From a virus: 64,000 nucleotides of DNA. The stretch is from the IMG/VR virus record IMGVR_UViG_3300025168_000033, positions 102,533-166,532 of that record, one strand, 5' to 3'. Shown here piece by piece: positions 1-64,000 of the stretch. A model generated the notes under the pieces. It was not told where the DNA came from. It saw only the letters and a program-made list of their open reading frames with translations, and ran no database searches. A program made the translations under genes and the position numbers. Within the stretch, counting starts at the first letter, position 1. Every line of letters begins with the position of its first letter.

Positions 1-2169
1 AGTACTACTAGCACTTCTACCACTTTGACCGCTACCTTGTTCTATAAATATCTTCCCATACATATTTATAGGATTTAATGTATGTCCACTAACAGTCATC
101 GAATCTCGTTTATCCCATAATGTAATAGCTGAGCCTCCGTTTTTGATTCCAGTAGAAGGAGAATAAATATTTAATTTTCCATAAGGATTTGGCGCATAAG
201 CATAAGTACTACCGGATCCTAAAGATGTATGTAGATTCATATCATCTTTAGGATCTTCAGTTTTACTTCCTAAATATAATGTAGATCTATCATTACCATC
301 GCCATTAAACATTATATCACTATAATGCTTTCCAATATTAGTATATTGATTTGTACCAGTATCAAATCCAGGAGAATTTGCAGTCAATTTAATACCACCT
401 GCAATATTTACTTTATCTGTTGTATATTTGGTTCTAGTATATGTAATACCAGATCCAAAATTAAATACTACTGGTTTAGTAGCAGGTGAGCCTGAATAAC
501 CTGGAACACCGTTAGGCAAACCAGATACCGTACCCCAAGTAAAATTATTTGCTGTAGTAGGAACGGTACTGTCATAACTACCATATATTGCCCCAGCAGC
601 ATCACTCGTAGTACCATTCCGTTTAACCTGCTGTATTGCAGTATAATTATTAATATCATATCCTAGAGCCATTCTTGGTCTTATAGAATCATTTCCACTT
701 CCAATAAGAAGAGTTTTATATTGTTGTCCACCAGCAGCAATATCACCGGTTAAAAAATTACTCGGCATACTATGTTTTCCAATAGTAACTCCTTCAAGAA
801 TATTATTATCATCCTGTAATTTTATTCTACCATCGTAACTTCTTATTGCAATAGGTTCTAATAATTTAGTCGAACTAGAACCTAAATCCGTTCCAGCTGC
901 AGTTGGTGTAAAACCAGTACTTGTTCTACTATCACCAGCAACATAAATTTTAAATTCACTTTCATACAATTCACCTTGCCCTGGTCGATTCATATGAATT
1001 CTCCAGCCAGCACCAGATTCTTCATTCTTCCAATAACTATCCCAAAGAATATTGCTACTTACTGCTTCACCACGACCCATAGATAAAGCACCATTTAAAA
1101 TTTTGACAGAATATTGCCAGTGTATACCTGGAGAAGTTGTTAAAGGATCCCCAATTTTTAATGTATTTCTTATTGCAGCTTCACCGCCACGAGTAATACG
1201 AAATTGTTCTACTAACGAAGAACCATTCAAAGTTGTATAATTTATTTTCGCTTCATCAAGAGTAAAATTCTCATCTCGAGTTCCAGTTAATAGCCTTAAA
1301 TTAATATCTCCGTTCGATTTTTCTGTTTGTATTCTTATAGTACCGGTTCCAGATGTGTCACCTACACTTATATTTGCATTTTGATTTTTTGCATTCAAAA
1401 ATACTTTTCCTGATGGTCCCTTTGCATTTAATGTAATATCTCCTTCAGATCCACTTATACTATCAGTTCTAGTACTATCAATAGTAAATCCTGATGCTCC
1501 TTTAAAAATATTTGCATACTTATTAAAATCTGGACTTCCGATAACTGCATCACCAGAAGTATATTCACCACCTAGTCCTAAATAAATACCGGCATTTAAA
1601 TTAGATTGCATTATTAATGCAGTTGGTTGCTCACTTGGACCAGGGGCATTACTAGCAGTTACAGCATCTTCTAAATGTCCAAAAACATGTACATTAACTC
1701 CGGCTTTATTTCCATCGTTAAACCCAAAGAAATCCGGCGTATTACGATCATTAAGAGGGGTGGCAATATCCGTTGCAACATATTCACCACCATTAAGAAC
1801 ACCTTGATATCTTTTTATATCTGCTGAAACTCCGTCAGCACCAGTATCTCCTTTGACACCTTTTATATTTATAGTAGATACCCAAGTTGAACCAGTATAA
1901 TTCCAAACAGTCCCACCAATATCTAATACTTTATCATTAGCTAATGAAGTACTTAAAAAAGTAGCACCACTTGTTCCACTAACATTGCTAGTATTCCATT
2001 GAGATCCTCGAACCCCGTTAGCACCATTAGGTCCTACGGGTCCTGCAATTCCAATAGGTCCTGGGGGTCCGCCTCCGCTCAATATTAATTGATCAAAGTT
2101 AAAATTAAGTTTTTCTATTGCCTGTGATAACGAATCCGATGAGATAAGTTCTTTAATTTGTATTGGCAT
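1..2169 (-). CDS. collagen-like tail fibre protein, C-terminus cut by window edge
   Basis: An open frame runs without a stop from an ATG at 2169 to the left edge (723 codons visible), so the protein is incomplete. After a helical N-terminus (MPIQIKELISS) there are Gly-rich collagen-like triplets at about residues 35-55 (GPPGPIGIAGPVGPNGANG), then long beta-rich sequence full of Gly, Thr, Asn and Ser. A short collagen-like rod followed by beta structure is typical of phage tail fibres. It lies 8 nt downstream of the 1593-aa virion gene, at the end of the tail cluster as read. Fibre role is inferred from composition and context; receptor and chaperone are unknown. Confidence 0.8.
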   Translation of the reverse strand, partial: MPIQIKELISSDSLSQAIEKLNFNFDQLILSGGGPPGPIGIAGPVGPNGANGVRGSQWNTSNVSGTSGATFLSTSLANDKVLDIGGTVWNYTGSTWVSTINIKGVKGDTGADGVSADIKRYQGVLNGGEYVATDIATPLNDRNTPDFFGFNDGNKAGVNVHVFGHLEDAVTASNAPGPSEQPTALIMQSNLNAGIYLGLGGEYTSGDAVIGSPDFNKYANIFKGASGFTIDSTRTDSISGSEGDITLNAKGPSGKVFLNAKNQNANISVGDTSGTGTIRIQTEKSNGDINLRLLTGTRDENFTLDEAKINYTTLNGSSLVEQFRITRGGEAAIRNTLKIGDPLTTSPGIHWQYSVKILNGALSMGRGEAVSSNILWDSYWKNEESGAGWRIHMNRPGQGELYESEFKIYVAGDSRTSTGFTPTAAGTDLGSSSTKLLEPIAIRSYDGRIKLQDDNNILEGVTIGKHSMPSNFLTGDIAAGGQQYKTLLIGSGNDSIRPRMALGYDINNYTAIQQVKRNGTTSDAAGAIYGSYDSTVPTTANNFTWGTVSGLPNGVPGYSGSPATKPVVFNFGSGITYTRTKYTTDKVNIAGGIKLTANSPGFDTGTNQYTNIGKHYSDIMFNGDGNDRSTLYLGSKTEDPKDDMNLHTSLGSGSTYAYAPNPYGKLNIYSPSTGIKNGGSAITLWDKRDSMTVSGHTLNPINMYGKIFIEQGSGQSGRSASST

Positions 2170-2177
2170 CTATTAAT

Positions 2178-5100
2178 TTATTTTTTTCTTAATAATACCT
2201 TAAGGGAAATTGAAGTTAATTTCCTTTCTTCTGGTATGTTATATATCAATTTAAAATTCAAATTAGAATTAACTAGATTCTGAGTTCTAAAGTTTCTTGT
2301 ATTTTGAAAACTATATATTCTTCTATCAGTATCATTAAGGCCTAATTCTAATAATTCAAAGCTATTGATATTATTTCTATATCGTAATTCACTTAATTCT
2401 ATTGTGTCTATAGAATATACTTTTAAAATATTTTGTTTAATATATGATTTGACATCATCATTTATAGTATCTTTTAATCCTGTTGATAATGCTGGATTAA
2501 CAAATGTAGTAAATACTGATGAAATATTATCACCTATTAAATATTTTTCTAAAGCCTTTTCAATATATACCCATAATTCAACTATTGGCGGATTATTAAA
2601 TGCCAAAGTAGTAGAATCATTATTTGTTCTTCCTGTATTTCCAGAAACTGTTGTATTTTCACCAGTATTTTGAATTCTACTTACAATATCAAAATCAAGA
2701 TCAGACGGTAAAAATAATTCTCTACCTCCTATTTTTGAATCATTAATATCTATATCATTGAATGATTCTAGCTCTATAGTTTCTGGAAGATTCATTATTT
2801 TAGATCCGTAAAAAGATCTTTTTTCAAGCATACTATGAGTACCTTTAATTTTTTTGAATGATGCCTTATCATCATATCTTAAGAAATAATCGTTGCTCCA
2901 ATTAGATAAAGTTGTATCAAAATCAAGATAATTAATAGCAATCTCATTAATCTTTGGATATACTGGATTGAATCCATCTATACGAGTAAGTTCAAGTAAT
3001 CCTTTAGGATTGTTTTCATTTACCTTATTATGATACATGTTTTTTATTTTTGCAAATCCTTCAGCGGCAGTATCAAATGTTACATTATCTATAATACCGT
3101 CGACCTTATCAGCAGCTATTCCTTGATTTGTTAATGCAGGTTTTAATGTAGTAACATCATTCTTATAGAATAAAACATCTTTAAATCTTGGCGTATAATT
3201 ACCATTATATCTTGTAATAGGAGCAACATAAGTTCTATTAAGAAATTCTAATGTAGATCCAATAGAATCCGATGTAGTAGAAAATGTTGTAGGTCTATTA
3301 AAATCTTCAATCGATCCAAATGTAGTTACTTTATTTTCCTGCTCAGGTTTTAATAGCTCAATTAAATATGAATTAGATTTAGCAGCTACGCCAGTAGAAC
3401 CAACGTCCCAGTATTCTATAACTGGATCTCCACTATTAATCTTATCAGCTATTGTTGCAAATGAGATATTATTCATCATTCGTTTATGTGCATTAAATCC
3501 ACCAGGATAAATTGGCGCAGTTGCAACTCTATTATTTAATGAAAGTGGTGATCCACTTGCCCAAATATCATTTGTAATATCAGTAGTAACACCACTAGTT
3601 TCAAGTTCAATAGTTTTACAAATAATAGAATTAGTATAAACTTTTTTAATTCCTTTATATGTAAGCTTATCACCTGAAAAATATGTAATAATAATATCAC
3701 CATATTCACCACCAGCACTTGCATTTATGTCATTTGAAAAATTTGGAATAGATTTATCGAGTCCATCAACTCTACTTAAACCTGGTATTTTAAGTAATCC
3801 AAAAAACGGATCTAATACATCTGTTATTCCATAACAATCTCGTGGTGATCTTGGATCTATTACTGTAAGGCTACCATAAATTTCTAATGTTCCTGATACT
3901 TCAATTGTTTTATATACTGTTGGATCATTTATATCCCCAGTAGCATATAATGCAGCTTTATCATATTTGTGATCTGCAGTATACAGTATTGTCCGATCAA
4001 AATATCTTGACGGTGTACTGGTTGCACTAGCACCTACTGTCGGTTCAAATAATTCATCCTCAAATCCAATACCAATTACAAAAGTTATATGCTTAAATGT
4101 ATCATTCTTAATAAATCTATATCTTAAATTCGAATCATCGTCAAATACAAGAACTGCACTAAATTTATAATCATTAAATTTGTCAGTTGCTTCAGTAATT
4201 ATATCATTAATATTAAATTTAATCTCTTGATCTGTATTACTTTTTTCAGATATTTTAACTTTAATTCCTCTAAAAAATGTTTCTGCAAAATTAGCAGTAT
4301 CACCACCACTAAATATCGAATATTTAAATTTAGTTGGAAATTCTACAGATCCAGCCTTATCTTGTGTGAAATATTCAAGAAATTTATCAACAGTTACATT
4401 ATATAAATCTACAAGATCTAATTCGCTATCAAAATAGCTATATGATTTTTTCTTTTCATCATCAGTCATATATGCAGGATAGCTCTGAAGATAGTACCAT
4501 TCATGTGTATAGAATTTTGGATCCTGATTAAATGCATTAAATGAAGGAGAAAAATTAGAATATCTAAATGCTTCAGATACATCAAATCTATAGTCGTTTT
4601 CTCTAACATCTTTACCTTGATCGTCATAAACCCATTTATTAATAAATGGAATTATTCGTGATTGAGTCGATAAATTAAGATTAATATTTTCATTTAATCT
4701 GTCATATTCATTAACATTATTTAATGTCATTTCACCGCTAAGTTCGTCAATATCACCAGCTAATTTAATAAATCCACCAGAAGTTATAAACTGTGAAGTA
4801 GGTCCTATTAATTTATTTATCGCTGTAACACCAGTACTTCCTATAGCAGCAGCTTCTTGATAAGCTAATAAACTTGTAGGATTTGAATCAACATCGTTAG
4901 TATAATCAGTATTATGGAAATCAAAATCGAAATCTTTTACTGGATACATACTTAAAAATCCAGTTCCATTTTCAACCGTATCATATAATGTAATTTTACG
5001 TCCGCTATTAATTGAAATTACTTGATCCGCATCTTCAATTTGAACAACTCGATATTTATCAAAGTCATTTAATTTTATTATATCAGATCCAAGAGGACCG

Positions 5101-6959
5101 AATGAAGGATTATCTAAATAATGATTTACACTTTTTATTTTACTCCATCCAGTCTGAGTTTTTAAATATTTATCAGTTGTAAGTACAACAATATCTTCAC
5201 TATTTACTACAACATAATTTTCTTTGGAATCTGTTCCGCCAGTAAAAGTCGTTTTTGCAACAAATCCTGTAGTTTCAAGAGCTGTTGATGGTATTACAGT
5301 TGAATAACTTGCGCCTATCGCTGGTACATAATCAACACCAAAAATATTTATTGTATCTGATGAATTTAATTTATATGATTGAATTTCTATTTTATTCCAA
5401 ATGGTATTAACAAATCTTGAATAAACAATAACTTTAGTTCCTACTTCAACTGCTCTAAAAATTTCACGATCACCATCTAATTTAATTATATTATTCAGTG
5501 CCTTTCTTAAAGCAATTGCCACCTGTTCTTTAGTTCCATTTAAACTATATGTTCTTCCAGCAATAGTACCAGCAGGTAATCCTGAAGTTGCTGTAACCGT
5601 ATGTGATAATACTGAATCTTTATGCGTACCATAATCAGAAGGATTATCATAAATTTCTTTTACTCTAATTTGATCACCGCTAAAAGGATTATTTGTTATA
5701 TCAATTATTGCATAAGGGCGACCATAATCTTTTGGTCTAAAAGCATCTATAGAATCAATAGGCTTGGAGAATCCTGTAAATGATTCCCAATTTACAGTTT
5801 TATCATCTATTCTTAATTGAGTGTTATCATCCCATAGACCACCGTTCTTTAAAGAATATAATTTTCCTGTTTTATCTTTTACAAATCCAAATCGTGGAAT
5901 ATTATCAAAATATTCATCTTTTGGAATAACTCCAGACTGTTTATCCAGATAGATTTTTATTCCATTTTCATTTGTTTGTATTTGGGATTCTATATTATCA
6001 GCATATCCAACAGTATCAGATTCCGGCTTTGGTAATTGAATAACTTCATTAGTCCTATCTGCAAATAATGCAGCCCCATTTAATTTAAATTTCCCAATTT
6101 CTTCTGCATTACAGTAGAATCCAAAATATCTATTTATTTCATATTTTTTTGCATCAACATCATCAAATAGAAATTCCATATTTAAGATATTTGCACATAC
6201 TATTCCGTTAGTTTGAAAACCATTTGTAATTAAATTTTCTATTTCCATGATTGTCTTATCACGAATTAAAAGATCCTCATACATGAATGCCTTTTTCTCT
6301 GTCATTTCACCTCTATCAAATGATATTCCGTTCCATGTGGTAAATTCATTTTTTACAAAATTTATATTTATAGGAGCTTCAGGAAACAATTCATCTTTTA
6401 CATGCCTTCTAATATATCTTCCAATATTTGTATTTTCTGTAAGGTCTATAATAGCATGAATTTTACTAGATTCTATAATATTTTTATAAAAATCATTATC
6501 AATACTAGTAGCAGTTGCTGTATATCCGACAGGATCTGGATTCTTAAATACTACGAAATAATCAGGGATATTAAGCGGTTCTAACCATAACGGCGCAAAT
6601 ACTGCAAATTCTTCATTATATAATTTTGAAATTTTTGGATATGCACCGGCGGAATAAGTCATATCATATTGTTCCTTAAAATTAGATTTAACAGATAAAC
6701 TATCATCTTTAATTACGGGTGAATATGCTATAGCTTTAGGGAATTTTCCTTTATCGTAAAAGTTAAAAAGATCTTGTGAATAACTTCCACCACTTACTTT
6801 AAAACCTTTGAATCTTGCATCCGATAATTCTTCAGCTTCATCAAATGATTCCAGAAAGATTTTATCTTTTGAATCTACTACAACTTTAATATTGGTAGTA
6901 AGCTTTGAATTAGTTCTAGTCATCCCAAAGCTTACTTTTTGTAAAATACGTTTAGCCAT
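2178..6959 (-). CDS. very large virion structural protein, probably baseplate or tail
   Basis: The gene encodes 1593 aa starting MAKRILQKVSFGMTRTNSKL. There is no signal peptide, TM segment or enzyme motif that I recognise. The protein is rich in Asp, Asn, Tyr and Phe with many beta-prone stretches and ends in a basic LKVLLRKK. It starts 2 nt after the 1210-aa gene stops, so the two are very likely co-translated. Its position behind the gp25/gp6/wedge genes supports a baseplate or tail-appendage role. The exact counterpart in model phages is not recognised; structural role is inferred from size and context. Confidence 0.72.
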   Translation of the reverse strand: MAKRILQKVSFGMTRTNSKLTTNIKVVVDSKDKIFLESFDEAEELSDARFKGFKVSGGSYSQDLFNFYDKGKFPKAIAYSPVIKDDSLSVKSNFKEQYDMTYSAGAYPKISKLYNEEFAVFAPLWLEPLNIPDYFVVFKNPDPVGYTATATSIDNDFYKNIIESSKIHAIIDLTENTNIGRYIRRHVKDELFPEAPININFVKNEFTTWNGISFDRGEMTEKKAFMYEDLLIRDKTIMEIENLITNGFQTNGIVCANILNMEFLFDDVDAKKYEINRYFGFYCNAEEIGKFKLNGAALFADRTNEVIQLPKPESDTVGYADNIESQIQTNENGIKIYLDKQSGVIPKDEYFDNIPRFGFVKDKTGKLYSLKNGGLWDDNTQLRIDDKTVNWESFTGFSKPIDSIDAFRPKDYGRPYAIIDITNNPFSGDQIRVKEIYDNPSDYGTHKDSVLSHTVTATSGLPAGTIAGRTYSLNGTKEQVAIALRKALNNIIKLDGDREIFRAVEVGTKVIVYSRFVNTIWNKIEIQSYKLNSSDTINIFGVDYVPAIGASYSTVIPSTALETTGFVAKTTFTGGTDSKENYVVVNSEDIVVLTTDKYLKTQTGWSKIKSVNHYLDNPSFGPLGSDIIKLNDFDKYRVVQIEDADQVISINSGRKITLYDTVENGTGFLSMYPVKDFDFDFHNTDYTNDVDSNPTSLLAYQEAAAIGSTGVTAINKLIGPTSQFITSGGFIKLAGDIDELSGEMTLNNVNEYDRLNENINLNLSTQSRIIPFINKWVYDDQGKDVRENDYRFDVSEAFRYSNFSPSFNAFNQDPKFYTHEWYYLQSYPAYMTDDEKKKSYSYFDSELDLVDLYNVTVDKFLEYFTQDKAGSVEFPTKFKYSIFSGGDTANFAETFFRGIKVKISEKSNTDQEIKFNINDIITEATDKFNDYKFSAVLVFDDDSNLRYRFIKNDTFKHITFVIGIGFEDELFEPTVGASATSTPSRYFDRTILYTADHKYDKAALYATGDINDPTVYKTIEVSGTLEIYGSLTVIDPRSPRDCYGITDVLDPFFGLLKIPGLSRVDGLDKSIPNFSNDINASAGGEYGDIIITYFSGDKLTYKGIKKVYTNSIICKTIELETSGVTTDITNDIWASGSPLSLNNRVATAPIYPGGFNAHKRMMNNISFATIADKINSGDPVIEYWDVGSTGVAAKSNSYLIELLKPEQENKVTTFGSIEDFNRPTTFSTTSDSIGSTLEFLNRTYVAPITRYNGNYTPRFKDVLFYKNDVTTLKPALTNQGIAADKVDGIIDNVTFDTAAEGFAKIKNMYHNKVNENNPKGLLELTRIDGFNPVYPKINEIAINYLDFDTTLSNWSNDYFLRYDDKASFKKIKGTHSMLEKRSFYGSKIMNLPETIELESFNDIDINDSKIGGRELFLPSDLDFDIVSRIQNTGENTTVSGNTGRTNNDSTTLAFNNPPIVELWVYIEKALEKYLIGDNISSVFTTFVNPALSTGLKDTINDDVKSYIKQNILKVYSIDTIELSELRYRNNINSFELLELGLNDTDRRIYSFQNTRNFRTQNLVNSNLNFKLIYNIPEERKLTSISLKVLLRKK

Positions 6960-6961
6960 TA

Positions 6962-9900
6962 CTATTTAGATATGTTTGGTTGACTGCTTAATGTAGTAGT
7001 CAAAGAATCATTCAAATCATTTATAGTATTTTGGAAAGATTTTACTGGTGTATCAGTTACATCTAAATTATTCGATTTATACTTAGCAGTAACAGTGACA
7101 TCAAAAGAAAACCGTTCATCTAATCCATAAAAGACATCGATTCCAAGTGTTTTATTATATATCAATTGATCCAGTTTCGCATTAAGTTTACCACCAACTA
7201 ACCCAAGTTCATCAGTACCATCACCAAAGAAATCAGTCATTCTATATTGAAATACTAGTGGAATACTTAAGCTTTTAGTATTTCCAAAGCTTATTTTCTT
7301 TGTTGATTTTGAACTGCTACCAGCAACACGACCAAATTCATGATCTTGCATCTTAGGAAAGAAGTAAGCACCACAGCTACGACCACCTAATAAATATTGA
7401 TCATTGCTATCAAATCCAGATTTAACACCTCGATTTAATGTGGTATCATAAAATAATGCTGCCTGTTTATTACCATTTGTTTCGGCATTATCTAATCGAG
7501 ATAATATAGTATTTCTGAATTTTATAGGGAATGCTGCTTGCATCAAAAGTGTAGAATATCCAGTAGCAAGGCCAGAATCATATCCTATCTCTTTTGCATC
7601 TATAGCAAAAAACGGATGTAATTTATGAACACCTAAAAGTATATCATAATTTAATATACCAGTTGTAGAATGTTCACTAAGTGCTTCATCTATAGTAGCT
7701 AATGTTGTAGAAGTACCAACCAATGGAGAAATCCAAAAGTTCGAACTACTTCTATCAAATGGCGTAGTTCCAACAGGATAATCAAATTTATCTTCTAAAT
7801 CATCTACGCTTGAAGCTGGTAATGTAGTAAAATTACCATTGGCGTCATTCGCTTTAGGCACACCTGTATCATCAATATCACTATATAGCGACGAAGTTCC
7901 GTCTATATTTGAATATCTAAAATTTATGAATTGTCCTAATGATTGAGAAGACTGAAATGGTAATTCAGACCTAACTGTAGCAAATGGATTAGGTGCTCCA
8001 GTAGTATTAGTAAGTTTCTCAGAAATATTTAATTTATCAATAAGCATAGGAACAACATCATATCTATCCTCAACATTATATGCCGAGTCATTACCGTTAT
8101 ATTTGTAATTTCCTTGTAGTGGATCAATAGTATTCCAAGATGCAATAGGTTTTCTATTAACAGGACCGAAGATTCTAGAATAAAGTTCCATTTCTGAAGC
8201 TCTTTCATTTTCAATAGTTAAGAAATATGTCTTGGTAATAATTACGCCTTTACTTATGCTTAATGCGGCTACTTCATCTTTATAGTTAGGCGCATTAATA
8301 TATAGTTTTCCATTATTTTCTGCACGATATTCATTACCACTTTCATCGATTATTCTAATATTAAGCTGGCCTTTAGTTCTTTCAATTAAATCTCTAACTA
8401 CTTGCAATTCGTCCTGAATTGACTTGATTTTTTCAAACATTGAAATAGGTGTTTGCTGTTCATCAACAAAACCAGAAGCTAATTCCAATCCGCTATGAGC
8501 AAAATACCGTCCGTTAGATTCAGTACTTTCTGATACGTGCCTATAAACACCTTTGGTTTCTAGATCCTCTTGTAATTCAATTCGTACACTTTCTTTAGTA
8601 GCTTCTTCTGTAATATCATCAACACTTATTTGTGATTCTAATTCATCAGGGAAATCTACACGAATAATTTCAGTATATGCAGATTTTGTAGGATTTGCAG
8701 GATATCCTGCTTCAGAAACAGATTTAATTCTAAATTCTATTCCTTCACCTCCTTTAATAGCAAGGTCTAATTGATTAATATTTACCGAATCTGAATTTTC
8801 ATTTTCTTCTACAACCCAACTTACCAATCCGGTATTAGGATCTGTAACTCTTTTTCTAACTGGAGTTTTAATTTCATTCCAAGTAGAAAATGAACCACGT
8901 CTTGTAGAGCCATCAGCCTCAGTAAATTCAATTTGATCAGCTGAATTAGCACCACCATCTTTTGTTACATATCTATATTGAATTTCAAATTGTACTACTT
9001 CCTGTGGTGTAGTTTGATTTGAAAATTTAGCATCAGGCAATGGCCAGAATCCACGTAATCTATATTTTGGTGTTGTACCCGTAATATTAGATTCAATTGT
9101 TTTTGTATTTATATCTCTTACTGAAGATGCATACAATTTTGAACGTGAACTTCTTTGACCTATAAGAGCATTTAATTCATTTCTATCCGCATCTCTTTCA
9201 ACTTTAGATTTATATTTTTTATTTCCTAGCTGAGATTGCTTTTTATTAATTGCAATATCAAATTGTGAAATTTCATTTTTAAGTTTTACCTTTTCAGAAT
9301 GTAATTTCTTGATTTCATCAATTATTGGCGTATCTGTAATGTGTCTATTAATTTGTGTTACTTTAAAATCTGTAGCTGTAATTAATGGTGAACTAGGTAT
9401 TTCTGCTAAAATAGAAGGCACTGTTCCTTCTTTAGCCATTGAAAAAAGAAATGCACCAAAATCTACAACATCATCTTTATAATACTGATCTAGTGTTCTT
9501 GTAGTATTTCCATCATCAATAGTTAAATCATTTGAAAAATATCCAACACCAGGCGACCAGTTAGTTGCTTTAATTTCTGAATCTGGATCGATTGGCTTTA
9601 TAAACATTACTGTTCTTTCATTAAAACCTACATTAACTTCTACAAGACTTGCAGCATTATTATCACCAAAGAAAATAAGATTATCATTTCCAATAGATAT
9701 TTTTTCAAATCCTTCAAGTAATTCAACAGAAACTGTAGAAGTTCCTTCGTCTATTGAAGTAATTTTATATCGTGTATTTCTTGATTCAGAATTAATTACA
9801 ATAGAATCATTGATTTTCAATTGTTGTGTATTAATATATCTTGAATCTCTATCTGAATATGTTAATTTATCTAGCTTAAATTTTAAATCACGTTTAGTAA

Positions 9901-10594
9901 TTTCCTCACCATTTTCCGTAACTGTTATAGGATTATCTAGAATTCTAATTACACTAAAAGTACCGTAAAATTTAAGGTCTCTTGGCGGAAGATTAATTAC
10001 ATCTTGATCTAAAAAGAATAATATTCCTTCCTGAAGTAATGAACTTAAAAATGTATCGTAATCCAGGTTTGATTTTCCTTGAAAATTCTTTTCAAAAAAA
10101 TCTAATTTTTTATCTGTATCTAATGTTAAAATATATCTTGCGGTTTCTACTCTTTCAGTATTTGATTTAATTTGAACACCAAAATCGAATGAAACAAAAA
10201 GTAAAGGATTTAAAAATGATTCAAAAAACCAATTTGCTCTTGATCCAAAAGATGTCGGCGTAGAAATAGTTTTAATATCATTAGCTTCCTTTTTTAATGA
10301 ATCCTGTAGAACTTTTCTAAAAGATCCGTCAGCTAATTGTAATACTGAATTTGAACTACCTAACCCTGAAAGAGACTCAACATTTTGATCAAGTCTTTCA
10401 ATTTGTGATTGTAATTTTCCAAATGATGGAATTACAACTTTTTTAATTACATTATTTTCATCAAGTATATCAATTTCTACAGTATCAGATTTAGATGAAA
10501 CTACATCAGATAACTTGTTAACTATTTCTAACCCGTTTTTCTGAACTTTAATAAGATCAGAAAGTAAAGTAGATAATGAATTTTTAGTAGGCAT
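6962..10594 (-). CDS. large virion structural protein with coiled-coil and FN3-like regions
   Basis: A 1210-aa protein. The N-terminus (residues 1-70) is helical and probably coiled-coil. A charged helix with KLHSEKVKLKNEISQFDIAINKK lies near residues 415-450. A later region has the spacing of fibronectin-III-like strands (QFEIQYRYVTKDGG, then GEGIEFRIKSVSEAGYPA). FN3-like modules are common in baseplate and fibre proteins. Genes on both sides are large virion-type proteins separated by 2-18 nt. It is probably a baseplate-periphery component; no specific homologue is recognised. Confidence 0.7.
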   Translation of the reverse strand: MPTKNSLSTLLSDLIKVQKNGLEIVNKLSDVVSSKSDTVEIDILDENNVIKKVVIPSFGKLQSQIERLDQNVESLSGLGSSNSVLQLADGSFRKVLQDSLKKEANDIKTISTPTSFGSRANWFFESFLNPLLFVSFDFGVQIKSNTERVETARYILTLDTDKKLDFFEKNFQGKSNLDYDTFLSSLLQEGILFFLDQDVINLPPRDLKFYGTFSVIRILDNPITVTENGEEITKRDLKFKLDKLTYSDRDSRYINTQQLKINDSIVINSESRNTRYKITSIDEGTSTVSVELLEGFEKISIGNDNLIFFGDNNAASLVEVNVGFNERTVMFIKPIDPDSEIKATNWSPGVGYFSNDLTIDDGNTTRTLDQYYKDDVVDFGAFLFSMAKEGTVPSILAEIPSSPLITATDFKVTQINRHITDTPIIDEIKKLHSEKVKLKNEISQFDIAINKKQSQLGNKKYKSKVERDADRNELNALIGQRSSRSKLYASSVRDINTKTIESNITGTTPKYRLRGFWPLPDAKFSNQTTPQEVVQFEIQYRYVTKDGGANSADQIEFTEADGSTRRGSFSTWNEIKTPVRKRVTDPNTGLVSWVVEENENSDSVNINQLDLAIKGGEGIEFRIKSVSEAGYPANPTKSAYTEIIRVDFPDELESQISVDDITEEATKESVRIELQEDLETKGVYRHVSESTESNGRYFAHSGLELASGFVDEQQTPISMFEKIKSIQDELQVVRDLIERTKGQLNIRIIDESGNEYRAENNGKLYINAPNYKDEVAALSISKGVIITKTYFLTIENERASEMELYSRIFGPVNRKPIASWNTIDPLQGNYKYNGNDSAYNVEDRYDVVPMLIDKLNISEKLTNTTGAPNPFATVRSELPFQSSQSLGQFINFRYSNIDGTSSLYSDIDDTGVPKANDANGNFTTLPASSVDDLEDKFDYPVGTTPFDRSSSNFWISPLVGTSTTLATIDEALSEHSTTGILNYDILLGVHKLHPFFAIDAKEIGYDSGLATGYSTLLMQAAFPIKFRNTILSRLDNAETNGNKQAALFYDTTLNRGVKSGFDSNDQYLLGGRSCGAYFFPKMQDHEFGRVAGSSSKSTKKISFGNTKSLSIPLVFQYRMTDFFGDGTDELGLVGGKLNAKLDQLIYNKTLGIDVFYGLDERFSFDVTVTAKYKSNNLDVTDTPVKSFQNTINDLNDSLTTTLSSQPNISK

Positions 10595-10611
10595 GTAAGG
10601 TTGTTTTTATT

Positions 10612-12633
10612 TTATTTTATTACATCAATATGAAATAAATATTTAATATCGTTTGCGCAAATTACATCAAAAACTGGTTTAGTTGAGATGATATTTATAT
10701 TATCTATCACACCAATTGTCTTGCCGTATTTACCTAGATTAAATTTATTTGCAGCATCCGTAAATAATACAATTCGCTTTCCATTTAAATTTATATCATT
10801 TTCAAAAGATATTCTTAAAGTTTGACCTTGAGACCAGCTAGTACTTAAGTCAGAAATATTAATTATTAGATCTGTAGTTAACGTTCCTGTAGCACTTGTA
10901 TTTTTAAAATAATTAGAAAACTTACCAAGTGTTATAATATTGTTTCTTTCAGCATAATTACTGTCGTTGATATCAAAAACACCATTATCAAGTCCGTAAC
11001 TTAAAAATCCTGTAGATGTTGAAATTTCAGGAAATGAAGAATACGTTTGATTTTTATTAATAATTTTTGCTTTATTTGGAACCGATCTATCGATTGAAAT
11101 ACCATCACCAAAATCAAGTACATTAGAATCAATTGTTAATGTTAAAGGAAGTTGACCGCCAATAATTTGATTTATTTTATCTGAATTATTTCCAATTAAA
11201 TCTAGTATTGAAGTATTATCTTCTAGCGCAATACTGGCATTATTAATTTTACTTTCTAATGCAGCAATTTCACTTGTTAAGGTTTTTATATTGTCTTGAG
11301 TATAAATTAATTTTTCTAGATTATCTAATCTAGACATTAAACTAATAGTATCTAGCTTTTGAGTTAGAAACATATCAGTTGTTTCCTGTAATCTTGTCGA
11401 TGCATCAACAAAAATATCCATTGAGAATGTATTGTAATCATTGATAACAGTAGTAATTCCTACATTATCCGTTGATGTATCAAATTTAACATTCAATTTT
11501 AATCCATATGAATTACCATTTAATTTAGTAACTGGATTAGGTTTAAATTTAGCAAAGCTTTTTAATGCACCAATACCTCCAGCAGAATTCTTATAATCGT
11601 CAAGAACCAATATCCCGTAAACATTGGTTGCACTTTTAGATGGATTTGATGCACTATATACATCATAATATAAAAGAACTGCATTGAATTCAAAATCACT
11701 TGCAGCATCGGAAGAATTTAATTCTGAAATAGAATTTAAATTTGGATTAGATGCAATGGGGGTATAATTCTGTGGATCAAAATCTAATACAACACCAGCC
11801 ATATCAGATTTAAGTACTGGTTTACTATTTGCTGTTACTCCTGTATTTGTAACTAATCCAAATGTTGTACCAGTAGAATAACTATTGTCTCCATCATCAT
11901 CATAATATGCGGTAAGTGATAATCCAGCAGGATGAGTTCCACTTCTATCGTTTATATCTTCCTGTGATGTATTAATAAATTTTATATTTGCCTTATAATT
12001 ATCGTCGGCAAATTCCTTGAATAGTACTAATGGTGTATTACCATGACCTGTTGGAATATTTATATATAGTTCTGTATATGTATGTCCTCCTCTAGAAACA
12101 GTATTTATAATATCTAAATCACCGATATATTTGACAACACTATCATAGCGTTGAGTTCCTATATTGGTTTGTGTTTCTTCTTTAAATCGATTATTAACTG
12201 TAGCTTCTGTAGGAAATGCAGAAGTTTGAAATCTCATAGCACCTAATTCAATAAGCCACTTCCAAAAAATTCTTTCAGATGCTGTGGCAAATTCACTATC
12301 ATCATATTCAATACCTGTACTGTTCTTGCTATTTAAAACAAGATCTTCAATATTAAGTGCATAGTTCTGTAAAGATTTAGCAAAATTTACATTATGATCT
12401 ATAGATAATTCAGAAATAGCACCTGAAGCTGCCATACCAGCGGCTTCCCAAACAACATTATTTTGTTTATTTGTAGGAGTTTCTACATCTGGAATATCCA
12501 GACATACAAATTTAGAAAACACAAATCTTGCATCATCATCAGTAAAAGTTTTAGAAATATCCGATGCCGCAGAGCTAAACGTATAGAACGTTCCACCTTG
12601 AACTTGCAACGGCTTTATGAGTGGAGTAGCCAT
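10612..12633 (-). CDS. virion structural protein, probable baseplate component
   Basis: A 673-aa protein beginning MATPLIKPLQVQGGTFYTFSS. Residues 60-190 are mixed helix/strand (WEAAGMAASGAISELSIDHN; ERIFWKWLIELGAMRFQT). A predicted coiled coil lies around 415-465 (LTQKLDTISLMSRLDNLEKL and following), and the rest is beta-rich. It sits between a short beta-repeat protein and the 1210-aa protein in the baseplate cluster. A coiled coil between globular parts suggests an oligomeric rod or pin, but the precise role is not recognised. Confidence 0.66.
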   Translation of the reverse strand: MATPLIKPLQVQGGTFYTFSSAASDISKTFTDDDARFVFSKFVCLDIPDVETPTNKQNNVVWEAAGMAASGAISELSIDHNVNFAKSLQNYALNIEDLVLNSKNSTGIEYDDSEFATASERIFWKWLIELGAMRFQTSAFPTEATVNNRFKEETQTNIGTQRYDSVVKYIGDLDIINTVSRGGHTYTELYINIPTGHGNTPLVLFKEFADDNYKANIKFINTSQEDINDRSGTHPAGLSLTAYYDDDGDNSYSTGTTFGLVTNTGVTANSKPVLKSDMAGVVLDFDPQNYTPIASNPNLNSISELNSSDAASDFEFNAVLLYYDVYSASNPSKSATNVYGILVLDDYKNSAGGIGALKSFAKFKPNPVTKLNGNSYGLKLNVKFDTSTDNVGITTVINDYNTFSMDIFVDASTRLQETTDMFLTQKLDTISLMSRLDNLEKLIYTQDNIKTLTSEIAALESKINNASIALEDNTSILDLIGNNSDKINQIIGGQLPLTLTIDSNVLDFGDGISIDRSVPNKAKIINKNQTYSSFPEISTSTGFLSYGLDNGVFDINDSNYAERNNIITLGKFSNYFKNTSATGTLTTDLIINISDLSTSWSQGQTLRISFENDINLNGKRIVLFTDAANKFNLGKYGKTIGVIDNINIISTKPVFDVICANDIKYLFHIDVIK

Positions 12634-12651
12634 TTAGTAAGTTTTTAATTT

Positions 12652-13167
12652 TTATGCACTTGTAACTTGTTCCCAAGCTGAACCATTCCAAAATTGTAGT
12701 TTTCCGCCAGTAATCATAAGTGGATTAGATCCTGCTACCGGAGCAGTAAGCGTAGCAGTTGCCCCAATTGGAATTCCAATTGCTGATGCACCAACAGTTA
12801 AAATCGGTGTAGTTTGAACTAAAGAATATATTAAATCTGCATCCTGAATACTTATTTTACCAGCACTTATATCTACATCACCTGAAGTTACAGTTAAATT
12901 ACCTGAGTCTAATTCAAAATTGCCAGAATTAATTTTTATAGTACCATTTTGAACTGTAATTCCTGAAGTAGTAACAATAATACCGTTAGTCTTAACAATA
13001 TTACCAGATGTTCCATAAATTGAATTATCAAATTCTCCGGTACTTGTATCAAATGCATCCAACACATCATTGACAGATTCTTTAATAGTATTAATATTGT
13101 CATTGATAGTTATTCTTGATGCTGAAACTGAATCAGTTCCCAAGATGTCTTTTGTTGTAATAGCCAT
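12652..13167 (-). CDS. small beta-repeat virion protein
   Basis: A 171-aa protein with a short helical N-terminus (TKDILGTDSVSASRITINDN) and then a run of short beta repeats around residues 55-115. In these, N/D-S-G turns recur every 7-9 residues (SGNIVKTNG, SGITVQNGT, SGNFELDSG, SGDVDISAG). This suggests a triple-stranded or solenoid beta shaft. The C-terminus (GGKLQFWNGSAWEQVTSA) resembles the ends of many fibre-associated phage proteins. It lies between two baseplate genes with gaps of 3 and 18 nt. Probable short fibre or baseplate pin; inference. Confidence 0.65.
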   Translation of the reverse strand: MAITTKDILGTDSVSASRITINDNINTIKESVNDVLDAFDTSTGEFDNSIYGTSGNIVKTNGIIVTTSGITVQNGTIKINSGNFELDSGNLTVTSGDVDISAGKISIQDADLIYSLVQTTPILTVGASAIGIPIGATATLTAPVAGSNPLMITGGKLQFWNGSAWEQVTSA

Positions 13168-13170
13168 TTT

Positions 13171-16100
13171 TTAAATTATTTTTATGAATTCATTCTTAAT
13201 TATGTTACTTTTGTTACCATTAGTATCTTCTAGTTCCAATGAAAAGGTATAACTTCCTTTTTGATTGAATAAATAAGATAGGTATTCATTTCTGTAATAT
13301 ATATCTACCCATTGATTATCGTTTTCCTTTGTGATTTTCCATACTGGTTTGACTCCTCCTGGCACAGAAGAATTATCATAAGTAAAATTACCTCGTACAA
13401 GATTCTTTAATGTATCAGAATATTTTATACTTCTTAATGTGTCGTAAGTAGGATTTGTGGTAATATTTCTACCATAAGACGTTCCTATCATTGTCGATCC
13501 ATATTGAATATTGACAGTATCATATGAATTAAATCCTTTATCTGTAGCTATTATTTTATTAAACGCATTACCAGCTAATGTCATACCAGTAGCACCAGTA
13601 CCTAAATGTGTACCACCAGTATATCCAGTAATAACAGTATAATCAAACTTAGATATTTCAGGACCAGTAGATAAATTTAGTTCATCGGCTAATATTGAAA
13701 GATCAGTTACCGTAGAACCTACAGTAAAAACCGTACCGTTATTAATACTAAATGTGGATCCGACTGGAGCTGTATAAATTTCAAATCCTGTCGGAATGTC
13801 TCCGAGTGTTTGTACATTTGCGTGATACGGACTTGAATCACCTGTTATATCAGTATATGTTATTTCTATTCTATTTGGAACTTCAATATTTTTTGAAATG
13901 GCCTTTATAGACGGAACAAAATTATGTGAATGTACTCCAGTTCCAAATGCATTATCATATTTAAAATCATAATGAAATATAAATATATCAAATAAATTTA
14001 CGGTATCATCTCCAACAGGACCAATTAAATTTGTATTGATTGCAGATGCACCTACATTTTCATTTAATTGTTTTACTGCATTTTTAAATTTATCGTATGG
14101 ATCTGTTCCAAGATTATCAAATGTGAATGCGCTTTTCTTTCCAAGAACTGGATGAGTTAATGTAATAGTAGGCGTTGTCGAAGTTATAGTATCAATTGAA
14201 AATTGAACTAAAGTTGGATCGCAATAATCCCAGTATAATGCTGATGTATCATCCCAAGTTGATTGTTCTCCTAGATTATTCCAGAAATAAGGTGTAATAT
14301 CAATTCTAGGATCTGTAGGAATCTCATTAAATTGTCTTTGAGCAAATTCTATTTTATCAAGAAATTCATAAGTCATTTCCGCCATATCAAGCTCCTCATT
14401 AGGATGAACAGGAATATTCCAGCTAGAATTGTAATCGTTCCAACTAAGCATATTAGATAGCTTGTTATCGTTAATGGCTTTTGTTTTTCTTGGTTCTCTC
14501 GTATCATCCCATGTATATTTAGGTTTTATAGATTCATGCCAAGCAATAAAGTTTGGCTTTTTAGCTTCAACTTCAACAAAATTATCTGTTTTAAGATATG
14601 TTATTCCATTAAATAAATCTCTCATTCGCATTTCTAATCTATACTTTCCAGTATATGGAAGTACAAGTGGATATTTATCTAGCAGATCTATTGATTGATA
14701 TCCAGTATCATGAACCCATCCGCTTGCACCAACTGTATTGGATTCTGTACAGGTAACAACCCATTGCATTTCATAGAAATTCATTCTTTCTACATTATAC
14801 CATTGATATTGAGCAGATGAAGGGGTGGTAGCATAAATACCGGTTGGAAATCCTGCTGCGGGTACCGGTGTATAAGTTGATCCAGCACTCACAGTAAGAC
14901 TTGAAAACGAAGTTGTAAAAGGTCCATATAAAGGCAATCCAAAATTATCGGAGCCTGATGTTATTTCAGTTTCATCTAAAGAATTCCAAGTAAGAGTCAT
15001 TTCATCCCAAGGGATAGTTAATGAATTATTGTCTAGTACTATTGGATATCCTACAGGAATTCCTTCAGCATCACTTAATTCATTTACTGGAATTTGAGCT
15101 CCAGTAAAATATCCAATAAAGCAATCAGCATAATCACTTATTGCCGATGCACCCATAAATAATTCAGTTTCAACTATAGTAGATGGCGTTCCTGAACTAG
15201 TGCCCTGAGTAATATCAAAAACATAATTAAATGTAGTCGGATATTGTTCAACTACTCGCATTACACCATTAGCAGTAGCACCAAAAGGATAAACTTTAAA
15301 ATTAATAAATGGATAATTTGGTGATGCATTCCAAGCATCAACTAATCCTAATAATGTTTCTGCATCATTTTCAGAAAACTGAGTAGTATATTCTATTGAG
15401 TTATTTGTTGTTGTATCTCTAATTACAAATTTGTCACCTTCATCCGCATTAGCAATAGTAAAATTATAAATATGTAAAGAATGAGTTCCACCAATACTAA
15501 GATCTGGTGCTATAGGGCAACCTAAATGATTAAGCGGTCTTAAATCTTCAATATATCCAAAATCTGAAGGAAGTACCTTAACATCAGGCCTAATATTTAA
15601 ATCGATTTTATCTATTCTTGTTTGATCGACCCAGCTATTAATATCATATTTAGTAAAGTAAATTGCTTCACCAATAATATCAACAATACGGGCATTCATT
15701 GGAAGAAAATGAGTCTTCAATTTTTGCTTTAATGCAAATAACTTGATTAATACTTCTTCTAGGCTAAATTCATTTGATTCTATTACTGTTGGTAATCCAT
15801 CGTCATCATATTTACCATCCCATTCTGTAATATTATAGAACAATCCAAATTTAGAAGTCTTCTTATAAAATTTATTTGGTATGAATTTTTCACTGACATT
15901 TGGATCGCCATCATTAGAAAAAATATCTACAATATCTGTATGTCTATATTTTCCAAAATTTACAGATTCAATTTCAATATTCTTCCAGTATTCTTTTAGC
16001 TTAACATTGTCATATCCAAAATATTTTACAATATTAATTAATGCCTTGTAGCTACCTAAATACGGAAATATATTTTCAAATTCTAATAAAAGTTCTTTTC

Positions 16101-16776
16101 TTTTTGTATTTAATTTTTGATTGTCTGGAATATCTTCATTAATGTCAGTAGATTGAAATATTTTGAAATCTCTAGCATTAATGTTCCAGCCAAAATTATC
16201 AAGCATTACTGCTAATCTTTTATCTTCTTCAATACCTTCACCATAGAATGTTATTTTTGCAAATACTTCATTAGTATGTGAATCCTTAAGCTGAAGTACA
16301 TTTTCATATGCAATATCCTGTTTAGGACAAAATCCAATATTTAATGCTATCACATTATCTGTAATATTAGATGTAATTTTCATTCCAGTTGCACCAGTAG
16401 TTTCTATAGTTTCGGTAGAATCTATATCAAATGTAACTTCCTGTGAAGTTGATTTTGTTAGTAAAATATTTTCGGCAGTTGCATCAAAAGAATATAAAAA
16501 TAATTCTGGAGTTTTATCATCGACCCAAGATACATTTACTGCAGATGTAGCACCAGCACCATTAAAAATATGTGGTAATCCAAATGTCGTAGTTGCTGCT
16601 CCAGCAGAAGCTTTAAATTCTTCAGAAATAAATATTTGATAACTTTCAATTAAGTCTGTAGATACTTTTGGAATATGAACTCTACCTGTTAGTAGCCCTA
16701 AATCTGAATCATAATCTAGATTCAGATTGTCTCCACTTTTATTGTAGAAATTAAGAAATTTATATTTAGTAGCCAT
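13171..16776 (-). CDS. large baseplate wedge-type protein (gp7-like position)
   Basis: A 1201-aa protein two genes downstream of the gp6-like gene, where T4-type phages keep their largest wedge protein. Around residues 225-270 is a helical block with FPYLGSYKALINIVKYFGYD and KLKEYWKNIE, a pattern I associate with big baseplate proteins. Later blocks are beta-rich, including an Ig-like stretch near residue 650 (MQWVVTCTESNTVGASGWVH) and a C-terminal strand ending FSLELEDTNGNKSNIIKNEF. The gp7-like call rests on order, size and general character, not on a motif. Confidence 0.68.
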   Translation of the reverse strand: MATKYKFLNFYNKSGDNLNLDYDSDLGLLTGRVHIPKVSTDLIESYQIFISEEFKASAGAATTTFGLPHIFNGAGATSAVNVSWVDDKTPELFLYSFDATAENILLTKSTSQEVTFDIDSTETIETTGATGMKITSNITDNVIALNIGFCPKQDIAYENVLQLKDSHTNEVFAKITFYGEGIEEDKRLAVMLDNFGWNINARDFKIFQSTDINEDIPDNQKLNTKRKELLLEFENIFPYLGSYKALINIVKYFGYDNVKLKEYWKNIEIESVNFGKYRHTDIVDIFSNDGDPNVSEKFIPNKFYKKTSKFGLFYNITEWDGKYDDDGLPTVIESNEFSLEEVLIKLFALKQKLKTHFLPMNARIVDIIGEAIYFTKYDINSWVDQTRIDKIDLNIRPDVKVLPSDFGYIEDLRPLNHLGCPIAPDLSIGGTHSLHIYNFTIANADEGDKFVIRDTTTNNSIEYTTQFSENDAETLLGLVDAWNASPNYPFINFKVYPFGATANGVMRVVEQYPTTFNYVFDITQGTSSGTPSTIVETELFMGASAISDYADCFIGYFTGAQIPVNELSDAEGIPVGYPIVLDNNSLTIPWDEMTLTWNSLDETEITSGSDNFGLPLYGPFTTSFSSLTVSAGSTYTPVPAAGFPTGIYATTPSSAQYQWYNVERMNFYEMQWVVTCTESNTVGASGWVHDTGYQSIDLLDKYPLVLPYTGKYRLEMRMRDLFNGITYLKTDNFVEVEAKKPNFIAWHESIKPKYTWDDTREPRKTKAINDNKLSNMLSWNDYNSSWNIPVHPNEELDMAEMTYEFLDKIEFAQRQFNEIPTDPRIDITPYFWNNLGEQSTWDDTSALYWDYCDPTLVQFSIDTITSTTPTITLTHPVLGKKSAFTFDNLGTDPYDKFKNAVKQLNENVGASAINTNLIGPVGDDTVNLFDIFIFHYDFKYDNAFGTGVHSHNFVPSIKAISKNIEVPNRIEITYTDITGDSSPYHANVQTLGDIPTGFEIYTAPVGSTFSINNGTVFTVGSTVTDLSILADELNLSTGPEISKFDYTVITGYTGGTHLGTGATGMTLAGNAFNKIIATDKGFNSYDTVNIQYGSTMIGTSYGRNITTNPTYDTLRSIKYSDTLKNLVRGNFTYDNSSVPGGVKPVWKITKENDNQWVDIYYRNEYLSYLFNQKGSYTFSLELEDTNGNKSNIIKNEFIKII

Positions 16777-16785
16777 CTAATGTAT

Positions 16786-17028
16786 TTATTTAACGTCTTT
16801 TTGATCCTGTTTTATAGTATAATTTACGAATGTTTTTATTCTTTTAACTGATTCAATAGCTTCAAATAGAATATCATTAATATATCCTAAAAATCCTTCC
16901 GCAATTGGATTTCCTGCAAAAAATCTAGGAGATAAAGAATTCTTCATTAAAGATTTACTATAATCATATCCAGTTTTATTCTTATCAGATCCAAATGACC
17001 AGGTCTCATCGTATAATTTCTTTGCCAT
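16786..17028 (-). CDS. small protein in baseplate operon
   Basis: An 80-aa protein, MAKKLYDETWSFGSDKNKTG and onward. It is basic and mostly helical in the second half (AEGFLGYINDILFEAIESVKRIKTF), with no TM segment or Cys. It lies 2 nt downstream of the gp6-like gene and 9 nt upstream of the 1201-aa wedge-type gene, so it is almost certainly co-expressed with the wedge. It may be a small wedge component or assembly factor; no homologue is recognised. Confidence 0.6.
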   Translation of the reverse strand: MAKKLYDETWSFGSDKNKTGYDYSKSLMKNSLSPRFFAGNPIAEGFLGYINDILFEAIESVKRIKTFVNYTIKQDQKDVK

Positions 17029-17030
17029 AA

Positions 17031-18809
17031 TTAAAATGATTTTTTTACATCAGCTTTACGCTGTCTTGTAATTTGTGAATTGATATCTTCAATAATCACA
17101 TCCTTGATTATTACATTCAATGAGCTAAATTCTGCATCACTAGCAGTATCTTCAAAATAAACACTATTTCTATCTGACCAACCACCACGTATAATTGGAA
17201 ATTCATTTTCACCAATGATTATATCATTAAATTCATCAAGTCCTAAAGACGGATCTTCACCTTTAGCTACCGGTATTTTTTCAACTATTTCCTCTTTAAT
17301 TGAAGTCAATCTATTTACTTTAAATGATTTCTTCCAGTAGTATCCATTTGCAATTGCCTCTTCATTTTCTTGGGATACAAATTTAACATTAACAGAATCA
17401 ACACCAGAAACTCCTTCAAGTATTTCAATAATATCTGACTTTGGAATTTTATCTCGCCTTTTAACATTAACAAAATATTCACCGAGCCTTGCAACAATAT
17501 CCGCCTTTAATACCGATTCATCCGCAGTATCAAATATTCTTAAATAAATATTAAGCAAATATCTTTTAACTATTGGATCCTGTATTTTAACTTCTGTAGT
17601 TACAATTTGTCTTCCACTTTTTTGAAGAACTTTTTTAAGCGCAGATTTTTCATCAGCATCAATATAAAAGTTATCTACGTTTGTAGAAAAATATTCTGAA
17701 CTTGCATCAAGTTTCTTTTTAATATTAGGAATCAAGAACAAATAAATAATATTGTCATCATCAAGATATTCATCATCAAATGTAGTATAAGCATCTATAA
17801 ATGAAAAGGAATCATACCGTGATAAAAAGTGAATATAATTACGCGGGTGTGCGAGAACTAATGACCTAGAATTTGATCCAGCTATAAGCCTTGTTAAATC
17901 TAAATCTTCACCGTCAGATCCGAGCAAGAATTTTTCTTCAACCGACACAAACATTACTTCATTTAAATCGATTTCTTCACCTAAAATTCCAGTTGCATCA
18001 TCCAAAAATTCCCATTCAATTGTAGTTGCCTTTGAACTTATAATTCCAATAGCACCAGCTGAAATAATATATTCAATTTTTATAGTAGCACCAGAAGGAG
18101 GAATAGTCCCGTAATCTTCATTGCCAAAATAAACATCAATTCCAGCAGTAATAGAAGTTTTTACAATTACCGCTTTATCACCTTTATTCATATCATATAA
18201 TGATTCTACAATATCATATTTTTCACCATTAACATAAACAAAAACATGTTCATTTTCAATTTCACCATTCCCACGAATAAAAACATTAAATGATTGTAAT
18301 TCATCACCAGTACTAATTCTATTTTGACTTTCTAATTTTCCTTGAATAGCCTTTAAAGATAATTTTTGTGATGAATTTTTATCCCATCTAATTCTCTCAG
18401 AATCTAACATAATCAAATATTCCTGACCATTTGTTTTGTTATTTATTGATGTGAAATTATTAATAAAGAAAAAGTTTGATTCTATATCCGAACTTGCCCC
18501 TGGTTTTAATTTAAGTCCTAGCATTCCTTGAGCAGAAATAGCTCTTGTCGGATTATGACCACTTAATCTAGCCATCCCATAAATAGAATCAGCTTTACTA
18601 GCTTTAAAAATATTTAATTCTGTTATAGAATCTTCAATATATAAAAGAATTAAATCTACATATTCACTTAATACTTGAAGTATTTGTCCATATGCAGACG
18701 AAGGCGAAAATACTTCACCTGTTTGTCTATATTTATTTACTAAATATTGTAAAGATTGATTTTTTAATTCACTAACCTTTACTTTTGCTTTATCTAAAAA
18801 TCCAGCCAT
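17031..18809 (-). CDS. baseplate wedge protein, gp6 / baseplate J-like
   Basis: A 592-aa protein. The N-terminus (about 20-110) has FSPSSAYGQILQVLSEYVDL, then helical EDSITELNIFKASKADSIYG and ARLSGHNPTRAISAQG, which are characteristic of the gp6/baseplate-J family. Members of this family form the ring that clamps the wedge around the hub. The C-terminal part (LPKSDIIEILEGVSGVDSVN-type segment near residue 450) also matches the family layout. It directly follows the gp25-like gene with 8 nt between, the order seen in many contractile tails. The T4 protein is of similar length. Confidence 0.85.
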   Translation of the reverse strand: MAGFLDKAKVKVSELKNQSLQYLVNKYRQTGEVFSPSSAYGQILQVLSEYVDLILLYIEDSITELNIFKASKADSIYGMARLSGHNPTRAISAQGMLGLKLKPGASSDIESNFFFINNFTSINNKTNGQEYLIMLDSERIRWDKNSSQKLSLKAIQGKLESQNRISTGDELQSFNVFIRGNGEIENEHVFVYVNGEKYDIVESLYDMNKGDKAVIVKTSITAGIDVYFGNEDYGTIPPSGATIKIEYIISAGAIGIISSKATTIEWEFLDDATGILGEEIDLNEVMFVSVEEKFLLGSDGEDLDLTRLIAGSNSRSLVLAHPRNYIHFLSRYDSFSFIDAYTTFDDEYLDDDNIIYLFLIPNIKKKLDASSEYFSTNVDNFYIDADEKSALKKVLQKSGRQIVTTEVKIQDPIVKRYLLNIYLRIFDTADESVLKADIVARLGEYFVNVKRRDKIPKSDIIEILEGVSGVDSVNVKFVSQENEEAIANGYYWKKSFKVNRLTSIKEEIVEKIPVAKGEDPSLGLDEFNDIIIGENEFPIIRGGWSDRNSVYFEDTASDAEFSSLNVIIKDVIIEDINSQITRQRKADVKKSF

Positions 18810-18817
18810 CTCTTTAA

Positions 18818-19180
18818 TTATTTTATTGCTAGTCCAAGTAGTTTAGCACCGTTTATTGCTATATCTATTACAGCAATATCTTGAAAATTTATTTCTTCTA
18901 CTGTTGCATATATTTCAACATCATAGTTAACTCTATATGAACAATATTTATTTATTTGTCGCATTGCCTCGGCTTCTAATTCAGGGCCAGTCTTACCAAA
19001 ACTCCATAAATAAGTATCTAAAGAAGCTCCATAATCCGGATCACCCATAACCGATCCTTTTGGTGTAAGAAGAACCATTTCAATTTGTTGTAGAAATAAA
19101 TCTAGCTCTTCTGAAATTTCTGCTCGACCTTCTTCATAAGTAGGATCCGTTGAATTACGTAAGTAAATATCTACAGCCAT
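18818..19180 (-). CDS. gp25-like baseplate wedge protein (GPW/gp25 family)
   Basis: A 120-aa protein with the family signature at residues 28-60: FLQQIEMVLLTPKGSVMGDP followed by DYGASLDTYLW. These small proteins form the inner wedge of contractile tails and are homologous to TssE of type VI secretion. The C-terminus is the usual alternating strand-helix segment. TATAAATA lies only a few bases before the ATG, which is too close to act as an ordinary promoter. The neighbour downstream is the gp6-like gene, its normal partner. This is one of the safest identifications in the window. Confidence 0.93.
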   Translation of the reverse strand: MAVDIYLRNSTDPTYEEGRAEISEELDLFLQQIEMVLLTPKGSVMGDPDYGASLDTYLWSFGKTGPELEAEAMRQINKYCSYRVNYDVEIYATVEEINFQDIAVIDIAINGAKLLGLAIK

Positions 19181-19193
19181 TTTTATTTATATT

Positions 19194-19943
19194 TTATTTA
19201 CCGCCAGTCATTACAAACCAGTCCATTCCTTCATCATTTTTCAATTCTTCTTCAAGCTTTTCCAGTTCTTCAGAACCTTCTTCTTTATATGAATCAAAAT
19301 TAATTGTAATTCCACCAGGCAATTTGAAATCAAATGCACCTAACATTCTAGCTAATTGAGTTTTACTCTTAGCTACACAATATCTATAGAATATTTCATC
19401 ATCCATCAAAAATTCTAAAGGAACTTTATTATAAACCTGAAGTACCATGTCTGTCTGTGGTGTTTCACCTAAAATTACAAGGTCTCTAGTAAGTCTGCTA
19501 AAATTATAAGAAATTGGATGATACAAAATATGTCTGCTCAAATCTATAAATGATTCTTGCATTACATATTCCATTAATGCTTCAGTTGAATTTGAAATAT
19601 CACTTACATCTTTAAATAATGCCTTTTCTAATGAAAAATCTGCCATATTACTAAATGGTGATGCAGATCCTCCGCCTTGGCCATTAGTTTGTGAAATTGA
19701 ATTTACTGAATAAATACAACTCGGTAATGTAATAGTCCTGTATTTTGTAAAATTGGAATCGCTAAGCTGTGATTTTTTTATAATATAATATCGTTCTTCA
19801 ACGGCTTCTTCATATTTCTTGTAGATCCATTTTTCCGCATATTTTAATATTCTTTCAATCTCGGTTTTTGGCACATTAAATGGAAGAGAACATCCAACTG
19901 TAATCTCATCCTGTATTTCTTTTATAAATTCATCTTTAAGCAT
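19194..19943 (-). CDS. virion-associated protein of unknown function, upstream of gp25
   Basis: A 249-aa, mainly helical protein. It starts MLKDEFIKEIQDEITVGCSL and has a charged helix YAEKWIYKKYEEAVEERYYI near residues 35-55. A late segment reads RYCVAKSKTQLARMLGAFDF, followed by a Glu-rich tail (residues 218-240). It lies 13 nt upstream of the gp25 gene and 1 nt downstream of the 437-aa gene, in the tail operon. Size and helical character would suit a neck or tail-completion protein, but I do not recognise the family. Confidence 0.6.
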   Translation of the reverse strand: MLKDEFIKEIQDEITVGCSLPFNVPKTEIERILKYAEKWIYKKYEEAVEERYYIIKKSQLSDSNFTKYRTITLPSCIYSVNSISQTNGQGGGSASPFSNMADFSLEKALFKDVSDISNSTEALMEYVMQESFIDLSRHILYHPISYNFSRLTRDLVILGETPQTDMVLQVYNKVPLEFLMDDEIFYRYCVAKSKTQLARMLGAFDFKLPGGITINFDSYKEEGSEELEKLEEELKNDEGMDWFVMTGGK

Positions 19944-19944
19944 A

Positions 19945-21258
19945 TTAGTATACTTTTAATTTTGTTGGTTTTATCTTTGTATATTCAACAACTTTTACAT
20001 TGCTTTTAAGTGAAGCACTATCGCTAATATTTCCTTCTCTAAAAATACCGCCATTCATAGTTCCATTGAATATTGTTTCCTTACCGTTAACATAACAATC
20101 AAAAATATCTACAGTGGAATTGCAATATGAATTTTTAAGTTTTGAATTTTTAATTTCTGTATTTGCATAAATATTGTTTACTTCTATATTAGAATTAATT
20201 ACAGTACATTTATATAAATTACATTTATTTAATACTGAATCATAAATTTCTGAATCAACAACTTCAATATCTCTTAGATTTAATGATTTAAATTTTGCAT
20301 CCTTGATTTGCATCCTAGATAAAAATGTATCATAATTAATAGAGCCTGTTTTTAAATTGCTATTAACTAATATACAAAAAATTTTATCTTTAATTTTTGG
20401 CCAATGAGTTTTTAATACCTGCTCATTATCATTAAGATCGACTGTTAATTTTAATTCTGGAAATTCCTTTTTGAATTTCATCGGTGATTCATAACCTATT
20501 AAAACATCACGTAAATCATCAAGAATTAATTCTAATTTAATTCTATTTTTTTCAGTATATTCATTAGAATTTAAAGTTGATGCTAAACTTATCATATAAT
20601 AGTCTACACAATCTAATGCCTCATTTATTTTCTTTTCATATTTTTCACCACCAATATAGTTAAATCCTATTTGATTAGTCAATATGCCAGTATAATCAAT
20701 TCCGTACAAATTACTATTAGGAAGTTTATATCTAGTAGAATCTATAGTTTTTATATTATCAACAATTTTATTTACAGGTACAATATGATACATCGAACGC
20801 ACAAATGGAGAGTCCTTCTGTAGTTCAAATTTTGACCATATAAGACTCTCATCAAAATTCAATATGTACCTTAATCTATCTATATTTGATACATCAGGGA
20901 TCAACTGTGAACCTTCTGCAACACTTAATTTGACTCTAAGAAATGTTTTAGGATCTGTATAACCAAATTCACGTATTTTTTCAAATACTTTAATAATTGT
21001 TAATCTAGCAGTTTGATAATCTAGATTGCCTGTTATTAATTGTACGTATGGATTTAAAAATGCATTATTGAATTTCAATTTATATGTGTAATCATCACAT
21101 ATTATATTGTCTTCGTTATCTTTAATTATTTCTTTGTTAAGATGATCCTTTAGAATTTGTACTGTTTTATCAACGCCATAATAAGAAAAGAATTCAAATT
21201 TTAATTGAATTTCAAACTGATTATAAACTTTGCTATATTTTACAGGATCAAATGACAT
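19945..21258 (-). CDS. protein of unknown function with C-terminal beta-solenoid-like repeats
   Basis: A 437-aa protein. The N-terminal ~290 residues are alpha/beta with no motif I can name. From about residue 315 to 415 short strands repeat every 5-10 residues with N/S/C turns (NLRDIEVVDSEIYDSVLNKC, TVINSNIEVNNIYANTEIKN). This looks like a pentapeptide-type or right-handed beta solenoid. It stands between the ATP-grasp/retropepsin gene and the tail genes. A partner enzyme for the ATP-grasp (for example an amidoligase) or a structural protein are both possible; neither is shown. Confidence 0.55.
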   Translation of the reverse strand: MSFDPVKYSKVYNQFEIQLKFEFFSYYGVDKTVQILKDHLNKEIIKDNEDNIICDDYTYKLKFNNAFLNPYVQLITGNLDYQTARLTIIKVFEKIREFGYTDPKTFLRVKLSVAEGSQLIPDVSNIDRLRYILNFDESLIWSKFELQKDSPFVRSMYHIVPVNKIVDNIKTIDSTRYKLPNSNLYGIDYTGILTNQIGFNYIGGEKYEKKINEALDCVDYYMISLASTLNSNEYTEKNRIKLELILDDLRDVLIGYESPMKFKKEFPELKLTVDLNDNEQVLKTHWPKIKDKIFCILVNSNLKTGSINYDTFLSRMQIKDAKFKSLNLRDIEVVDSEIYDSVLNKCNLYKCTVINSNIEVNNIYANTEIKNSKLKNSYCNSTVDIFDCYVNGKETIFNGTMNGGIFREGNISDSASLKSNVKVVEYTKIKPTKLKVY

Positions 21259-21306
21259 GGATATATTACGTTTAAGTTATATATCTACTTTGCTAATTGA
21301 TGAATT

Positions 21307-22785
21307 TTACTTTACCTTGATTCCGTATGTTTTATCAGACTTAGCTAAGGCTGTATCGTATTTTCCATCAAACCCGCTTACAACAAAAGTTTTTTGTGGA
21401 TTGACAACGACTCCTATTTTTTCCATCAATTCCCTATTAATAAGCATAGGAGTAGATTTAGATGAACGATCAACAACGCTAAAATGCATTTTACTATATG
21501 ATATTCCTCTAAATTTAATATCAAGTTCTATTATAGGACGTTTTGTAACCGTATCACCTACTTCGGCATTAGCGTAACCAACAATTTTTGATTTCATTTT
21601 TTTATTTCCAGCAGACCAATTTAAATAGCCATTTTTTTCTGACATTTTATCCGCATGAACTGATGACGATTTAGTACCGTTTCCACTATCAAATTTAGCA
21701 ACATATTCACCAAATCCAGTAAGATTAACAACTTCCATATATCCTATTTCAGTAACATTGACAGACCAATTAGATTTATCTTTTATGAAATCTATAATAT
21801 CTTGTAATATAGATTTTCCAATAACTTTTTTAATTCCTTTAGTCCCAGGAGAAGCATTTACTTCAAGTATATAATTCTTTTTAGTTTTATCATCAACAAT
21901 AATATCAACACCACACCAATGACATCCCATAGCATCTGCAGCCTTAACTGCTAAATTAATTTGTTCTTCAGTTAATTTTACATTTTCAACAGATCCACCA
22001 AGTGAATGATTAGTTCTAAAATCTTTTTTGTCTCCTCTATTACGTCGCATATATCCAATGATTTTAACATTGTCTTTATTGTTTCCGTGATAGTCAAATC
22101 TTTTAGTTAAGACCTGAATTCTAATATCGTAATCCGAATCAATTTTTTCTTGAATTAAAGTTTCAGTATCAGAAAGTTTCCACATTGTCTGTAAAACAGA
22201 TTTAAGCGATCCTTGTGAATCAATAATAGAAACACCTATTCCTTGAGATCCTGAAAGAGTCTTTAAAATTATAGGAAATTTTCCACCTATTTTTTTAATT
22301 GCATCATCTAATGAATCTATACTAGGAACTAATGCCGTTCTAGGCGTCGGTAATAAATGCTGCTCTAGTTTTTGTGCAGTTAAATATTTATTTTCACAAT
22401 CCAGGATTGAAGATAATGAATTAATGCAGAAGAATCCATTACTTTCAAATAATGATAGAATTCCACGAGTATATGTGTTTTTTACAACACCACGTCTAGC
22501 TATTATAACAGTATTTTCTTTATTAATAACAAATCCTTTTGATTCACCTTTATTTGTTAGCGTAATATTTCCATCATCATCTGGATCACTAATAGTACAG
22601 TCTTTTAAGCAAAATAAAAATCCGTTCATTCCAGAATTTACAGCCTTTTCAATTAAAAACTGTGGTGTATCTTGTGAATCTGGATCTACTGGCGTATTTG
22701 TCATTACAACAAGATTTAATTTATTACCTAGCTGAACTGCTTCAGTTAGCATATCATCAAATCTCTTGAACCTTATATTTTGCAT
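21307..22785 (-). CDS. RimK-like ATP-grasp ligase fused to retropepsin-like (RimB-type) domain
   Basis: A 492-aa two-domain protein. Residues ~115-330 are a RimK-like ATP-grasp: TPRTALVPSIDSLDDAIKK, GKFPIILKTLSGSQGIGVSI (the Lys/Gly-rich ATP loop), LIQEKID, an Arg-rich IGYMRRNRGDKKDFR, and metal-binding DIIVDDKTKKNYILEVNASP. Residues ~345-490 resemble the RimK-associated retropepsin-like family, with AKFDSGNGTKSSSVHADKM carrying the DSG catalytic motif. RimK adds Glu to ribosomal protein S6 and other acceptors, and RimB-type partners trim or modulate it. The gene follows the S1-like gene after a terminator hairpin. The target may be the ribosome, the virion or peptidoglycan; unproven. Confidence 0.8.
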   Translation of the reverse strand: MQNIRFKRFDDMLTEAVQLGNKLNLVVMTNTPVDPDSQDTPQFLIEKAVNSGMNGFLFCLKDCTISDPDDDGNITLTNKGESKGFVINKENTVIIARRGVVKNTYTRGILSLFESNGFFCINSLSSILDCENKYLTAQKLEQHLLPTPRTALVPSIDSLDDAIKKIGGKFPIILKTLSGSQGIGVSIIDSQGSLKSVLQTMWKLSDTETLIQEKIDSDYDIRIQVLTKRFDYHGNNKDNVKIIGYMRRNRGDKKDFRTNHSLGGSVENVKLTEEQINLAVKAADAMGCHWCGVDIIVDDKTKKNYILEVNASPGTKGIKKVIGKSILQDIIDFIKDKSNWSVNVTEIGYMEVVNLTGFGEYVAKFDSGNGTKSSSVHADKMSEKNGYLNWSAGNKKMKSKIVGYANAEVGDTVTKRPIIELDIKFRGISYSKMHFSVVDRSSKSTPMLINRELMEKIGVVVNPQKTFVVSGFDGKYDTALAKSDKTYGIKVK

Positions 22786-22811
22786 GTGAATACTTATTTT
22801 AGTTATTTATC

Positions 22812-22846
22812 TAAATTAAAAATGGAGGAAACTTAATTCCTCCATT
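22812..22846 (-). terminator. rho-independent terminator after the S1-like gene
   Basis: A perfect 10-bp inverted repeat (22821-22830 with 22837-22846; AATGGAGGAA / TTCCTCCATT on the minus strand, 6-nt loop) is followed on the minus strand by TTTAATTT. It begins about 4 nt after the stop of the S1-like gene and ends about 35 nt before the ATG of the ATP-grasp gene. The two genes may therefore be separately controlled, or the hairpin may be a partial terminator. Confidence 0.75.
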
Positions 22847-22850
22847 GATT

Positions 22851-23993
22851 CTATAATTTAAAAAATAGCTTTTTTGATTCTTTATCTATTCGATACAGAT
22901 CGACTGTTATATCATCACCCTGTTCGAGTTCAATATTAAGACCTTCATATTCAGATTTATGAAGCAGTCCTGTTATTTTAGGTTCTAGTTCAACAAATAA
23001 TCCGAATCGAGTTATATTTCTAATTTTACCAGTAACGCTACTAGGAACTTTATATCGTTTTTCAATATCATCCCAAGGATCAAGTTCTTCAATTATTTCT
23101 TTTTGAGTAAGAACAATTCTAAATGCATCTACAACCTCTTTAATTTTAAATTCTATTGAATCTCCTGGCTTGATACTTCTACTATTAAATTCTTCAAATG
23201 ATTTCGAATCTAATTCAGATTTATGAATTAATCCAGTAAGACAACTATCAAATTCTACAAAAATACCTATCTTTGATGCGCCTGTTACAAATCCAGTTTT
23301 AGTCTCACCTTGAACGAGATTTGCTGCAGCTTCAGGAACCTGAGTTTTTAGAAATGCTCTATGTGAAACTACAATATAATTTTTACCTGAATCATAATTG
23401 ATAGGACATACATAAATATCTTGTCCTAATAAAGATTCAAAGTTTGTTAATTTATTCATACCACCTTGTGATCCAGGCATAAATACTTCAATACCTCCTA
23501 TATCTAGAAAATATCCACCGTAAACTAGGGTTTTAACTTTTGCAGGATATGCAAAATTAGCACCAATATTAGATTTTATTTCTTCAAACCTACGTTTCTT
23601 AATACCGTCAGTATAGGATCCTACAATATTATAATTTTTTGATTTTTGCTTATTTGAAACTTCTTTTAATAAGACTTCTATTGAATCACCTTCATTAAGA
23701 TCCTCAATAAATTCTGGACTTTCTTTTGATAAATCTAGATATGCTGATTCTCTCCAGTTAATGTCTACTTCTAAATAGCCATTACTCTTTTTTACTATTG
23801 TTCCTTGTGTAATTGTTTTGCTAGAAGGTTTTTTGAAATCTTTGCCTTCCCAGTGAGATGTTAATGTGTCGTAATATTCTTGTGCATAATCTTCTTTTGA
23901 AAGAATTTTTTCACCATTAGATGTTATTACTGTTGAGGTTTTTGTTGACCAATCGAAATTATCAATTGGTGATACATGATTGTACGCTGACAT
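22851..23993 (-). CDS. S1-domain RNA-binding protein (ribosomal protein S1-like)
   Basis: A 380-aa protein with four S1-type OB-fold repeats at about residues 62-125, 147-215, 226-298 and 315-380. The last two are canonical (GFVTGASKIGIFVEFDSCLT then GLIHKSEL; GKIRNITRFGLFVELEPKIT then GLLHKSE). Cellular S1 has six repeats in many bacteria and brings mRNA to the 30S subunit. The N-terminal 60 residues are unique (NHVSPIDNFDWSTKTST). No catalytic domain is present. The neighbouring RimK-like gene also suggests action on translation. It may replace, compete with or redirect host S1, or may act in RNA turnover; inference. Confidence 0.85.
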   Translation of the reverse strand: MSAYNHVSPIDNFDWSTKTSTVITSNGEKILSKEDYAQEYYDTLTSHWEGKDFKKPSSKTITQGTIVKKSNGYLEVDINWRESAYLDLSKESPEFIEDLNEGDSIEVLLKEVSNKQKSKNYNIVGSYTDGIKKRRFEEIKSNIGANFAYPAKVKTLVYGGYFLDIGGIEVFMPGSQGGMNKLTNFESLLGQDIYVCPINYDSGKNYIVVSHRAFLKTQVPEAAANLVQGETKTGFVTGASKIGIFVEFDSCLTGLIHKSELDSKSFEEFNSRSIKPGDSIEFKIKEVVDAFRIVLTQKEIIEELDPWDDIEKRYKVPSSVTGKIRNITRFGLFVELEPKITGLLHKSEYEGLNIELEQGDDITVDLYRIDKESKKLFFKL

Positions 23994-24041
23994 TTTTTTA
24001 AGTTTAAGTAAATAATTAATATAGGTTATATATCCCTAGTA

Positions 24042-24494
24042 TTATTTGAATTTCTTTATAAGATCTGTAATATCAATATGAACACCTACCATTCTTACCG
24101 GCTTATCATCATCCCATTCACAAACACAACCACGACACAAAATATCTACAGTATGTCCTAATTTATGTTTATATCTAGATATAACTTCAAATTTAATTTT
24201 TCCTTTTGATTTTACGTGATCTGCAAATTGTTGAAGAGCATCAGTTAAATCATCCGAATGAATTAATTTCATCCATGTACTGGTTGAATTTTCTAATTCA
24301 CTGTCGCTATATCCTAATTGATTTTTCCATGAGGGACTTAAATATTCATAGTTAGTAACAATATTCCAATCCCAGTATCCATCTAAAGTATTATCAAGTA
24401 CATCGGTTAATGTCTGATTTTCGCTAGCAAGATTCAACTCTATTTTATTTAAAGTATCTGTTAGCTCTTTTATTTTTTTTAAATTATCTGGCAT
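24042..24494 (-). CDS. stand-alone PAS-domain protein
   Basis: A 150-aa protein. Residues 1-30 form a short coiled coil. Residues 30-148 form one PAS fold of the PAS_3 type: LDGYWDWNIVTNYEYLSPSW, LGYSDSELENSTSTWMKLIH followed by SDDL, then the C-terminal strands KFEVISRYKHKLGHTVDILC and VGVHIDITDLIK. PAS domains sense small molecules or redox state, or mediate dimerisation. No kinase, HTH or cyclase output domain is attached. It overlaps no neighbour and sits 2 nt upstream-side of the coiled-coil/TM gene in the tail cluster. It may titrate or rewire a host sensor kinase; function not shown. Confidence 0.82.
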   Translation of the reverse strand: MPDNLKKIKELTDTLNKIELNLASENQTLTDVLDNTLDGYWDWNIVTNYEYLSPSWKNQLGYSDSELENSTSTWMKLIHSDDLTDALQQFADHVKSKGKIKFEVISRYKHKLGHTVDILCRGCVCEWDDDKPVRMVGVHIDITDLIKKFK

Positions 24495-24496
24495 AT

Positions 24497-24856
24497 TTAA
24501 AAAATTTTATCTTTAAAAAAGACTATAATAACCCAAAGAACCTGTACTGCAATTCCAACTCCAACAACTAATTGCCATTTAGATTTTTGATGATACAATT
24601 CATCTTTTGCTTCTTTCATTTGAGATGGCGACCATACTTCATTAACCTTTTCCTTGAATTCTTTAAGTTCGTTTACTTCTCGTTCAGTTGTCTTAAAATC
24701 TGATAAAGTCTCATTAATTTCTTTAAATCTTTTGTCCATATCAGCACGAAGTCGTTCCTGTCCTGTAGTCAATTGCTCTAATTGAGCGAGCACTAATCGT
24801 CCATATTCAGACCATCCGTTTTTTGGAGTATTTTTATTTTCGTTAGACATAATCAT
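24497..24856 (-). CDS. coiled-coil protein with C-terminal TM segment (holin- or XhlA-like)
   Basis: A 119-aa protein. Residues 25-75 are strongly charged and helical (LEQLTTGQERLRADMDKRFK, FKTTEREVNELKEFKEKVNE), suggesting a coiled coil. Residues ~93-113 are one hydrophobic segment (WQLVVGVGIAVQVLWVIIVF) followed by a basic tail FKDKIF. A coiled coil plus one C-terminal TM is the layout of XhlA-type lysis accessory proteins. The start overlaps the preceding gene by 4 nt (ATGA), showing translational coupling. No endolysin gene is seen nearby, so the lysis role is a guess. Confidence 0.7.
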   Translation of the reverse strand: MIMSNENKNTPKNGWSEYGRLVLAQLEQLTTGQERLRADMDKRFKEINETLSDFKTTEREVNELKEFKEKVNEVWSPSQMKEAKDELYHQKSKWQLVVGVGIAVQVLWVIIVFFKDKIF

Positions 24857-25068
24857 TGAGATGAAAGCAATGCAAGTAACCTATTACACATATTCTCATA
24901 ATGTTTAATTTTTGTACCGGGTTTTTCAAGTGTTGCAATTATCTTCATTTCAGCATGAAGTAAACTTTGAATATCATTAAGAATTTCCATATATCTAGGA
25001 GAATCATTTGGATAGTTTTCTAACGTATCCAACAATATTCTTAGATTTATGATATTTTCACTTGCCAT
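24853..25068 (-). CDS. small helical protein, coupled to the coiled-coil/TM gene
   Basis: A 71-aa, all-helical soluble protein, MASENIINLRILLDTLENYP and onward, with a second helix MEILNDIQSLLHAEMKIIAT. No Cys cluster, TM or known motif. Its stop overlaps the start of the next gene by 4 nt. It may partner the membrane protein downstream. Not recognised. Confidence 0.62.
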   Translation of the reverse strand: MASENIINLRILLDTLENYPNDSPRYMEILNDIQSLLHAEMKIIATLEKPGTKIKHYENMCNRLLALLSSQ

Positions 25069-25091
25069 AATATGATTTATATATCTAAAGT

Positions 25092-25334
25092 TTATGTTAT
25101 AACTCCTATACTGCTTCCAGTACCAGCACCTACTTGAGCTACTGCTGATCCTGTAGTAGCAACAACTGTTAATATCGGTACTGTTATTGTTTGTGATCTT
25201 ATATATGCATCTATTGCGGTTGCTAAATCTGCAGCAACTTTGTCAATGGCAGCTTTTGATTTTGTATCTGGTGCATCAAGACTACCTAATGCTGCTGCTA
25301 TTTGAAGTTCGAATGGTTTTTTTATTAGTGGCAT
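25092..25334 (-). CDS. small Ala/Thr-rich protein following the gp5-like spike gene
   Basis: An 80-aa protein with helix-rich residues 1-47 (FELQIAAALGSLDAPDTKSK) and a beta-rich, Gly/Val/Thr-rich tail (VPILTVVATTGSAVAQVGAG). It sits 28 nt downstream of the gp5-like spike gene. T4-type phages often place a small PAAR spike-tip protein near here, but no PAAR repeats or metal-binding His/Cys are visible. A tip or small virion protein is possible. Confidence 0.6.
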   Translation of the reverse strand: MPLIKKPFELQIAAALGSLDAPDTKSKAAIDKVAADLATAIDAYIRSQTITVPILTVVATTGSAVAQVGAGTGSSIGVIT

Positions 25335-25362
25335 AATTATATGATTTAATTTAATTTAATTA

Positions 25363-26172
25363 TTATGATTTTGATGGACCGTCGACAGAAACAGTATTAC
25401 TTCTTGTCTGTGGTATTTCTTTTGAATCTATAGAAGTAAGTGCAGGTGTAATTGGTGCTACTGCAGCCAATAATGCTGCATATTCAGGTACTAATCCTGT
25501 AGTAAATGGGACTGCACCAGCCGCGGCTCCATTTTTTGTAGCAAATTCAATTACTGCATCATTCAATGCTTTTAATTGATCAGATAATGCGGTTAATGCT
25601 GTTACATTTTTTTCACCTAAAACTGCGGGTTCATCACTAATGGTTTCTGTTCCAATGCTAATATGATCTTCCTGTATATGAACTACCTTTCCAGCCGCAT
25701 GTTCAAGATAAATTGTATTATCTGGTCGTATATTTATTTGGCTTAAATTATAGTCAATCATTAAGCCCTTTTCTATAGTGTAAAATATTTTAAGACCGCC
25801 TTCAATCTCGGTATCATACATTAATACTTGAGCAGTTGCATAATTATCACCTGTTATTTCAGCAGATAATTCTTCAGACAAATGTTGAATATATGTATAG
25901 ATTGGCGTATATAAATTACTATTTTCAAATTGTACATTAACAATCGATCCGATCTTGGGTAATGAAAATTGACCCGAGCCTGTAGCACTTCCTGCACTTG
26001 TCATAAATCCTGAAGGACTTGCCCATGGAATTTGTGCATCTTCTAGTTTATCAAATTTACCAAAAACTTTTACGCGTACGCGACCTTTTTCTAGCGGATC
26101 TAATATATCAACTACTTCACCTAACCAGTCCATTTGACCGATCTTATCGTTTGTCATTTCTGATGTCTTCAT
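25363..26172 (-). CDS. gp5-like baseplate spike protein with OB fold, no lysozyme domain
   Basis: A 269-aa protein. Residues 12-100 form an OB-fold like gp5/VgrG/gpV: WLGEVVDILDPLEKGRVRVK, IPWASPSGF, then LPKIGSIVNVQFENSNLYTP. Residues ~105-185 alternate short strands (DNTIYLEHAAGKVVHIQEDH), consistent with a triple beta-helix spike. The C-terminus is helical and Ala-rich. T4 gp5 carries a lysozyme domain between these parts, and here it is absent. The protein would sit at the tip of the tail tube. It starts next to the 442-aa gene (1-nt overlap) within the hub genes. Confidence 0.82.
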   Translation of the reverse strand: MKTSEMTNDKIGQMDWLGEVVDILDPLEKGRVRVKVFGKFDKLEDAQIPWASPSGFMTSAGSATGSGQFSLPKIGSIVNVQFENSNLYTPIYTYIQHLSEELSAEITGDNYATAQVLMYDTEIEGGLKIFYTIEKGLMIDYNLSQINIRPDNTIYLEHAAGKVVHIQEDHISIGTETISDEPAVLGEKNVTALTALSDQLKALNDAVIEFATKNGAAAGAVPFTTGLVPEYAALLAAVAPITPALTSIDSKEIPQTRSNTVSVDGPSKS

Positions 26173-27500
26173 TATGGATAAACTGTTTTAGGCGATACAT
26201 CTGAATCAGTATCATTATTTAAACTAGGTCCAGAAGTATTATTTCCACTAGCTGTAGTAGTATCATTATTTAAACTAACACCTTCGGTATTATTTCCATC
26301 TGCTCGATCAGTTCTATTTGCTAAGCTAGCACCTTCAGTATTATTTCCACCTGCTCGATCAGTTCTATTTGCTAAACTTCCGCTTTCACTATTTGAATTT
26401 TTAGGACCATTTGGACCTCTTAATTTATTTGTAATGTTATTTAATGATACAGATTCACCACCGATAGCATCTAATACCATACTAGCAACACCAATTTTTG
26501 CAGCATCAACCTTTTCGCCTATAAATCCACGAGCTAAACTTGTTGCAATTCCAGTAGCTTTATCTGCAATAAAATCACCTAGATTTGAATCATCAGGCTT
26601 ATCAAATGCAGCTATATCCAATCCACCGGTAACAATATCAGCAATTTTTTCATTACCAAATATCATATAAACATTTTCTTCTACGATGCTTTTTGTATTG
26701 ATTTTTATTGATTGAATACCGGTTGTCATTGCATCGCCTTTATTATTTAAAGACGCAAATATACCTGATCCACTTTCTAAATCAATAGTACATTTATGTA
26801 ATGAAAATAGCATTCGAGTCGTATTTTCCATAGATGATTGTTTATCATTAGGTCCTGTAATTTTAGACCAGATTCCTTTAGCGGCCTTTCCAAAGTCAGT
26901 GCCCTTTACATCATTAAATTTAGATTTTACATTTTTACCTGTAAATTCACCAAAAGGATTTTTAGGGTACGGATCACCAACAAATGTAGAATTGAAAACA
27001 TATACACCCATATTGAATTTACGTAAATTATGAGGAACTACTTCTCTAATATTTTCAAAATCAAAACAAGCCTTACGATATAAATCTATAAGTCCAGTCA
27101 TTTTAAATGTGACATCATCGAGACATTCAATTGTAATATCTTTTGATACTACTGGATTTGAAAAATCTCGTTTCCAGATTTCATCTAATCCTTCGATAGC
27201 TTGGAAATACCAAGACATATCATTACTTATAAACTTAAGAACTTCAACAAAATGCTTTAAATATGCAGCTCGTTCTAATTCATTAATTGACAATAAATAT
27301 GAATGTGCAGTATTTTTATTTGTTTCATCTATAGTTAATAAAGGACTTGTATTAAAATCAAACATCAAACGAAATGCAATTATTGATGGATCCTGAGTAG
27401 TCATAAAAGTATTAGTCTCAAAAAATAAATTAGTTTTTTGAAACCTCGACATTTCAGGGTCCTTATATTTATTTAAAAGAAAATCGTCAATTAATGCCAT
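26172..27500 (-). CDS. tail/baseplate protein with four 17-residue C-terminal repeats
   Basis: A 442-aa protein. The N-terminal ~370 residues are globular with no recognised motif (QDPSIIAFRLMFDFNTSPLL; YVFNSTFVGDPYPKNPFGEF). The last ~70 residues are four tandem 17-residue units of the form S-L-x-N-x-T-(5 to 6)-G-N-N-T-x-G-x, the last one degenerate. They correspond to a 51-bp repeat in the DNA at about 26190-26390. It lies between the hub gene and the spike gene, suggesting a hub or spike-proximal role. Repeat number may vary between relatives. Confidence 0.68.
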   Translation of the reverse strand: MALIDDFLLNKYKDPEMSRFQKTNLFFETNTFMTTQDPSIIAFRLMFDFNTSPLLTIDETNKNTAHSYLLSINELERAAYLKHFVEVLKFISNDMSWYFQAIEGLDEIWKRDFSNPVVSKDITIECLDDVTFKMTGLIDLYRKACFDFENIREVVPHNLRKFNMGVYVFNSTFVGDPYPKNPFGEFTGKNVKSKFNDVKGTDFGKAAKGIWSKITGPNDKQSSMENTTRMLFSLHKCTIDLESGSGIFASLNNKGDAMTTGIQSIKINTKSIVEENVYMIFGNEKIADIVTGGLDIAAFDKPDDSNLGDFIADKATGIATSLARGFIGEKVDAAKIGVASMVLDAIGGESVSLNNITNKLRGPNGPKNSNSESGSLANRTDRAGGNNTEGASLANRTDRADGNNTEGVSLNNDTTTASGNNTSGPSLNNDTDSDVSPKTVYP

Positions 27501-27514
27501 AAAAGTTTAATATT

Positions 27515-29005
27515 TTAGTAGTCTATGTTTTCAACTGGAATTGGCCATTCACGACGTAAACAATTAAGTTTCATTCCTATACCAGCTCCTTTATATATGT
27601 ATTCAATTGAATCTATTACATAATATCCACTTAGAAATTCATTCTTTGTTTTTGCTCCTGGAGTTTCTGTTGAATCTTCAGTTTCGTTATCTTTAGTTTC
27701 TTCCTCGCCAAGCTCTTCGTCTCGTTTTTCATTTAATCTTTTAGTATTAGGATCACCATTATAAATGCTAATAGGAATTCTTTGATACCTATAAAGATTA
27801 AAATTCATATTTGGCATTTCAACGGTCAATGCCATTTTATTAATTTCTTTTAGATTTTGATAATTCAAAATCTGTGCAAAAATATAATTTTCATGCATAT
27901 TATATCCATCAAGTTGTGTTCCGCCTGATACTTGTTTACCAAGATATTTATACTTTACTTGAGATTCATAAAATGTTTCATCCGCACGACCCTTTTGTAA
28001 TATTAAATCTTTTTCTGCTCCTTCAGTTGTTAACGGATCTACAAAAAATTCATTCCATTCTCTAACAAAATCATCATAATATTGACAGTATCTTTTATAG
28101 CCATTCATTCTCCAGGTCTTTCCAGAAATATTAGTCAAACCGTAATTATTAATGTACATGTCTGAATCACGTTTAGCTTCTTCATTTGATAAAAATAAAG
28201 TTGTTAATGAACTAGCAGGTTCTCCTGTCACAGTTCCGTCCCTATTAGGATTTTGTCCTATTGAAATAGTCGCATCTTCAAATAAATCTTCTGTACTAAA
28301 TTGCTTATTAATATTTACAAAACATAAATAATAATACGGATCGATATATGACGTCCAAAAACTATCATCATCTTTATATGCCTGTAATGTCAAATCATTT
28401 ATAAACTTTAAATTTGTATCATACGGTCTAATTCTCACCATTGGATCTAATGTTTCAGATTCATTTGATGCATATCCAAGACCTAGATTATCAGCCACTA
28501 AATTAATTTGAGCAAATGTAGATGCTTCTTCAAATGCTTCACAATCCTCAGCATGAAGATTTGGTACCTTCATTGAACATTCTAAAGTAAATAAATTAGG
28601 ATTGCTAGAAACAAATTTTATTGAAATTATATCAAAGTCTATTCTTATTTCTTTAAATACTTCATCATCAGGCGGTTTAATAAATACGGATACAATATCA
28701 CCATCTTTAGGATAATCTCTATCACCAAATCTATTACTAACATCACTAATTACTAGTTTTGCACTAGGCAAAAATCCACTAATACTAATTGAAAAAAATG
28801 AAATTTCTTCCTGTTTTAATTGTGTAGAATTAATTTGAATCAATGGAATAACTGTCCCAGAAATCTGCGAAGCTTTATTCATGGTCGGGCTAGAATTTGC
28901 ATTTCCGCTACCTTCATCAGGACTTTCAAAATCCTCAATCGACATAGGATCTAATGCTATCGTAGGATCCGTTAATGGTAATATTTGTCTATCTGTATTT
29001 GCCAT
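27515..29005 (-). CDS. baseplate hub protein (gp27 / late-control D-like)
   Basis: A 496-aa protein. Residues ~45-160 contain IPLIQINSTQLKQEEISFFS, LPSAKLVISDVSNRFGDRDY and GDIVSVFIKPPDD, the opening beta barrel seen in gp27/gpD-type hubs. Next comes a helical domain FAQINLVADNLGLGYASNES and YDTNLKFINDLTLQAYKDDD, which corresponds to the segment before the second barrel. The late part includes GYYVIDSIEYIYKGAGIGMK, a typical closing strand set. Hubs of this family join the tail tube to the spike, and the gp5-like spike gene is two genes downstream. Confidence 0.78.
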   Translation of the reverse strand: MANTDRQILPLTDPTIALDPMSIEDFESPDEGSGNANSSPTMNKASQISGTVIPLIQINSTQLKQEEISFFSISISGFLPSAKLVISDVSNRFGDRDYPKDGDIVSVFIKPPDDEVFKEIRIDFDIISIKFVSSNPNLFTLECSMKVPNLHAEDCEAFEEASTFAQINLVADNLGLGYASNESETLDPMVRIRPYDTNLKFINDLTLQAYKDDDSFWTSYIDPYYYLCFVNINKQFSTEDLFEDATISIGQNPNRDGTVTGEPASSLTTLFLSNEEAKRDSDMYINNYGLTNISGKTWRMNGYKRYCQYYDDFVREWNEFFVDPLTTEGAEKDLILQKGRADETFYESQVKYKYLGKQVSGGTQLDGYNMHENYIFAQILNYQNLKEINKMALTVEMPNMNFNLYRYQRIPISIYNGDPNTKRLNEKRDEELGEEETKDNETEDSTETPGAKTKNEFLSGYYVIDSIEYIYKGAGIGMKLNCLRREWPIPVENIDY

Positions 29006-29008
29006 TGA

Positions 29009-29554
29009 TTATGACTTTTTAGATTTATGTGCACTAAGTTGTATTGATCCGCCACCAAATGTAAATGCATTTTCACCAGCACGTTTTAAATTTGTAGGCT
29101 TAACTTCACTAGCACCGTTAGCCTTTTTAGCGGCCTGTTTTTGAAGATTTTTAATTCTTGCAATATCTTTTTTACTAGCTCTATCAGGATTCAGGAATAA
29201 TTCTTTAGTAACATCAATAGCAGCTTTAGGTTTCTTAGGACTTCTATAAAATTTCTGTGCAGCATTCTTATCTAGAATAATTAACACATCACCAATATCA
29301 ATAGAAAACGGATTAGAAATATTATTTGCTTTAAGAATAAGGTCTACATGATCTGTAGATCCATATACCGCAAATGAAATAAGATCTGGTCTCATGACAT
29401 ATTGTTCATTAACGACAATAAGTTTTTTCACAATAAATGATGCTGAATTATCATCAATAATGAGAGTCGGTTCCTGTAAGTCTAAAATAGTTTCACCATT
29501 AAATTCTTTAGTTCCTTTTAAATTTGTAGTTCTTATATCCATTATGCATTCCAT
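29009..29554 (-). CDS. LysM-containing baseplate protein (gp53-like)
   Basis: A 181-aa protein. Residues ~50-93 form a LysM-like module: YVMRPDLISFAVYGSTDHVD, then ILKANNISNPFSIDIGDVLI. T4 gp53 and related wedge proteins carry this module, where it works as a structural connector. The C-terminus is Lys/Ala-rich and likely disordered. The start at 29554 overlaps the upstream gene by 13 nt; the inner ATG of MDIRTTNLKG (12 nt later) would nearly remove the overlap and is plausible. Located directly before the hub gene. Confidence 0.78.
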   Translation of the reverse strand: MECIMDIRTTNLKGTKEFNGETILDLQEPTLIIDDNSASFIVKKLIVVNEQYVMRPDLISFAVYGSTDHVDLILKANNISNPFSIDIGDVLIILDKNAAQKFYRSPKKPKAAIDVTKELFLNPDRASKKDIARIKNLQKQAAKKANGASEVKPTNLKRAGENAFTFGGGSIQLSAHKSKKS

Positions 29555-31092
29555 TTTCGTTTTTCTTCAACTATAGTAGGACTCCAATTTCCAAATCTAT
29601 TTAAACTTGCTAAGTTTGCATCTAAAGGATTATCATGTAAAGTTTTACCTTTACCACCACCTTTAGATTTACTTAAAGATTTATTACCGGCATAAGATTT
29701 AGAACTCGGTTCAAGAACTGGTAATTTTATATTTCCATTTCCAAAGCTGAACATAGCCTGTATTCCAGATCTATCTCTAGGCATTGCTGGTTTTAATGAA
29801 CAAGTAAGTTTAAGTTTAGATGGGAATCCGTCAACTCCTATAGGACCGCCTAATTCAAATTTAGAATTTTCTAACATAAGATTTCCTACTACCATTATAG
29901 GGTACAAAGGATTTCCAATTGTTAAATGCCATTCACCTGTATCTTCACCGCTTAATAAAGCTTGAAATCCTAGAATTTCTGGTCGACCCATTTCATCTAA
30001 CGCCATACCACCTAACATATTAGCAATATTTCCACCAATATTCTTAGCCATATTTTTTACTCCTTCTATTGATGCACCTTTCCCACCTGTTAATTTTTCA
30101 AATCCCGAAGTCATACTTTTCATTGCGCTATCAACATAACCAGCTAAATCACCACTAGCAAGTTTTGAAGGATCTCCAAGAAATCCAGGAGCTTTTTTAC
30201 CTAGAAGACGATTTGCACCTCCCCAGAAATCTCCTCTGTTATAAGTTAATAAAAGAAGATTTGTTAAAAGATCTAGCATCGCAGCTCTAGGATTTACACC
30301 ATCAATAGATTTTAATTCATATTCAAATATAAGCTCAAATGATTGCTCATGCTCTAGTCCACGATCTCTAATATGTAAATTATCTACAACATCTATAGGA
30401 CCATATACCGTATTAGTATATGTTGCTACTGGATCAAATGACATTGCATCATCGCCTTTAGCGGCCTGTGAAGATTGTGATTTTGATGTAGCTGTTATTG
30501 CAGTTTTAGCTCTTTTACCCATTTTAGTAGAGAACAAGGATCCACTTCCAAATCCTTTAGATGAATCTGCAGTTTTTGTATCAATCTTGGATTCAATTTT
30601 CTTATATTTTAATTTAACACTAAAACCAAGTAATGATTCCATTGTATTTTTTTCGCCAGTCATATATCCTACAGCTCGAGCAACATCTGGCATGCTACCA
30701 TAACTATCAGGACTCCAGATATTATCACCGACAGGCGATCCAAATCTTCTTAATGTAATCATCCAGTGATTTGGAATTTCACCAAAATCTGAACAATATG
30801 CAAAATCAGAATATTCATATTCTATAGCCCCTAAATCAAGGTTGCATAATGTATTAGTTGTAGGATTTTTAAATCGAGTTCTAGCATTACCATCACCCCA
30901 ATCACTTTCTTCAAAGCTTGAACCTTTATTTTCAAGATATCCAGGACCAGATGAGAATAGATTGTATCTACTAAAAATTGAATGATAGCCAGTAACACTT
31001 TCAGAATCACCAGTATATTTAATAGATGCACTTCCTTGAGATGCTAAATTACCTATTCTATTATCATTAGACTCGTTCTGACTATCCGACAT
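29542..31092 (-). CDS. tail/baseplate protein of unknown type
   Basis: A 516-aa protein with Ser/Asn/Gly-rich N-terminus, a central segment WMITLRRFGSPVGDNIWSPD and a Gly/Lys-rich stretch around 290-345. The C-terminal region ends LKLTCSLKPAMPRDRSGIQA and a basic linker. The pattern of long loops and strands and the position just upstream of the gp53-like and hub genes indicate a tail-tip or baseplate component. No family recognised. Confidence 0.65.
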   Translation of the reverse strand: MSDSQNESNDNRIGNLASQGSASIKYTGDSESVTGYHSIFSRYNLFSSGPGYLENKGSSFEESDWGDGNARTRFKNPTTNTLCNLDLGAIEYEYSDFAYCSDFGEIPNHWMITLRRFGSPVGDNIWSPDSYGSMPDVARAVGYMTGEKNTMESLLGFSVKLKYKKIESKIDTKTADSSKGFGSGSLFSTKMGKRAKTAITATSKSQSSQAAKGDDAMSFDPVATYTNTVYGPIDVVDNLHIRDRGLEHEQSFELIFEYELKSIDGVNPRAAMLDLLTNLLLLTYNRGDFWGGANRLLGKKAPGFLGDPSKLASGDLAGYVDSAMKSMTSGFEKLTGGKGASIEGVKNMAKNIGGNIANMLGGMALDEMGRPEILGFQALLSGEDTGEWHLTIGNPLYPIMVVGNLMLENSKFELGGPIGVDGFPSKLKLTCSLKPAMPRDRSGIQAMFSFGNGNIKLPVLEPSSKSYAGNKSLSKSKGGGKGKTLHDNPLDANLASLNRFGNWSPTIVEEKRKWNA

Positions 31093-31118
31093 AAATAAAC
31101 ATTTATTTTATATATCAA

Positions 31119-31679
31119 CTAGAATCTTTCGATAAAGTTATTCCAGTCCGAGTCAGTCTTTGCGACCATGTCGGATATCATACGTTTTAATCTTGCAAAG
31201 AATTCATTTTTTGTTGGAACTTTATACTTTCCAGAATAGAAAGATCGTACAGATTTTCCTTTTATAGAGTTGAAATCTCTTTCAATTAAATAATCCTGAA
31301 TCTTATTAAATCTAATATTCATTTCTGCTTTTGTAGGAACACAGCTTATGCTATCTACAACAACATAAAATTGTTTCTCATTATTATGAATATAGTCCAG
31401 TATTTCTTCTGTAGTTTTAGGCTTGAAATTAGAACTAAATTCAAGCTTTCTTTTTCTTGAATCTAATCCAGTTTTGAAACTCATATTCATGAAATAGTTT
31501 TTCAAAAAGAATACCGTATCGTAAAAATAAATTATCTTTACAAGATATTGTGGATTAGATTCATCGAACTTAACGTCTTTAATAACGACTTTTGCTGGAA
31601 TCAAAATATTAGGATATGATCCTGAACTTAATAATGCATGACCTATACCGCCTTTACGAATAAGATCGTGCTTAATCAT
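31119..31679 (-). CDS. conserved-type protein in tail operon, unknown function
   Basis: A 186-aa basic protein, MIKHDLIRKGGIGHALLSSG and onward. It is alpha/beta with a C-terminal helical part (FFARLKRMISDMVAKTDSDW). It overlaps the upstream gene by 4 nt, showing coupling. T4-type phages place baseplate-hub assembly genes in this region, but I see nothing that identifies it as one. Confidence 0.6.
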   Translation of the reverse strand: MIKHDLIRKGGIGHALLSSGSYPNILIPAKVVIKDVKFDESNPQYLVKIIYFYDTVFFLKNYFMNMSFKTGLDSRKRKLEFSSNFKPKTTEEILDYIHNNEKQFYVVVDSISCVPTKAEMNIRFNKIQDYLIERDFNSIKGKSVRSFYSGKYKVPTKNEFFARLKRMISDMVAKTDSDWNNFIERF

Positions 31680-32083
31680 TTTATAATTATTATTTCGTTA
31701 AAATTATCTTTGATGTCATCAATATATACGCTCTCATGTAAAATTAAATTCAATTCTACTTTATCAAAATATGCGCCTAATACTAGCTTCATGGATGATA
31801 TAATATCACTGTTAATTTCATCAACCTTATAGAATATTGATTCTATTTTTTGTGAATTAATTGACTTTTTTATTCTTGTAATAATGAAGAATTTTAAAAT
31901 ATCCTGAGTAGGTTTATTTTTATAGATGTCATTATTTTCTAGCTTTACAATTATTTCATTATGATTTATGATATCTATTTTAGGACTTTTCTTATAGAAC
32001 TTTCTAAAGTCCGCATCATCACATAAAACCAGATTAAATTCCTTTTTCATTTTTTTCTGGCTTTTAAATCTTCTCGCATCCAC
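31676..32083 (-). CDS. small protein in tail operon, unknown function
   Basis: A 135-aa protein beginning MDARRFKSQKKMKKEFNLVL. It has a basic N-terminus followed by alternating strands and helices (FFIITRIKKSINSQKIESIF) and many Ile, Lys and Asp. The N-terminal codons overlap the upstream gene by 37 nt; the internal Met of MKKEFNLVL is an alternative start that would remove the overlap. It overlaps the following gene by 4 nt. Not recognised. Confidence 0.58.
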   Translation of the reverse strand: MDARRFKSQKKMKKEFNLVLCDDADFRKFYKKSPKIDIINHNEIIVKLENNDIYKNKPTQDILKFFIITRIKKSINSQKIESIFYKVDEINSDIISSMKLVLGAYFDKVELNLILHESVYIDDIKDNFNEIIIIK

Positions 32084-32385
32084 TTAAGATCGAGACTTAA
32101 TAATTTAATTTCAGCTTTTAATTCCTCGTCGGTCAATTCATAATTTTCACCATATTGAGTAGTAAATGATAGTCGTCTTCTTGAATTTTTACTTCCTAAA
32201 TCTATGCCTAAATCTTCACATAATTCATACATAAATAAATTAGTTTCTTCAAAATCTGTTGCAGCATCATCATTAAGATTATGCACAATTTTAGTTTCAA
32301 GAGCTTCACCAGCGCCATTTGAATTATCGTCAGTAATAGTTTTTATTACGCCGTTTGAGGCTATTTCAAGAATTATTTTATACAT
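32047..32385 (-). CDS. small acidic protein upstream of tail genes
   Basis: A 112-aa acidic protein, MYKIILEIASNGVIKTITDD and onward. It has a central helix (ETNLFMYELCEDLGIDLGSK) and a charged C-terminus (EELKAEIKLLSLDLKWMRED). The ATG overlaps the stop of the upstream zinc-ribbon gene (ATGTATAA arrangement). No known family seen; role inferred only from the operon. Confidence 0.6.
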   Translation of the reverse strand: MYKIILEIASNGVIKTITDDNSNGAGEALETKIVHNLNDDAATDFEETNLFMYELCEDLGIDLGSKNSRRRLSFTTQYGENYELTDEELKAEIKLLSLDLKWMREDLKARKK

Positions 32386-32536
32386 CTTCGTCGTCTATAT
32401 CTTCTATGTGATCGAATGCTTGTAAAAAATTAGAAACACATGCCGAACAAATTACTTGAGCTGCATCATGACCTACATTATTTACTATAGAATTACATTC
32501 TCTACATTTAAGTGATTTGCTATTATTGTTCATCAT
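32378..32536 (-). CDS. small zinc-ribbon-like protein
   Basis: A 52-aa protein with two CxxC pairs: LKCRECNSIV and VICSACVSNF, separated by 15 residues. This spacing fits a single zinc ribbon. The C-terminus is acidic (HIEDIDDEDV). It overlaps the gene before it by 14 nt and the gene after it by 8 nt. Small zinc ribbons in phages often bind RNA polymerase or nucleic acid, but the target here is unknown. The start could be either of two adjacent ATGs. Confidence 0.7.
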   Translation of the reverse strand: MMNNNSKSLKCRECNSIVNNVGHDAAQVICSACVSNFLQAFDHIEDIDDEDV

Positions 32537-32696
32537 TTCTTAATTGATCTTGTTGATTTTGTCTATGAATTTCTTTACCTCTTTTAATAGAATCCTTTTT
32601 AAATTCAGCATAAGATGCAGAATCCATTTTCTTTAAGATTTTTTCATAAGCTCTTCGCTGCTTACGAGATTGACTTTGTGGTGATCGTTTACTCAT
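32523..32696 (-). CDS. small basic helical protein
   Basis: A 57-aa protein, MSKRSPQSQSRKQRRAYEKI and onward. It is very basic, rich in Gln/Arg/Lys, and ends in NQQDQLRNDEQ. It is likely one or two long helices. Its stop overlaps the zinc-ribbon gene downstream. Could bind nucleic acid or serve in virion assembly; not recognised. Confidence 0.62.
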   Translation of the reverse strand: MSKRSPQSQSRKQRRAYEKILKKMDSASYAEFKKDSIKRGKEIHRQNQQDQLRNDEQ

Positions 32697-32702
32697 TTTA
32701 AT

Positions 32703-33371
32703 TTAGGATTTAGATTGTTTATATCGATTCTTTATTGTCTTTACCATTTCATCCATTAGCATTCTAATAATTGTTTTCTTATCCATTTTATCAAATACTA
32801 ATTCTGTAATTTCTTTAGCTACGTCCGAATCAGGAAATGATGCATTTAAAACATCATAAATTGCTTTCTGTGGAAGGTCTATAGTAACATTACAGGAAAC
32901 TTTTACAGAGTCAATTGATTTATTGGATTCTAAAACTAATCCAACTGGCGATTTTGTTTTTACTGATTTATTTACCTTTGGTTCCGTTGTTATTTTAGGA
33001 GTATCTAATGCATCCGAATATTCATTTCTTAATTCTGGTATTTGTTCTGGTGTTTTAGATATTACTGGTTCAACTGCGAGTCCTTTGATAAGATTAGCAT
33101 TTCTTGTCTGTATTTCTGCCGTATTGTCTGGGCCTGCTGAAATAGGGGTCATGCTTTCTTGTAAAGCACTAAGATTACAACGCCTACCACTTTTAAAAAT
33201 AGCAAAGCCGTTTTTAACTTCTATTAATTCTTCTACCCATCCAGAATTTTCTGTTTTGACCCATTCATATTTTGAACCAGGAAAAAAACTAAAATCTTTA
33301 GGTTGACTGGGTATATTGCCATTTTCATCCGCAGCCAGTTGTGGCTTTCCAAACATTGGATTTGAACTCAT
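32703..33371 (-). CDS. protein of unknown function with helical C-terminal domain
   Basis: A 222-aa protein. Residues 25-75 resemble a small beta barrel (SFFPGSKYEWVKTENSGWVE, NGFAIFKSGRRCNLSALQES). Residues 80-150 are Pro/Thr/Lys-rich and likely disordered. Residues 155-215 form a helical domain (FDKMDKKTIIRMLMDEMVKT). It is the first gene after the fibre block and 6 nt upstream of the basic protein. Not recognised. Confidence 0.58.
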   Translation of the reverse strand: MSSNPMFGKPQLAADENGNIPSQPKDFSFFPGSKYEWVKTENSGWVEELIEVKNGFAIFKSGRRCNLSALQESMTPISAGPDNTAEIQTRNANLIKGLAVEPVISKTPEQIPELRNEYSDALDTPKITTEPKVNKSVKTKSPVGLVLESNKSIDSVKVSCNVTIDLPQKAIYDVLNASFPDSDVAKEITELVFDKMDKKTIIRMLMDEMVKTIKNRYKQSKS

Positions 33372-33420
33372 AAGTATGTATTTATTAATTTATATACTAC
33401 AGAAATTTGAATGTTTCAAA

Positions 33421-34491
33421 TTAAGTTATTATTATTCTTCTTTGAGCTACTGCAGCAGTAACAGTCCCATTTAAGGTAACATTTAAAGTAGTTGCACCAG
33501 TTGATGCAATAGTTAATGTTTCACTATTATAATCTGCTACAGATAGACTAGATTTTAATCTTATATAAACTGTTCTTGGCTCTGATGTAAGATCAGTGCC
33601 GGTTCTTCCTATTGATGCGGTGTTATTAAATCCACTTCCACTTGATAATGATATTTCATAATTAGTAGGCGCGCTTAATTGTGCATTTGCAGTTAAGTCA
33701 TCTCCGGATACGGTAAATGTTAATTCATTACTTGGTCCGTTTCCTTCCACATAAGTAAATCCGCTTACAGTATTTGTTGAAACCGTTAATGTTGGAGTTG
33801 CACTAGATGCTGCTAATATTTCCCAAGTATAGTTCGTTATTTTCTTATTATTAGCACCTGTCTTAGCTGAAACGACTATAGATCCAGCAGGAAGAACGTT
33901 AGTAGCACAAGCTACCATATAATAAGCAGCATTTAGTTGACCTTCTTTATAAGCAGATACAGTAGTTCCATTTATAGTACTTATTGCTCCATTTGGATTT
34001 TGACCATTACTTTGAGTAAAACCAGCTAATTGCATCAACGATCCTGCAGTAACTCCCGTCCGTGTTCTGGTATGTGTATTAGCTATTAAACCACCACCTT
34101 CAGCTGCAGTTGAATTAGATACCACTCCTATTCCTGATGCTCCAGTAAAAGACTGAACTACAGCAATTACTGGACTATTTACAGTTGATGTATGTGTTAT
34201 AACAATGTTATTATTCCCAGTAGAAGGATTCTTCAAAAAGTAAGATCTATGTCGATTTTGTCCTGAAGTAAAGTTCTGTATAGCACCTGAGTTAGAGGTA
34301 GAAGCTGTCATCGATACTCCATCATAGGTCACACTTTGAATATTTTCACCGGATGACATTGCTATTGAAATAACTAAAAGTCTGTCGTCTCCAGTATTTT
34401 GGTTATGATTAAATGTTTTACTAGCTGCAGTGTTCCAACTACCCGCTGAAGTATATCTATTATATGTAGTAGTCCCTCTTGCTATTGCCAT
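33421..34491 (-). CDS. adhesin-like tail fibre protein with Bacteroidota-type Ig-like domain
   Basis: A 356-aa protein. Residues 1-220 form a beta-rich, lectin-like domain (DDRLLVISIAMSSGENIQSV; SYFLKNPSTGNNNIVITHTS). Residues ~232-345 form an Ig-like domain with the motif order NELTFTVSGDDLTANAQLSA, NYEISLSSGSGFNNTASIG, TVYIRLKSSLSVADYNSETL, TIASTGA and LNVTLNGTV. This pattern is common in secreted Bacteroidota proteins. The phage probably borrowed a host-surface type domain for receptor binding. It is the last gene of the fibre block. Confidence 0.75.
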   Translation of the reverse strand: MAIARGTTTYNRYTSAGSWNTAASKTFNHNQNTGDDRLLVISIAMSSGENIQSVTYDGVSMTASTSNSGAIQNFTSGQNRHRSYFLKNPSTGNNNIVITHTSTVNSPVIAVVQSFTGASGIGVVSNSTAAEGGGLIANTHTRTRTGVTAGSLMQLAGFTQSNGQNPNGAISTINGTTVSAYKEGQLNAAYYMVACATNVLPAGSIVVSAKTGANNKKITNYTWEILAASSATPTLTVSTNTVSGFTYVEGNGPSNELTFTVSGDDLTANAQLSAPTNYEISLSSGSGFNNTASIGRTGTDLTSEPRTVYIRLKSSLSVADYNSETLTIASTGATTLNVTLNGTVTAAVAQRRIIIT

Positions 34492-34492
34492 C

Positions 34493-34768
34493 TTATAGTT
34501 GGTTTATATTAGTTATATTTGGATATAGATTGTCATCGTGGGTAGTAGTTTCTCTAGCTTCATAAACTATATTATGCACTTCAAAAAACCCGATATATGT
34601 AATTTCTCTAGCATCAAGCTTAGTTAAATTTTCACCAATAAACTTTCCTAGCTTAGAGTCATAATCTTCATTTATACTCTTAATTATAGCAGGGTCTGTA
34701 GTTTGTCCTATAGGAGTTTGAATAAAGCCTTCTTCATGACCTTCTATTTTGCTTATAATTGTTATCAT
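34493..34768 (-). CDS. small protein between fibre genes
   Basis: A 91-aa protein, MITIISKIEGHEEGFIQTPI and onward, with acidic character (pairs such as NEDYDSKLGKF) and no TM or Cys. It starts 1-2 nt before the adhesin gene ends its leader, so it is co-translated with it. It may be a fibre assembly chaperone; this is only suggested by location. Confidence 0.58.
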   Translation of the reverse strand: MITIISKIEGHEEGFIQTPIGQTTDPAIIKSINEDYDSKLGKFIGENLTKLDAREITYIGFFEVHNIVYEARETTTHDDNLYPNITNINQL

Positions 34769-34817
34769 TCTAGATATTATTTTTATTTATTAATTTTAAA
34801 TGCATTGTATATTTATT

Positions 34818-36434
34818 TTAATCTTCCGTGTATAATATATTTATAGTCACTGTTTGTGCAGAAGCTGCTTCTGGTATAGATAAAAATATCCATTTATCAG
34901 CAGGTATGTCAGGATCTGTAGCAAAATTTACATCTGCTTCAGTTACAGCAGTTAATGTTTCAACCGTTCCTATTGCATAACCAGAACTAAGAGCCATATC
35001 AGGTGACCAATATAATCGAACATCAACATCCCCAGAACTCGTTAAGGCGCCTTTAACTTGTGTAATTGTTATTGCTACGTCTGTTCTAAATATAGGAATC
35101 CAATCATCGGCTACAGGAGCTTCTAATGTTATTGTTTTAGTCAAGCTAGGTCCTATCATTGCTCTTACTTGAGTAACCGTTAAGTCAGCTGGAGCCGCAG
35201 CACTACCAGTATTATTACCTTTAATTCTATATGCAGGCATATTTGCCGACATAGCATTTGTAATACTACCAGAAGCTGGTGTTCCACCGGCTAATAAATC
35301 AACCTTCACAGTTCGAGTTTTATGGAACCATAAATTAGTACCGTTAAACCACATTTCACCCGGTAGTATAGGATTATTCGTTGCACTCTGCACACCGCCA
35401 TTATCTTCTCGATCTTCACTAGTAAATAATGATAACTGTGATCGGTATTTATCACCTGTTGCAAGATTCAACCAACTACTACCATGCCATCCATAAGTTG
35501 TTCCACCAGTAGATTGACCCGGTAATAATGAATTGCCGCTATTATTTTGTCCACCGATTTTTATGTATCCACCAAAACCTCCAGTATCATGCTCACCATA
35601 AGCTCTCAAATATGCAAATGAGTCGTTAGTACCAATAAAAGTATCAAAGTCAGCAAGAGCACCCTTATTAATAAAATACCATGCGTCATCGGTATTAGGA
35701 GAAGCAGCATCCGAGTTAGACCATGCTTCAGTAAATGAAATATTATTAACTTTATTGTTAATTCCTGTTGATCCTATTTCTATTTTTGTATTAGTATTTG
35801 TTGAATTTATTATGTCACCAGGAGTTGTAATATCACCAGTAGTATCCGCTATAGTTATTAATGAATCCTGTATAAGTCCGCCAGTAGTAGAATCATATCT
35901 TGCAATAGCATTATCCGTAGAACTTGCAGGTCCTTCAACAAATCCAAGTATTGTTTTTGCTTGAGCCTTAGTAAGATCTATAGGATTTCCACTAGATATA
36001 GCACCTTTAATAGTATTTGCCGCCATTATTGCAAGCTTACTATTATTGACATTACTTGCGGCTATTTTACTTACAGTTACATTTGCATCTAATATTTTTA
36101 TTGTTGTAATTGCATCATTTGCAATAGTAATTGCACCAGTATTACTAATTGTAGCATCACCACTTAATGTTCTTGCGGTTGCAACATTACTTCCATTACC
36201 TACAAGTATTTGCGCACTATTTAATACTGATGACAATCCGGTTCCGAGTTCAGTCCATATGGCATTTGATGTAGTAGAATCAACACAAACATATACCTTG
36301 TTAGCATTAATATCTATCCAACGTGAACCTACTGAATATCCAGCAGAATCGTCATCTGATGCACCTGGATTTCCAGTGGCTGAGAAATTATTTCCCTTTA
36401 TTTTTGCAGCATTTATATTTGGTGTAGCACTCAT
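34818..36434 (-). CDS. tail fibre protein
   Basis: A 538-aa protein with a fibre-type N-terminus (DDSAGYSVGSRWIDINANKV followed by YVCVDSTTSNAIWTELG). Next comes a long repetitive stretch of Asn/Thr/Ser/Ile-rich short repeats (SGDATISNTGAITIANDAIT), typical of trimeric fibres. The C-terminus is beta-rich. The N-terminal repeat type SGDATITNAG is shared with the 320-aa fibre protein at 38280-39242, suggesting recombination between fibre genes. Its start overlaps the stop of the 60-aa gene by 4 nt. Confidence 0.8.
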   Translation of the reverse strand: MSATPNINAAKIKGNNFSATGNPGASDDDSAGYSVGSRWIDINANKVYVCVDSTTSNAIWTELGTGLSSVLNSAQILVGNGSNVATARTLSGDATISNTGAITIANDAITTIKILDANVTVSKIAASNVNNSKLAIMAANTIKGAISSGNPIDLTKAQAKTILGFVEGPASSTDNAIARYDSTTGGLIQDSLITIADTTGDITTPGDIINSTNTNTKIEIGSTGINNKVNNISFTEAWSNSDAASPNTDDAWYFINKGALADFDTFIGTNDSFAYLRAYGEHDTGGFGGYIKIGGQNNSGNSLLPGQSTGGTTYGWHGSSWLNLATGDKYRSQLSLFTSEDREDNGGVQSATNNPILPGEMWFNGTNLWFHKTRTVKVDLLAGGTPASGSITNAMSANMPAYRIKGNNTGSAAAPADLTVTQVRAMIGPSLTKTITLEAPVADDWIPIFRTDVAITITQVKGALTSSGDVDVRLYWSPDMALSSGYAIGTVETLTAVTEADVNFATDPDIPADKWIFLSIPEAASAQTVTINILYTED

Positions 36435-36613
36435 ATCGTATTATTTTCTTTTAGTATTTCTAGCCATTCGGTATATTCTGCAGGTGGTTCATCACTCCAA
36501 TACCAACCATTTTTTTCAATCTTATTATCTTTTGTGATAATCGTTCCGTCTGGAAATCCCACTCTGCCTGCTGAATTCCATTTATCATTTTCTTCGTTGT
36601 ATATATAGAACAT
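36431..36613 (-). CDS. small fibre-associated protein
   Basis: A 60-aa protein, MFYIYNEENDKWNSAGRVGF and onward, with aromatic-rich motif NGWYWSDEPPAEYTEWLE. The ending overlaps the next fibre gene by 4 nt (ATGA), showing translational coupling. Aromatic, acidic small proteins of this kind often lie beside phage fibre genes as caps or assembly factors. Function inferred from context. Confidence 0.68.
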   Translation of the reverse strand: MFYIYNEENDKWNSAGRVGFPDGTIITKDNKIEKNGWYWSDEPPAEYTEWLEILKENNTI

Positions 36614-36632
36614 AATTTTAGTTTTTATTTTA

Positions 36633-38264
36633 TTATGTAATTGCTACCGTCCATCCTCTTGCTGTTGCTATTGCTATCTCTGCACTTGTAACTGCAGCGG
36701 ATCCTGGATTGTTTTGAACATTTATTGTCTGAGCACCATTTGCTGTACCTAAATTATTAAAAATAACTACAATCTGTGCTCGTTCTAAGTTACAATATCT
36801 ATATGAATGCCCTACAGTTAGGTTGGTTATTAATACTTCTTGTAAAGAATTGGCACCTTGAAACCAATTTCCGCAACTTGTTATATTGGAACCGTCCCAT
36901 GCAGGTATTTTTACCAGACTCTGCATACCGTCAAAGCAAGTATTAAAAGTTGTAGTAGTTGTATTAATTACAATATTAGGCAGTTCTTCTAGTGAAACAC
37001 TAGAATTAAATCCTCTAATTATTGAAGTTGGGGGTGTGCCATTAAAGTTTCCCCACTTTTTTAACTGACTAGCACCTTGCGAAAAATAGGTCATACCTCC
37101 TGAACCTAATTGTGCAGGACTTTTTCTAAGACCGCTATATATAAACATATAGCTCATATTGGTTGAACTGCTAAAATCAAATGCGCTTAAATCATCTATC
37201 CTATATGTGTTCCTAAACATCATTTGAGTATTAGTTGCATTAGAACAGTCAAATACTTTTACTTCTTCTAAATTAATGCACTTATCAAACATATGACTAG
37301 TATTTGTTAAGTTATTTGGGAATGTTGCATTGCAGCTTATTAGATTTGTACAATCAGAAAACATATTATTAACAGTCGTTGCATTTGAACAGTCTAAATT
37401 AAAGTCTCCTCCCCACTTATTTCCTGAAAATACAGAATTAAAGTTTTGAATATTAGAACAACTTGCAATCGGACAAACCATTAGCCTAGTACAAGTAAAA
37501 AACATGAATTGAATGCTAGTAAGGTTAGGAGCATCAGCATCCAGACTCCAAGGTTCTATGTATTCTATAGCGTAGCAATTATAAAACATGTCCCTAACTT
37601 CTGTAGCACTAGATAAATCTAATTTTGGAACTTCTAATAATAATTGACATTGACGAAAACACCTATAAAAATTAGTAACATTAGAAGTATCTATTCCAAC
37701 TACCCTTTGTAATCTGTAACTTACATAAAATGCTTGCGACATGTTTGTAACATTACAAGTTCCCACAAATTCAAATTGCTCTAATCCTTTATTATTATAA
37801 AAACTGTTACTTAAGGATGTGACATTAGAACTTGCCATTTTACAATCAATGATATTCATATTTCCCGTTCCATCATAATCATCAGCTGGATTCAGCAAGT
37901 TACCCATAACAAAGGAAGTAAGGTTTTGCCCAGATTGAGGTGTTAATGTAACTATTGCCTGTCTATATCCTTCAGTAGTTTGTGTTGTTGCTGAAATATG
38001 TGTAAAGTCAATGGAATAGTCAGCGTTTGCTCCAGAAGAATAGTTTACTGAACCCTGTCCATCACCCCAATCAACAGTATAATCACCTGCCGCTTGTAAT
38101 CTTATGTGATTGCCAAACTTTTCATATATCTTAACTAGTAGATAAACTTTTTGATCACCATTAGATAATGCAGGTAAATCTAAATATTCAGGATTCCGAA
38201 TATACTTTCTGTAGGACTTTTTACCTCCTAACATTCTTCCGCTACTTACTATTATATTTGCCAT
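36633..38264 (-). CDS. tail fibre with BspA/DUF285-type leucine-rich-like repeats
   Basis: A 543-aa protein. Residues ~140-430 carry repeats of about 23-25 residues with the core N-x-x-x-M-F-x-x-C/S/T-x-x-L (for example ATEVRDMFYNCYAIEYIEPW, ATTVNNMFSDCTNLISCNAT, TSHMFDKCINLEEVKVFDCS, STNMSYMFIYSG). This is the DUF285/BspA-like family, which forms LRR-like solenoids in surface proteins. An N-terminal beta domain (residues 30-130) precedes it. In the fibre block this is a likely receptor-binding protein. Confidence 0.85.
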   Translation of the reverse strand: MANIIVSSGRMLGGKKSYRKYIRNPEYLDLPALSNGDQKVYLLVKIYEKFGNHIRLQAAGDYTVDWGDGQGSVNYSSGANADYSIDFTHISATTQTTEGYRQAIVTLTPQSGQNLTSFVMGNLLNPADDYDGTGNMNIIDCKMASSNVTSLSNSFYNNKGLEQFEFVGTCNVTNMSQAFYVSYRLQRVVGIDTSNVTNFYRCFRQCQLLLEVPKLDLSSATEVRDMFYNCYAIEYIEPWSLDADAPNLTSIQFMFFTCTRLMVCPIASCSNIQNFNSVFSGNKWGGDFNLDCSNATTVNNMFSDCTNLISCNATFPNNLTNTSHMFDKCINLEEVKVFDCSNATNTQMMFRNTYRIDDLSAFDFSSSTNMSYMFIYSGLRKSPAQLGSGGMTYFSQGASQLKKWGNFNGTPPTSIIRGFNSSVSLEELPNIVINTTTTTFNTCFDGMQSLVKIPAWDGSNITSCGNWFQGANSLQEVLITNLTVGHSYRYCNLERAQIVVIFNNLGTANGAQTINVQNNPGSAAVTSAEIAIATARGWTVAIT

Positions 38265-38279
38265 AATTTATGTTATTTA

Positions 38280-39242
38280 TCATCCTCTAATTAATCTAAC
38301 CCAAGTGTTATCAGCTACTGCTGTAAACCAATAGTCACCATTATAATGTGATTGTCCTTGGTAAGTTCCTGTTATTGTTGAACCTGTATACACACCATTA
38401 ACATTCCAATTAGAAGTAGTATTCAATAAAGTTGCTACAGAACCAGTGCTTGAAATATATTGATCTATTATTGGAACTTCTGTAATTTGTCCAGTTCCAG
38501 CACTAGTTTTACCTAGCATACAGGCTTGGGAAACATCTTGCATCTTAGAATAGGTAACCTTATCAGCTCCTATAGTAATTACTCCAGCATTAGTTATTGT
38601 AGCATCACCACTCATTGCTACCGATGCAGCAGCATTTGAGGCATCACCTACAAATATTTGACCATTATTTAATGCAGGTATAGATGACGTAAGATCTAAT
38701 AATCCTTGAACTGTATCTTTCTTTAAATTATCTGAATCACTAGCATCACCATAAATAATATAATCACTAGCAGTAATAGTTGTATCGGTTCTATTACTAA
38801 TCGATGTCTTAGCTAAAACCTGAGCACCATCAGCAGTTGAAGTAACTTCTCCTGTATGATTTGGATGCACATAATTATTTGCACCCGCGGTAACATTTAT
38901 TAAAGTTAATATTGCAGCGGCATCTAATTCCTGTACTACACTTCCAGCACCATTATCATTTCCTAAAATAACATTATTTGCAGCAACATTCTGTATATTC
39001 GAATAATTAATTGTTCCTACCTGAATATTATCAGCATTAACGGTTATTGTTGCATCGGCGGCAGCAATATTATATTGACTACTAGAAAATACCATTCCAG
39101 CACCGCCAGCACCTGACAATTGACCGTAATTTATTCCGTCTGTTGCTGCCGTACCCGCGGCAAGATTCTCTACTTTTTTTGAAGAACCTGTAAATGTTAT
39201 TTTACTGTCATAAGATATTTGACCATTCTTTAACTTTGGCAT
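38280..39242 (-). CDS. tail fibre protein
   Basis: A 320-aa protein beginning MPKLKNGQISYDSKITFTGS. It contains Ala/Asn/Thr-rich short repeats (AADATITVNADNIQVGTINY; GDATITNAGVITIGADKVTY) and a C-terminal adhesive-type segment (YNGDYWFTAVADNTWVRLIR). The repeat type matches the 538-aa fibre. It lies between the BspA-like fibre and the collagen-like fibre with gaps of 15-24 nt. Probable trimeric fibre segment. Confidence 0.77.
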   Translation of the reverse strand: MPKLKNGQISYDSKITFTGSSKKVENLAAGTAATDGINYGQLSGAGGAGMVFSSSQYNIAAADATITVNADNIQVGTINYSNIQNVAANNVILGNDNGAGSVVQELDAAAILTLINVTAGANNYVHPNHTGEVTSTADGAQVLAKTSISNRTDTTITASDYIIYGDASDSDNLKKDTVQGLLDLTSSIPALNNGQIFVGDASNAAASVAMSGDATITNAGVITIGADKVTYSKMQDVSQACMLGKTSAGTGQITEVPIIDQYISSTGSVATLLNTTSNWNVNGVYTGSTITGTYQGQSHYNGDYWFTAVADNTWVRLIRG

Positions 39243-39266
39243 ACTGTGTTTTATATTTTGTTTTTA

Positions 39267-41807
39267 TTATACTTGTTGTTCATAGTAAAATGATATTAAA
39301 TCTGTTGTTGTAAGATCCATTCCATATATAGTTCCATTCCAATAGAACTTATCACCGAATACTATATCAACCCAATTTTTTGCAGGTGATGTAGAAGTAG
39401 AACTAAAGTATCCATCACAACCAGTTTTAGTTCCATCACCTAACTTGATAATCTGACCATTAATAGTTACAAATACATGGCCATCATTAGCCGGCGTTTT
39501 AGATATTATTGTGCCTGTATCGGCATCATCACCAGTAGTTGCAGCAGATGCCATATTCTTATTAAAGCCTGTTGAAAATGTTCCAGCGCCATCAGCACCA
39601 GTCATTCCTGTAGATCCAGTAGCTCCAGCAACGCCAATACCTGTCATTCCAGTAGGACCTGTAGCTCCAATACCAACAAGCTTAGTTAAGTTAGCATCAA
39701 AATTATTATATGTTATTGTGACTGCTTGATCTGCCTTTAAACGAATTTCAACTACATCATTAGCAACTAATGTTAATAATTTTGACATGGAAAACGAATA
39801 ATTAAATCCACTAGTTTCAAAGAAATTTGATGTGTCTGATCCAGCAATCAATAATCCATTTACATATATTGCAGCTGAAATATTTACATTATTCTGATTA
39901 GCTGATAATGAAAATGTAGCATCAAATTGATAAGCTCCACCATACAGTGTAGGAATTGTAAAATTATCACCAATTATACCTGATCCAGTTGCATATACAA
40001 GCCATCTATATTCACCTCTGGCAGTTCCAGTAATTCCGACATAAGATGTTGTAATTGCCGCAGTAGTTGAACTACCAGACGCAATACTCCATTCTCCATA
40101 GGTAACATCACCAGATACCTGTATCTCTGCACCAGTTGCACCAGCAGAACCAGTAGCACCTTTAAGACTAATAGGAGTTACTCCGGCAAATGTACCAGAG
40201 TTTTTAGGTCCGAAAAGTACAGTTTGAGATGTATCTAACCAGTAGTCACCAGTAGAGCCTAGACTATCATCAAAAGGTGCAACTCCTCTTATTATTCGTG
40301 TCCCTGTACCAGTAGGACCAGTAATTCCTGTTGCGCCTGTTTCACCAGCGCCTGGAATTCCAACAGCTACTACAGACCAGTCAACAGATGAATATGGTCC
40401 AATAAAAGATTTATATAATGGAGCTCCTAGTGATATAGTACCATTGAAACCGTTATATGCAATTACTATAGATTCTGTAAAATGAGAAATATCAACTGAA
40501 TCTATTATTCTAACTCTTTGTCCGGGTGCAAAATTTCTCAGTAATGGCAGAGTCCCAGTTAAAGTTATAGCTGTATTGTCTATTTCTATCGCTGGTCCTT
40601 GGTATCTTGTAAATAGACCACCACCACCTGTAGCACCTGTAGGCCCAGGCAAACCTGCACCTGTTTCACCAGTAGCTCCAGTAATATCTAATGATGTCGA
40701 TGGCCAATTGCCGGAAGTTTTAGGACCGTATAATTGTTTAGTAGAAGTATCTAACCAATAGTCACCATCACTACCAATAGCATTAGCTGGTGGTGTAATT
40801 CCATTTAGAATTGCGGCACCGTCAGGACCAGTCATTCCTGTTGCTCCTGTTTCACCAGCACCTGTTTCACCAGTAATACCTATACCAGCCATACCTGTAA
40901 TAGAAATATCCCAAGTATTTGATGAATATGAGCCAGACCCCCAGGTTCTATATAACGGTGCATCTAAAACTATTGCACCCGTAGAATTATCGTATGAAAA
41001 TATTTGAGATTCAAAAAATTTAGTAATATCATTAGGATTCACAACTCTAACTCGTTGACCAGCAATAAATGCTCTATTTATAGGGGTTGTAGCTGGAAAT
41101 GATACAGCAACACTCTGAACAACAATACTAGTTGCATTATACTTTGCAGTATAATCTGAGCCAGCACCAGTCATTCCTGTCATTCCAGTCATTCCAGTAG
41201 CACCGGTTTCACCCGCACCAGTCATTCCTGTCATACCTGTCATACCAGTAGGGCCTGGAACATTTGATACTCCGTCAGCACCAGTCATTCCAGTAGCACC
41301 AGTCACACCACCACCAGTCATTCCTGTCATACCTGTCATACCAGTAGGGCCTGGAACATTTGATACTCCAGGAATTCCTCGAAGTCCATCAGCACCTGTC
41401 ATACCGGTAGCACCTGTCATACCTGTCATACCAGTCATACCAGTCATTCCAGTAGATCCAGCAGGACCAGGCACAATAGAATCAGCACCTGTCATTCCTG
41501 TCATTCCTGTAGCACCGGCAGGACCAGCACCTACACCGGTTTCTCCAGCAGGACCTTGAGTTCCGTTACCTATAGATTCCCAGTCGTCAGTAGCATCAAA
41601 TGTAGAAAATGTAAGAACATCCCTTTTTGCTCGCCACCAGCTTACTGAACCTGAACCTGCATTTTCATAGAGTACAGTCATACCCTCAAGATAAGGATAA
41701 TTTTGAGTCCATTCATTAGGATATCGCCAGTTATTATCGTGTTCGGCATGAGTTAGATTTCGATCTATATCTAATCTAAAAATTACCTTATTTGGTTTAT
41801 TAGCCAT
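39267..41807 (-). CDS. collagen-like tail fibre with Gly-Met-Thr triplets
   Basis: An 846-aa protein. The N-terminus (FRLDIDRNLTHAEHDNNWRY) is followed at residues ~80-215 by collagen-like triplets dominated by GMT, GAT, GAD and GPA. Shorter triplet blocks recur near 300, 370, 480 and 720. Between them are two similar beta modules (RVRVVNPNDITKFFESQIFS; RVRIIDSVDISHFTESIVIA), each followed by a WLDTS...GPKNSG-type segment, so the protein is internally duplicated. The C-terminus (GDKFYWNGTIYGMDLTTTDL) is a typical fibre tip. Likely a long flexible trimeric fibre. Confidence 0.85.
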   Translation of the reverse strand: MANKPNKVIFRLDIDRNLTHAEHDNNWRYPNEWTQNYPYLEGMTVLYENAGSGSVSWWRAKRDVLTFSTFDATDDWESIGNGTQGPAGETGVGAGPAGATGMTGMTGADSIVPGPAGSTGMTGMTGMTGMTGATGMTGADGLRGIPGVSNVPGPTGMTGMTGMTGGGVTGATGMTGADGVSNVPGPTGMTGMTGMTGAGETGATGMTGMTGMTGAGSDYTAKYNATSIVVQSVAVSFPATTPINRAFIAGQRVRVVNPNDITKFFESQIFSYDNSTGAIVLDAPLYRTWGSGSYSSNTWDISITGMAGIGITGETGAGETGATGMTGPDGAAILNGITPPANAIGSDGDYWLDTSTKQLYGPKTSGNWPSTSLDITGATGETGAGLPGPTGATGGGGLFTRYQGPAIEIDNTAITLTGTLPLLRNFAPGQRVRIIDSVDISHFTESIVIAYNGFNGTISLGAPLYKSFIGPYSSVDWSVVAVGIPGAGETGATGITGPTGTGTRIIRGVAPFDDSLGSTGDYWLDTSQTVLFGPKNSGTFAGVTPISLKGATGSAGATGAEIQVSGDVTYGEWSIASGSSTTAAITTSYVGITGTARGEYRWLVYATGSGIIGDNFTIPTLYGGAYQFDATFSLSANQNNVNISAAIYVNGLLIAGSDTSNFFETSGFNYSFSMSKLLTLVANDVVEIRLKADQAVTITYNNFDANLTKLVGIGATGPTGMTGIGVAGATGSTGMTGADGAGTFSTGFNKNMASAATTGDDADTGTIISKTPANDGHVFVTINGQIIKLGDGTKTGCDGYFSSTSTSPAKNWVDIVFGDKFYWNGTIYGMDLTTTDLISFYYEQQV
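41217..41369. repeat. exact 57-bp direct repeat inside the collagen-like gene
   Basis: Two identical 57-bp copies at 41217-41273 and 41313-41369 lie within a wider field of 9-bp Gly-x-y codon repeats. They encode the same collagen-like block. Exact identity at the DNA level points to recent duplication or gene conversion. Confidence 0.85.
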
Positions 41808-41872
41808 TTATTGAAGTTTTTCTTTTTTTATATATTCAAGTTCAATTTTTAGTATTATTCATTTATCAATTA

Positions 41873-42772
41873 CTATAGTAGATAAGGAGTAATGTTAATA
41901 TCATCACTTAAAGTAAGCCCCCACGGATATGTAACAGTTAATGTAATATGCATATATGCATACTGAGAAATAATTGCGTTACCAGTTAAAGATCCATTTA
42001 ACGATAATGTCGGTGTTAACGATCTAGAATTAGATATTATCAATTTATCATTTTGTAAATTAAGTGGGTACGGTGGCGTAGCATCAGTTATTGTCCATAA
42101 AACTGTAGTACCCGGAAAACCTGTATGAGTAGCACCTGTAAGATTTAGCGGAAAATCACTTAAATATAATTTACCTGCTGCTGGCCAACCAAGCCAATTA
42201 CTTCCCGGACCAGCATAAACACCAGCTTCTACCGGATCAATGTCTGGATATATCACTGTTGGTGTTGAAAGAGCTTTATCATTTTTACAGTTATAATGTT
42301 TATCAACATAACAAGCATTAACATAGCATTCATTCATTAAATCTACAGTAGCCTTTAAGTCACTTATATATTTCTTGAATATTGAAATTAATTGTTTTTT
42401 GAATCTTTCAATTTCTTCAGAATAAAATGATTTATTTAAACCATTATATCTAACTCTATCAGAAATTCTAATAGTTCCATCAATATCGGATAATTTAAAT
42501 TCATTAAAAAATGGTAAATTGTTATTTGTAATAAGAACTTCGGCTATTAACGAAAGATCACCATACATACATTTACGAGCATTTTTTGATAACAATACAT
42601 CAGGATATCGAGAAGACATTCCTTCAACTGAAGCTATTGTTTCAGTATATTTCTCACCCTTAATATATCTTGTGAATTTTAATTTAATATTTTTTGAACT
42701 AAAATTCTGTTTACGTTTTAAGGATAGTAAGAAATCTTGATTAAATTTAACGATGTTTATATCCGCGCTCAT
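41873..42772 (-). CDS. fibre-region protein of unknown function
   Basis: A 299-aa protein. Residues 1-150 are mixed alpha/beta and basic (VKFNQDFLLSLKRKQNFSSK; FKKQLISIFKKYISDLKATV). Residues 160-170 have CYVNACYVDKHYNCKNDK with three Cys. Residues ~190-299 are beta-rich and end in TVTYPWGLTLSDDINITPYL, resembling a Bacteroidota-type beta sandwich. It is the first gene of the fibre block and follows a strong palindrome. It may be a fibre-attachment protein; not recognised. Confidence 0.6.
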   Translation of the reverse strand: MSADINIVKFNQDFLLSLKRKQNFSSKNIKLKFTRYIKGEKYTETIASVEGMSSRYPDVLLSKNARKCMYGDLSLIAEVLITNNNLPFFNEFKLSDIDGTIRISDRVRYNGLNKSFYSEEIERFKKQLISIFKKYISDLKATVDLMNECYVNACYVDKHYNCKNDKALSTPTVIYPDIDPVEAGVYAGPGSNWLGWPAAGKLYLSDFPLNLTGATHTGFPGTTVLWTITDATPPYPLNLQNDKLIISNSRSLTPTLSLNGSLTGNAIISQYAYMHITLTVTYPWGLTLSDDINITPYLL

Positions 42773-42807
42773 AGAATCTATGATTTTATTTATATATCAT
42801 AGATTCT
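42773..42807. promoter_or_regulatory. 11-bp palindrome with TATAAATA in its loop
   Basis: A perfect inverted repeat, AGAATCTATGA (42773-42783) and TCATAGATTCT (42797-42807), encloses a 13-nt loop. On the minus strand the loop contains TATAAATA (42787-42794), the T4-type late promoter core. The palindrome touches the start codon of the 299-aa gene and separates the enzyme operon from the fibre operon. There is no T-run after it, so it is not a standard terminator. It may be an operator, an RNA processing hairpin or a late promoter. Confidence 0.6.
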
Positions 42808-42834
42808 AATCAGCTATTTTCAATAAAACTTATA

Positions 42835-43323
42835 TTAAATCCACGGAGATGTAGATTTATCAAATGACAATTCTACTAAAGTTTCCATGTTACCTACACT
42901 TACTCCAGCAGTTTTAAACATGCCAAAATGAGACTGATCTCTGTAATCATCAATCCAATATACATGCTTGAATCCAGAATTAATTAAAACCTTAGAACAC
43001 ATTTTACAAGGACTTAATGTTAATAGAACAATATAATTTTCAGGATCCTTTTCTTGGAATTTTGCAATCATATTAATTTCTGCATGAATAAATCCACTGC
43101 ATCCAGGATCCAGTGATTCTTCTTCAGTTCCAGTTTCTTCCTTTATAGTGTCGCCTTTAAACGATCCGTTATAGCCAAATGACGCTATTCTACTAAAGTC
43201 ATTTCTTAATGCCATGCATCCAACTTTTACTGTTGTTGCTGTAGATAGATTTGCAATCTGCTTTACTATTGTTGCATAGGTTGCAAGCTTATGAGATTTT
43301 CTTTTTATTTTTTCAATATCCAT
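42835..43323 (-). CDS. dCMP deaminase
   Basis: A 162-aa cytidine/deoxycytidylate deaminase. The zinc site is visible as HAEINMI (His and catalytic Glu) and SPCKMC (two Cys) at about residues 85-115. A second Cys/His-rich loop precedes it (DPGCSGFIHAE). The enzyme turns dCMP into dUMP and so balances dCMP (substrate of the hydroxymethylase) against dUMP/dTMP. It is the last gene of the nucleotide/sugar operon. The start overlaps the 83-aa gene by 19 nt. Confidence 0.9.
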   Translation of the reverse strand: MDIEKIKRKSHKLATYATIVKQIANLSTATTVKVGCMALRNDFSRIASFGYNGSFKGDTIKEETGTEEESLDPGCSGFIHAEINMIAKFQEKDPENYIVLLTLSPCKMCSKVLINSGFKHVYWIDDYRDQSHFGMFKTAGVSVGNMETLVELSFDKSTSPWI

Positions 43324-43556
43324 TTTCTATTTTTTACGTCCAATTCACCATTACCATATTTAATATCTAGTTCTTCTTTGAATTTATCATCAAGTTCTCT
43401 AAGTGTATTTATTCTATCTATTAATAAGTCTTTTTCTTGATGTAAACTTTCAATATCTTTTAATACAAGATCAAGGCTATTATGAAGTTCTTTATAAGAA
43501 TTCAAAAATACATCTATCTTCATTTCATCTAATTCATCGAGATTATATTCTTTCAT
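43305..43556 (-). CDS. small coiled-coil protein
   Basis: An 83-aa, highly charged helical protein (LDLVLKDIESLHQEKDLLID; INTLRELDDKFKEELDIKYG), a likely coiled coil. It overlaps the upstream NTase-kinase gene by 4 nt and the downstream deaminase by 19 nt, so it belongs to the operon. Not recognised. Confidence 0.62.
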   Translation of the reverse strand: MKEYNLDELDEMKIDVFLNSYKELHNSLDLVLKDIESLHQEKDLLIDRINTLRELDDKFKEELDIKYGNGELDVKNRKWILKK

Positions 43557-45157
43557 TTTAAATATTTTGTAAGTAATTGCATTCCGTAAAAATAAGAAGC
43601 AATAACCTTGTTAGGATTATTTTTAATGTAATAAGGCAATTTAAGCCAGATCAAACCAACTAATATTTTCACATCAATATCATCAGTAATTTTATCTAGA
43701 TCCTGACCTTCAATATCAAATTTAATTTCATCACCATCAATTTTAAATTTAAAGTTTTTGTCTAGATTAAAATGTGAATATCCAGACAAGCCATAAGCAA
43801 ATTTAGCATGATCATAATTAGTATCGCCATAGAAATTAGAATTCCCAAATCGACCACGTGGATCAATGAATTTTACTTCATGATAATATGATTCCATAGT
43901 TTGCCAATCCAATGTAAATTGATGTTCTATTCTTTTAGCCATGATATTTGACGAATTAGGATCGCCATGAATCAATCCCCAGTTATAGGTTTTAGATTTC
44001 AAATACATCAATAATTTATCCATCATTGAATAGAAATCACCTATTAAAACACCGTTAACTCGTGTAATATTCTTTGGAATCAAATATTCAATCTTGCTAT
44101 ATCTTTCAATAGGAACACGATAATATTCTTCAAATATATCAGCATTGAATTTTACCTTTTCAATATTAGATTCAGATAATTTTTCAATTGCTTCAAATAC
44201 GTCCGATGTCAATTTTGAATCTTCTGGCATTTCATGAATAGTTTGATATCCAGTAGTTTTAAGATTTTCCATTTCAATGCAATCCATATCAGCATTTAAA
44301 ATTTTAGGAAATGATTCACTTGAATTTTTAATTGCATGACAATAAAAATTAGATTCATGTTGCATAACCCTTTTACCGTAATCCGATATAGATTTTTTAT
44401 AGACTATAGATTCAGTAAATACAATATCATTAAACCATCGTTGTTCTACAGATTGAGATTCTAGATATTTTTCATATTTAGGAATATCACCTATATCGTC
44501 AATTGAAATTATGGATTCAGAAATAAATCTTCCCCAGCTATCGTAAGATCCAGTAGGATATTTTTCAATTGCATACATTAAATAATCTACAAAATCTATT
44601 TCATTATCGTCATTAATTACTAAGCTATAAAAGTCTTCAATAGATTTTATTTCTAATTCTTTATATTTGTAAAGACCCATGATATTTCCTTCATGACCAG
44701 GAGAATATTTTATTGTATTATCTTCAAGTCCATATCTATGAACTTTATTAGAATCAGTATAAACCTGAATCATTGCATTTTCAATATCAGCTAGCTTAGA
44801 TTTTTGATGAGGAACAATATCAGACCAGCTTAAAAATACATCTTTTAAATATTCTGGATGCTGATTTAATATCCAGTAGATAGTTCTAAAAGTACCATCA
44901 GTCTTTGGATAATATGCAAGTTTAATATTTCTATTTGAATGAAATACGTTCAAGTATTTTTGTATCATATTAACATAAGATTCCTCACTTAATACAATCA
45001 TCATTTCCTGTACTTCTTCATTTTCAAACCAGTATTCAACTAATTTATCAAGCATGGTTTGATTGCCAAGACTAAGAAGCAATTTAGGATATTGACCTTG
45101 AGTATATGTATGTAAACGACTACCTAATCCACCTGCAAGTATTAATGCTTTTGTCAT
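43553..45157 (-). CDS. sugar nucleotidyltransferase fused to APH/choline-kinase-like kinase
   Basis: A 534-aa two-domain enzyme. Residues 1-235 form a nucleotidyltransferase with LILAGGLGSRLHTYTQGQYP-K at the N-terminus (GGxGxR...PK loop) and SWSDIVP as a metal-site candidate. Residues ~270-534 resemble the aminoglycoside phosphotransferase/choline-kinase fold, with LIHGDPNSSNIMAK (HGDxxxxN catalytic loop) and FIDPRGRFG (DPRG replacing DFG). A kinase plus a nucleotidyltransferase on one chain can turn a free sugar into a nucleotide sugar in two steps. It follows the SIS isomerase gene by 4 nt. Confidence 0.82.
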   Translation of the reverse strand: MTKALILAGGLGSRLHTYTQGQYPKLLLSLGNQTMLDKLVEYWFENEEVQEMMIVLSEESYVNMIQKYLNVFHSNRNIKLAYYPKTDGTFRTIYWILNQHPEYLKDVFLSWSDIVPHQKSKLADIENAMIQVYTDSNKVHRYGLEDNTIKYSPGHEGNIMGLYKYKELEIKSIEDFYSLVINDDNEIDFVDYLMYAIEKYPTGSYDSWGRFISESIISIDDIGDIPKYEKYLESQSVEQRWFNDIVFTESIVYKKSISDYGKRVMQHESNFYCHAIKNSSESFPKILNADMDCIEMENLKTTGYQTIHEMPEDSKLTSDVFEAIEKLSESNIEKVKFNADIFEEYYRVPIERYSKIEYLIPKNITRVNGVLIGDFYSMMDKLLMYLKSKTYNWGLIHGDPNSSNIMAKRIEHQFTLDWQTMESYYHEVKFIDPRGRFGNSNFYGDTNYDHAKFAYGLSGYSHFNLDKNFKFKIDGDEIKFDIEGQDLDKITDDIDVKILVGLIWLKLPYYIKNNPNKVIASYFYGMQLLTKYLK

Positions 45158-45161
45158 CTTA

Positions 45162-45779
45162 TTATTTGTTTATTGTTTTTCCAATCGATCCACCTGGATG
45201 ATTGATTCCAAAATGTTCTTGTGTAAATTTTAAATCCTGTGATGCAGCTACACCAACAATATCACCAACCATTTGTATAGTTAATGCTGATATAGTAGGA
45301 ACCATATTATGCGGATCCAGTTCTTCGCCTATATGTAAATGAATTACTTTATCACAATATAAATCAAAGAAATTATGTTTTTGTGAACAATCGATTCCCC
45401 ATACAGTTACATTAAAATGTTCCTTGTTATTATCGATATGTTGAAGTGTATTTATTAATTCAGCAGTATTTCCTGACTTAGATTGACATATTAATATGTC
45501 GCCTGGATTTAAGATTCCTAGATCACCATGTACCGCATGTACAGCATCCATAAAGAAAGATGGAATTCCTAGTGATGAAAATGATGCAGCTAATTTTTGA
45601 GCAGCATACACATTTTTTCCTATTCCTGTGAAAATAACTTTTCTGCCATTGATTTTTGCATCAACTACATCTTTAGTTAATTCACGAATTAAATTCATAG
45701 TATCTGTATTCGCTATAGAATTTAAACTTTGATTAAGACTACTTGTTCCTTTACGTATAATTGCTTCGATTCTTTCCAT
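45162..45779 (-). CDS. arabinose-5-phosphate isomerase-like SIS protein (KdsD/KpsF type)
   Basis: A 205-aa single SIS domain. The KdsD/GutQ signatures are present: VIFTGIGKNVYAAQKLAASF, FFMDAVHAVHGDLGIL, ICQSKSGNTAELINTL, and the C-terminal FGINHPGGSIGK. This family interconverts ribulose-5-phosphate and D-arabinose-5-phosphate. The CBS pair found in cellular KdsD is missing, as in minimal forms. The gene sits between the HAD gene (1-nt overlap) and the NTase-kinase gene. No KDO synthase is seen in this window, so arabinose itself is the likelier product. Confidence 0.88.
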   Translation of the reverse strand: MERIEAIIRKGTSSLNQSLNSIANTDTMNLIRELTKDVVDAKINGRKVIFTGIGKNVYAAQKLAASFSSLGIPSFFMDAVHAVHGDLGILNPGDILICQSKSGNTAELINTLQHIDNNKEHFNVTVWGIDCSQKHNFFDLYCDKVIHLHIGEELDPHNMVPTISALTIQMVGDIVGVAASQDLKFTQEHFGINHPGGSIGKTINK

Positions 45780-47407
45780 TAATAAATTAAAGTTTGTATA
45801 TAGTTATTATTCTTATTTTGTTTTAATGTTTCAAATGCTATGCAATCCGATGAAATAAAATTTACAATTTTAGGACACAATATAGACATTTCAATTAATG
45901 ATTGATGTAGTACTTCTTCGGGATTTTCATAAATCGGTATTGTCATATTTTCATGATTTACAATTTCATTAAGAACACTAAAGTATAATGACTTTTTATT
46001 GATATTCAAATCACTAGCAATATTTATAATTTCAACATTATCTGGTGTTTTTTCGATTATGCTAGCATCGTTTGGATTAGTTATAAGAATTGCATATTTA
46101 CCTGAAGCACTAAATAATCGCTTAACGATTCCATCAAAATTATAGCAAGGATCTGAAAGCCTAAATGGCATGAAAAAGACATGATCAAATTTATTAGAAG
46201 CTTCTTTAATTATTGATGTAATTTTATTTGTTTCTTCTGTCGTTAATAATGACTTAAAGAATTCCTGTTGAATTTTCAAGAACTTACTATTTGAAATATT
46301 ATCATCAACAATTACGTTTGCATCAATAGTTAAATACTCTTCATTATCTGAATTATGTTTCATGAAATCTTTTTGATTCTCGTTTAATACAAATATTTGA
46401 TTTTCTGTATTTATTGCCCTTTCATATTGAGCATTAAAAAATGAATCTATAAACCATCTTTCAATATTGAAGTTTTGTGAGATATTAAAATTGTAATATC
46501 CATGATTGTGTTTAGATAAATCAATTCCTTCAAAGTCTGATATAACAGCATCATAAGAGTTACTTGCGCCATATTTACCATTGAACAATTTTCTATTTTC
46601 ATAAGCATTAATACCATAATCAATAGGTATAAATGTAATTCTATCAGCAAACGTAGGTCTAACAAATTTTAAAAGAATTTCCATTTGATCCTCGTCAATA
46701 TTTTTAGGTATTGTTATATCAAATTGTGACCATGAATTAGATTCACATATTCCATAAATTCTATGTAACGTTAAATTCAAGTTGCCATCCAATAATGGAT
46801 TGTAAGTTTCATCAGAATGATTACGCATTGAATATTGCTGAATAAACAAAATCTTATTAAATCTACGATCAATAAAGGTTTCTACAAATGATGCTTGATG
46901 TGATTTTTTTACTATTGTATCTGCAATTCTATCGAGAGGAATATCAATAAATACAAATTTGGATAAAACATGTAAAGCCATATCCATAAAGAAATAATCC
47001 GACGTATTATATTTACTTTTAAAATCTAAATGCGGCGTAAATATGCTATGAGCATTTGCTGTTGTAATAGCATAAGTATTTCTAAAGACATCAATATCAT
47101 AAATATCGTCACCAACATAAATACATTCATCAAGATTAAATTTAGCTTTTAATGTTGATAATTTTTTATGTGATTTAACAAATAATATTTCTGTAATTTT
47201 AAGATTTTTACAGAATCTTTGAGTTATAGCCTGTCCATTTTTAGTGCTATCACCTGTAATAATGTATATGTCAAATCTATTATCTACTAGAATATCTACC
47301 GCATGTCTGATACCCCAAGGGAAGGTTTTTAAAGCCTTCCCGTGTTCATCATAAATCATGTTCGATGCAAATACACCATCGAAATCCATAATAATTTTGT
47401 TTCTCAT
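45779..47407 (-). CDS. KdsC-like HAD phosphatase fused to a large C-terminal domain
   Basis: A 542-aa protein. Residues 1-150 form a HAD domain of the KdsC type: IIMDFDGVFASNMIYDEHGK (DxD nucleophile), YIITGDSTKNGQAI (motif II), VKSHKKLSTL (Lys of motif III) and CIYVGDDIYDID (motif IV). Residues ~165-542 are a separate alpha/beta domain. It contains FIQQYSMRNHS and, late, KFDHVFFMPFRLSDPCYNFD and ENPEEVLHQSLIEMSILCPK, which could be a GT-B-like fold. The HAD could dephosphorylate a sugar phosphate such as arabinose-5-phosphate; the C-terminal domain is unassigned. It overlaps both neighbours. Confidence 0.75.
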   Translation of the reverse strand: MRNKIIMDFDGVFASNMIYDEHGKALKTFPWGIRHAVDILVDNRFDIYIITGDSTKNGQAITQRFCKNLKITEILFVKSHKKLSTLKAKFNLDECIYVGDDIYDIDVFRNTYAITTANAHSIFTPHLDFKSKYNTSDYFFMDMALHVLSKFVFIDIPLDRIADTIVKKSHQASFVETFIDRRFNKILFIQQYSMRNHSDETYNPLLDGNLNLTLHRIYGICESNSWSQFDITIPKNIDEDQMEILLKFVRPTFADRITFIPIDYGINAYENRKLFNGKYGASNSYDAVISDFEGIDLSKHNHGYYNFNISQNFNIERWFIDSFFNAQYERAINTENQIFVLNENQKDFMKHNSDNEEYLTIDANVIVDDNISNSKFLKIQQEFFKSLLTTEETNKITSIIKEASNKFDHVFFMPFRLSDPCYNFDGIVKRLFSASGKYAILITNPNDASIIEKTPDNVEIINIASDLNINKKSLYFSVLNEIVNHENMTIPIYENPEEVLHQSLIEMSILCPKIVNFISSDCIAFETLKQNKNNNYIQTLIY

Positions 47408-47937
47408 ATTTTATCTTTTATAATGTTGTATACAGTTTTTAAATCGTTTACCGATGTATCTATAACTTCAATATTTATTTTAGGTACTTGATGTTGAATT
47501 TCAAATATATGAGATGCAAATAAATATTGCATATCAGTATATTCGGTTGAAGTTAATTTGACTTTATTTTTAGGACCGCGATTTAAATAATCTCTATGAG
47601 TATTTTTTAAATAGAACATTGTAATTTCATTATCTTTAGAAAGTTCCTTAACATATTCAATATCCATATATGTCTTTCTTTTAAATTGTTCCGAATAAAC
47701 AAATTCACTTAAAAAGAATCTATCAAATATGTAAGTATCGTTAGGAATAATTTTTAGAAATTTTTGCGTGAAATTATGTATGCCTTCGTAAAATATTCCA
47801 AGATGTTCAAATGGAATATCATCAGGTTGTTTCTTGCCTGGCTTTACAAAAGTGCCAATATTATCGCGATGAAGTATTTCTATTAATGTTGTTTTTCCAC
47901 AACGTTCAATACCTTCAAGTATAATTAATTTAGCCAT
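47404..47937 (-). CDS. thymidylate-kinase-like dNMP kinase
   Basis: A 177-aa P-loop kinase. The Walker A is ILEGIERCGKTTLIEIL at residues 5-21, and the DR motif with aromatic neighbours is YIFDRFFLSEFVYS near residue 70. A lid-like YLNRGPKNKVKLTS lies near 115. Thymidylate kinases are usually 200-215 aa, so this is short. The gene is coupled to the thymidylate-synthase-family gene (1-nt overlap). It probably phosphorylates the product of that enzyme, as gp1 of T4 does for hydroxymethyl-dCMP. Confidence 0.8.
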   Translation of the reverse strand: MAKLIILEGIERCGKTTLIEILHRDNIGTFVKPGKKQPDDIPFEHLGIFYEGIHNFTQKFLKIIPNDTYIFDRFFLSEFVYSEQFKRKTYMDIEYVKELSKDNEITMFYLKNTHRDYLNRGPKNKVKLTSTEYTDMQYLFASHIFEIQHQVPKINIEVIDTSVNDLKTVYNIIKDKI

Positions 47938-48632
47938 TAAATAATGTTAAGAGATTCTAAATATTCTTCATCACGTTCAAATACATGTGCGGATACAACT
48001 GATGACATAAATGTTCCGACTTCGATATTTAATTGTTTTGCTATTTCACATTGAAATCTACCCCATATATACATATCAAGCTTTAAGACTTGTGCCATAT
48101 TTTGTGATCGCATATGTAAGTGCATATTTAATTTATTTTCACGAATTGATAGCGTAGCAGAATCACAACATGGAAATTCTAATGATTCATCTTTATCAAG
48201 TAATTGCAAATCATCACTAGACAAAATAGAAATTACCGCACGTCGGCTATTAGGATTGTCCTTTAATTCTTTGAGAATTATTGGTAGTTGTGAAACAATT
48301 CTAGGACCATAAAACGTATTAAAATTTGCAGGCAAATCAGGATTTTCAGGCTTCTTTAAAAATCTAGCAACCTGAGGATAGTCTTTTAAAACCGATTCAG
48401 TATCAGTGGATCCACTTATCATCCAGTCATAGAAATTAACAGCATATCCATAGTCAATACGACCTATATCTTCATCTTTAAAAATATATGATGTTGGATC
48501 GTTTACTAGATATGTTAGTCCTTGAATTTCACGCATGTCACCTATGCGCGAATCAGTTTTATAATCCGGTTGTATCCAGATTTCAGAAATAGTATCTACA
48601 AAAGCTTCTTGAAATGTATTGACTGCTATCAT
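47937..48632 (-). CDS. thymidylate-synthase-family enzyme, probable dCMP hydroxymethylase
   Basis: A 231-aa protein of the thymidylate synthase fold. It has YGPRIVSQLPIILKELKDNP and SRRAVISI near the phosphate site, and the nucleophile in EFPCCDSATLSI (usual PCH is PCC). After RS there are ten residues to an Asp (RSQNMAQVLKLD), where thymidylate synthase has Asn (RS...PFN) that reads uracil. Asp at this place is the hallmark of T4-type dCMP hydroxymethylase. Substrate therefore is likely dCMP with methylene-tetrahydrofolate. It leads directly into the dNMP kinase gene. Confidence 0.8.
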   Translation of the reverse strand: MIAVNTFQEAFVDTISEIWIQPDYKTDSRIGDMREIQGLTYLVNDPTSYIFKDEDIGRIDYGYAVNFYDWMISGSTDTESVLKDYPQVARFLKKPENPDLPANFNTFYGPRIVSQLPIILKELKDNPNSRRAVISILSSDDLQLLDKDESLEFPCCDSATLSIRENKLNMHLHMRSQNMAQVLKLDMYIWGRFQCEIAKQLNIEVGTFMSSVVSAHVFERDEEYLESLNII

Positions 48633-48671
48633 ATATGTTTATTTTTTATATTACTATTTTGTTACATTGTT

Positions 48672-49457
48672 TCATATTGATTTCTTAATTGTATTCCGTA
48701 ATTGACAATGTTCTGATATTAACATCTCATCATTAAATTCGTCAATATTACTTGACCAGAATATACGACCATATATTTCTCTATTATCAATATATTGCTT
48801 GATTTCGTTTTTACGTAAATTATCCGAGAATATTACATATTCATATCTTCCACTATTATCATCATATACAATTTTATCTAATGCTTTATTTGCTATATAA
48901 TATGTACAATGAACTACAGGCACTTCAATAAGACCTTTACAGGTTTGATTCAATATATAATGATATTCAGGCGATTCTTTAAAATATCCATTCTGGTCTA
49001 TCGATGAATGATAGTTTGAATATAGATTCGGTGTTTTTAAAAGTGGAGCAACAACATCAAATCCGGTAGACCTAATCGCGTTAATTGTATGCGGCAAGCA
49101 AATATTATCACAATCGGCTATGAAATAATCAGCACCTTCGCTTAATGCAAAGTCACATGAATTCTGCCTAATCTTTCCTAAGATTTTAAATCTATTTACA
49201 TTCCAATCATGATTGCCGGTAGATATTAAATTAGAGTCTATAGATGAATCATCTAAATATATCTTATATTTCCATTTATACTTTTTATAGAAGTCACGTA
49301 ACACCTCCGAGGTATCATCATTATTATCGTTTGTTCGTATATAAAAAATTGTATCTGATGATATTTCAGTTTGAGCTAATAAACTATCCAGATAAAACGG
49401 CAATATATGTCCGACTGATTTTGCCAGAATTGCTATTACTAAAGGTTTCTTTTTCAT
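48672..49457 (-). CDS. glycosyltransferase, GT-A type
   Basis: A 261-aa protein with a GT-A nucleotide-sugar fold. It starts PLVIAILAKSVGHILPFYLD, followed by TIFYIRTNDNNDDTSEVLRD, and carries a metal-binding FIADCDNICLP (DxD-type) near residue 122. The closing part includes YEYVIFSDNLRKNEIKQYID. The layout resembles the procollagen-type (GT25-like) and related families. It lies in the operon with the hydroxymethylase and sugar-activation genes, and would transfer a sugar to DNA or to a glycan. Acceptor unknown. Confidence 0.78.
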   Translation of the reverse strand: MKKKPLVIAILAKSVGHILPFYLDSLLAQTEISSDTIFYIRTNDNNDDTSEVLRDFYKKYKWKYKIYLDDSSIDSNLISTGNHDWNVNRFKILGKIRQNSCDFALSEGADYFIADCDNICLPHTINAIRSTGFDVVAPLLKTPNLYSNYHSSIDQNGYFKESPEYHYILNQTCKGLIEVPVVHCTYYIANKALDKIVYDDNSGRYEYVIFSDNLRKNEIKQYIDNREIYGRIFWSSNIDEFNDEMLISEHCQLRNTIKKSI

Positions 49458-49458
49458 G

Positions 49459-50700
49459 TTAAAATAATGAATTAGTCTCTACTGCAGGTAAACAAAATTT
49501 ATTGTAATTTTCTGGCTTTACAATCTCATCAATCATTGCATACCATTTATTAGGAAAGTCGTTAACGTGTAATTTATCAAATATTCCTTTTTGAATTTGT
49601 TTCCTAAATTCTAGATCTTCTGGAATTTCATTTATTATATCTAGTAACGTATCCGGATTATCATTCAATAAATCTACGTTATATGAATAATGTGAAATGT
49701 CTTTTAGGATAGTTTCTGCTGGATATTTATTTTCAAAATCATTTGAAAATGCAAGAACAGATGGAACTCCAAGTTCACCAACTTCTAGCATTGTTATTGG
49801 ACCTGTTTCCTTATAAGATCCGCTAATAAATGCTTTACAGTTTGCAGCAATTTTAAACATTTCATCACGCGGCATACCAACATGCACTTTAACATGTTCA
49901 TACAATTTTTCCTGTTTTAATATTCTATTAAGAATTGCATCCGCAGCATAATCATTGTGCTTAGTAAAAATATGGATATCACCACCTTTATAATCTGTCA
50001 AAAATTTCAATGTTTCTGGAATTCTTTTCATCTTATCTGTACGGCCTATCATCATAATATCACCAGTAGAACTTTTAACTTCTTGCTTAGGATTTTCAAA
50101 GCAGAAACTAAAGAATCCATTATTGAAATCTACAAACGGAATAGGAATAGGTGGTATTTTCTTGGCTTCCATAGTATATGTAGCCTTAGCAAAATCCGAG
50201 TTAGTCATCATAACAGTATTAACTCTACCGGGTGCTGTAGCTCTATAATTATCATGATCTAGATACCAATCTTTCATTCCAGGAAATGGGCATTCAACAA
50301 GTGCAATTTGTGCACTCATATGAAAAATATTGATGATATTTAATTTCTTGTTGCAGCTATATGGCATCAAGGTTTTACACATGTTATTCATCTTTTTACC
50401 GTCAGTAAATGCGTGATTAACTAAAACATCTATTCGTCTATCGACAATAATCTGTTGAATTTCTGGACCGATTCTAGATATTCTGCCTTTCTTACCGCAT
50501 AGAATTGAAGTAACAATATGATTTTCATGAATCTTAGGAGAATCCTTAGTTTCATGTGTGAATGAATATAGATAATGATTATTGTCAGTATTGTCATTGA
50601 CTAAGGCTTCCCACCAGGCAAGACAGACCCTTTCGGATCCGCCTGCTACTTTATTAATTTCAACTGGGCCTCGTGGTAAAAATACATGTAGATAATTCAT
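49459..50700 (-). CDS. glycosyltransferase, GT-B / GT4-like
   Basis: A 413-aa protein of the GT-B fold. The N-terminal domain opens MNYLHVFLPRGPVEINKVAG with GGSERVCLAWWEAL, a typical acceptor-side loop. The C-terminal domain has IMMIGRTDKMKRIPETLKFL (sugar-nucleotide entry), VHVGMPRDEMFKIAANCKAF and SGSYKETGPITMLEVGELGV (the E-x7-E motif region). It begins the operon downstream of the ligase gene and stops 1 nt before the GT-A gene. Two transferases would allow a mono- and a di-sugar on the same base, or different acceptors. Confidence 0.82.
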   Translation of the reverse strand: MNYLHVFLPRGPVEINKVAGGSERVCLAWWEALVNDNTDNNHYLYSFTHETKDSPKIHENHIVTSILCGKKGRISRIGPEIQQIIVDRRIDVLVNHAFTDGKKMNNMCKTLMPYSCNKKLNIINIFHMSAQIALVECPFPGMKDWYLDHDNYRATAPGRVNTVMMTNSDFAKATYTMEAKKIPPIPIPFVDFNNGFFSFCFENPKQEVKSSTGDIMMIGRTDKMKRIPETLKFLTDYKGGDIHIFTKHNDYAADAILNRILKQEKLYEHVKVHVGMPRDEMFKIAANCKAFISGSYKETGPITMLEVGELGVPSVLAFSNDFENKYPAETILKDISHYSYNVDLLNDNPDTLLDIINEIPEDLEFRKQIQKGIFDKLHVNDFPNKWYAMIDEIVKPENYNKFCLPAVETNSLF

Positions 50701-50715
50701 AGGTTGCGATTTAAA

Positions 50716-52041
50716 TTATATATCGCGACCATTTTCAAAAACATGTTTTAATACTGGAAATCTTAAGGATTCTTTACCTTGTTTGTTGACAGTATATTCG
50801 AAGAATTGAATAGTACAGGTCTTTCCTACAATTAAAGAATTATCTTTATAGAATGCTTGTCTTTGTTTCATAGATAAACCAGAGCCAACATCAACAAGAT
50901 TTCCTTTATGTTCTATTACTAGATTAGATACCATTTCTTCTTCAACCTCGGTAGATATTTTAGATCCATCTGGTTGTGGAATATATTTGATGTATCTTAC
51001 ATTTCCAGGAACAGTATCAATAATAACATATTCATCATCCATCATTTCCTTGACCTTAAGCAGATCTTTAGATCTTTTACCTTTGTAAGTAGTATCTTTA
51101 CGAACCATGAATCCTTCCCATTTCTTAGTTCTAGATTCATCTAACCAAGAATTAAAAATGTTCATGTCTGTTACTTGTTCTTGTTGTAGAACTTCAACAG
51201 TATTTGAATCTTTTAATATTGAACATTTTTCAGTTAGATTAATTAATCTTTCAGATAATAATGTTGTAGAAGATTCATTATCAAAATCCGTTTGAGTAAT
51301 CATATCAAATATCTTGAATTTTGGATTTTCGATAGTATGATTTTTCCTTCTGATTTCTGACATAACACCGTTAAAGTTATCTGTGCCATCTGGATTAATT
51401 AAACAGATTTCACCGTCGAAAACCGTATTAGGTGAATTTAATAATTTAATTTCATCAAGAACTTTTTGAATTGTATCAAAAGATTTACCTGATCGAGATA
51501 ATGCAATTGGTGTATTGTTAGGACCTGTAAAAATCAAACATCTTACACCATCAAGTTTCCTAGATGCAAACCATGTTTCTTTTTCAAAATCAACATATTC
51601 AGGATAGTAATCAACAGCTAGAGCTACATTAAATGATGGAACGATATCACCGAAGATTTTGTTAATAGTAGTACTTGATACACGAATCTTTAAATTGTTA
51701 TCGATCAATCCGTATATTAATTCTTCGTATTCCTTGTTTTGTTCGATATATCCAAGAACAGCGGCTATTGCAGAATGACCAGTTAAATCACGATTATTAA
51801 GGGCATCTAGTAAATCGAAGATTGAATCGAATTGAAATGTTGGTTGTAATTTGCTAGCCATTTTTCTAGCAGTTTTTTCATGAACACCATATTTTTTGTA
51901 TGGTGACATTGCATATAGAAATGCTTTCTTAATAAATTCATTATCAACATAATCGTTAAGAATTTGTTTCTTATCGTTATTTGAATTTGTTGATTTTAAT
52001 CGTGTGACCATGTCGGCCATAGTTCTAAATTGTTCAGTCAT
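50716..52041 (-). CDS. ATP-dependent DNA ligase
   Basis: A 441-aa enzyme if started at MTEQFRTMADMV (52041). Nucleotidyltransferase motifs are visible: WFASRKLDGVRCLIF (motif I, active Lys), FDGEICLI (III), WEGFMVRKDTTYKG (IV) and LLKVKEMMDDEYVIID (V), then an OB-fold. It seals nicks in phage DNA. An upstream in-frame ATG at 52065 exists, but that codon falls in the conserved leader where sister copies have CTG, so the downstream ATG is the better start. The gene follows leader element copy 1. Confidence 0.92.
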   Translation of the reverse strand: MTEQFRTMADMVTRLKSTNSNNDKKQILNDYVDNEFIKKAFLYAMSPYKKYGVHEKTARKMASKLQPTFQFDSIFDLLDALNNRDLTGHSAIAAVLGYIEQNKEYEELIYGLIDNNLKIRVSSTTINKIFGDIVPSFNVALAVDYYPEYVDFEKETWFASRKLDGVRCLIFTGPNNTPIALSRSGKSFDTIQKVLDEIKLLNSPNTVFDGEICLINPDGTDNFNGVMSEIRRKNHTIENPKFKIFDMITQTDFDNESSTTLLSERLINLTEKCSILKDSNTVEVLQQEQVTDMNIFNSWLDESRTKKWEGFMVRKDTTYKGKRSKDLLKVKEMMDDEYVIIDTVPGNVRYIKYIPQPDGSKISTEVEEEMVSNLVIEHKGNLVDVGSGLSMKQRQAFYKDNSLIVGKTCTIQFFEYTVNKQGKESLRFPVLKHVFENGRDI

Positions 52042-52065
52042 AATGTGCGTGTTTAAAGTTGTCAT

Positions 52066-52134
52066 TTATTAATTATTTATAGTTAAATATAAACAAAATA
52101 ATCGACAGTAAAAAATCCTAGAGCACTTATTTTA
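52066..52134 (-). promoter_or_regulatory. conserved leader/promoter element, copy 1 (ligase)
   Basis: Minus-strand order: a possible stem-loop around AGGATTTTTTACTGTCG with flanks AAAATAA/TTATTTT, then TTTTGTTTATATTTAAC, TATAAATA and TTAATAA, ending close to the ligase start. The same arrangement recurs at six other gene starts. It is probably a terminator-like hairpin followed by a promoter. Confidence 0.75.
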
Positions 52135-52137
52135 CAA

Positions 52138-52347
52138 TTAAGAATTTAACATTGAATCATTACCAAAATCAGAATTACCTAAATTTTGCTCTGTCATCAA
52201 TGAATAATCATTACAATTAAAAATACCGTTAACCATCGTAAATGGTGCTTGCTTTATCATTGATGCATTATATGCATTATATGATTGACAGCTACCAGCT
52301 TGTGGACATACACTGCTATCGGATTTTTGACCTGTACATTTAACCAT
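52138..52347 (-). CDS. small Cys-containing protein
   Basis: A 69-aa protein with MVKCTGQKSDSSVCPQAGSC near the N-terminus and NGIFNCNDYSLM later, giving four Cys. It is Ser/Asn/Gln-rich with no TM. It ends 2 nt after the reductase-like gene, so is co-translated with it, and stops just before leader copy 1. A metal or redox role is possible but not shown. Confidence 0.58.
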   Translation of the reverse strand: MVKCTGQKSDSSVCPQAGSCQSYNAYNASMIKQAPFTMVNGIFNCNDYSLMTEQNLGNSDFGNDSMLNS

Positions 52348-52349
52348 AA

Positions 52350-52838
52350 TTATTCCTTAAATTTGTTTATTGATTCTCTTAATAGCTGAGATTCTTTATT
52401 ATATATTTCCTCGTCATTACCGTTGTATGTTAGATGTACAGGTCGCGGAACATTAGCACCGACATATTCTAAAATATGTTTCATATGACTCGTACCTAAT
52501 AGATTGCCAGAAAAACTACCTGAATATCCGACGAGGAAAACATTCTTGTCTTTAAGATAATTTGGCCATCCTAAATTGTCGACTAATGCTTTAAATGGCG
52601 CTGGAAAGGAACCATTAAATTCCGGCATTACGAATACAAATTTAACAGCTTTATATACCGGATGCTTAATGTTAGATATTATCTCTTCTGGATTAATTGA
52701 TTCCTGTTTTACATCAAGTATTGTAGCAAGATCTGTTTTATTTACTATGGCCGCTATATTTGTAGCAAGCTTAGAGCCAAATCCCTTATCCGTACTTAAT
52801 TTAAGAATAATATATTTAGTCACTGGTTTACCAGACAT
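52350..52838 (-). CDS. NADPH-dependent FMN reductase-like flavoprotein
   Basis: A 162-aa flavodoxin-like protein. The signature FVFVMPEFNGSFPAPFKALVDNLG corresponds to the PEYNGSxPxxLKNxxD motif of the NADPH-dependent FMN reductase/azoreductase family, and is followed by NVFLVGYSGSFSGNLLGTSH. Such enzymes reduce flavins, quinones or chromate. Phage copies are uncommon; it might support ribonucleotide reduction or counter redox stress. The start overlaps the upstream gene by 11 nt. Confidence 0.82.
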   Translation of the reverse strand: MSGKPVTKYIILKLSTDKGFGSKLATNIAAIVNKTDLATILDVKQESINPEEIISNIKHPVYKAVKFVFVMPEFNGSFPAPFKALVDNLGWPNYLKDKNVFLVGYSGSFSGNLLGTSHMKHILEYVGANVPRPVHLTYNGNDEEIYNKESQLLRESINKFKE

Positions 52839-53307
52839 AATTTATATGTTTAGGGAGTTTAGCTCTTTCTTCTTTAGTCATTTCTTCCAGTTCCATTTCA
52901 GTAGGTTTTATTCCAAATCTCTGAATTTCTGGATATTTTTCAGTCCAATTCCACTCCGATTCATATTTAGCATTTGTCGCTTCTGCTATTCTATCTATCT
53001 CTTTTAATGTAGCATCGAACGTTTGTGTTCTAGTTAATTTATAGCTAGCGCAATATCTAGATCCAGAAATAAAGTATCTATTTTTATGACGCATTTCAGG
53101 ATTATGTTCACCTACACGAATAATAATTCTTGACATAAATTCAGATTCAGGTCTAGGATAAGCCCATCTAAAAAATGAAATAGTTTCACTTTCATGTGAT
53201 AATTCTGTTTCTAGAAAATTCCATCCATCGACAGTACATTTAAAATCCGATACGGCATTGTCTTCCAACGTTATTGTTAAATTTGGTTTCATAATTGTGT
53301 TTATCAT
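52828..53307 (-). CDS. protein of unknown function
   Basis: A 159-aa alpha/beta protein. Features are NLTITLEDNAVSDFKCTVDG, FFRWAYPRPESEFMSRIIIR and a late helix FDATLKEIDRIAEATNAKYE. No motif recognised. Two starts are possible (MINTIM or MKPNL); the second shortens it by five residues. It is 2 nt downstream of the exonuclease gene and overlaps the reductase start. Confidence 0.58.
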   Translation of the reverse strand: MINTIMKPNLTITLEDNAVSDFKCTVDGWNFLETELSHESETISFFRWAYPRPESEFMSRIIIRVGEHNPEMRHKNRYFISGSRYCASYKLTRTQTFDATLKEIDRIAEATNAKYESEWNWTEKYPEIQRFGIKPTEMELEEMTKEERAKLPKHINYVW

Positions 53308-53309
53308 TT

Positions 53310-54098
53310 TTATTGGTGTAAAATTGTTTGAGCTAATTTATCATGAATTTGTTTTGCATATTGTTTTGTTTCTACAGGGAAATCAGCCTTTTCAGCAATC
53401 CATAAGAAATATTTAGAATCTTCAGCATATACTTCATGTACTGTCTTATCTTTATGCTTACCAAAAGTAAATACTAATTGACCATCTTTCTTAGCGAACT
53501 TACCTGCAAGATCCAGTTTTTCTGTTTCTTCATGATATTTTATATCACTAATAGTGTCACTTGTTTCAGGTAATTGTTCACTAAATATTTCATTGAATTT
53601 CTTGAATATTTCAATAGTAGCTTCATTATCGGCCTGTGCCGAGTGAGCATCTTCAAGATTATTTCCAGTAAATCGTTTGTATGTTCCTGAAAGAGTTCTT
53701 GGCTCTAGCACCTGTAAAATCTTAAAGATATCAATGACTTTATGATTCTTATAATTCCAAGTCTTACCTGCACGATAGAATTCCTCAAGCAAAAGTGGAA
53801 TATCAAATTTGATTACGTTATATCCAGCCAAGTCGCATCCTTCAATAAATTCAAGAACACCTTCAGCAACAATACCGCCAAACTTATCCTGATCTTCTAC
53901 GTCACTATTAGATATTCCGTGACATTGAAATGCGCCATCAGGAATAGGAATTCCAGGATTTACGAGAGTATGAAAGCTCGCTATTTCATTAAAATTTTCA
54001 TCGATTTTTGTTATTGCAATTTCAACAATACGATCTTTAGATGTGGATACGCCAGTAGTTTCTAAATCAAAAAATGCAACAGGTCTAGATAGCTTCAT
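53310..54098 (-). CDS. DEDDh 3'-5' exonuclease with C-terminal DUF3820-like domain
   Basis: A 262-aa protein. Residues 6-175 are a DnaQ/RNase T-type exonuclease: FFDLETTGVSTSKDRIVEIA (DxE), FQCHGISNSDVE, LAGYNVIKFDIPLLLEEF (Exo II Asp) and DAHSAQADNEATIEIF (Exo III H..D). Residues ~208-255 (LVFTFGKHKDKTVHEVYAED then KYFLWI) match the small DUF3820-like module often joined to such nucleases. It may proofread, repair or degrade DNA. The start overlaps the guanylate-kinase-like gene by 14 nt. Confidence 0.87.
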   Translation of the reverse strand: MKLSRPVAFFDLETTGVSTSKDRIVEIAITKIDENFNEIASFHTLVNPGIPIPDGAFQCHGISNSDVEDQDKFGGIVAEGVLEFIEGCDLAGYNVIKFDIPLLLEEFYRAGKTWNYKNHKVIDIFKILQVLEPRTLSGTYKRFTGNNLEDAHSAQADNEATIEIFKKFNEIFSEQLPETSDTISDIKYHEETEKLDLAGKFAKKDGQLVFTFGKHKDKTVHEVYAEDSKYFLWIAEKADFPVETKQYAKQIHDKLAQTILHQ

Positions 54099-54666
54099 TA
54101 AATAGGGTTTTAGTTAATTTATGTGATAATTTAAATTGTTCTCTTAATTCTACGCGTTTTATAACATCGGATACTATATTGAATTCCGAATCTTTTATCA
54201 TGATATCCCAGTCAACATAGGATTTGAAATCTTCAGTATCTGCAGCAATACGCCTTGAAATATTATCGACATCACCTCGATCGGCTAATCGATTTTCACG
54301 GATCGTTTGATCGATATTAAAAAATATGACAATAGATTTATCTCTATCAGTTTTTACAAGATCGGCTAAACCTGCAGGAGTCATAATAAACAATTGACTA
54401 TTGTTCATTTCCTTTTTAGTTGTTCCGTAAGACCAGCCGTTAAATTCCTGATTCTCATAAAATTCAGAACGAGATACCATATTATTAAATTCCGTGTCGT
54501 CTATATAATGATAATCAACACCATCCTGTTCACCTTCACGTATAGGTCTTGTAGTATAGGAAATACTTTGAGTAAGGCCTAGATTTATTAAATCTTTACG
54601 AGCATGATCCTTGCCTGATGCAGCTGGACCTACAAGAATTATTCTATCAATTATCGATCGCCGCAT
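54085..54666 (-). CDS. guanylate kinase-like nucleotide kinase
   Basis: A 193-aa protein. The P-loop is ILVGPAASGKDHARKDL at residues 10-26. The GMP-binding region is typical: SISYTTRPIREGEQDGVDYH with YIDDTEF, then FNGWSYGTTKKEM. Guanylate kinases make GDP/dGDP from GMP/dGMP for nucleotide supply. Normal length is about 200 aa, so it looks complete. The start overlaps the 58-aa gene by 20 nt. Confidence 0.85.
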   Translation of the reverse strand: MRRSIIDRIILVGPAASGKDHARKDLINLGLTQSISYTTRPIREGEQDGVDYHYIDDTEFNNMVSRSEFYENQEFNGWSYGTTKKEMNNSQLFIMTPAGLADLVKTDRDKSIVIFFNIDQTIRENRLADRGDVDNISRRIAADTEDFKSYVDWDIMIKDSEFNIVSDVIKRVELREQFKLSHKLTKTLFNEAI

Positions 54667-54823
54667 ATATGTCAGTATTTAAGATTTTTTGAATTTTGAC
54701 TCCTAGTTCTGTTGAGTTAGGTGTTTCTATTGTTGCAGATACAAGATCTAACAATAAAGAATCCTTGTCTGGATGTACATTTAAAAAATGTTCCAATACT
54801 TTTCTACGATTATTGTCTGTCAT
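54647..54823 (-). CDS. small helical protein
   Basis: A 58-aa protein, MTDNNRRKVLEHFLNVHPDK and onward, ending DIYAAIDN. It is mostly helical, acidic and without Cys or TM. The stop overlaps the guanylate-kinase-like gene by 20 nt, supporting its reality. Not recognised. Confidence 0.62.
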   Translation of the reverse strand: MTDNNRRKVLEHFLNVHPDKDSLLLDLVSATIETPNSTELGVKIQKILNTDIYAAIDN

Positions 54824-54872
54824 AATAGGTTTGTTTTTATTTTATATTCACGTTAATATTAATTGTTTCATC

Positions 54873-55079
54873 TTAAAAATCACTGTATAATTTATCAAAA
54901 AATGTTTTTGCATCTTCAGCACTATCATATTCAGCAGTTACCGATGATTTGTCGGATACTATTGTAAATTGAATTCTATTGCTTATTTGTTCTATTCTTG
55001 TAATTTTATCAAGATTCAAAAGAACAATATTAAACTGATCCTTGCCTTTCTTTACTTTTATTTTAATTAAATTTGCCAT
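54873..55079 (-). CDS. small beta/helix protein
   Basis: A 68-aa protein, MANLIKIKVKKGKDQFNIVL and onward. It alternates strands and ends in a helix (SAEDAKTFFDKLYSDF). It is 2 nt downstream of the 119-aa gene. The fold pattern (five strands plus one helix) could suit a small nucleic-acid or protein-binding domain. Not recognised. Confidence 0.6.
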   Translation of the reverse strand: MANLIKIKVKKGKDQFNIVLLNLDKITRIEQISNRIQFTIVSDKSSVTAEYDSAEDAKTFFDKLYSDF

Positions 55080-55081
55080 AG

Positions 55082-55441
55082 TTATTCTTTGTTAAACCAT
55101 CCTAATCGATTCATTTCATCAATTAGCTGTAAGATTGCTGATGCTAATTCAGGATTCTCATTATCTAAAATAGTCATCCATTTTGCATTACGACTTGATA
55201 GACCAATAAGATATGATTCATTATCAGCAATCCAAGAACCATCAGGATTTTTTTTATCTACCTGATTTATCCACGGCATAGAGAATTTACCGTTATCTTC
55301 TAGGACATTTCCTTCAATCATGAAATTGTCACATTCGTATGTTATGGTTCGAGTATATATGAAGTCTTCTTTAATAGAGGCTTCTTCTTTAACTTCCTTG
55401 ACATACCAGTCGTTTCCTACTTTTATTCTTTCTTTTGCCAT
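55082..55441 (-). CDS. protein of unknown function
   Basis: A 119-aa acidic protein, beginning AKERIKVGNDWYVKEVKEEA and ending LQLIDEMNRLGWFNKE. It contains a beta-rich middle (YTRTITYECDNFMIEGNVLE). It is 1 nt downstream of the VirE-N-like gene and 2 nt upstream of the 68-aa gene, making a three-gene unit from leader copy 2. No family recognised. Confidence 0.58.
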   Translation of the reverse strand: MAKERIKVGNDWYVKEVKEEASIKEDFIYTRTITYECDNFMIEGNVLEDNGKFSMPWINQVDKKNPDGSWIADNESYLIGLSSRNAKWMTILDNENPELASAILQLIDEMNRLGWFNKE

Positions 55442-55442
55442 G

Positions 55443-56084
55443 TTACAGATTTATGATTAGTTTGTTTGGATTAGGATTAATGTATAGTTCAGGATCGTGA
55501 GACACATATTGAATTCTTGCAATATCTTTACAATGCTTATCTCTAGCAAATCCTGATTCGGTTTCAAATAATTCTGCAACCTTTATTTCAACATCCTTGT
55601 AGGTTTCTGTTGTTGCATTAGTTTGTATAAAGACCTTAAGACCTTGTCCGCTAGGAGTAATAAATGCAGCAGTCACATAAGGTAATTGTGTGCATCTATA
55701 CTTTAAGGTTTCTGGCTGTCTTACATTATCAAGATCCAAACAAATCAAGCCATTGTAGGATTCTAGACCTTTCTTGGATCGATGATTGAATATTCCTGTA
55801 GGAGTAAAAACCGGTAGTCGATCTTTAATAGGCGATTTTGAAGGATTTTCATGAATACGAACCTCGTTGATTTTAGTTTCATATTTGTCAGATTTAATTT
55901 CATCTAGAACATCCGTAAGGCGGCATGTTTCAACCGGTTTTGTAGATCTAAGTGATTTAAATCGAGTAACTTCAAGTTCATGAGGTTTAGCACCTTCGAT
56001 TTGATTGGTTCTAAGAGATTTAAAAAATTGATTTGATGCAGTAGCACCATGTTGTAATTCTAATTCGTTTTGTGAAGTTTCCAT
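55443..56084 (-). CDS. VirE-N / BT4734-like domain protein
   Basis: A 213-aa protein. Residues ~55-205 match the BT4734-like (VirE N-terminal) family: RLPVFTPTGIFNHRSKKGLE, NGLICLDLDNVRQPETLKYR, YVTAAFITPSGQGLKVFIQT and KDIARIQYVSHDPELYINPN. This family is typical of Bacteroidota and their mobile elements and is often fused to helicase or primase domains. Here it stands alone and may be a primase-like or replication factor. It supports the host assignment. It follows leader copy 2 with ACACACACATG at the start. Confidence 0.83.
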   Translation of the reverse strand: METSQNELELQHGATASNQFFKSLRTNQIEGAKPHELEVTRFKSLRSTKPVETCRLTDVLDEIKSDKYETKINEVRIHENPSKSPIKDRLPVFTPTGIFNHRSKKGLESYNGLICLDLDNVRQPETLKYRCTQLPYVTAAFITPSGQGLKVFIQTNATTETYKDVEIKVAELFETESGFARDKHCKDIARIQYVSHDPELYINPNPNKLIINL

Positions 56085-56104
56085 GTGTGTGTATTTAAAG
56101 GGGT

Positions 56105-56170
56105 TATCAGTTATTAATTATTTATAGTTAAATATAAACAAAAAAAACGACAGTAAAAAATTCTGCCGCT
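56105..56170 (-). promoter_or_regulatory. conserved leader/promoter element, copy 2
   Basis: Minus strand: CAGAATTTTTTACTGTCG, then TTTTGTTTATATTTAAC, TATAAATA, ATTAATAACTGATAACC, followed by AAATACACACACATGG, where ATG is the start of the VirE-N-like gene. It matches copies at 52066, 58887, 60796, 61096, 62055 and 62519. Confidence 0.75.
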
Positions 56171-56182
56171 TTAATTTAAAAA

Positions 56183-56383
56183 TTATTTTATGCTATACAC
56201 CAAAGTATATATGGTATGTGTATGTTCTCTTTTATCTTTTTCGTTATAAATAAATCTCAATGCAAATCTACAACTAAATCCTAAATGAAAACTATTTCTA
56301 CGATAATTCTCTAGATTATGATGACATATCCAATGTTGTTCTTTACTGATCTTCGAATTGTCTTTCATGATTCTTGACTTCAT
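56183..56383 (-). CDS. small basic protein with its own promoter
   Basis: A 66-aa basic protein, MKSRIMKDNSKISKEQHWIC and onward, with three Cys and many His/Arg/Lys (HHNLENYRRNSFHLGFSCRF). The start follows the promoter at 56418-56447 and a leader shared with the 62766-62924 gene. An alternative start is the Met at residue 6. Not recognised; the clear promoter is the best support. Confidence 0.65.
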   Translation of the reverse strand: MKSRIMKDNSKISKEQHWICHHNLENYRRNSFHLGFSCRFALRFIYNEKDKREHTHTIYTLVYSIK

Positions 56384-56417
56384 ATATTATACTAACCTTT
56401 TCAGGATCTGTATAATT

Positions 56418-56447
56418 ATTATATTCACATTCGAGCTTCATGTTTCA
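56418..56447 (-). promoter_or_regulatory. promoter TGAAACA-17-TATAAT, copy 1
   Basis: TGAAACA (minus strand, 56447-56441), a 17-nt spacer, then TATAAT (56423-56418). It is followed by AATTATACAG and the shared leader TGAAAAGGTTAGTATAAT. The downstream gene is the 66-aa protein. Confidence 0.75.
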
Positions 56448-56540
56448 TCTTACGGTATATGATAGTAAAATAATTTTATATTTATACCAGATGCTCGCAC
56501 TCGGAATGTTGATGTATTCTATTTCGTATCCTTCACTCAT
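56445..56540 (-). CDS. possible microprotein MSEGYEIEYI type
   Basis: A 31-aa frame, MSEGYEIEYINIPSASIWYK and onward. Its first ten residues are repeated in another micro-ORF that begins over the stop of the gene at 57344-57499 and ends after 11 residues. It lies in a 53-bp direct repeat and runs into the -35 element of promoter copy 1. Either a real microprotein or a remnant of a duplication. Confidence 0.3.
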   Translation of the reverse strand: MSEGYEIEYINIPSASIWYKYKIILLSYTVR

Positions 56541-56564
56541 ATTATTATATATGCTAAAATATCA
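56512..56564. repeat. 53-bp direct repeat, left copy
   Basis: It shares 49 of 53 bases with 57319-57371. The two copies flank the terminator and the 205-aa gene. On the minus strand both read the end of a frame (DI-x-AY-x-II stop) overlapping the start MSEGYEIEYI. In this copy the upstream frame has no start, so it looks like a gene remnant. Confidence 0.8.
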
Positions 56565-56595
56565 AGCTTATCTAATTCTGTTGCTATCAAATATT

Positions 56596-56630
56596 AAAAC
56601 CGCCGTAACGAAAAATCGATAGGCGGTTTT
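56596..56630 (-). terminator. strong hairpin terminator after the 205-aa gene
   Basis: A perfect 9-bp stem, AAAACCGCC (56596-56604) with GGCGGTTTT (56622-56630), has a T-run on either strand reading. On the minus strand it lies 44 nt after the stop of the 205-aa gene and ends in TTTTAATATTT. It can act in both directions. Confidence 0.85.
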
Positions 56631-56673
56631 AAATTGATATTCTTAAAATTTAATTAAATAGATTTGTATTCAT

Positions 56674-57291
56674 TTAATTATTATAATTATATTGTCCGTG
56701 TGAATCCGGATAATAATGACCATCCCATGTAACGACAGGTATTTCAGTCATACCATGAGCTACATACCAGTGAAATCTATAAAATCCGTCTAGAAAAAAA
56801 TGCCCATAAGGTTTTTCGTTATGTATAGTGCATGCAATTATCGAATCTTTTTTAGCAGCACCATGTAAATTATTGTTAAATTTATTATCAGCATGCCAGT
56901 CTTCAAATGTTGTGATTGGTATTACTTGAGTTTTAGAATTTTCTATAACATCTGGCATAAACATTTCCTTCATTAATTCTAATGGAATCATACCGTATTT
57001 TACGATTTGGTGATTTGGCGATGTTGCATATTCTTGTATCATGGCATCGACTTTAGGATCATTACACCAGTCATCTATTTCAATTTTCAATTTTTCTTCA
57101 ATAACATTTTGACCCTCAGCGTTTACTTTTGTAGGTCTTGCAGTTGAAGCCAGTGACAAATCTATGTCATAATAAGGTTGTTCAAGTTGCCACATTAAAA
57201 AGCCTAATTGAAATTTCTTAGGTATATTAGCAAATGTGTCTTTTTTAAGATAACCTTCTATCTTGATTTCAAGTAATGTTGGTATTCTCAT
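56674..57291 (-). CDS. protein of unknown function, possibly ParB-like fold
   Basis: A 205-aa protein. The C-terminal part, HGAAKKDSIIACTIHNEKPY, GHFFLDGFYRFHWYVAHGMT and EIPVVTW, recalls the DG-H/Y-R...EIPV pattern of ParB/sulfiredoxin-type domains. The N-terminus is helical with FQLGFLMWQLEQPYYDIDLS. It is flanked by a 53-bp direct repeat and closed by a strong terminator, so it may be a recently inserted unit. ParB-like call is weak. Confidence 0.5.
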   Translation of the reverse strand: MRIPTLLEIKIEGYLKKDTFANIPKKFQLGFLMWQLEQPYYDIDLSLASTARPTKVNAEGQNVIEEKLKIEIDDWCNDPKVDAMIQEYATSPNHQIVKYGMIPLELMKEMFMPDVIENSKTQVIPITTFEDWHADNKFNNNLHGAAKKDSIIACTIHNEKPYGHFFLDGFYRFHWYVAHGMTEIPVVTWDGHYYPDSHGQYNYNN

Positions 57292-57318
57292 TTTTTGTTT
57301 ATTTTATTTATTTATCTA

Positions 57319-57371
57319 ATGTATTCTATTTCGTATCCTTCGCTCATATTATTAAATATGCAAATATATCA
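57319..57371. repeat. 53-bp direct repeat, right copy
   Basis: See the left copy at 56512-56564. This copy covers the stop of the 51-aa gene and the micro-ORF MSEGYEIEYIR that overlaps it. Confidence 0.8.
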
Positions 57372-57499
57372 GACGGATCTCCATTGTTCCAGTTCCACCA
57401 GGTCGTAAAGCCGCCTGCAGTTTTTCTTGTTAGGTCCGTACCTTCTTGAAATTCTCTAGTTCTAATTAAATAATATCTATTAAATAGTTTCGTATCCAT
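57344..57499 (-). CDS. small protein MDTKLFNRYY...
   Basis: A 51-aa frame, MDTKLFNRYYLIRTREFQEG and onward, with FTTWWNWNNGDPSDIFAY near the end. It has no Shine-Dalgarno. The M-x-x-x-F-x-R-Y-H/Y opening resembles the 44-aa protein at 62620-62754 (MRQDIFDRYHSW), so the two may be distant relatives. Its end is duplicated at 56512-56564. Confidence 0.6.
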   Translation of the reverse strand: MDTKLFNRYYLIRTREFQEGTDLTRKTAGGFTTWWNWNNGDPSDIFAYLII

Positions 57500-57529
57500 A
57501 CTATATATTGAGAGGGCCAGGGCGGTATT

Positions 57530-57748
57530 TTACCATTGCTTACGACGATCGAGGCGATCGAGTTCTTTTGCAGTTTCTTCGGATACTATTTGAATAGTAT
57601 TGCCAGTCTTACCGCTAATAACATGAGAACAGGCTACTCTTTTGGTTTGCGAGCAGCTTACGCAGCTATTATAGCCGTAGCTTAATCTTACGGGATGAAT
57701 TGAATTGCCGCATTTACAGTAGCGAGCTTCGGTTTTTTCGATTTGCAT
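57530..57748 (-). CDS. small zinc-finger protein
   Basis: A 72-aa protein with RYCKCGNSIHPVRLSYGYNS and CVSCSQTKRVACSH, so CxC and CxxC pairs about 20 residues apart form a zinc site like that of DksA/TraR-type fingers. The segment ISGKTGNTIQIVSEETA follows, then a charged helix. DksA-like proteins bind RNA polymerase, but the long coiled coil of DksA is absent. It follows the 126-aa gene by 3 nt. Confidence 0.65.
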   Translation of the reverse strand: MQIEKTEARYCKCGNSIHPVRLSYGYNSCVSCSQTKRVACSHVISGKTGNTIQIVSEETAKELDRLDRRKQW

Positions 57749-57751
57749 GGC

Positions 57752-58132
57752 TTATGATTTTTTAAATGGATTGTTAAATGTCGAAGTTCTAAAAAAGATG
57801 TGATCGTTATATTTCGTATATTCATTATTCGCAGCATCGGGTTCTTTCAGGGGTTCTTTCAGGGGCTCTTTTAAATCGAGGCGTTTATCGACCCAGTCGG
57901 AAAGCTCTTCCGAGTTTAAAGGTTCTAGAGGTGGCTGGCTATTAAGTCCTTGATTCTCTGAAAAGAATGCCGCAATTTCGCGAGTAAAGTCGACTACCTC
58001 TTCGCTAGCCAGCCTAAGTGTAAATATTTGCGGAGAATTCTCATTTACAAATGTAATGACCATTTTGCCGTCTACAGCCGTAAAGGTTATAGTAACTTCG
58101 TCGTCAGTAATTAATCGTTTTTCTATTTTCAT
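57752..58132 (-). CDS. protein of unknown function with KEPL repeats
   Basis: A 126-aa protein. Residues 1-65 are beta-rich then helical (KRLITDDEVTITFTAVDGKM; RLASEEVVDFTREIAAFF). Residues ~80-110 are acidic and include LKEPLKEPLKEP, a four-residue repeat matched by a 12-bp DNA repeat. It lies downstream of the small RNA at 58153-58463 and may be expressed by read-through. Not recognised. Confidence 0.58.
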   Translation of the reverse strand: MKIEKRLITDDEVTITFTAVDGKMVITFVNENSPQIFTLRLASEEVVDFTREIAAFFSENQGLNSQPPLEPLNSEELSDWVDKRLDLKEPLKEPLKEPDAANNEYTKYNDHIFFRTSTFNNPFKKS

Positions 58133-58152
58133 TGTTTAAAAGTTGTTAGGTT

Positions 58153-58463
58153 AAAAAGGGTCAGGAAAGAGTAAAAATTTTTTCCTGAAATTTTTTTATT
58201 TTGGCAATTATAGCTTTTACCCTGGCTATTTGAAAATGCATTTTACTCGAAAGGCCTCGAAAATCGTAATTTTTTCAGGGAACCTATAGGCCGCTAGCCA
58301 TATTTGACTTTTCGCACGCGTTAACGAGGCGGTCCGTATCAGGGGTGGCTTTTATGTCTATGCGCATGTCTTAGCATGTGTGATCGTGTGTACATATAAA
58401 GAGAACCAGCTAGCCACACACAGCATCATTGCCAGTTCTCATACACACATTACTTAATTTCTT
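58153..58463 (-). ncRNA. candidate ~310-nt small RNA with 5' hairpin and terminator
   Basis: Promoter copy 2 ends about 7 nt upstream. The RNA opens with ATGTGTGT and a 10-bp hairpin with a GUGUGU loop (58401-58440). It ends with a 7-bp hairpin CAGGAAA/TTTCCTG (58162-58168, 58181-58187) followed by ACCCTTTTT. All frames within are short (the longest from an ATG is 23 codons). Base composition is richer in G+C than the flanks, with a GGCCT/AGGCC stem in between. It could also be the long leader of the 126-aa gene. Confidence 0.6.
58401..58440 (-). ncRNA. hairpin motif, copy A (GUGUGU loop)
   Basis: Stem GAGAACTGGC/GCTGGTTCTC (10 bp with two G-U pairs). The loop opens AATGATG, then GC-TGTGTGTG-GC with a small inner stem, and ends CTA. 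The conserved ATGTGTGT lies 2 nt before the stem (58450-58443). It matches copy B at 60048-60084 in loop bases but not in stem bases. Confidence 0.75.
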
Positions 58464-58469
58464 ATAGTT

Positions 58470-58499
58470 ATTATATTCGAAATGTGAGCGAATGTTTCA
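58470..58499 (-). promoter_or_regulatory. promoter TGAAACA-17-TATAAT, copy 2
   Basis: TGAAACA at 58499-58493, a 17-nt spacer and TATAAT at 58475-58470 on the minus strand. The -35 box overlaps the stop codon of the 127-aa gene. It drives the small RNA and perhaps the genes at 58132 and 57748. Confidence 0.78.
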
Positions 58500-58880
58500 C
58501 TTTTCAAATTCGATATTACCGACAAAGTCCGAGTACATACAACACCAACGTCCCATGAATTCGCCTTTCGGCTTTATGAGCTTGTCGGTTTTCATATCGT
58601 ACCACTTAACTTTTCCTGATTCCATTAGATTACGAGTTAAGCGATGTTCTGCCTTTTCACGTTTTTCGCTATCGAAATATTCATTGAGGCAGTCCTCTAT
58701 AATTTCTTGTTGTATGTCTTCTCTAATAGATGATTCGAGCCATGCCATGTCTTTACGACTTAGTTCTGATATAGCTAAAGGAACCGAACCTTGATGAGTG
58801 TAACCTTTCCATTTGAATATGAAATAAATTGCATCTTCTGGCTTAATTCGATTCGAGTAATTTAGTGATTTATGTGTCAT
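58497..58880 (-). CDS. small protein of unknown function
   Basis: A 127-aa protein, THKSLNYSNRIKPEDAIYFI and onward, with a charged helix (LAISELSRKDMAWLESSIRE followed by DIQQEIIEDCL). It has no TM or known motif. The leader here is the shortest of the family: AACAGACT directly precedes the ATG after leader copy 3. Its stop codon overlaps promoter copy 2. Confidence 0.6.
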   Translation of the reverse strand: MTHKSLNYSNRIKPEDAIYFIFKWKGYTHQGSVPLAISELSRKDMAWLESSIREDIQQEIIEDCLNEYFDSEKREKAEHRLTRNLMESGKVKWYDMKTDKLIKPKGEFMGRWCCMYSDFVGNIEFEK

Positions 58881-58886
58881 AGTCTG

Positions 58887-58954
58887 TTATTAATTATTTA
58901 TAGTTAAATATAAACAAAAAAATCGACAGTAAAAAATCCTGTAGCACTTATTTT
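58887..58954 (-). promoter_or_regulatory. conserved leader/promoter element, copy 3
   Basis: Minus strand: AAAATAAGTGCTACAGGATT, then TTTTACTGTCGATT, TTTTGTTTATATTTAAC, TATAAATA and ATTAATAACAG. ACAG-CTGT can form the small loop stem seen in other copies. It starts inside the stop of the 44-aa gene upstream. Confidence 0.73.
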
Positions 58955-59082
58955 AAAGGACTTCCAAAGACTATTAAAAAAAGAAATAGATCCAGGAATG
59001 CTGTTACAATTCCTACTACTACTCTATCTTCGAGATCGTATGATTTCGATACTAGAATTCTATTTACTATAAATGTTATCAT
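58948..59082 (-). CDS. small single-pass membrane protein
   Basis: A 44-aa frame, MITFIVNRILVSKSYDLEDR followed by VVVGIVTAFLDLFLFLIVFG. The second half is a hydrophobic segment long enough to cross the membrane. It starts 12 nt after the T-run of the large RNA's terminator, and its stop lies in leader copy 3. Not recognised. Confidence 0.55.
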   Translation of the reverse strand: MITFIVNRILVSKSYDLEDRVVVGIVTAFLDLFLFLIVFGSPLK

Positions 59083-59093
59083 GGTGTGAGTTT

Positions 59094-59124
59094 AAAAAAA
59101 TAGGACCTAGCACTACTCGGTTCC
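59094..59124 (-). terminator. terminator of the large RNA
   Basis: Minus strand: AGGAACC, an 11-nt loop, GGTCCT (one bulged A), then ATTTTTTT. The T-run is at 59100-59094. It is a standard rho-independent form and fixes the 3' end of the large RNA. Confidence 0.78.
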
Positions 59125-59702
59125 TGATGTTAATGATCTGGTTTAGTCCCAGCTAGCACACGGATAGAAAAATCCTTCATTAACTTTGCCTTATCGATTT
59201 GATCTGTTCGATACCAGATTAAGATATAGTTGTTCTACTCTCCTATCCACCTGCAGCGCAAGCAGGATACAATATTTAAGTGTTACGTCGTCGATGCTGG
59301 CACATCCACTAGGCAACCCCTTTCGGGATACATAAAACATTTCTGCCTTATGATTAGGCACTTCCAACTAATACCATAAGTGTTTGATGATTAGAGAATC
59401 ATCTTGTCCAGTTCTGTTTTTAGTTTGAACCTAGCATTTTACGTCTTATTAGGATAATCACTCAAATTCCTAACTTTATAAACAACCACATATAGCTAGC
59501 AGGCTATACTCTTTATTTATAATACTGATGGTTTTAGATTCCTGCAAGAACTGTGTTCCATCCATCCTCGTGTTCAACTGCTCCCCTTACAAGAAAGGTA
59601 CTGATCGAACGATGTTTTGCATATTTCACATTATAGTGCGACATCTATAATTTATCCTCCCTGCAACTCGGGAGTAAGATTTTCAAGATTTTAATGAACG
59701 TT
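59094..59702 (-). ncRNA. large structured noncoding RNA, ~600 nt (GOLLD/ROOL-like candidate)
   Basis: It has its own promoter (copy 3, -10 at 59709-59714) and a terminator at its end (59094-59124). It holds no reading frame of 60 codons on the minus strand. Many local hairpins are visible, for example 59386-59392/59397-59403 (7 bp, CTCT loop), 59491-59496/59503-59508, 59449-59454/59468-59473, 59630-59636/59645-59651, 59250-59254/59262-59266, a CCC-GAAA-GGG tetraloop at 59318-59327, and a longer-range 7-bp helix 59129-59135/59178-59184. Length, phage context and nearby tRNAs resemble the GOLLD and ROOL RNA classes. No family assignment can be made by eye. Confidence 0.7.
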
Positions 59703-59708
59703 ATAGTT

Positions 59709-59738
59709 ATTATATTCAACTTCGGGTCGAATGTTTCA
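59709..59738 (-). promoter_or_regulatory. promoter TGAAACA-17-TATAAT, copy 3
   Basis: TGAAACA at 59738-59732, a 17-nt spacer and TATAAT at 59714-59709 on the minus strand, then AACTATAACG. It lies 6 nt after the tRNA-Pro 3' end and starts the large RNA. Confidence 0.8.
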
Positions 59739-59744
59739 TTTTGT

Positions 59745-59817
59745 CGGGTAGGCAGGATTCGAACTTACGATCTCCTCGTCCCAAACGAGGCGCGTTACCT
59801 GGCTACGCTACTACCCG
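59745..59817 (-). tRNA. tRNA-Pro (anticodon TGG)
   Basis: Full cloverleaf on the minus strand: acceptor CGGGTAG/CTACCCG (7 bp), D-stem GCGT/ACGC, anticodon stem CCTCG/CGAGG with loop TTTGGGA (anticodon TGG), and T-arm with TTCGAAT and one mismatch in the stem. CCA is not encoded. It would read CCN Pro codons. Only one of the two tRNA-like genes here is fully canonical. Confidence 0.92.
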
Positions 59818-59831
59818 TATTAGTATTTTAA

Positions 59832-60019
59832 AACTCTCCAAGTCCCTTCAAGTAGGAATATCGGTTTAACAACTTCCCGTAGGTTAGGGAATACAGGAAT
59901 TTAACCTATACAATATCTAATTTCAAAGCTAACACTCTTGATAGTGTTGGTGATAGTTGGCGTTTCTTATTTCTAAGCGCTCACACTCATCACTTGCTTA
60001 TTCATTAGCTTGGAGAGTT
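59832..60019 (-). ncRNA. 188-nt RNA closed by an 11-bp terminal helix
   Basis: The ends pair perfectly: AACTCTCCAAG with CTTGGAGAGTT (59832-59842 and 60009-60019). Inside are an AACACT/AGTGTT hairpin (59931-59936/59943-59948) and TAGGTTA/TAACCTA (59880-59886/59902-59908), with a competing TTCCC/GGGAA pairing. No reading frame of note is present. It lies between the tRNA-like gene and tRNA-Pro. Length and closing helix recall 6S RNA, but a continuous rod is not evident; it may be a new class. Confidence 0.62.
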
Positions 60020-60047
60020 CATTATGTTTTCGTTCGATGTTTTAAAA

Positions 60048-60084
60048 AGGATCGGCTAGGACACACTCCATGATTGCCGATCCT
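60048..60084 (-). terminator. hairpin motif, copy B (GUGUGU loop) with T-run
   Basis: A perfect 9-bp stem AGGATCGGC/GCCGATCCT (60048-60056, 60076-60084) is followed on the minus strand by TTTTTAAAA, so it can terminate transcription. The loop AATCATGG-AGTGTGT-CCTA has an inner GG/CC pair. ATGTGTGT lies 4 nt before the stem (60096-60089). Loop and flank match copy A (58401-58440). Confidence 0.75.
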
Positions 60085-60121
60085 GTTAACACACATCTCA
60101 TATTTTAAAGAACTATTGTCT

Positions 60122-60198
60122 TGGTGGTCTAAATGAGAATCGAACTCATTATCTTCAAGGCTATTCGCCAAGTGCTCTACCAATTGAGCTACAGACCC
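60122..60198 (-). tRNA. tRNA-like gene with abnormal anticodon arm
   Basis: The minus strand shows a perfect D-arm (GCTC-AATTGGTA-GAGC), a perfect T-arm (ATGAG-TTCGATT-CTCAT) and an encoded ACCA 3' end. The acceptor stem pairs only as GGTCTG/TAGACC. The anticodon arm is CTTGG-CGAATAG-CCTTG, with two T-T mismatches and no U33. Isotype cannot be given. It is either a decaying tRNA or a tRNA mimic. Confidence 0.6.
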
Positions 60199-60219
60199 AT
60201 ATTGCTGTAGAATGGAGAA

Positions 60220-60453
60220 TTAAAAACCTAATCCTAAATCTATAGAATATGCTTTATTATAATCTCTTGTAACTTCTTTTCCGCTTTTATCAAATTCTAG
60301 TTTATCAATTACTGTTTTATTGTCAAGATCCATAAACAACATTGTAGTACCGTTATCGTGTTTTACAAGTTTAAGATCTTCTCCTGCTTTTTCGAATGAT
60401 TTAGTGTACTGTTCTAATTGTGTTAAATTCTTCATTTTGTTTGTTTTTTTCAT
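60220..60453 (-). CDS. small protein of unknown function
   Basis: A 77-aa protein, KKTNKMKNLTQLEQYTKSFE and onward, with beta-strand pairs (NGTTMLFMDLDNKTVIDKLE) and C-terminal AYSIDLGLGF. A later start at MKNLTQ is possible. It is 5 nt downstream of the 105-aa gene, in the unit led by leader copy 4, and is followed by the tRNA-like gene. Not recognised. Confidence 0.58.
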   Translation of the reverse strand: MKKTNKMKNLTQLEQYTKSFEKAGEDLKLVKHDNGTTMLFMDLDNKTVIDKLEFDKSGKEVTRDYNKAYSIDLGLGF

Positions 60454-60458
60454 GAGCT

Positions 60459-60776
60459 TTACTTAGCCATTTTTTTCATTTTCTTTTTAAAATCAGCCAT
60501 TTCTGATTTTGACCAGGACGAAGATCCGTTCATTGGATTATTAGGATTGTAAGTCGAGATCCGTACCTCTTCTTTTTGTTCTACCTTATGTTTCGTTCCA
60601 AAGAATCCGTAGATCGATTCGTTATAGGTTGATTTGTTCTTTGATCTTCGTGCAGTATACATTGCGTTATCAACAGCTCGATTTGCTTTGTCAGCGTTAG
60701 AACCTTTTGAGTTTTTGCATCTCATTGTACCTGTTTCGAAATTTGTTTCGTTTGATGATAGGAATGTGTCTTTCAT
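60459..60776 (-). CDS. small basic protein of unknown function
   Basis: A 105-aa basic, Asn/Ser/Lys-rich protein, KDTFLSSNETNFETGTMRCK and onward, with ANRAVDNAMYTARRSKNKST in the middle and KSEMADFKKKMKKMAK at the end. It looks largely disordered. The leader before it reads AAATACAACACACATG after element copy 4. Not recognised. Confidence 0.58.
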   Translation of the reverse strand: MKDTFLSSNETNFETGTMRCKNSKGSNADKANRAVDNAMYTARRSKNKSTYNESIYGFFGTKHKVEQKEEVRISTYNPNNPMNGSSSWSKSEMADFKKKMKKMAK

Positions 60777-60795
60777 GTGTGTTGTATTTAAGTTG

Positions 60796-60868
60796 TCAGT
60801 TATTAATTATTTATAGTATAAATATAATCAAAAAATTCGACAGTAAAAAATCCTGGTGAATCTTTTTT
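60796..60868 (-). promoter_or_regulatory. conserved leader/promoter element, copy 4
   Basis: Minus strand: AAAGATTCACCAGGATT, TTTTACTGTCGAATTTTTT, GATTATATTTATAC, TATAAATA, ATTAATAACTGACAAC. AAAAGATTC and GAATTTTTT can pair with one G-U, matching the inverted flanks of copy 6. Confidence 0.75.
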
Positions 60869-60879
60869 TCATTTATTTT

Positions 60880-61074
60880 TTAATCGTCATTTCGAGTTTC
60901 AAATCGAAGTTCCGTTTGGTAATCTTGAAATTGTTCTTCAAGAACCATGAGACCTCCATCATAAAGATCTCTTTGACGAGTACTTGTGCAAGTATCACGT
61001 AATTCACAGATTTGATTGATTCGATTTTGAATTTCAATCAATTTGATTTTGAGGTTTTGTGCGTGTGTTGTCAT
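60880..61074 (-). CDS. small helical protein
   Basis: A 64-aa protein, MTTHAQNLKIKLIEIQNRIN and onward, mostly coiled-coil-like helix with two Cys (QICELRDTCTSTRQRDL) and ending YQTELRFETRNDD. It is the single gene between leader copies 5 and 4. Not recognised. Confidence 0.62.
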   Translation of the reverse strand: MTTHAQNLKIKLIEIQNRINQICELRDTCTSTRQRDLYDGGLMVLEEQFQDYQTELRFETRNDD

Positions 61075-61095
61075 AGTTAGCGTATTTAAAGTATA

Positions 61096-61168
61096 TCAGT
61101 TATTAATTATTATAGTATAAATATAACCAAAATAATCGACAAATGAAACTTCCTGAGCACTTATTTTT
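61096..61168 (-). promoter_or_regulatory. conserved leader/promoter element, copy 5
   Basis: Minus strand: AAATAAGTGCTCAGGAAG, TTTCATTTGTCGATTATTTTG, GTTATATTTATAC, TATAATAA, TTAATAACTGATA. Here the core is TATAATAA rather than TATAAATA. The region upstream is an exact 39-bp copy of that before copy 7. Confidence 0.73.
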
Positions 61169-61173
61169 TAAAC

Positions 61174-61305
61174 TTGTTAACAACGGTTTTTCGCAAATTG
61201 TTAACAACCCGTAAAGGCAACAATCCCCAGGAGGTAACGTGCGTACCACTCTAGGGGATTCGTAAACAATCTTATTAACAATCTATTATTTCTCGTTGTT
61301 AACAA
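61174..61305. repeat. cluster of TTGTTAACAA palindromes with a hairpin between
   Basis: TTGTTAACAA occurs at 61174-61183, 61198-61207 and 61296-61305. Between them a stem-loop, AATCCCC (61222-61228) with GGGGATT (61254-61260) and inner GGTA/TACC (61233-61236, 61244-61247), interrupts the gap between two genes. Further copies lie at 62597-62606 (9 of 10) and 62609-62618. A protein-binding site or a control region is likely. Confidence 0.7.
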
Positions 61306-61516
61306 GTTTCGTGTAGCCAAATTGATTCTCATAGAAATCCGACTTATTTATAGTCGTGAAATATCCCGAGCCAGAGTACATGGACTTATTTGTCTCGACT
61401 AGCTCTACATCATAATATTCGGTTTTTTCGTCTACTATTCTATAAAGTTTTCGTACTTCTCCGAATCCAGAAATAGTGTATTCGTTATATCGGCCTGATT
61501 CTATATAGTTTGTCAT
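61286..61516 (-). CDS. small protein of unknown function
   Basis: A 76-aa, Tyr-rich, beta-strand-rich protein, MTNYIESGRYNEYTISGFGE and onward, ending in YTKLVNNEK. The last codons form a TTGTTAACAA palindrome. It is 3 nt downstream of the 93-aa gene. Aromatic and acidic small proteins of this kind are common in phage early regions; function not recognised. Confidence 0.6.
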   Translation of the reverse strand: MTNYIESGRYNEYTISGFGEVRKLYRIVDEKTEYYDVELVETNKSMYSGSGYFTTINKSDFYENQFGYTKLVNNEK

Positions 61517-61519
61517 GGC

Positions 61520-61801
61520 TTATAGTTTTGCTGTTGCGTTTAATAGTTTTCCGTTCGGTCCTTTTGCATGTGGCATCGGACAATATTGAATTCTATCTTC
61601 AGCGACATCGCAATCTTTTCCTTCCCATACTCTTCGTGTCACCTCAACCAGAAAGTAAGGACCGATTTCTCTTACCGGATCGATATTCTCCTGTAGAACT
61701 CTTCCTTCAATGAAGCAGGCTTCTATTCCTTCGATAGCTTTATTGTATCTCGGGAAATCGAGACTTCTTACTCGATCTCCTATTTTTATGATATCTTTCA
61801 T
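61520..61801 (-). CDS. small protein of unknown function
   Basis: A 93-aa protein, MKDIIKIGDRVRSLDFPRYN and onward. The start resembles a small SH3-like barrel (GDRVRSLDFP, FIEGRVLQENIDP, YFLVEVTRRVWEGK). It lies 10 nt downstream of the 73-aa gene, in the unit of leader copy 6. Not recognised beyond the fold hint. Confidence 0.6.
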   Translation of the reverse strand: MKDIIKIGDRVRSLDFPRYNKAIEGIEACFIEGRVLQENIDPVREIGPYFLVEVTRRVWEGKDCDVAEDRIQYCPMPHAKGPNGKLLNATAKL

Positions 61802-61811
61802 GATTATAGAT

Positions 61812-62033
61812 TTAATGAGTTAGAGTCATTACAACTTTGCTTTGCAGATCTTTAAGATTGACATGTTCCATTTCTGCATAATGATCGATTATATAATCGA
61901 GCTTGATAGCTTTTGTATCATCATCACCAAGAAGATAGATCATGTCGTTATCGGTTACCTGATCTTCAGTAATCTCTGGAAGATCGTTAGTAGTTAAATA
62001 TTCGTTTACGTGTTGTAGATTAATGAGAATCAT
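61812..62033 (-). CDS. small acidic protein of unknown function
   Basis: A 73-aa acidic protein, MILINLQHVNEYLTTNDLPE and onward, with DNDMIYLLGDDDTKAIKLDY. It is the first gene of the unit led by element copy 6, whose leader ends AAATACGACACGCATATG. Acidic early phage proteins sometimes mimic DNA, but nothing here shows that. Confidence 0.6.
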   Translation of the reverse strand: MILINLQHVNEYLTTNDLPEITEDQVTDNDMIYLLGDDDTKAIKLDYIIDHYAEMEHVNLKDLQSKVVMTLTH

Positions 62034-62054
62034 ATGCGTGTCGTATTTATGTGT

Positions 62055-62130
62055 TATCAGTTATTAATTATTTATAGTTAAATATAATCAAAAGATTCGA
62101 CAGTAAAAAATCCTGCCGAATCTTTTTTTC
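62055..62130 (-). promoter_or_regulatory. conserved leader/promoter element, copy 6
   Basis: Minus strand: AAAAGATTCGGCAGGATT, TTTTACTGTCGAATCTTTT, GATTATATTTAAC, TATAAATA, ATTAATAACTGATAAC. AAAAGATTCG and CGAATCTTTT form a perfect 10-bp stem with T-rich 3' side, so this copy is also a good terminator. Confidence 0.8.
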
Positions 62131-62132
62131 TA

Positions 62133-62495
62133 TTATTTTCTCTTCCAGTTACCGTGTTCATCGATAAGTTCTAGTTTATCAAGAGCAGCATAACCAGCTT
62201 CAGTGATTCGGAATGTTCCGTAATCATTTGGATCGTAGTTACGATTTCTTTTACGATTTCCGTTTTCATCAACAATAAATTTCTTGTTTCTTTCTGTTAC
62301 CTGAAGAAATTCTTTGTTAGCAAGAGATCCAATAACTCCAGATCGAGTCTTACCTTTTAAGATTGCGGGAAGTATATCGAGCAGAGAGAAATCCCATATG
62401 CAACTTTCTCTTCCATCGTAAAAATCACTGTACGTGATATATTCGAGAATGATTAATTCTTTTTCGGTTAATGTGTAATCAGTGGTGTTTTTCAT
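62133..62495 (-). CDS. winged-helix-like DNA-binding protein
   Basis: A 120-aa protein. The order of helices and wing fits a MarR/PadR-type winged helix: LTEKELIILEYITYSDFYDG, LDILPAILKGKTRSGVIGSL, NKEFLQVTE, a wing with RKRNRNYDPNDYGTFRITEA, and YAALDKLELI. It is a candidate regulator of the neighbouring early units. The leader is element copy 7. DNA target unknown. Confidence 0.7.
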   Translation of the reverse strand: MKNTTDYTLTEKELIILEYITYSDFYDGRESCIWDFSLLDILPAILKGKTRSGVIGSLANKEFLQVTERNKKFIVDENGNRKRNRNYDPNDYGTFRITEAGYAALDKLELIDEHGNWKRK

Positions 62496-62518
62496 GCGTA
62501 GTGTGTATTTAAGGGTTA

Positions 62519-62592
62519 TCAGTTATTAATTATTATAGTATAAATATAACACTTTTTTCCCACAGTTGAAACTTCCTGAGCACTTATTTTTT
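62519..62592 (-). promoter_or_regulatory. conserved leader/promoter element, copy 7
   Basis: Minus strand: AAAAAATAAGTGCTCAGG, AAGTTTCAACTGTGGGAAAA, GTTATATTTATAC, TATAATAA, TTAATAACTGATAACCC. It is most like copy 5; an exact 39-bp repeat covers its upstream part (62567-62605 = 61144-61182). It ends in AAATACACACTACGCATG at the 120-aa gene. Confidence 0.73.
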
Positions 62593-62619
62593 AAACTTGT
62601 TAACAGGGTTGTTAACAAT

Positions 62620-62754
62620 CTAGTCGATATCATAGACGAGAAATGACTCTGTAGCATTCGAGTTGTCAGGATTTTCTAGAAATCTTGATCGACTGCAGAA
62701 TCCTGCTGTTTCTAGAATCCATGAATGATATCTGTCGAATATGTCTTGTCTCAT
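62620..62754 (-). CDS. microprotein of the MxQDIF...LVYDI family
   Basis: A 44-aa frame, MRQDIFDRYHSWILETAGFC and onward, ending SFLVYDID. The start MxQDIF and end LVYDI are shared with the 52-aa frame just upstream, showing a tandem duplication. It has no Shine-Dalgarno. Two real paralogues in a row argue that these are genes. Function unknown. Confidence 0.65.
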   Translation of the reverse strand: MRQDIFDRYHSWILETAGFCSRSRFLENPDNSNATESFLVYDID

Positions 62755-62765
62755 GTCTTTCTATT

Positions 62766-62924
62766 TTATTCTATATCATAGACGAGAACCGTCTCTGCTA
62801 TTGGTAATCGTTGATCGGTGTTAGCAAAAAACTCTCCCCATGTATAGTTGGTTGTGATTCTTACTCGACGCTTGAATCCAATATTGGTATAGTTGCTATA
62901 GTTGCAGAATATGTCTTGTGTCAT
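62766..62924 (-). CDS. microprotein of the MxQDIF...LVYDI family
   Basis: A 52-aa frame, MTQDIFCNYSNYTNIGFKRR and onward, ending TVLVYDIE. It is the first gene after promoter copy 4 and has the leader shared with the 66-aa gene at 56183-56383. It is a tandem paralogue of the frame downstream. Confidence 0.68.
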   Translation of the reverse strand: MTQDIFCNYSNYTNIGFKRRVRITTNYTWGEFFANTDQRLPIAETVLVYDIE

Positions 62925-62963
62925 GTCTTATATTATACTAACCTTTTCAATGCCTGTATAACT

Positions 62964-62993
62964 ATTATATTCATCATGCGAGACAATGTTTCA
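62964..62993 (-). promoter_or_regulatory. promoter TGAAACA-17-TATAAT, copy 4
   Basis: TGAAACA at 62993-62987, a 17-nt spacer and TATAAT at 62969-62964 on the minus strand. About 44 bp of promoter and leader (62929-62972) are nearly the same as 56383-56426. It leads the paired microprotein genes. Confidence 0.78.
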
Positions 62994-62996
62994 TTT

Positions 62997-63186
62997 TGCG
63001 AAGCTTTTTATTTTCTGAAGACGCCTGCACGTAGCGTTTTAGGCTTTTTAAGGATACCGGACCTCATATCTATGGTTCCTATTATCTTTCGTTTATAGCT
63101 TCCTAGAAGTCCCTGATAATATCATAGCTATAATTCATGGGTCATATCTATAATACAACAATAAGGCTCGAGATAATTTCTTCGAT
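62997..63186. other. gap without a clear gene
   Basis: About 190 bp between promoter copy 4 and the 107-aa gene. Only very short frames are present, the best a 19-codon basic frame (63008-63067). No strong hairpin or promoter stands out on the minus strand. Confidence 0.4.
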
Positions 63187-63510
63187 CTATAAATCATAGA
63201 CTATTGAACCTAAACGAGAACTATGCATGCTATTTCTATATATAGCAAACGTCGAATTAAACGACCTATCTCTTATATAACGATTATATTCATCAAACTC
63301 CGCCTTATCATGATTACTAAATGCAGGATGAAATCCTATACCTAGAATTCCGTCTATATTCTCATAGTCCCGAAGTGCTTTATAATATCTATTGCGGGAT
63401 AAATCTATCGAGGACTCATAGCTTATTCTACTAAATAAATTTTCTTCTATATAGATTTTCATATATTTCTGTTGGTTTTCCTGACTATTCTTCCTCTTCT
63501 CCTGGATCAA
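63187..63510 (-). CDS. small protein of unknown function
   Basis: A 107-aa protein with SFNSTFAIYRNSMHSSRLGS near the end and VYDL at its C-terminus, like the LVYDI ending of the microproteins downstream. The first 16 residues (IQEKRKNSQENQQKY) overlap the upstream gene by 26 nt; MKIYIEENLF is a later alternative start. Not recognised. Confidence 0.58.
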   Translation of the reverse strand: MIQEKRKNSQENQQKYMKIYIEENLFSRISYESSIDLSRNRYYKALRDYENIDGILGIGFHPAFSNHDKAEFDEYNRYIRDRSFNSTFAIYRNSMHSSRLGSIVYDL

Positions 63511-63706
63511 ATATTCTTAATAATTCTTTATCTATGAATAAATCATTAGCTACATCGAATCGAGTATAAGACTTTGAATATATTCGCAATTCTTCTGTTA
63601 CAATATTACCATAAGCAAATTTGCCTAGATATCTTTCTATCCATTCCGTATCGCTTATAGGTATTCTTAATAATCCTATGCTTGATATTTCTATTCTATT
63701 GTTCAT
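63485..63706 (-). CDS. small protein of unknown function
   Basis: A 73-aa protein, MNNRIEISSIGLLRIPISDT and onward, ending LRIFDPGEEEE. Mixed strand/helix with no motif. It overlaps both neighbours (11 nt upstream, 26 nt downstream), so the four genes at the right edge form one coupled unit. Confidence 0.6.
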   Translation of the reverse strand: MNNRIEISSIGLLRIPISDTEWIERYLGKFAYGNIVTEELRIYSKSYTRFDVANDLFIDKELLRIFDPGEEEE

Positions 63707-63857
63707 CTTCTTTTTGGTTTAATATCTTATTTTTGATATCATTTAACTCAGATATAATTCTACGGTCACCCACCGATTCATTTATGGATTTCATTTCATC
63801 ACCAGTGTAATATTCAATGCGTTCATTAATCAATTCTATTATTTCTTCTTTACTCAT
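63696..63857 (-). CDS. small acidic helical protein
   Basis: A 53-aa frame, MSKEEIIELINERIEYYTGD and onward, ending NQKEDEQ. Helical and acidic. It overlaps the stop of the upstream gene, and its own C-terminus shares the NQKEDE ending with that upstream frame, which suggests duplication of the overlap segment. Not recognised. Confidence 0.62.
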   Translation of the reverse strand: MSKEEIIELINERIEYYTGDEMKSINESVGDRRIISELNDIKNKILNQKEDEQ

Positions 63858-63984
63858 CTTCTTTTTGATTTAATCTAAGATCTACCCATTGGTCTCTTGT
63901 GTCTTCATACCTAACATACGGTCCTATATCTGTTTTAGTTACCCAAACCTTTCTTCTAGGTGTTTCTTTATTTGGAGAAAACAT
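63850..63984 (-). CDS. small protein at the right edge, start uncertain
   Basis: A 44-aa frame, MFSPNKETPRRKVWVTKTDI followed by GPYVRYEDTRDQWVDLRLNQ and KEDE. The frame stays open to the window edge (QFHQV before the Met), so the gene may begin outside. Its stop overlaps the next start by 8 nt. Not recognised. Confidence 0.55.
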   Translation of the reverse strand: MFSPNKETPRRKVWVTKTDIGPYVRYEDTRDQWVDLRLNQKEDE

Positions 63985-64000
63985 AACTTGATGAAATTGA

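Follow-up and report, generated by a model that had tools for sequence, protein, structure and literature searches.

A probable operon for glycosylated 5-hydroxycytosine DNA in a relative of Bacteroidota jumbo phages

Does the gene cluster at positions 42835-50700 of this window, a 64,000-nucleotide stretch of viral DNA, encode the synthesis of glycosylated cytosine in DNA, and if so, which base and which sugar are involved? In RB69-type phages, arabinose is carried on 5-hydroxycytosine, made via a 5-hydroxy-dCMP synthase of the thymidylate synthase (TS) superfamily (PMC13390438). We favor the interpretation, with a probability of about 0.72, that the operon is a variant of this RB69/LC53-type arabinosyl-5-hydroxycytosine pathway. 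An earlier note on this DNA had proposed a route to arabinosylated hydroxymethylcytosine (hmC). Its outline, pentosylation of cytosine in DNA as in RB69 with an arabinose probably derived from ribulose-5-phosphate, is retained here, while hmC as the base is not.

Layout of the operon

All open reading frames named in the earlier note are present on the minus strand (Table 1), and the tight operon described there holds up. Seven of the eight junctions between its nine genes overlap or lie within 4 bp (spacings of +1, +39, -1, -4, -1, +4, -4 and -19 bp). Comparable clusters of homologous proteins recur across many other phages, so this arrangement exceeds chance. The virus is a relative of Bacteroidota jumbo phages, in agreement with the probable Bacteroidota phage suggested before. 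The 83-residue ORF has no match in Pfam and phrog family searches. A Gly-X-Thr-rich collagen-like protein is encoded at 39267-41807, 1 kb beyond the operon.

Table 1. Features of the operon, in window coordinates
Feature	Coordinates	Strand	Evidence
dCMP deaminase	42835..43323	-	PF00383 7e-16; phrog_174 2e-25
Small ORF, 83 aa, function unassigned	43305..43556	-	overlaps both neighbours
Fused sugar-1-phosphate NTase (~residues 1-245) and APH-like kinase (~249-534)	43553..45157	-	phrog_4098 4e-89
SIS isomerase, probable D-arabinose-5-phosphate isomerase	45162..45779	-	phrog_5670 9e-39
GT-B glycosyltransferase domain, residues 180-520 of fusion, RB69 ORF046/047c family	45848..46870	-	phrog_3891 2e-33
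KdsC-type HAD phosphatase domain, residues 1-170 of 542-aa fusion	46898..47407	-	phmmer 1e-8 to KdsC 7t35
dNMP kinase (thymidylate-kinase-like)	47404..47937	-	phrog_761 thymidylate kinase 3e-13
TS-fold enzyme, most likely 5-hydroxy-dCMP synthase	47937..48632	-	clade, identity, folate-site residues
GT261, GT-A glycosyltransferase like human COLGALT1 N-terminal GT domain	48672..49457	-	phmmer 4e-22
GT413, GT4-like (GT-B type by Pfam), first operon gene	49459..50700	-	PF00534 6e-6, exactly at curated cut-off

Nucleotide supply and the modified base

The TS-fold enzyme (231 residues; PF00303 match, 5e-13) retains the catalytic Cys and has an Asp, D186, at the position of TS Asn177. This substitution had been pointed out before and is genuine. 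It had also been read as the hallmark of dCMP hydroxymethylases; however, the Asp is common to hydroxymethylases and 5-hydroxy-dCMP synthases, and the remaining residues and the tree favor the latter. The window enzyme is ~52% identical to RB69 ORF048c and to its LC53 counterpart and falls in the RB69/LC53/Thanatos clade (support 98/95), apart from T4 gp42. At the ThyA folate-contact positions W80, W83, D169 and G173 it has A, F, N and V, losses that are common to the RB69, LC53 and Thanatos enzymes, whereas gp42 retains W80, D169 and G173. A newer account treats the TS homologue of these three phages as a 5-hydroxy-dCMP synthase and re-assigns the RB69 modification from arabinosyl-hmC to arabinose on 5-hydroxycytosine (PMC13390438), so the precedent cited in the earlier note no longer points to hmC. 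Because folate-site residues and tree place the window enzyme with the 5-hydroxy-dCMP synthases, its sequence indicates that the modified base is most likely 5-hydroxycytosine and not 5-hydroxymethylcytosine. The A/F/N/V pattern may serve as a marker separating makers of 5-hydroxycytosine from makers of hydroxymethylcytosine. Loss of the catalytic Glu58 was dropped as a clade marker, as one alignment has Phe across the clade and a second has Glu in RB69 and LC53.

The neighboring genes are of a kind that would feed such an enzyme. The dNMP kinase, correctly recognized before, is thymidylate-kinase-like (its PF02223 match, 2e-5, is under the curated cut-off), and its homologue adjoins the TS gene in straboviruses and in two related phages, L009 and L042. 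A 62% identical homologue of the dCMP deaminase lies downstream of the TS gene in L009, and a dCTPase homologue is encoded in the same genome outside the window.

Sugar activation and transfer

The isomerase has its best family matches to KpsF/GutQ/KdsD (PF01380, 5e-10; KpsF/KdsD model TIGR00393, 4e-30, under that model's cut-off) and conserves the catalytic residues K59, E111, E152 and H193, numbered as in E. coli KdsD. The HAD domain retains the motifs DFDG, TGD and GDD in alignment with E. coli KdsC and matches the KdsC-type model TIGR01670 at 8e-12, again under the cut-off. Both the KdsD-type isomerase and the KdsC-like phosphatase claimed earlier are thus upheld. So is the lack of KDO partners: neither KDO synthase (PF00793) nor CMP-KDO transferase (PF02348) was found in the 166.5-kb record, which may be incomplete, and a KDO/LPS role was rejected on this basis. 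Unlike in E. coli, the two homologues occur here without KdsA or KdsB and alongside an NTase-kinase fusion. That fusion carries the HGDxxxxN and IDPRG motifs (PF00483 match to the NTase half, 4e-9) and is homologous over its full length to proteins of RB69, PAU and PTm1; its presence had been noted correctly, but it is not new, since the same fusion is present in RB69 and in hundreds of further phages. A HAD gene occurs in the locus of 59 of 65 NTase-kinase relatives, and the isomerase, NTase-kinase and HAD genes are contiguous in archaea and bacteria. Phage PAU combines this trio with a diverged TS, and its DNA has been reported as extensively modified (PMC7824862). An isomerase search of records G001, G002 and G012, run without a positive control, gave no match.

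The "extra domain" ascribed earlier to the phosphatase does exist, not as an unexplained extension but as a GT-B glycosyltransferase, which brings the glycosyltransferases of the operon to three instead of two. In the AF2 model (pLDDT mostly 70-90), the Foldseek matches of this domain are GT-B folds and RB69 ORF047c. GT-B genes of the ORF046/047c family adjoin the TS gene in 41 of 43 loci; in the window the domain is fused to the HAD, and the dNMP kinase gene lies between the fusion and the TS gene. Of the three glycosyltransferases, the fused domain is the strongest candidate for putting the first sugar on DNA, which would make this family a probable DNA pentosyltransferase family; the literature examined had not settled this step. 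The homologue in Thanatos, TH1_063, was reported as a UDP-xylose pyrophosphorylase and gave no sugar transfer in vitro (PMC12838424), which counts against this assignment. The HAD::GT-B fusion was not found elsewhere in the sets searched, and the L009 and L042 protein between TS and dNMP kinase has no detectable similarity to the window GT-B domain.

The other two glycosyltransferases are candidates for adding further sugars. GT261 is homologous to COLGALT1 across the whole GT-A domain (residues 6-232 of 261), including the DxD motif (D115-x-D117), an unexpected collagen-galactosyltransferase-like member among the enzymes listed before. Unlike COLGALT1, it is a one-domain protein encoded in a phage operon, and its acceptor is presumably not hydroxylysine. 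A 59% identical homologue lies near the TS gene in L042 (294 kb), and no relative was found in the phage collection at E<=1e-5. GT413 matches phrog_2170 (glycosyltransferase, 4e-4), and neither the phage collection nor the IMG/VR pattern scan yielded a relative; an AF2 model of GT413 alone had a pLDDT of 35 and was left unused. The HAD::GT-B fusion, the COLGALT-related GT-A enzyme and the orphan GT4-like enzyme are new here.

From these homologies, together with gene order, retained catalytic residues, the GT-B fold and the tree position of the synthase, we infer the following route, including its activities and the role of each glycosyltransferase; nearly all of its steps sit in one operon. 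The dCTPase homologue and dCMP deaminase would lower canonical dCTP, and the TS-fold enzyme would convert dCMP to 5-hydroxy-dCMP, which the dNMP kinase and then a general NDP kinase would raise to the triphosphate for incorporation by the polymerase. The isomerase would convert ribulose-5-phosphate to D-arabinose-5-phosphate, arabinose being the likely sugar by analogy with RB69. Arabinose-1-phosphate would be formed by the HAD domain and the kinase half together, with the phosphatase acting first, as proposed in the earlier note, or the kinase first via a 1,5-bisphosphate, as in NDP-heptose synthesis. The NTase half would then form NDP-arabinose, and the fused GT-B domain would place the first pentose on 5-hydroxycytosine in DNA. 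GT261, GT413 or both may extend it, on the model of the second arabinose in RB69-type phages and the third in some phages.

Related systems and alternative explanations

The window shares with RB69 and LC53 (Straboviridae) a clustered TS-fold synthase, ORF046/047c-type GT-B, dNMP kinase, arabinose-5-phosphate isomerase, NTase-kinase and HAD. It differs in its Bacteroidota-type jumbo phage background, its gene order, the deaminase within the operon and its HAD, which is KdsC-type and fused to the GT-B, whereas that of RB69 is EcbF/BcbF-type; this change of HAD family weighs against our interpretation. So does the nature of the extra glycosyltransferases, which are non-homologous to RB69 ORF003c: no ORF003c-family second arabinosyltransferase was found, GT413 has no detectable relationship to ORF003c, and two other glycosyltransferases are present, although this type of pathway may not require ORF003c. 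The operon also has no U32 or chorismate-mutase gene, and the record no U32, which again counts against it. The U32 hydroxylase, present in RB69 and LC53, was rejected as a required partner as it is missing here and in strabovirus records G008-G010; since the module occurs without them in several other straboviruses, these genes are not defining. Shewanella phage Thanatos-1 has homologues of the NTase-kinase, HAD, TS, GT-B and dNMP kinase (TH1_060-TH1_064), but its HAD and GT-B are separate genes and no SIS isomerase is among the genes compared. The pentose reported on cytosine in its DNA is a deoxypentose (PMC12838424). The T4 glucosyl-hmC system resembles the window in TS fold, Asp at the Asn177 position and supply logic (dCTPase and dCMP deaminase), but T4 uses host UDP-glucose, whereas the window sugar would be made de novo.

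These comparisons bear on base and sugar alike. A dCMP hydroxymethylase function for the TS-fold enzyme, yielding arabinosyl-5-hydroxymethylcytosine as in the original RB69 report (PMC6024577), is improbable: the Asp is placed as in gp42, but the enzyme has A, N and V where gp42 keeps W80, D169 and G173, it clusters away from gp42, and RB69 itself has been re-assigned (PMC13390438). It is somewhat less improbable, though still unlikely, that the first sugar on 5-hydroxycytosine is another pentose, a heptose or a hexose. Isomerases and NTases of these folds vary in substrate, the closest solved relatives of the NTase half are 6-deoxy-heptose pathway enzymes, Thanatos with its homologous genes has a reported deoxypentose (PMC12838424), and L009 and L042 have an epimerase in place of the sugar cassette. 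The conserved KdsD positions and family matches of the isomerase argue for arabinose, as does the arabinose made by the homologous RB69 module (PMC6024577).

The acceptor may also be questioned. The TS, kinase and GT-B could modify DNA while GT261, perhaps with GT413, glycosylates the nearby collagen-like fibre protein, a division of labor that we likewise consider unlikely. GT261 is a collagen-galactosyltransferase homologue, and L042, too, has a collagen-like protein at its edge. However, GT261 adjoins the TS gene within the operon here and is near it in L042, the L009 locus has a collagen-like protein but no GT261 match, and phages commonly have collagen-like fibres but no glycosyltransferase of this sort. 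Least probable is a role of the sugar genes in making a surface glycan or some other product unrelated to DNA, with only chance placing them next to the nucleotide genes. The trio does occur in cellular genomes and, within a glycan-type cluster of nucleotide-sugar dehydratase and glycosyltransferase genes, in the 231-kb viral record L051, which lacks TS; yet in the window the sugar genes interleave and overlap with those for TS, dNMP kinase and dCMP deaminase, the TS-partner GT-B domain is present, and neither a polymerase nor a flippase was found among the operon's genes.

Under the arabinosyl-5-hydroxycytosine interpretation, glycosyl-5-hydroxycytosine DNA armour would extend from T4-like phages to a Bacteroidota-type jumbo lineage, and a collagen-galactosyltransferase relative is now placed in a DNA-modification operon. 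More tentatively, the 5-hydroxycytosine could carry a mixed oligosaccharide and so be a hypermodified base not described before, with arabinose added by the phosphatase-GT fusion and a different sugar then placed on it as a cap by the COLGALT-like enzyme. This possibility, which we do not favor, would tie DNA glycosylation to a collagen glycosyltransferase domain of eukaryotic type and would mean that related phages exchange their sugar cassettes while the 5-hydroxy-dCMP backbone stays fixed. That relatives retain the synthase but differ in their sugar genes suggests sugar exchange, which bears on the evasion of modification-sensing defences.

Operon layout and the proposed modified base

Nine co-directional genes form a compact operon with intergenic gaps of +1, +39, -1, -4, -1, +4, -4 and -19 bp. 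ORF and family/profile comparison upheld the gene calls of the earlier note, whose observation as a whole was confirmed. Its interpretation, arabinosylation of hydroxymethylcytosine (hmC) DNA, is supported in part, exceptions including the base and the novelty of the kinase-nucleotidyltransferase fusion. Based on sequence comparison, the operon is predicted to encode phage DNA hypermodification of the arabinosyl-5-hydroxycytosine type, as a new variant of that type.

The 231-aa thymidylate-synthase-fold (TS) enzyme does carry the previously noted Asp (D186) at the Asn177 position of thymidylate synthase. T4 gp42 is not its nearest relative; identity is 52% with RB69 ORF048c and with the LC53 enzyme, and up to 57% with other straboviral enzymes. 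The enzyme falls in a clade with RB69, LC53 and Shewanella phage Thanatos (98/95 support) that leaves T4 gp42 outside, a reading that leans on residues as well since the tree has some long branches. Positions W80, W83, D169 and G173 of E. coli ThyA, folate contacts in thymidylate synthase, are A, F, N and V in the window, RB69, LC53 and Thanatos, whereas T4 gp42 retains W80, D169 and G173. RB69 DNA was first described as arabinosyl-hmC (PMC6024577) and later as bearing arabinose on 5-hydroxycytosine, made through a TS-superfamily 5-hydroxy-dCMP synthase (PMC13390438); in Thanatos, a deoxypentose O-linked directly to cytosine has been reported (PMC12838424). The TS relatives, the residues and these DNA reports therefore favor 5-hydroxycytosine, which supersedes hmC as the proposed base.

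Cytosine replacement would require dCTP depletion, with the dCMP deaminase and a dCTPase homologue as putative supporting pool enzymes. The latter, a 159-aa protein, is 46% identical over 97 residues to the annotated dCTPase of LC53 and is flanked by ORFs that by eye are DNA-polymerase-like and NrdB-like. A protein that by eye resembles flavodoxin/NADPH-FMN reductases, with no PHROG match, is also encoded upstream of the TS operon in the syntenic relatives L009 and L042; it could be a source of reducing equivalents for the synthase.

Members of the U32 family, RlhA/TrhP for example, are hydroxylases linked to prephenate. A U32-family protein is encoded next to TS in the RB69 and LC53 modules, the latter also having a chorismate-mutase-domain protein there, suggesting a second hydroxylation route, perhaps oxygen-independent. 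Searches of strabovirus records G008-G010 and of the window's record returned no U32.

Features of the operon, its surroundings and compared loci (window coordinates unless marked)
Feature	Coordinates	Strand	Remark
Nine-gene operon	50700 to 42835	-	GT413, GT261, TS-fold enzyme, dNMP kinase, 542-aa HAD fusion, SIS isomerase, 534-aa NTase-kinase, 83-aa ORF, dCMP deaminase
Flavodoxin-like protein	52350-52838	-	
Collagen-like virion protein	39267-41807	-	1 kb past operon
S6 glutaminyl transferase-like protein	21307-22785	-	structural region
dCTPase homologue	78456-78740 of record		outside window
U32-family protein	L001:6257-7662; L002:6787-8297		RB69; LC53 (with chorismate-mutase-domain protein)
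NAD-dependent epimerase	L042:14647-15792; L009:8123-9280		beside TS, relatives without arabinose genes
SIS, NTase-kinase, HAD trio	L051:7887-10290		231-kb viral record without TS

Proposed sugar synthesis and cassette exchange

The SIS isomerase keeps 4/4 KdsD catalytic positions and matches the phage arabinose-5-phosphate isomerase family. The NTase-kinase fusion, thought new in the earlier note, was already known, because full-length homologues occur in RB69 (ORF053_052c) and in 367 phage records. The HAD domain of the 542-aa fusion is KdsC-type, whereas the HAD phosphatases also present in RB69 and LC53 belong to the EcbF/BcbF family. A genome scan placed SIS, NTase-kinase and HAD genes side by side in several genomes of archaea and bacteria; of 65 full-length NTase-kinase relatives, 59 have a HAD gene in their locus. 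This supports a single predicted three-enzyme route to an NDP-sugar. We infer the identity, linkage and number of the sugars, taking arabinose as the product by analogy with RB69. In L051 the trio sits within a large glycan-type cluster and is probably the same cassette put to another purpose.

L009 and L042 retain TS and the dNMP kinase, while a GT-like protein (so named by eye, unrelated and matching no family) and an NAD-dependent epimerase, possibly an NDP-pentose epimerase, take the place of the arabinose genes. Searches did not detect the NTase-kinase in the records of L008 and L009. Homologues of the epimerase directly adjoin SIS in three metagenomic viral contigs (L046-L048), two of which have the NTase-kinase there too. 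It thus looks as if related phages exchange sugar cassettes around a constant, predicted 5-hydroxy-dCMP core.

Candidate glycosyltransferases

The transferase part (TRANSFERASES) comprises a HAD::glycosyltransferase fusion, GT261 and GT413. The extra domain noted earlier on the phosphatase exists and is itself the glycosyltransferase. Most of residues 180-520 have pLDDT 70-90 in the AF2 model, in which the HAD part is poor and had no homologues in the alignment. Foldseek matches for the C-terminal domain are GT-B enzymes, the best being the tetrahydrobiopterin glucosyltransferase 9v0l (E 7e-5); among viral models, RB69 ORF047c (TMt 0.80) and ORF046c matched. The fusion is covered to 80% by 0/339 phage records and is seen in 0/43 loci with the GT-B domain; at L212 the cluster with that domain also has a KdsC-type HAD, as a separate gene.

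A TS gene is present, nearly always immediately upstream, in 41 of these 43 loci, which are not independent cases as several share contigs; the remaining two contigs start inside the GT-B gene. This adjacency singles out the GT-B domain as the strongest candidate for transferring the first pentose. Counting against this role, its Thanatos homologue TH1_063 was reported as a UDP-xylose pyrophosphorylase, with no sugar transfer seen in vitro (PMC12838424).

GT261 is homologous to the GT domain at the N-terminus of human COLGALT1 (E 4e-22). A search of the phage collection at E<=1e-5 gave it no relatives, but the 294-kb syntenic relative encodes a 59% homologue near TS. GT413 is a GT4-like orphan. 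RB69-type phages carry two arabinoses and some phages three (PMC13390438), and by analogy GT261 and GT413 may extend the glycan. The collagen-like virion protein, which has many Gly-X-Thr repeats, is a possible alternative acceptor for the collagen-galactosyltransferase-like GT261.

Virus lineage

One baseplate protein of the window has relatives only in uncultured huge phages, in phages of Prevotella (Lak), Tenacibaculum, Chryseobacterium and Flavobacterium, and in phage PAU, whose recorded host is Sphingomonas. From these relatives, our best guess is a Bacteroidota-type jumbo myophage. The IMG/VR virus record, of which the window spans 102533-166532, totals 166,532 bp and is probably a fragment of a larger genome, since two syntenic relatives reach 254 and 294 kb. 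A baseplate-related 462-kb uncultured phage (LR756500.1) has instead a T4-gp42-like enzyme with W80, D169 and G173 kept and Asp at 177, and hmC and hydroxy-C enzymes may thus alternate among related huge phages. A protein encoded in the window's structural region matched the ribosomal protein S6 glutaminyl transferase PHROG (2e-15).
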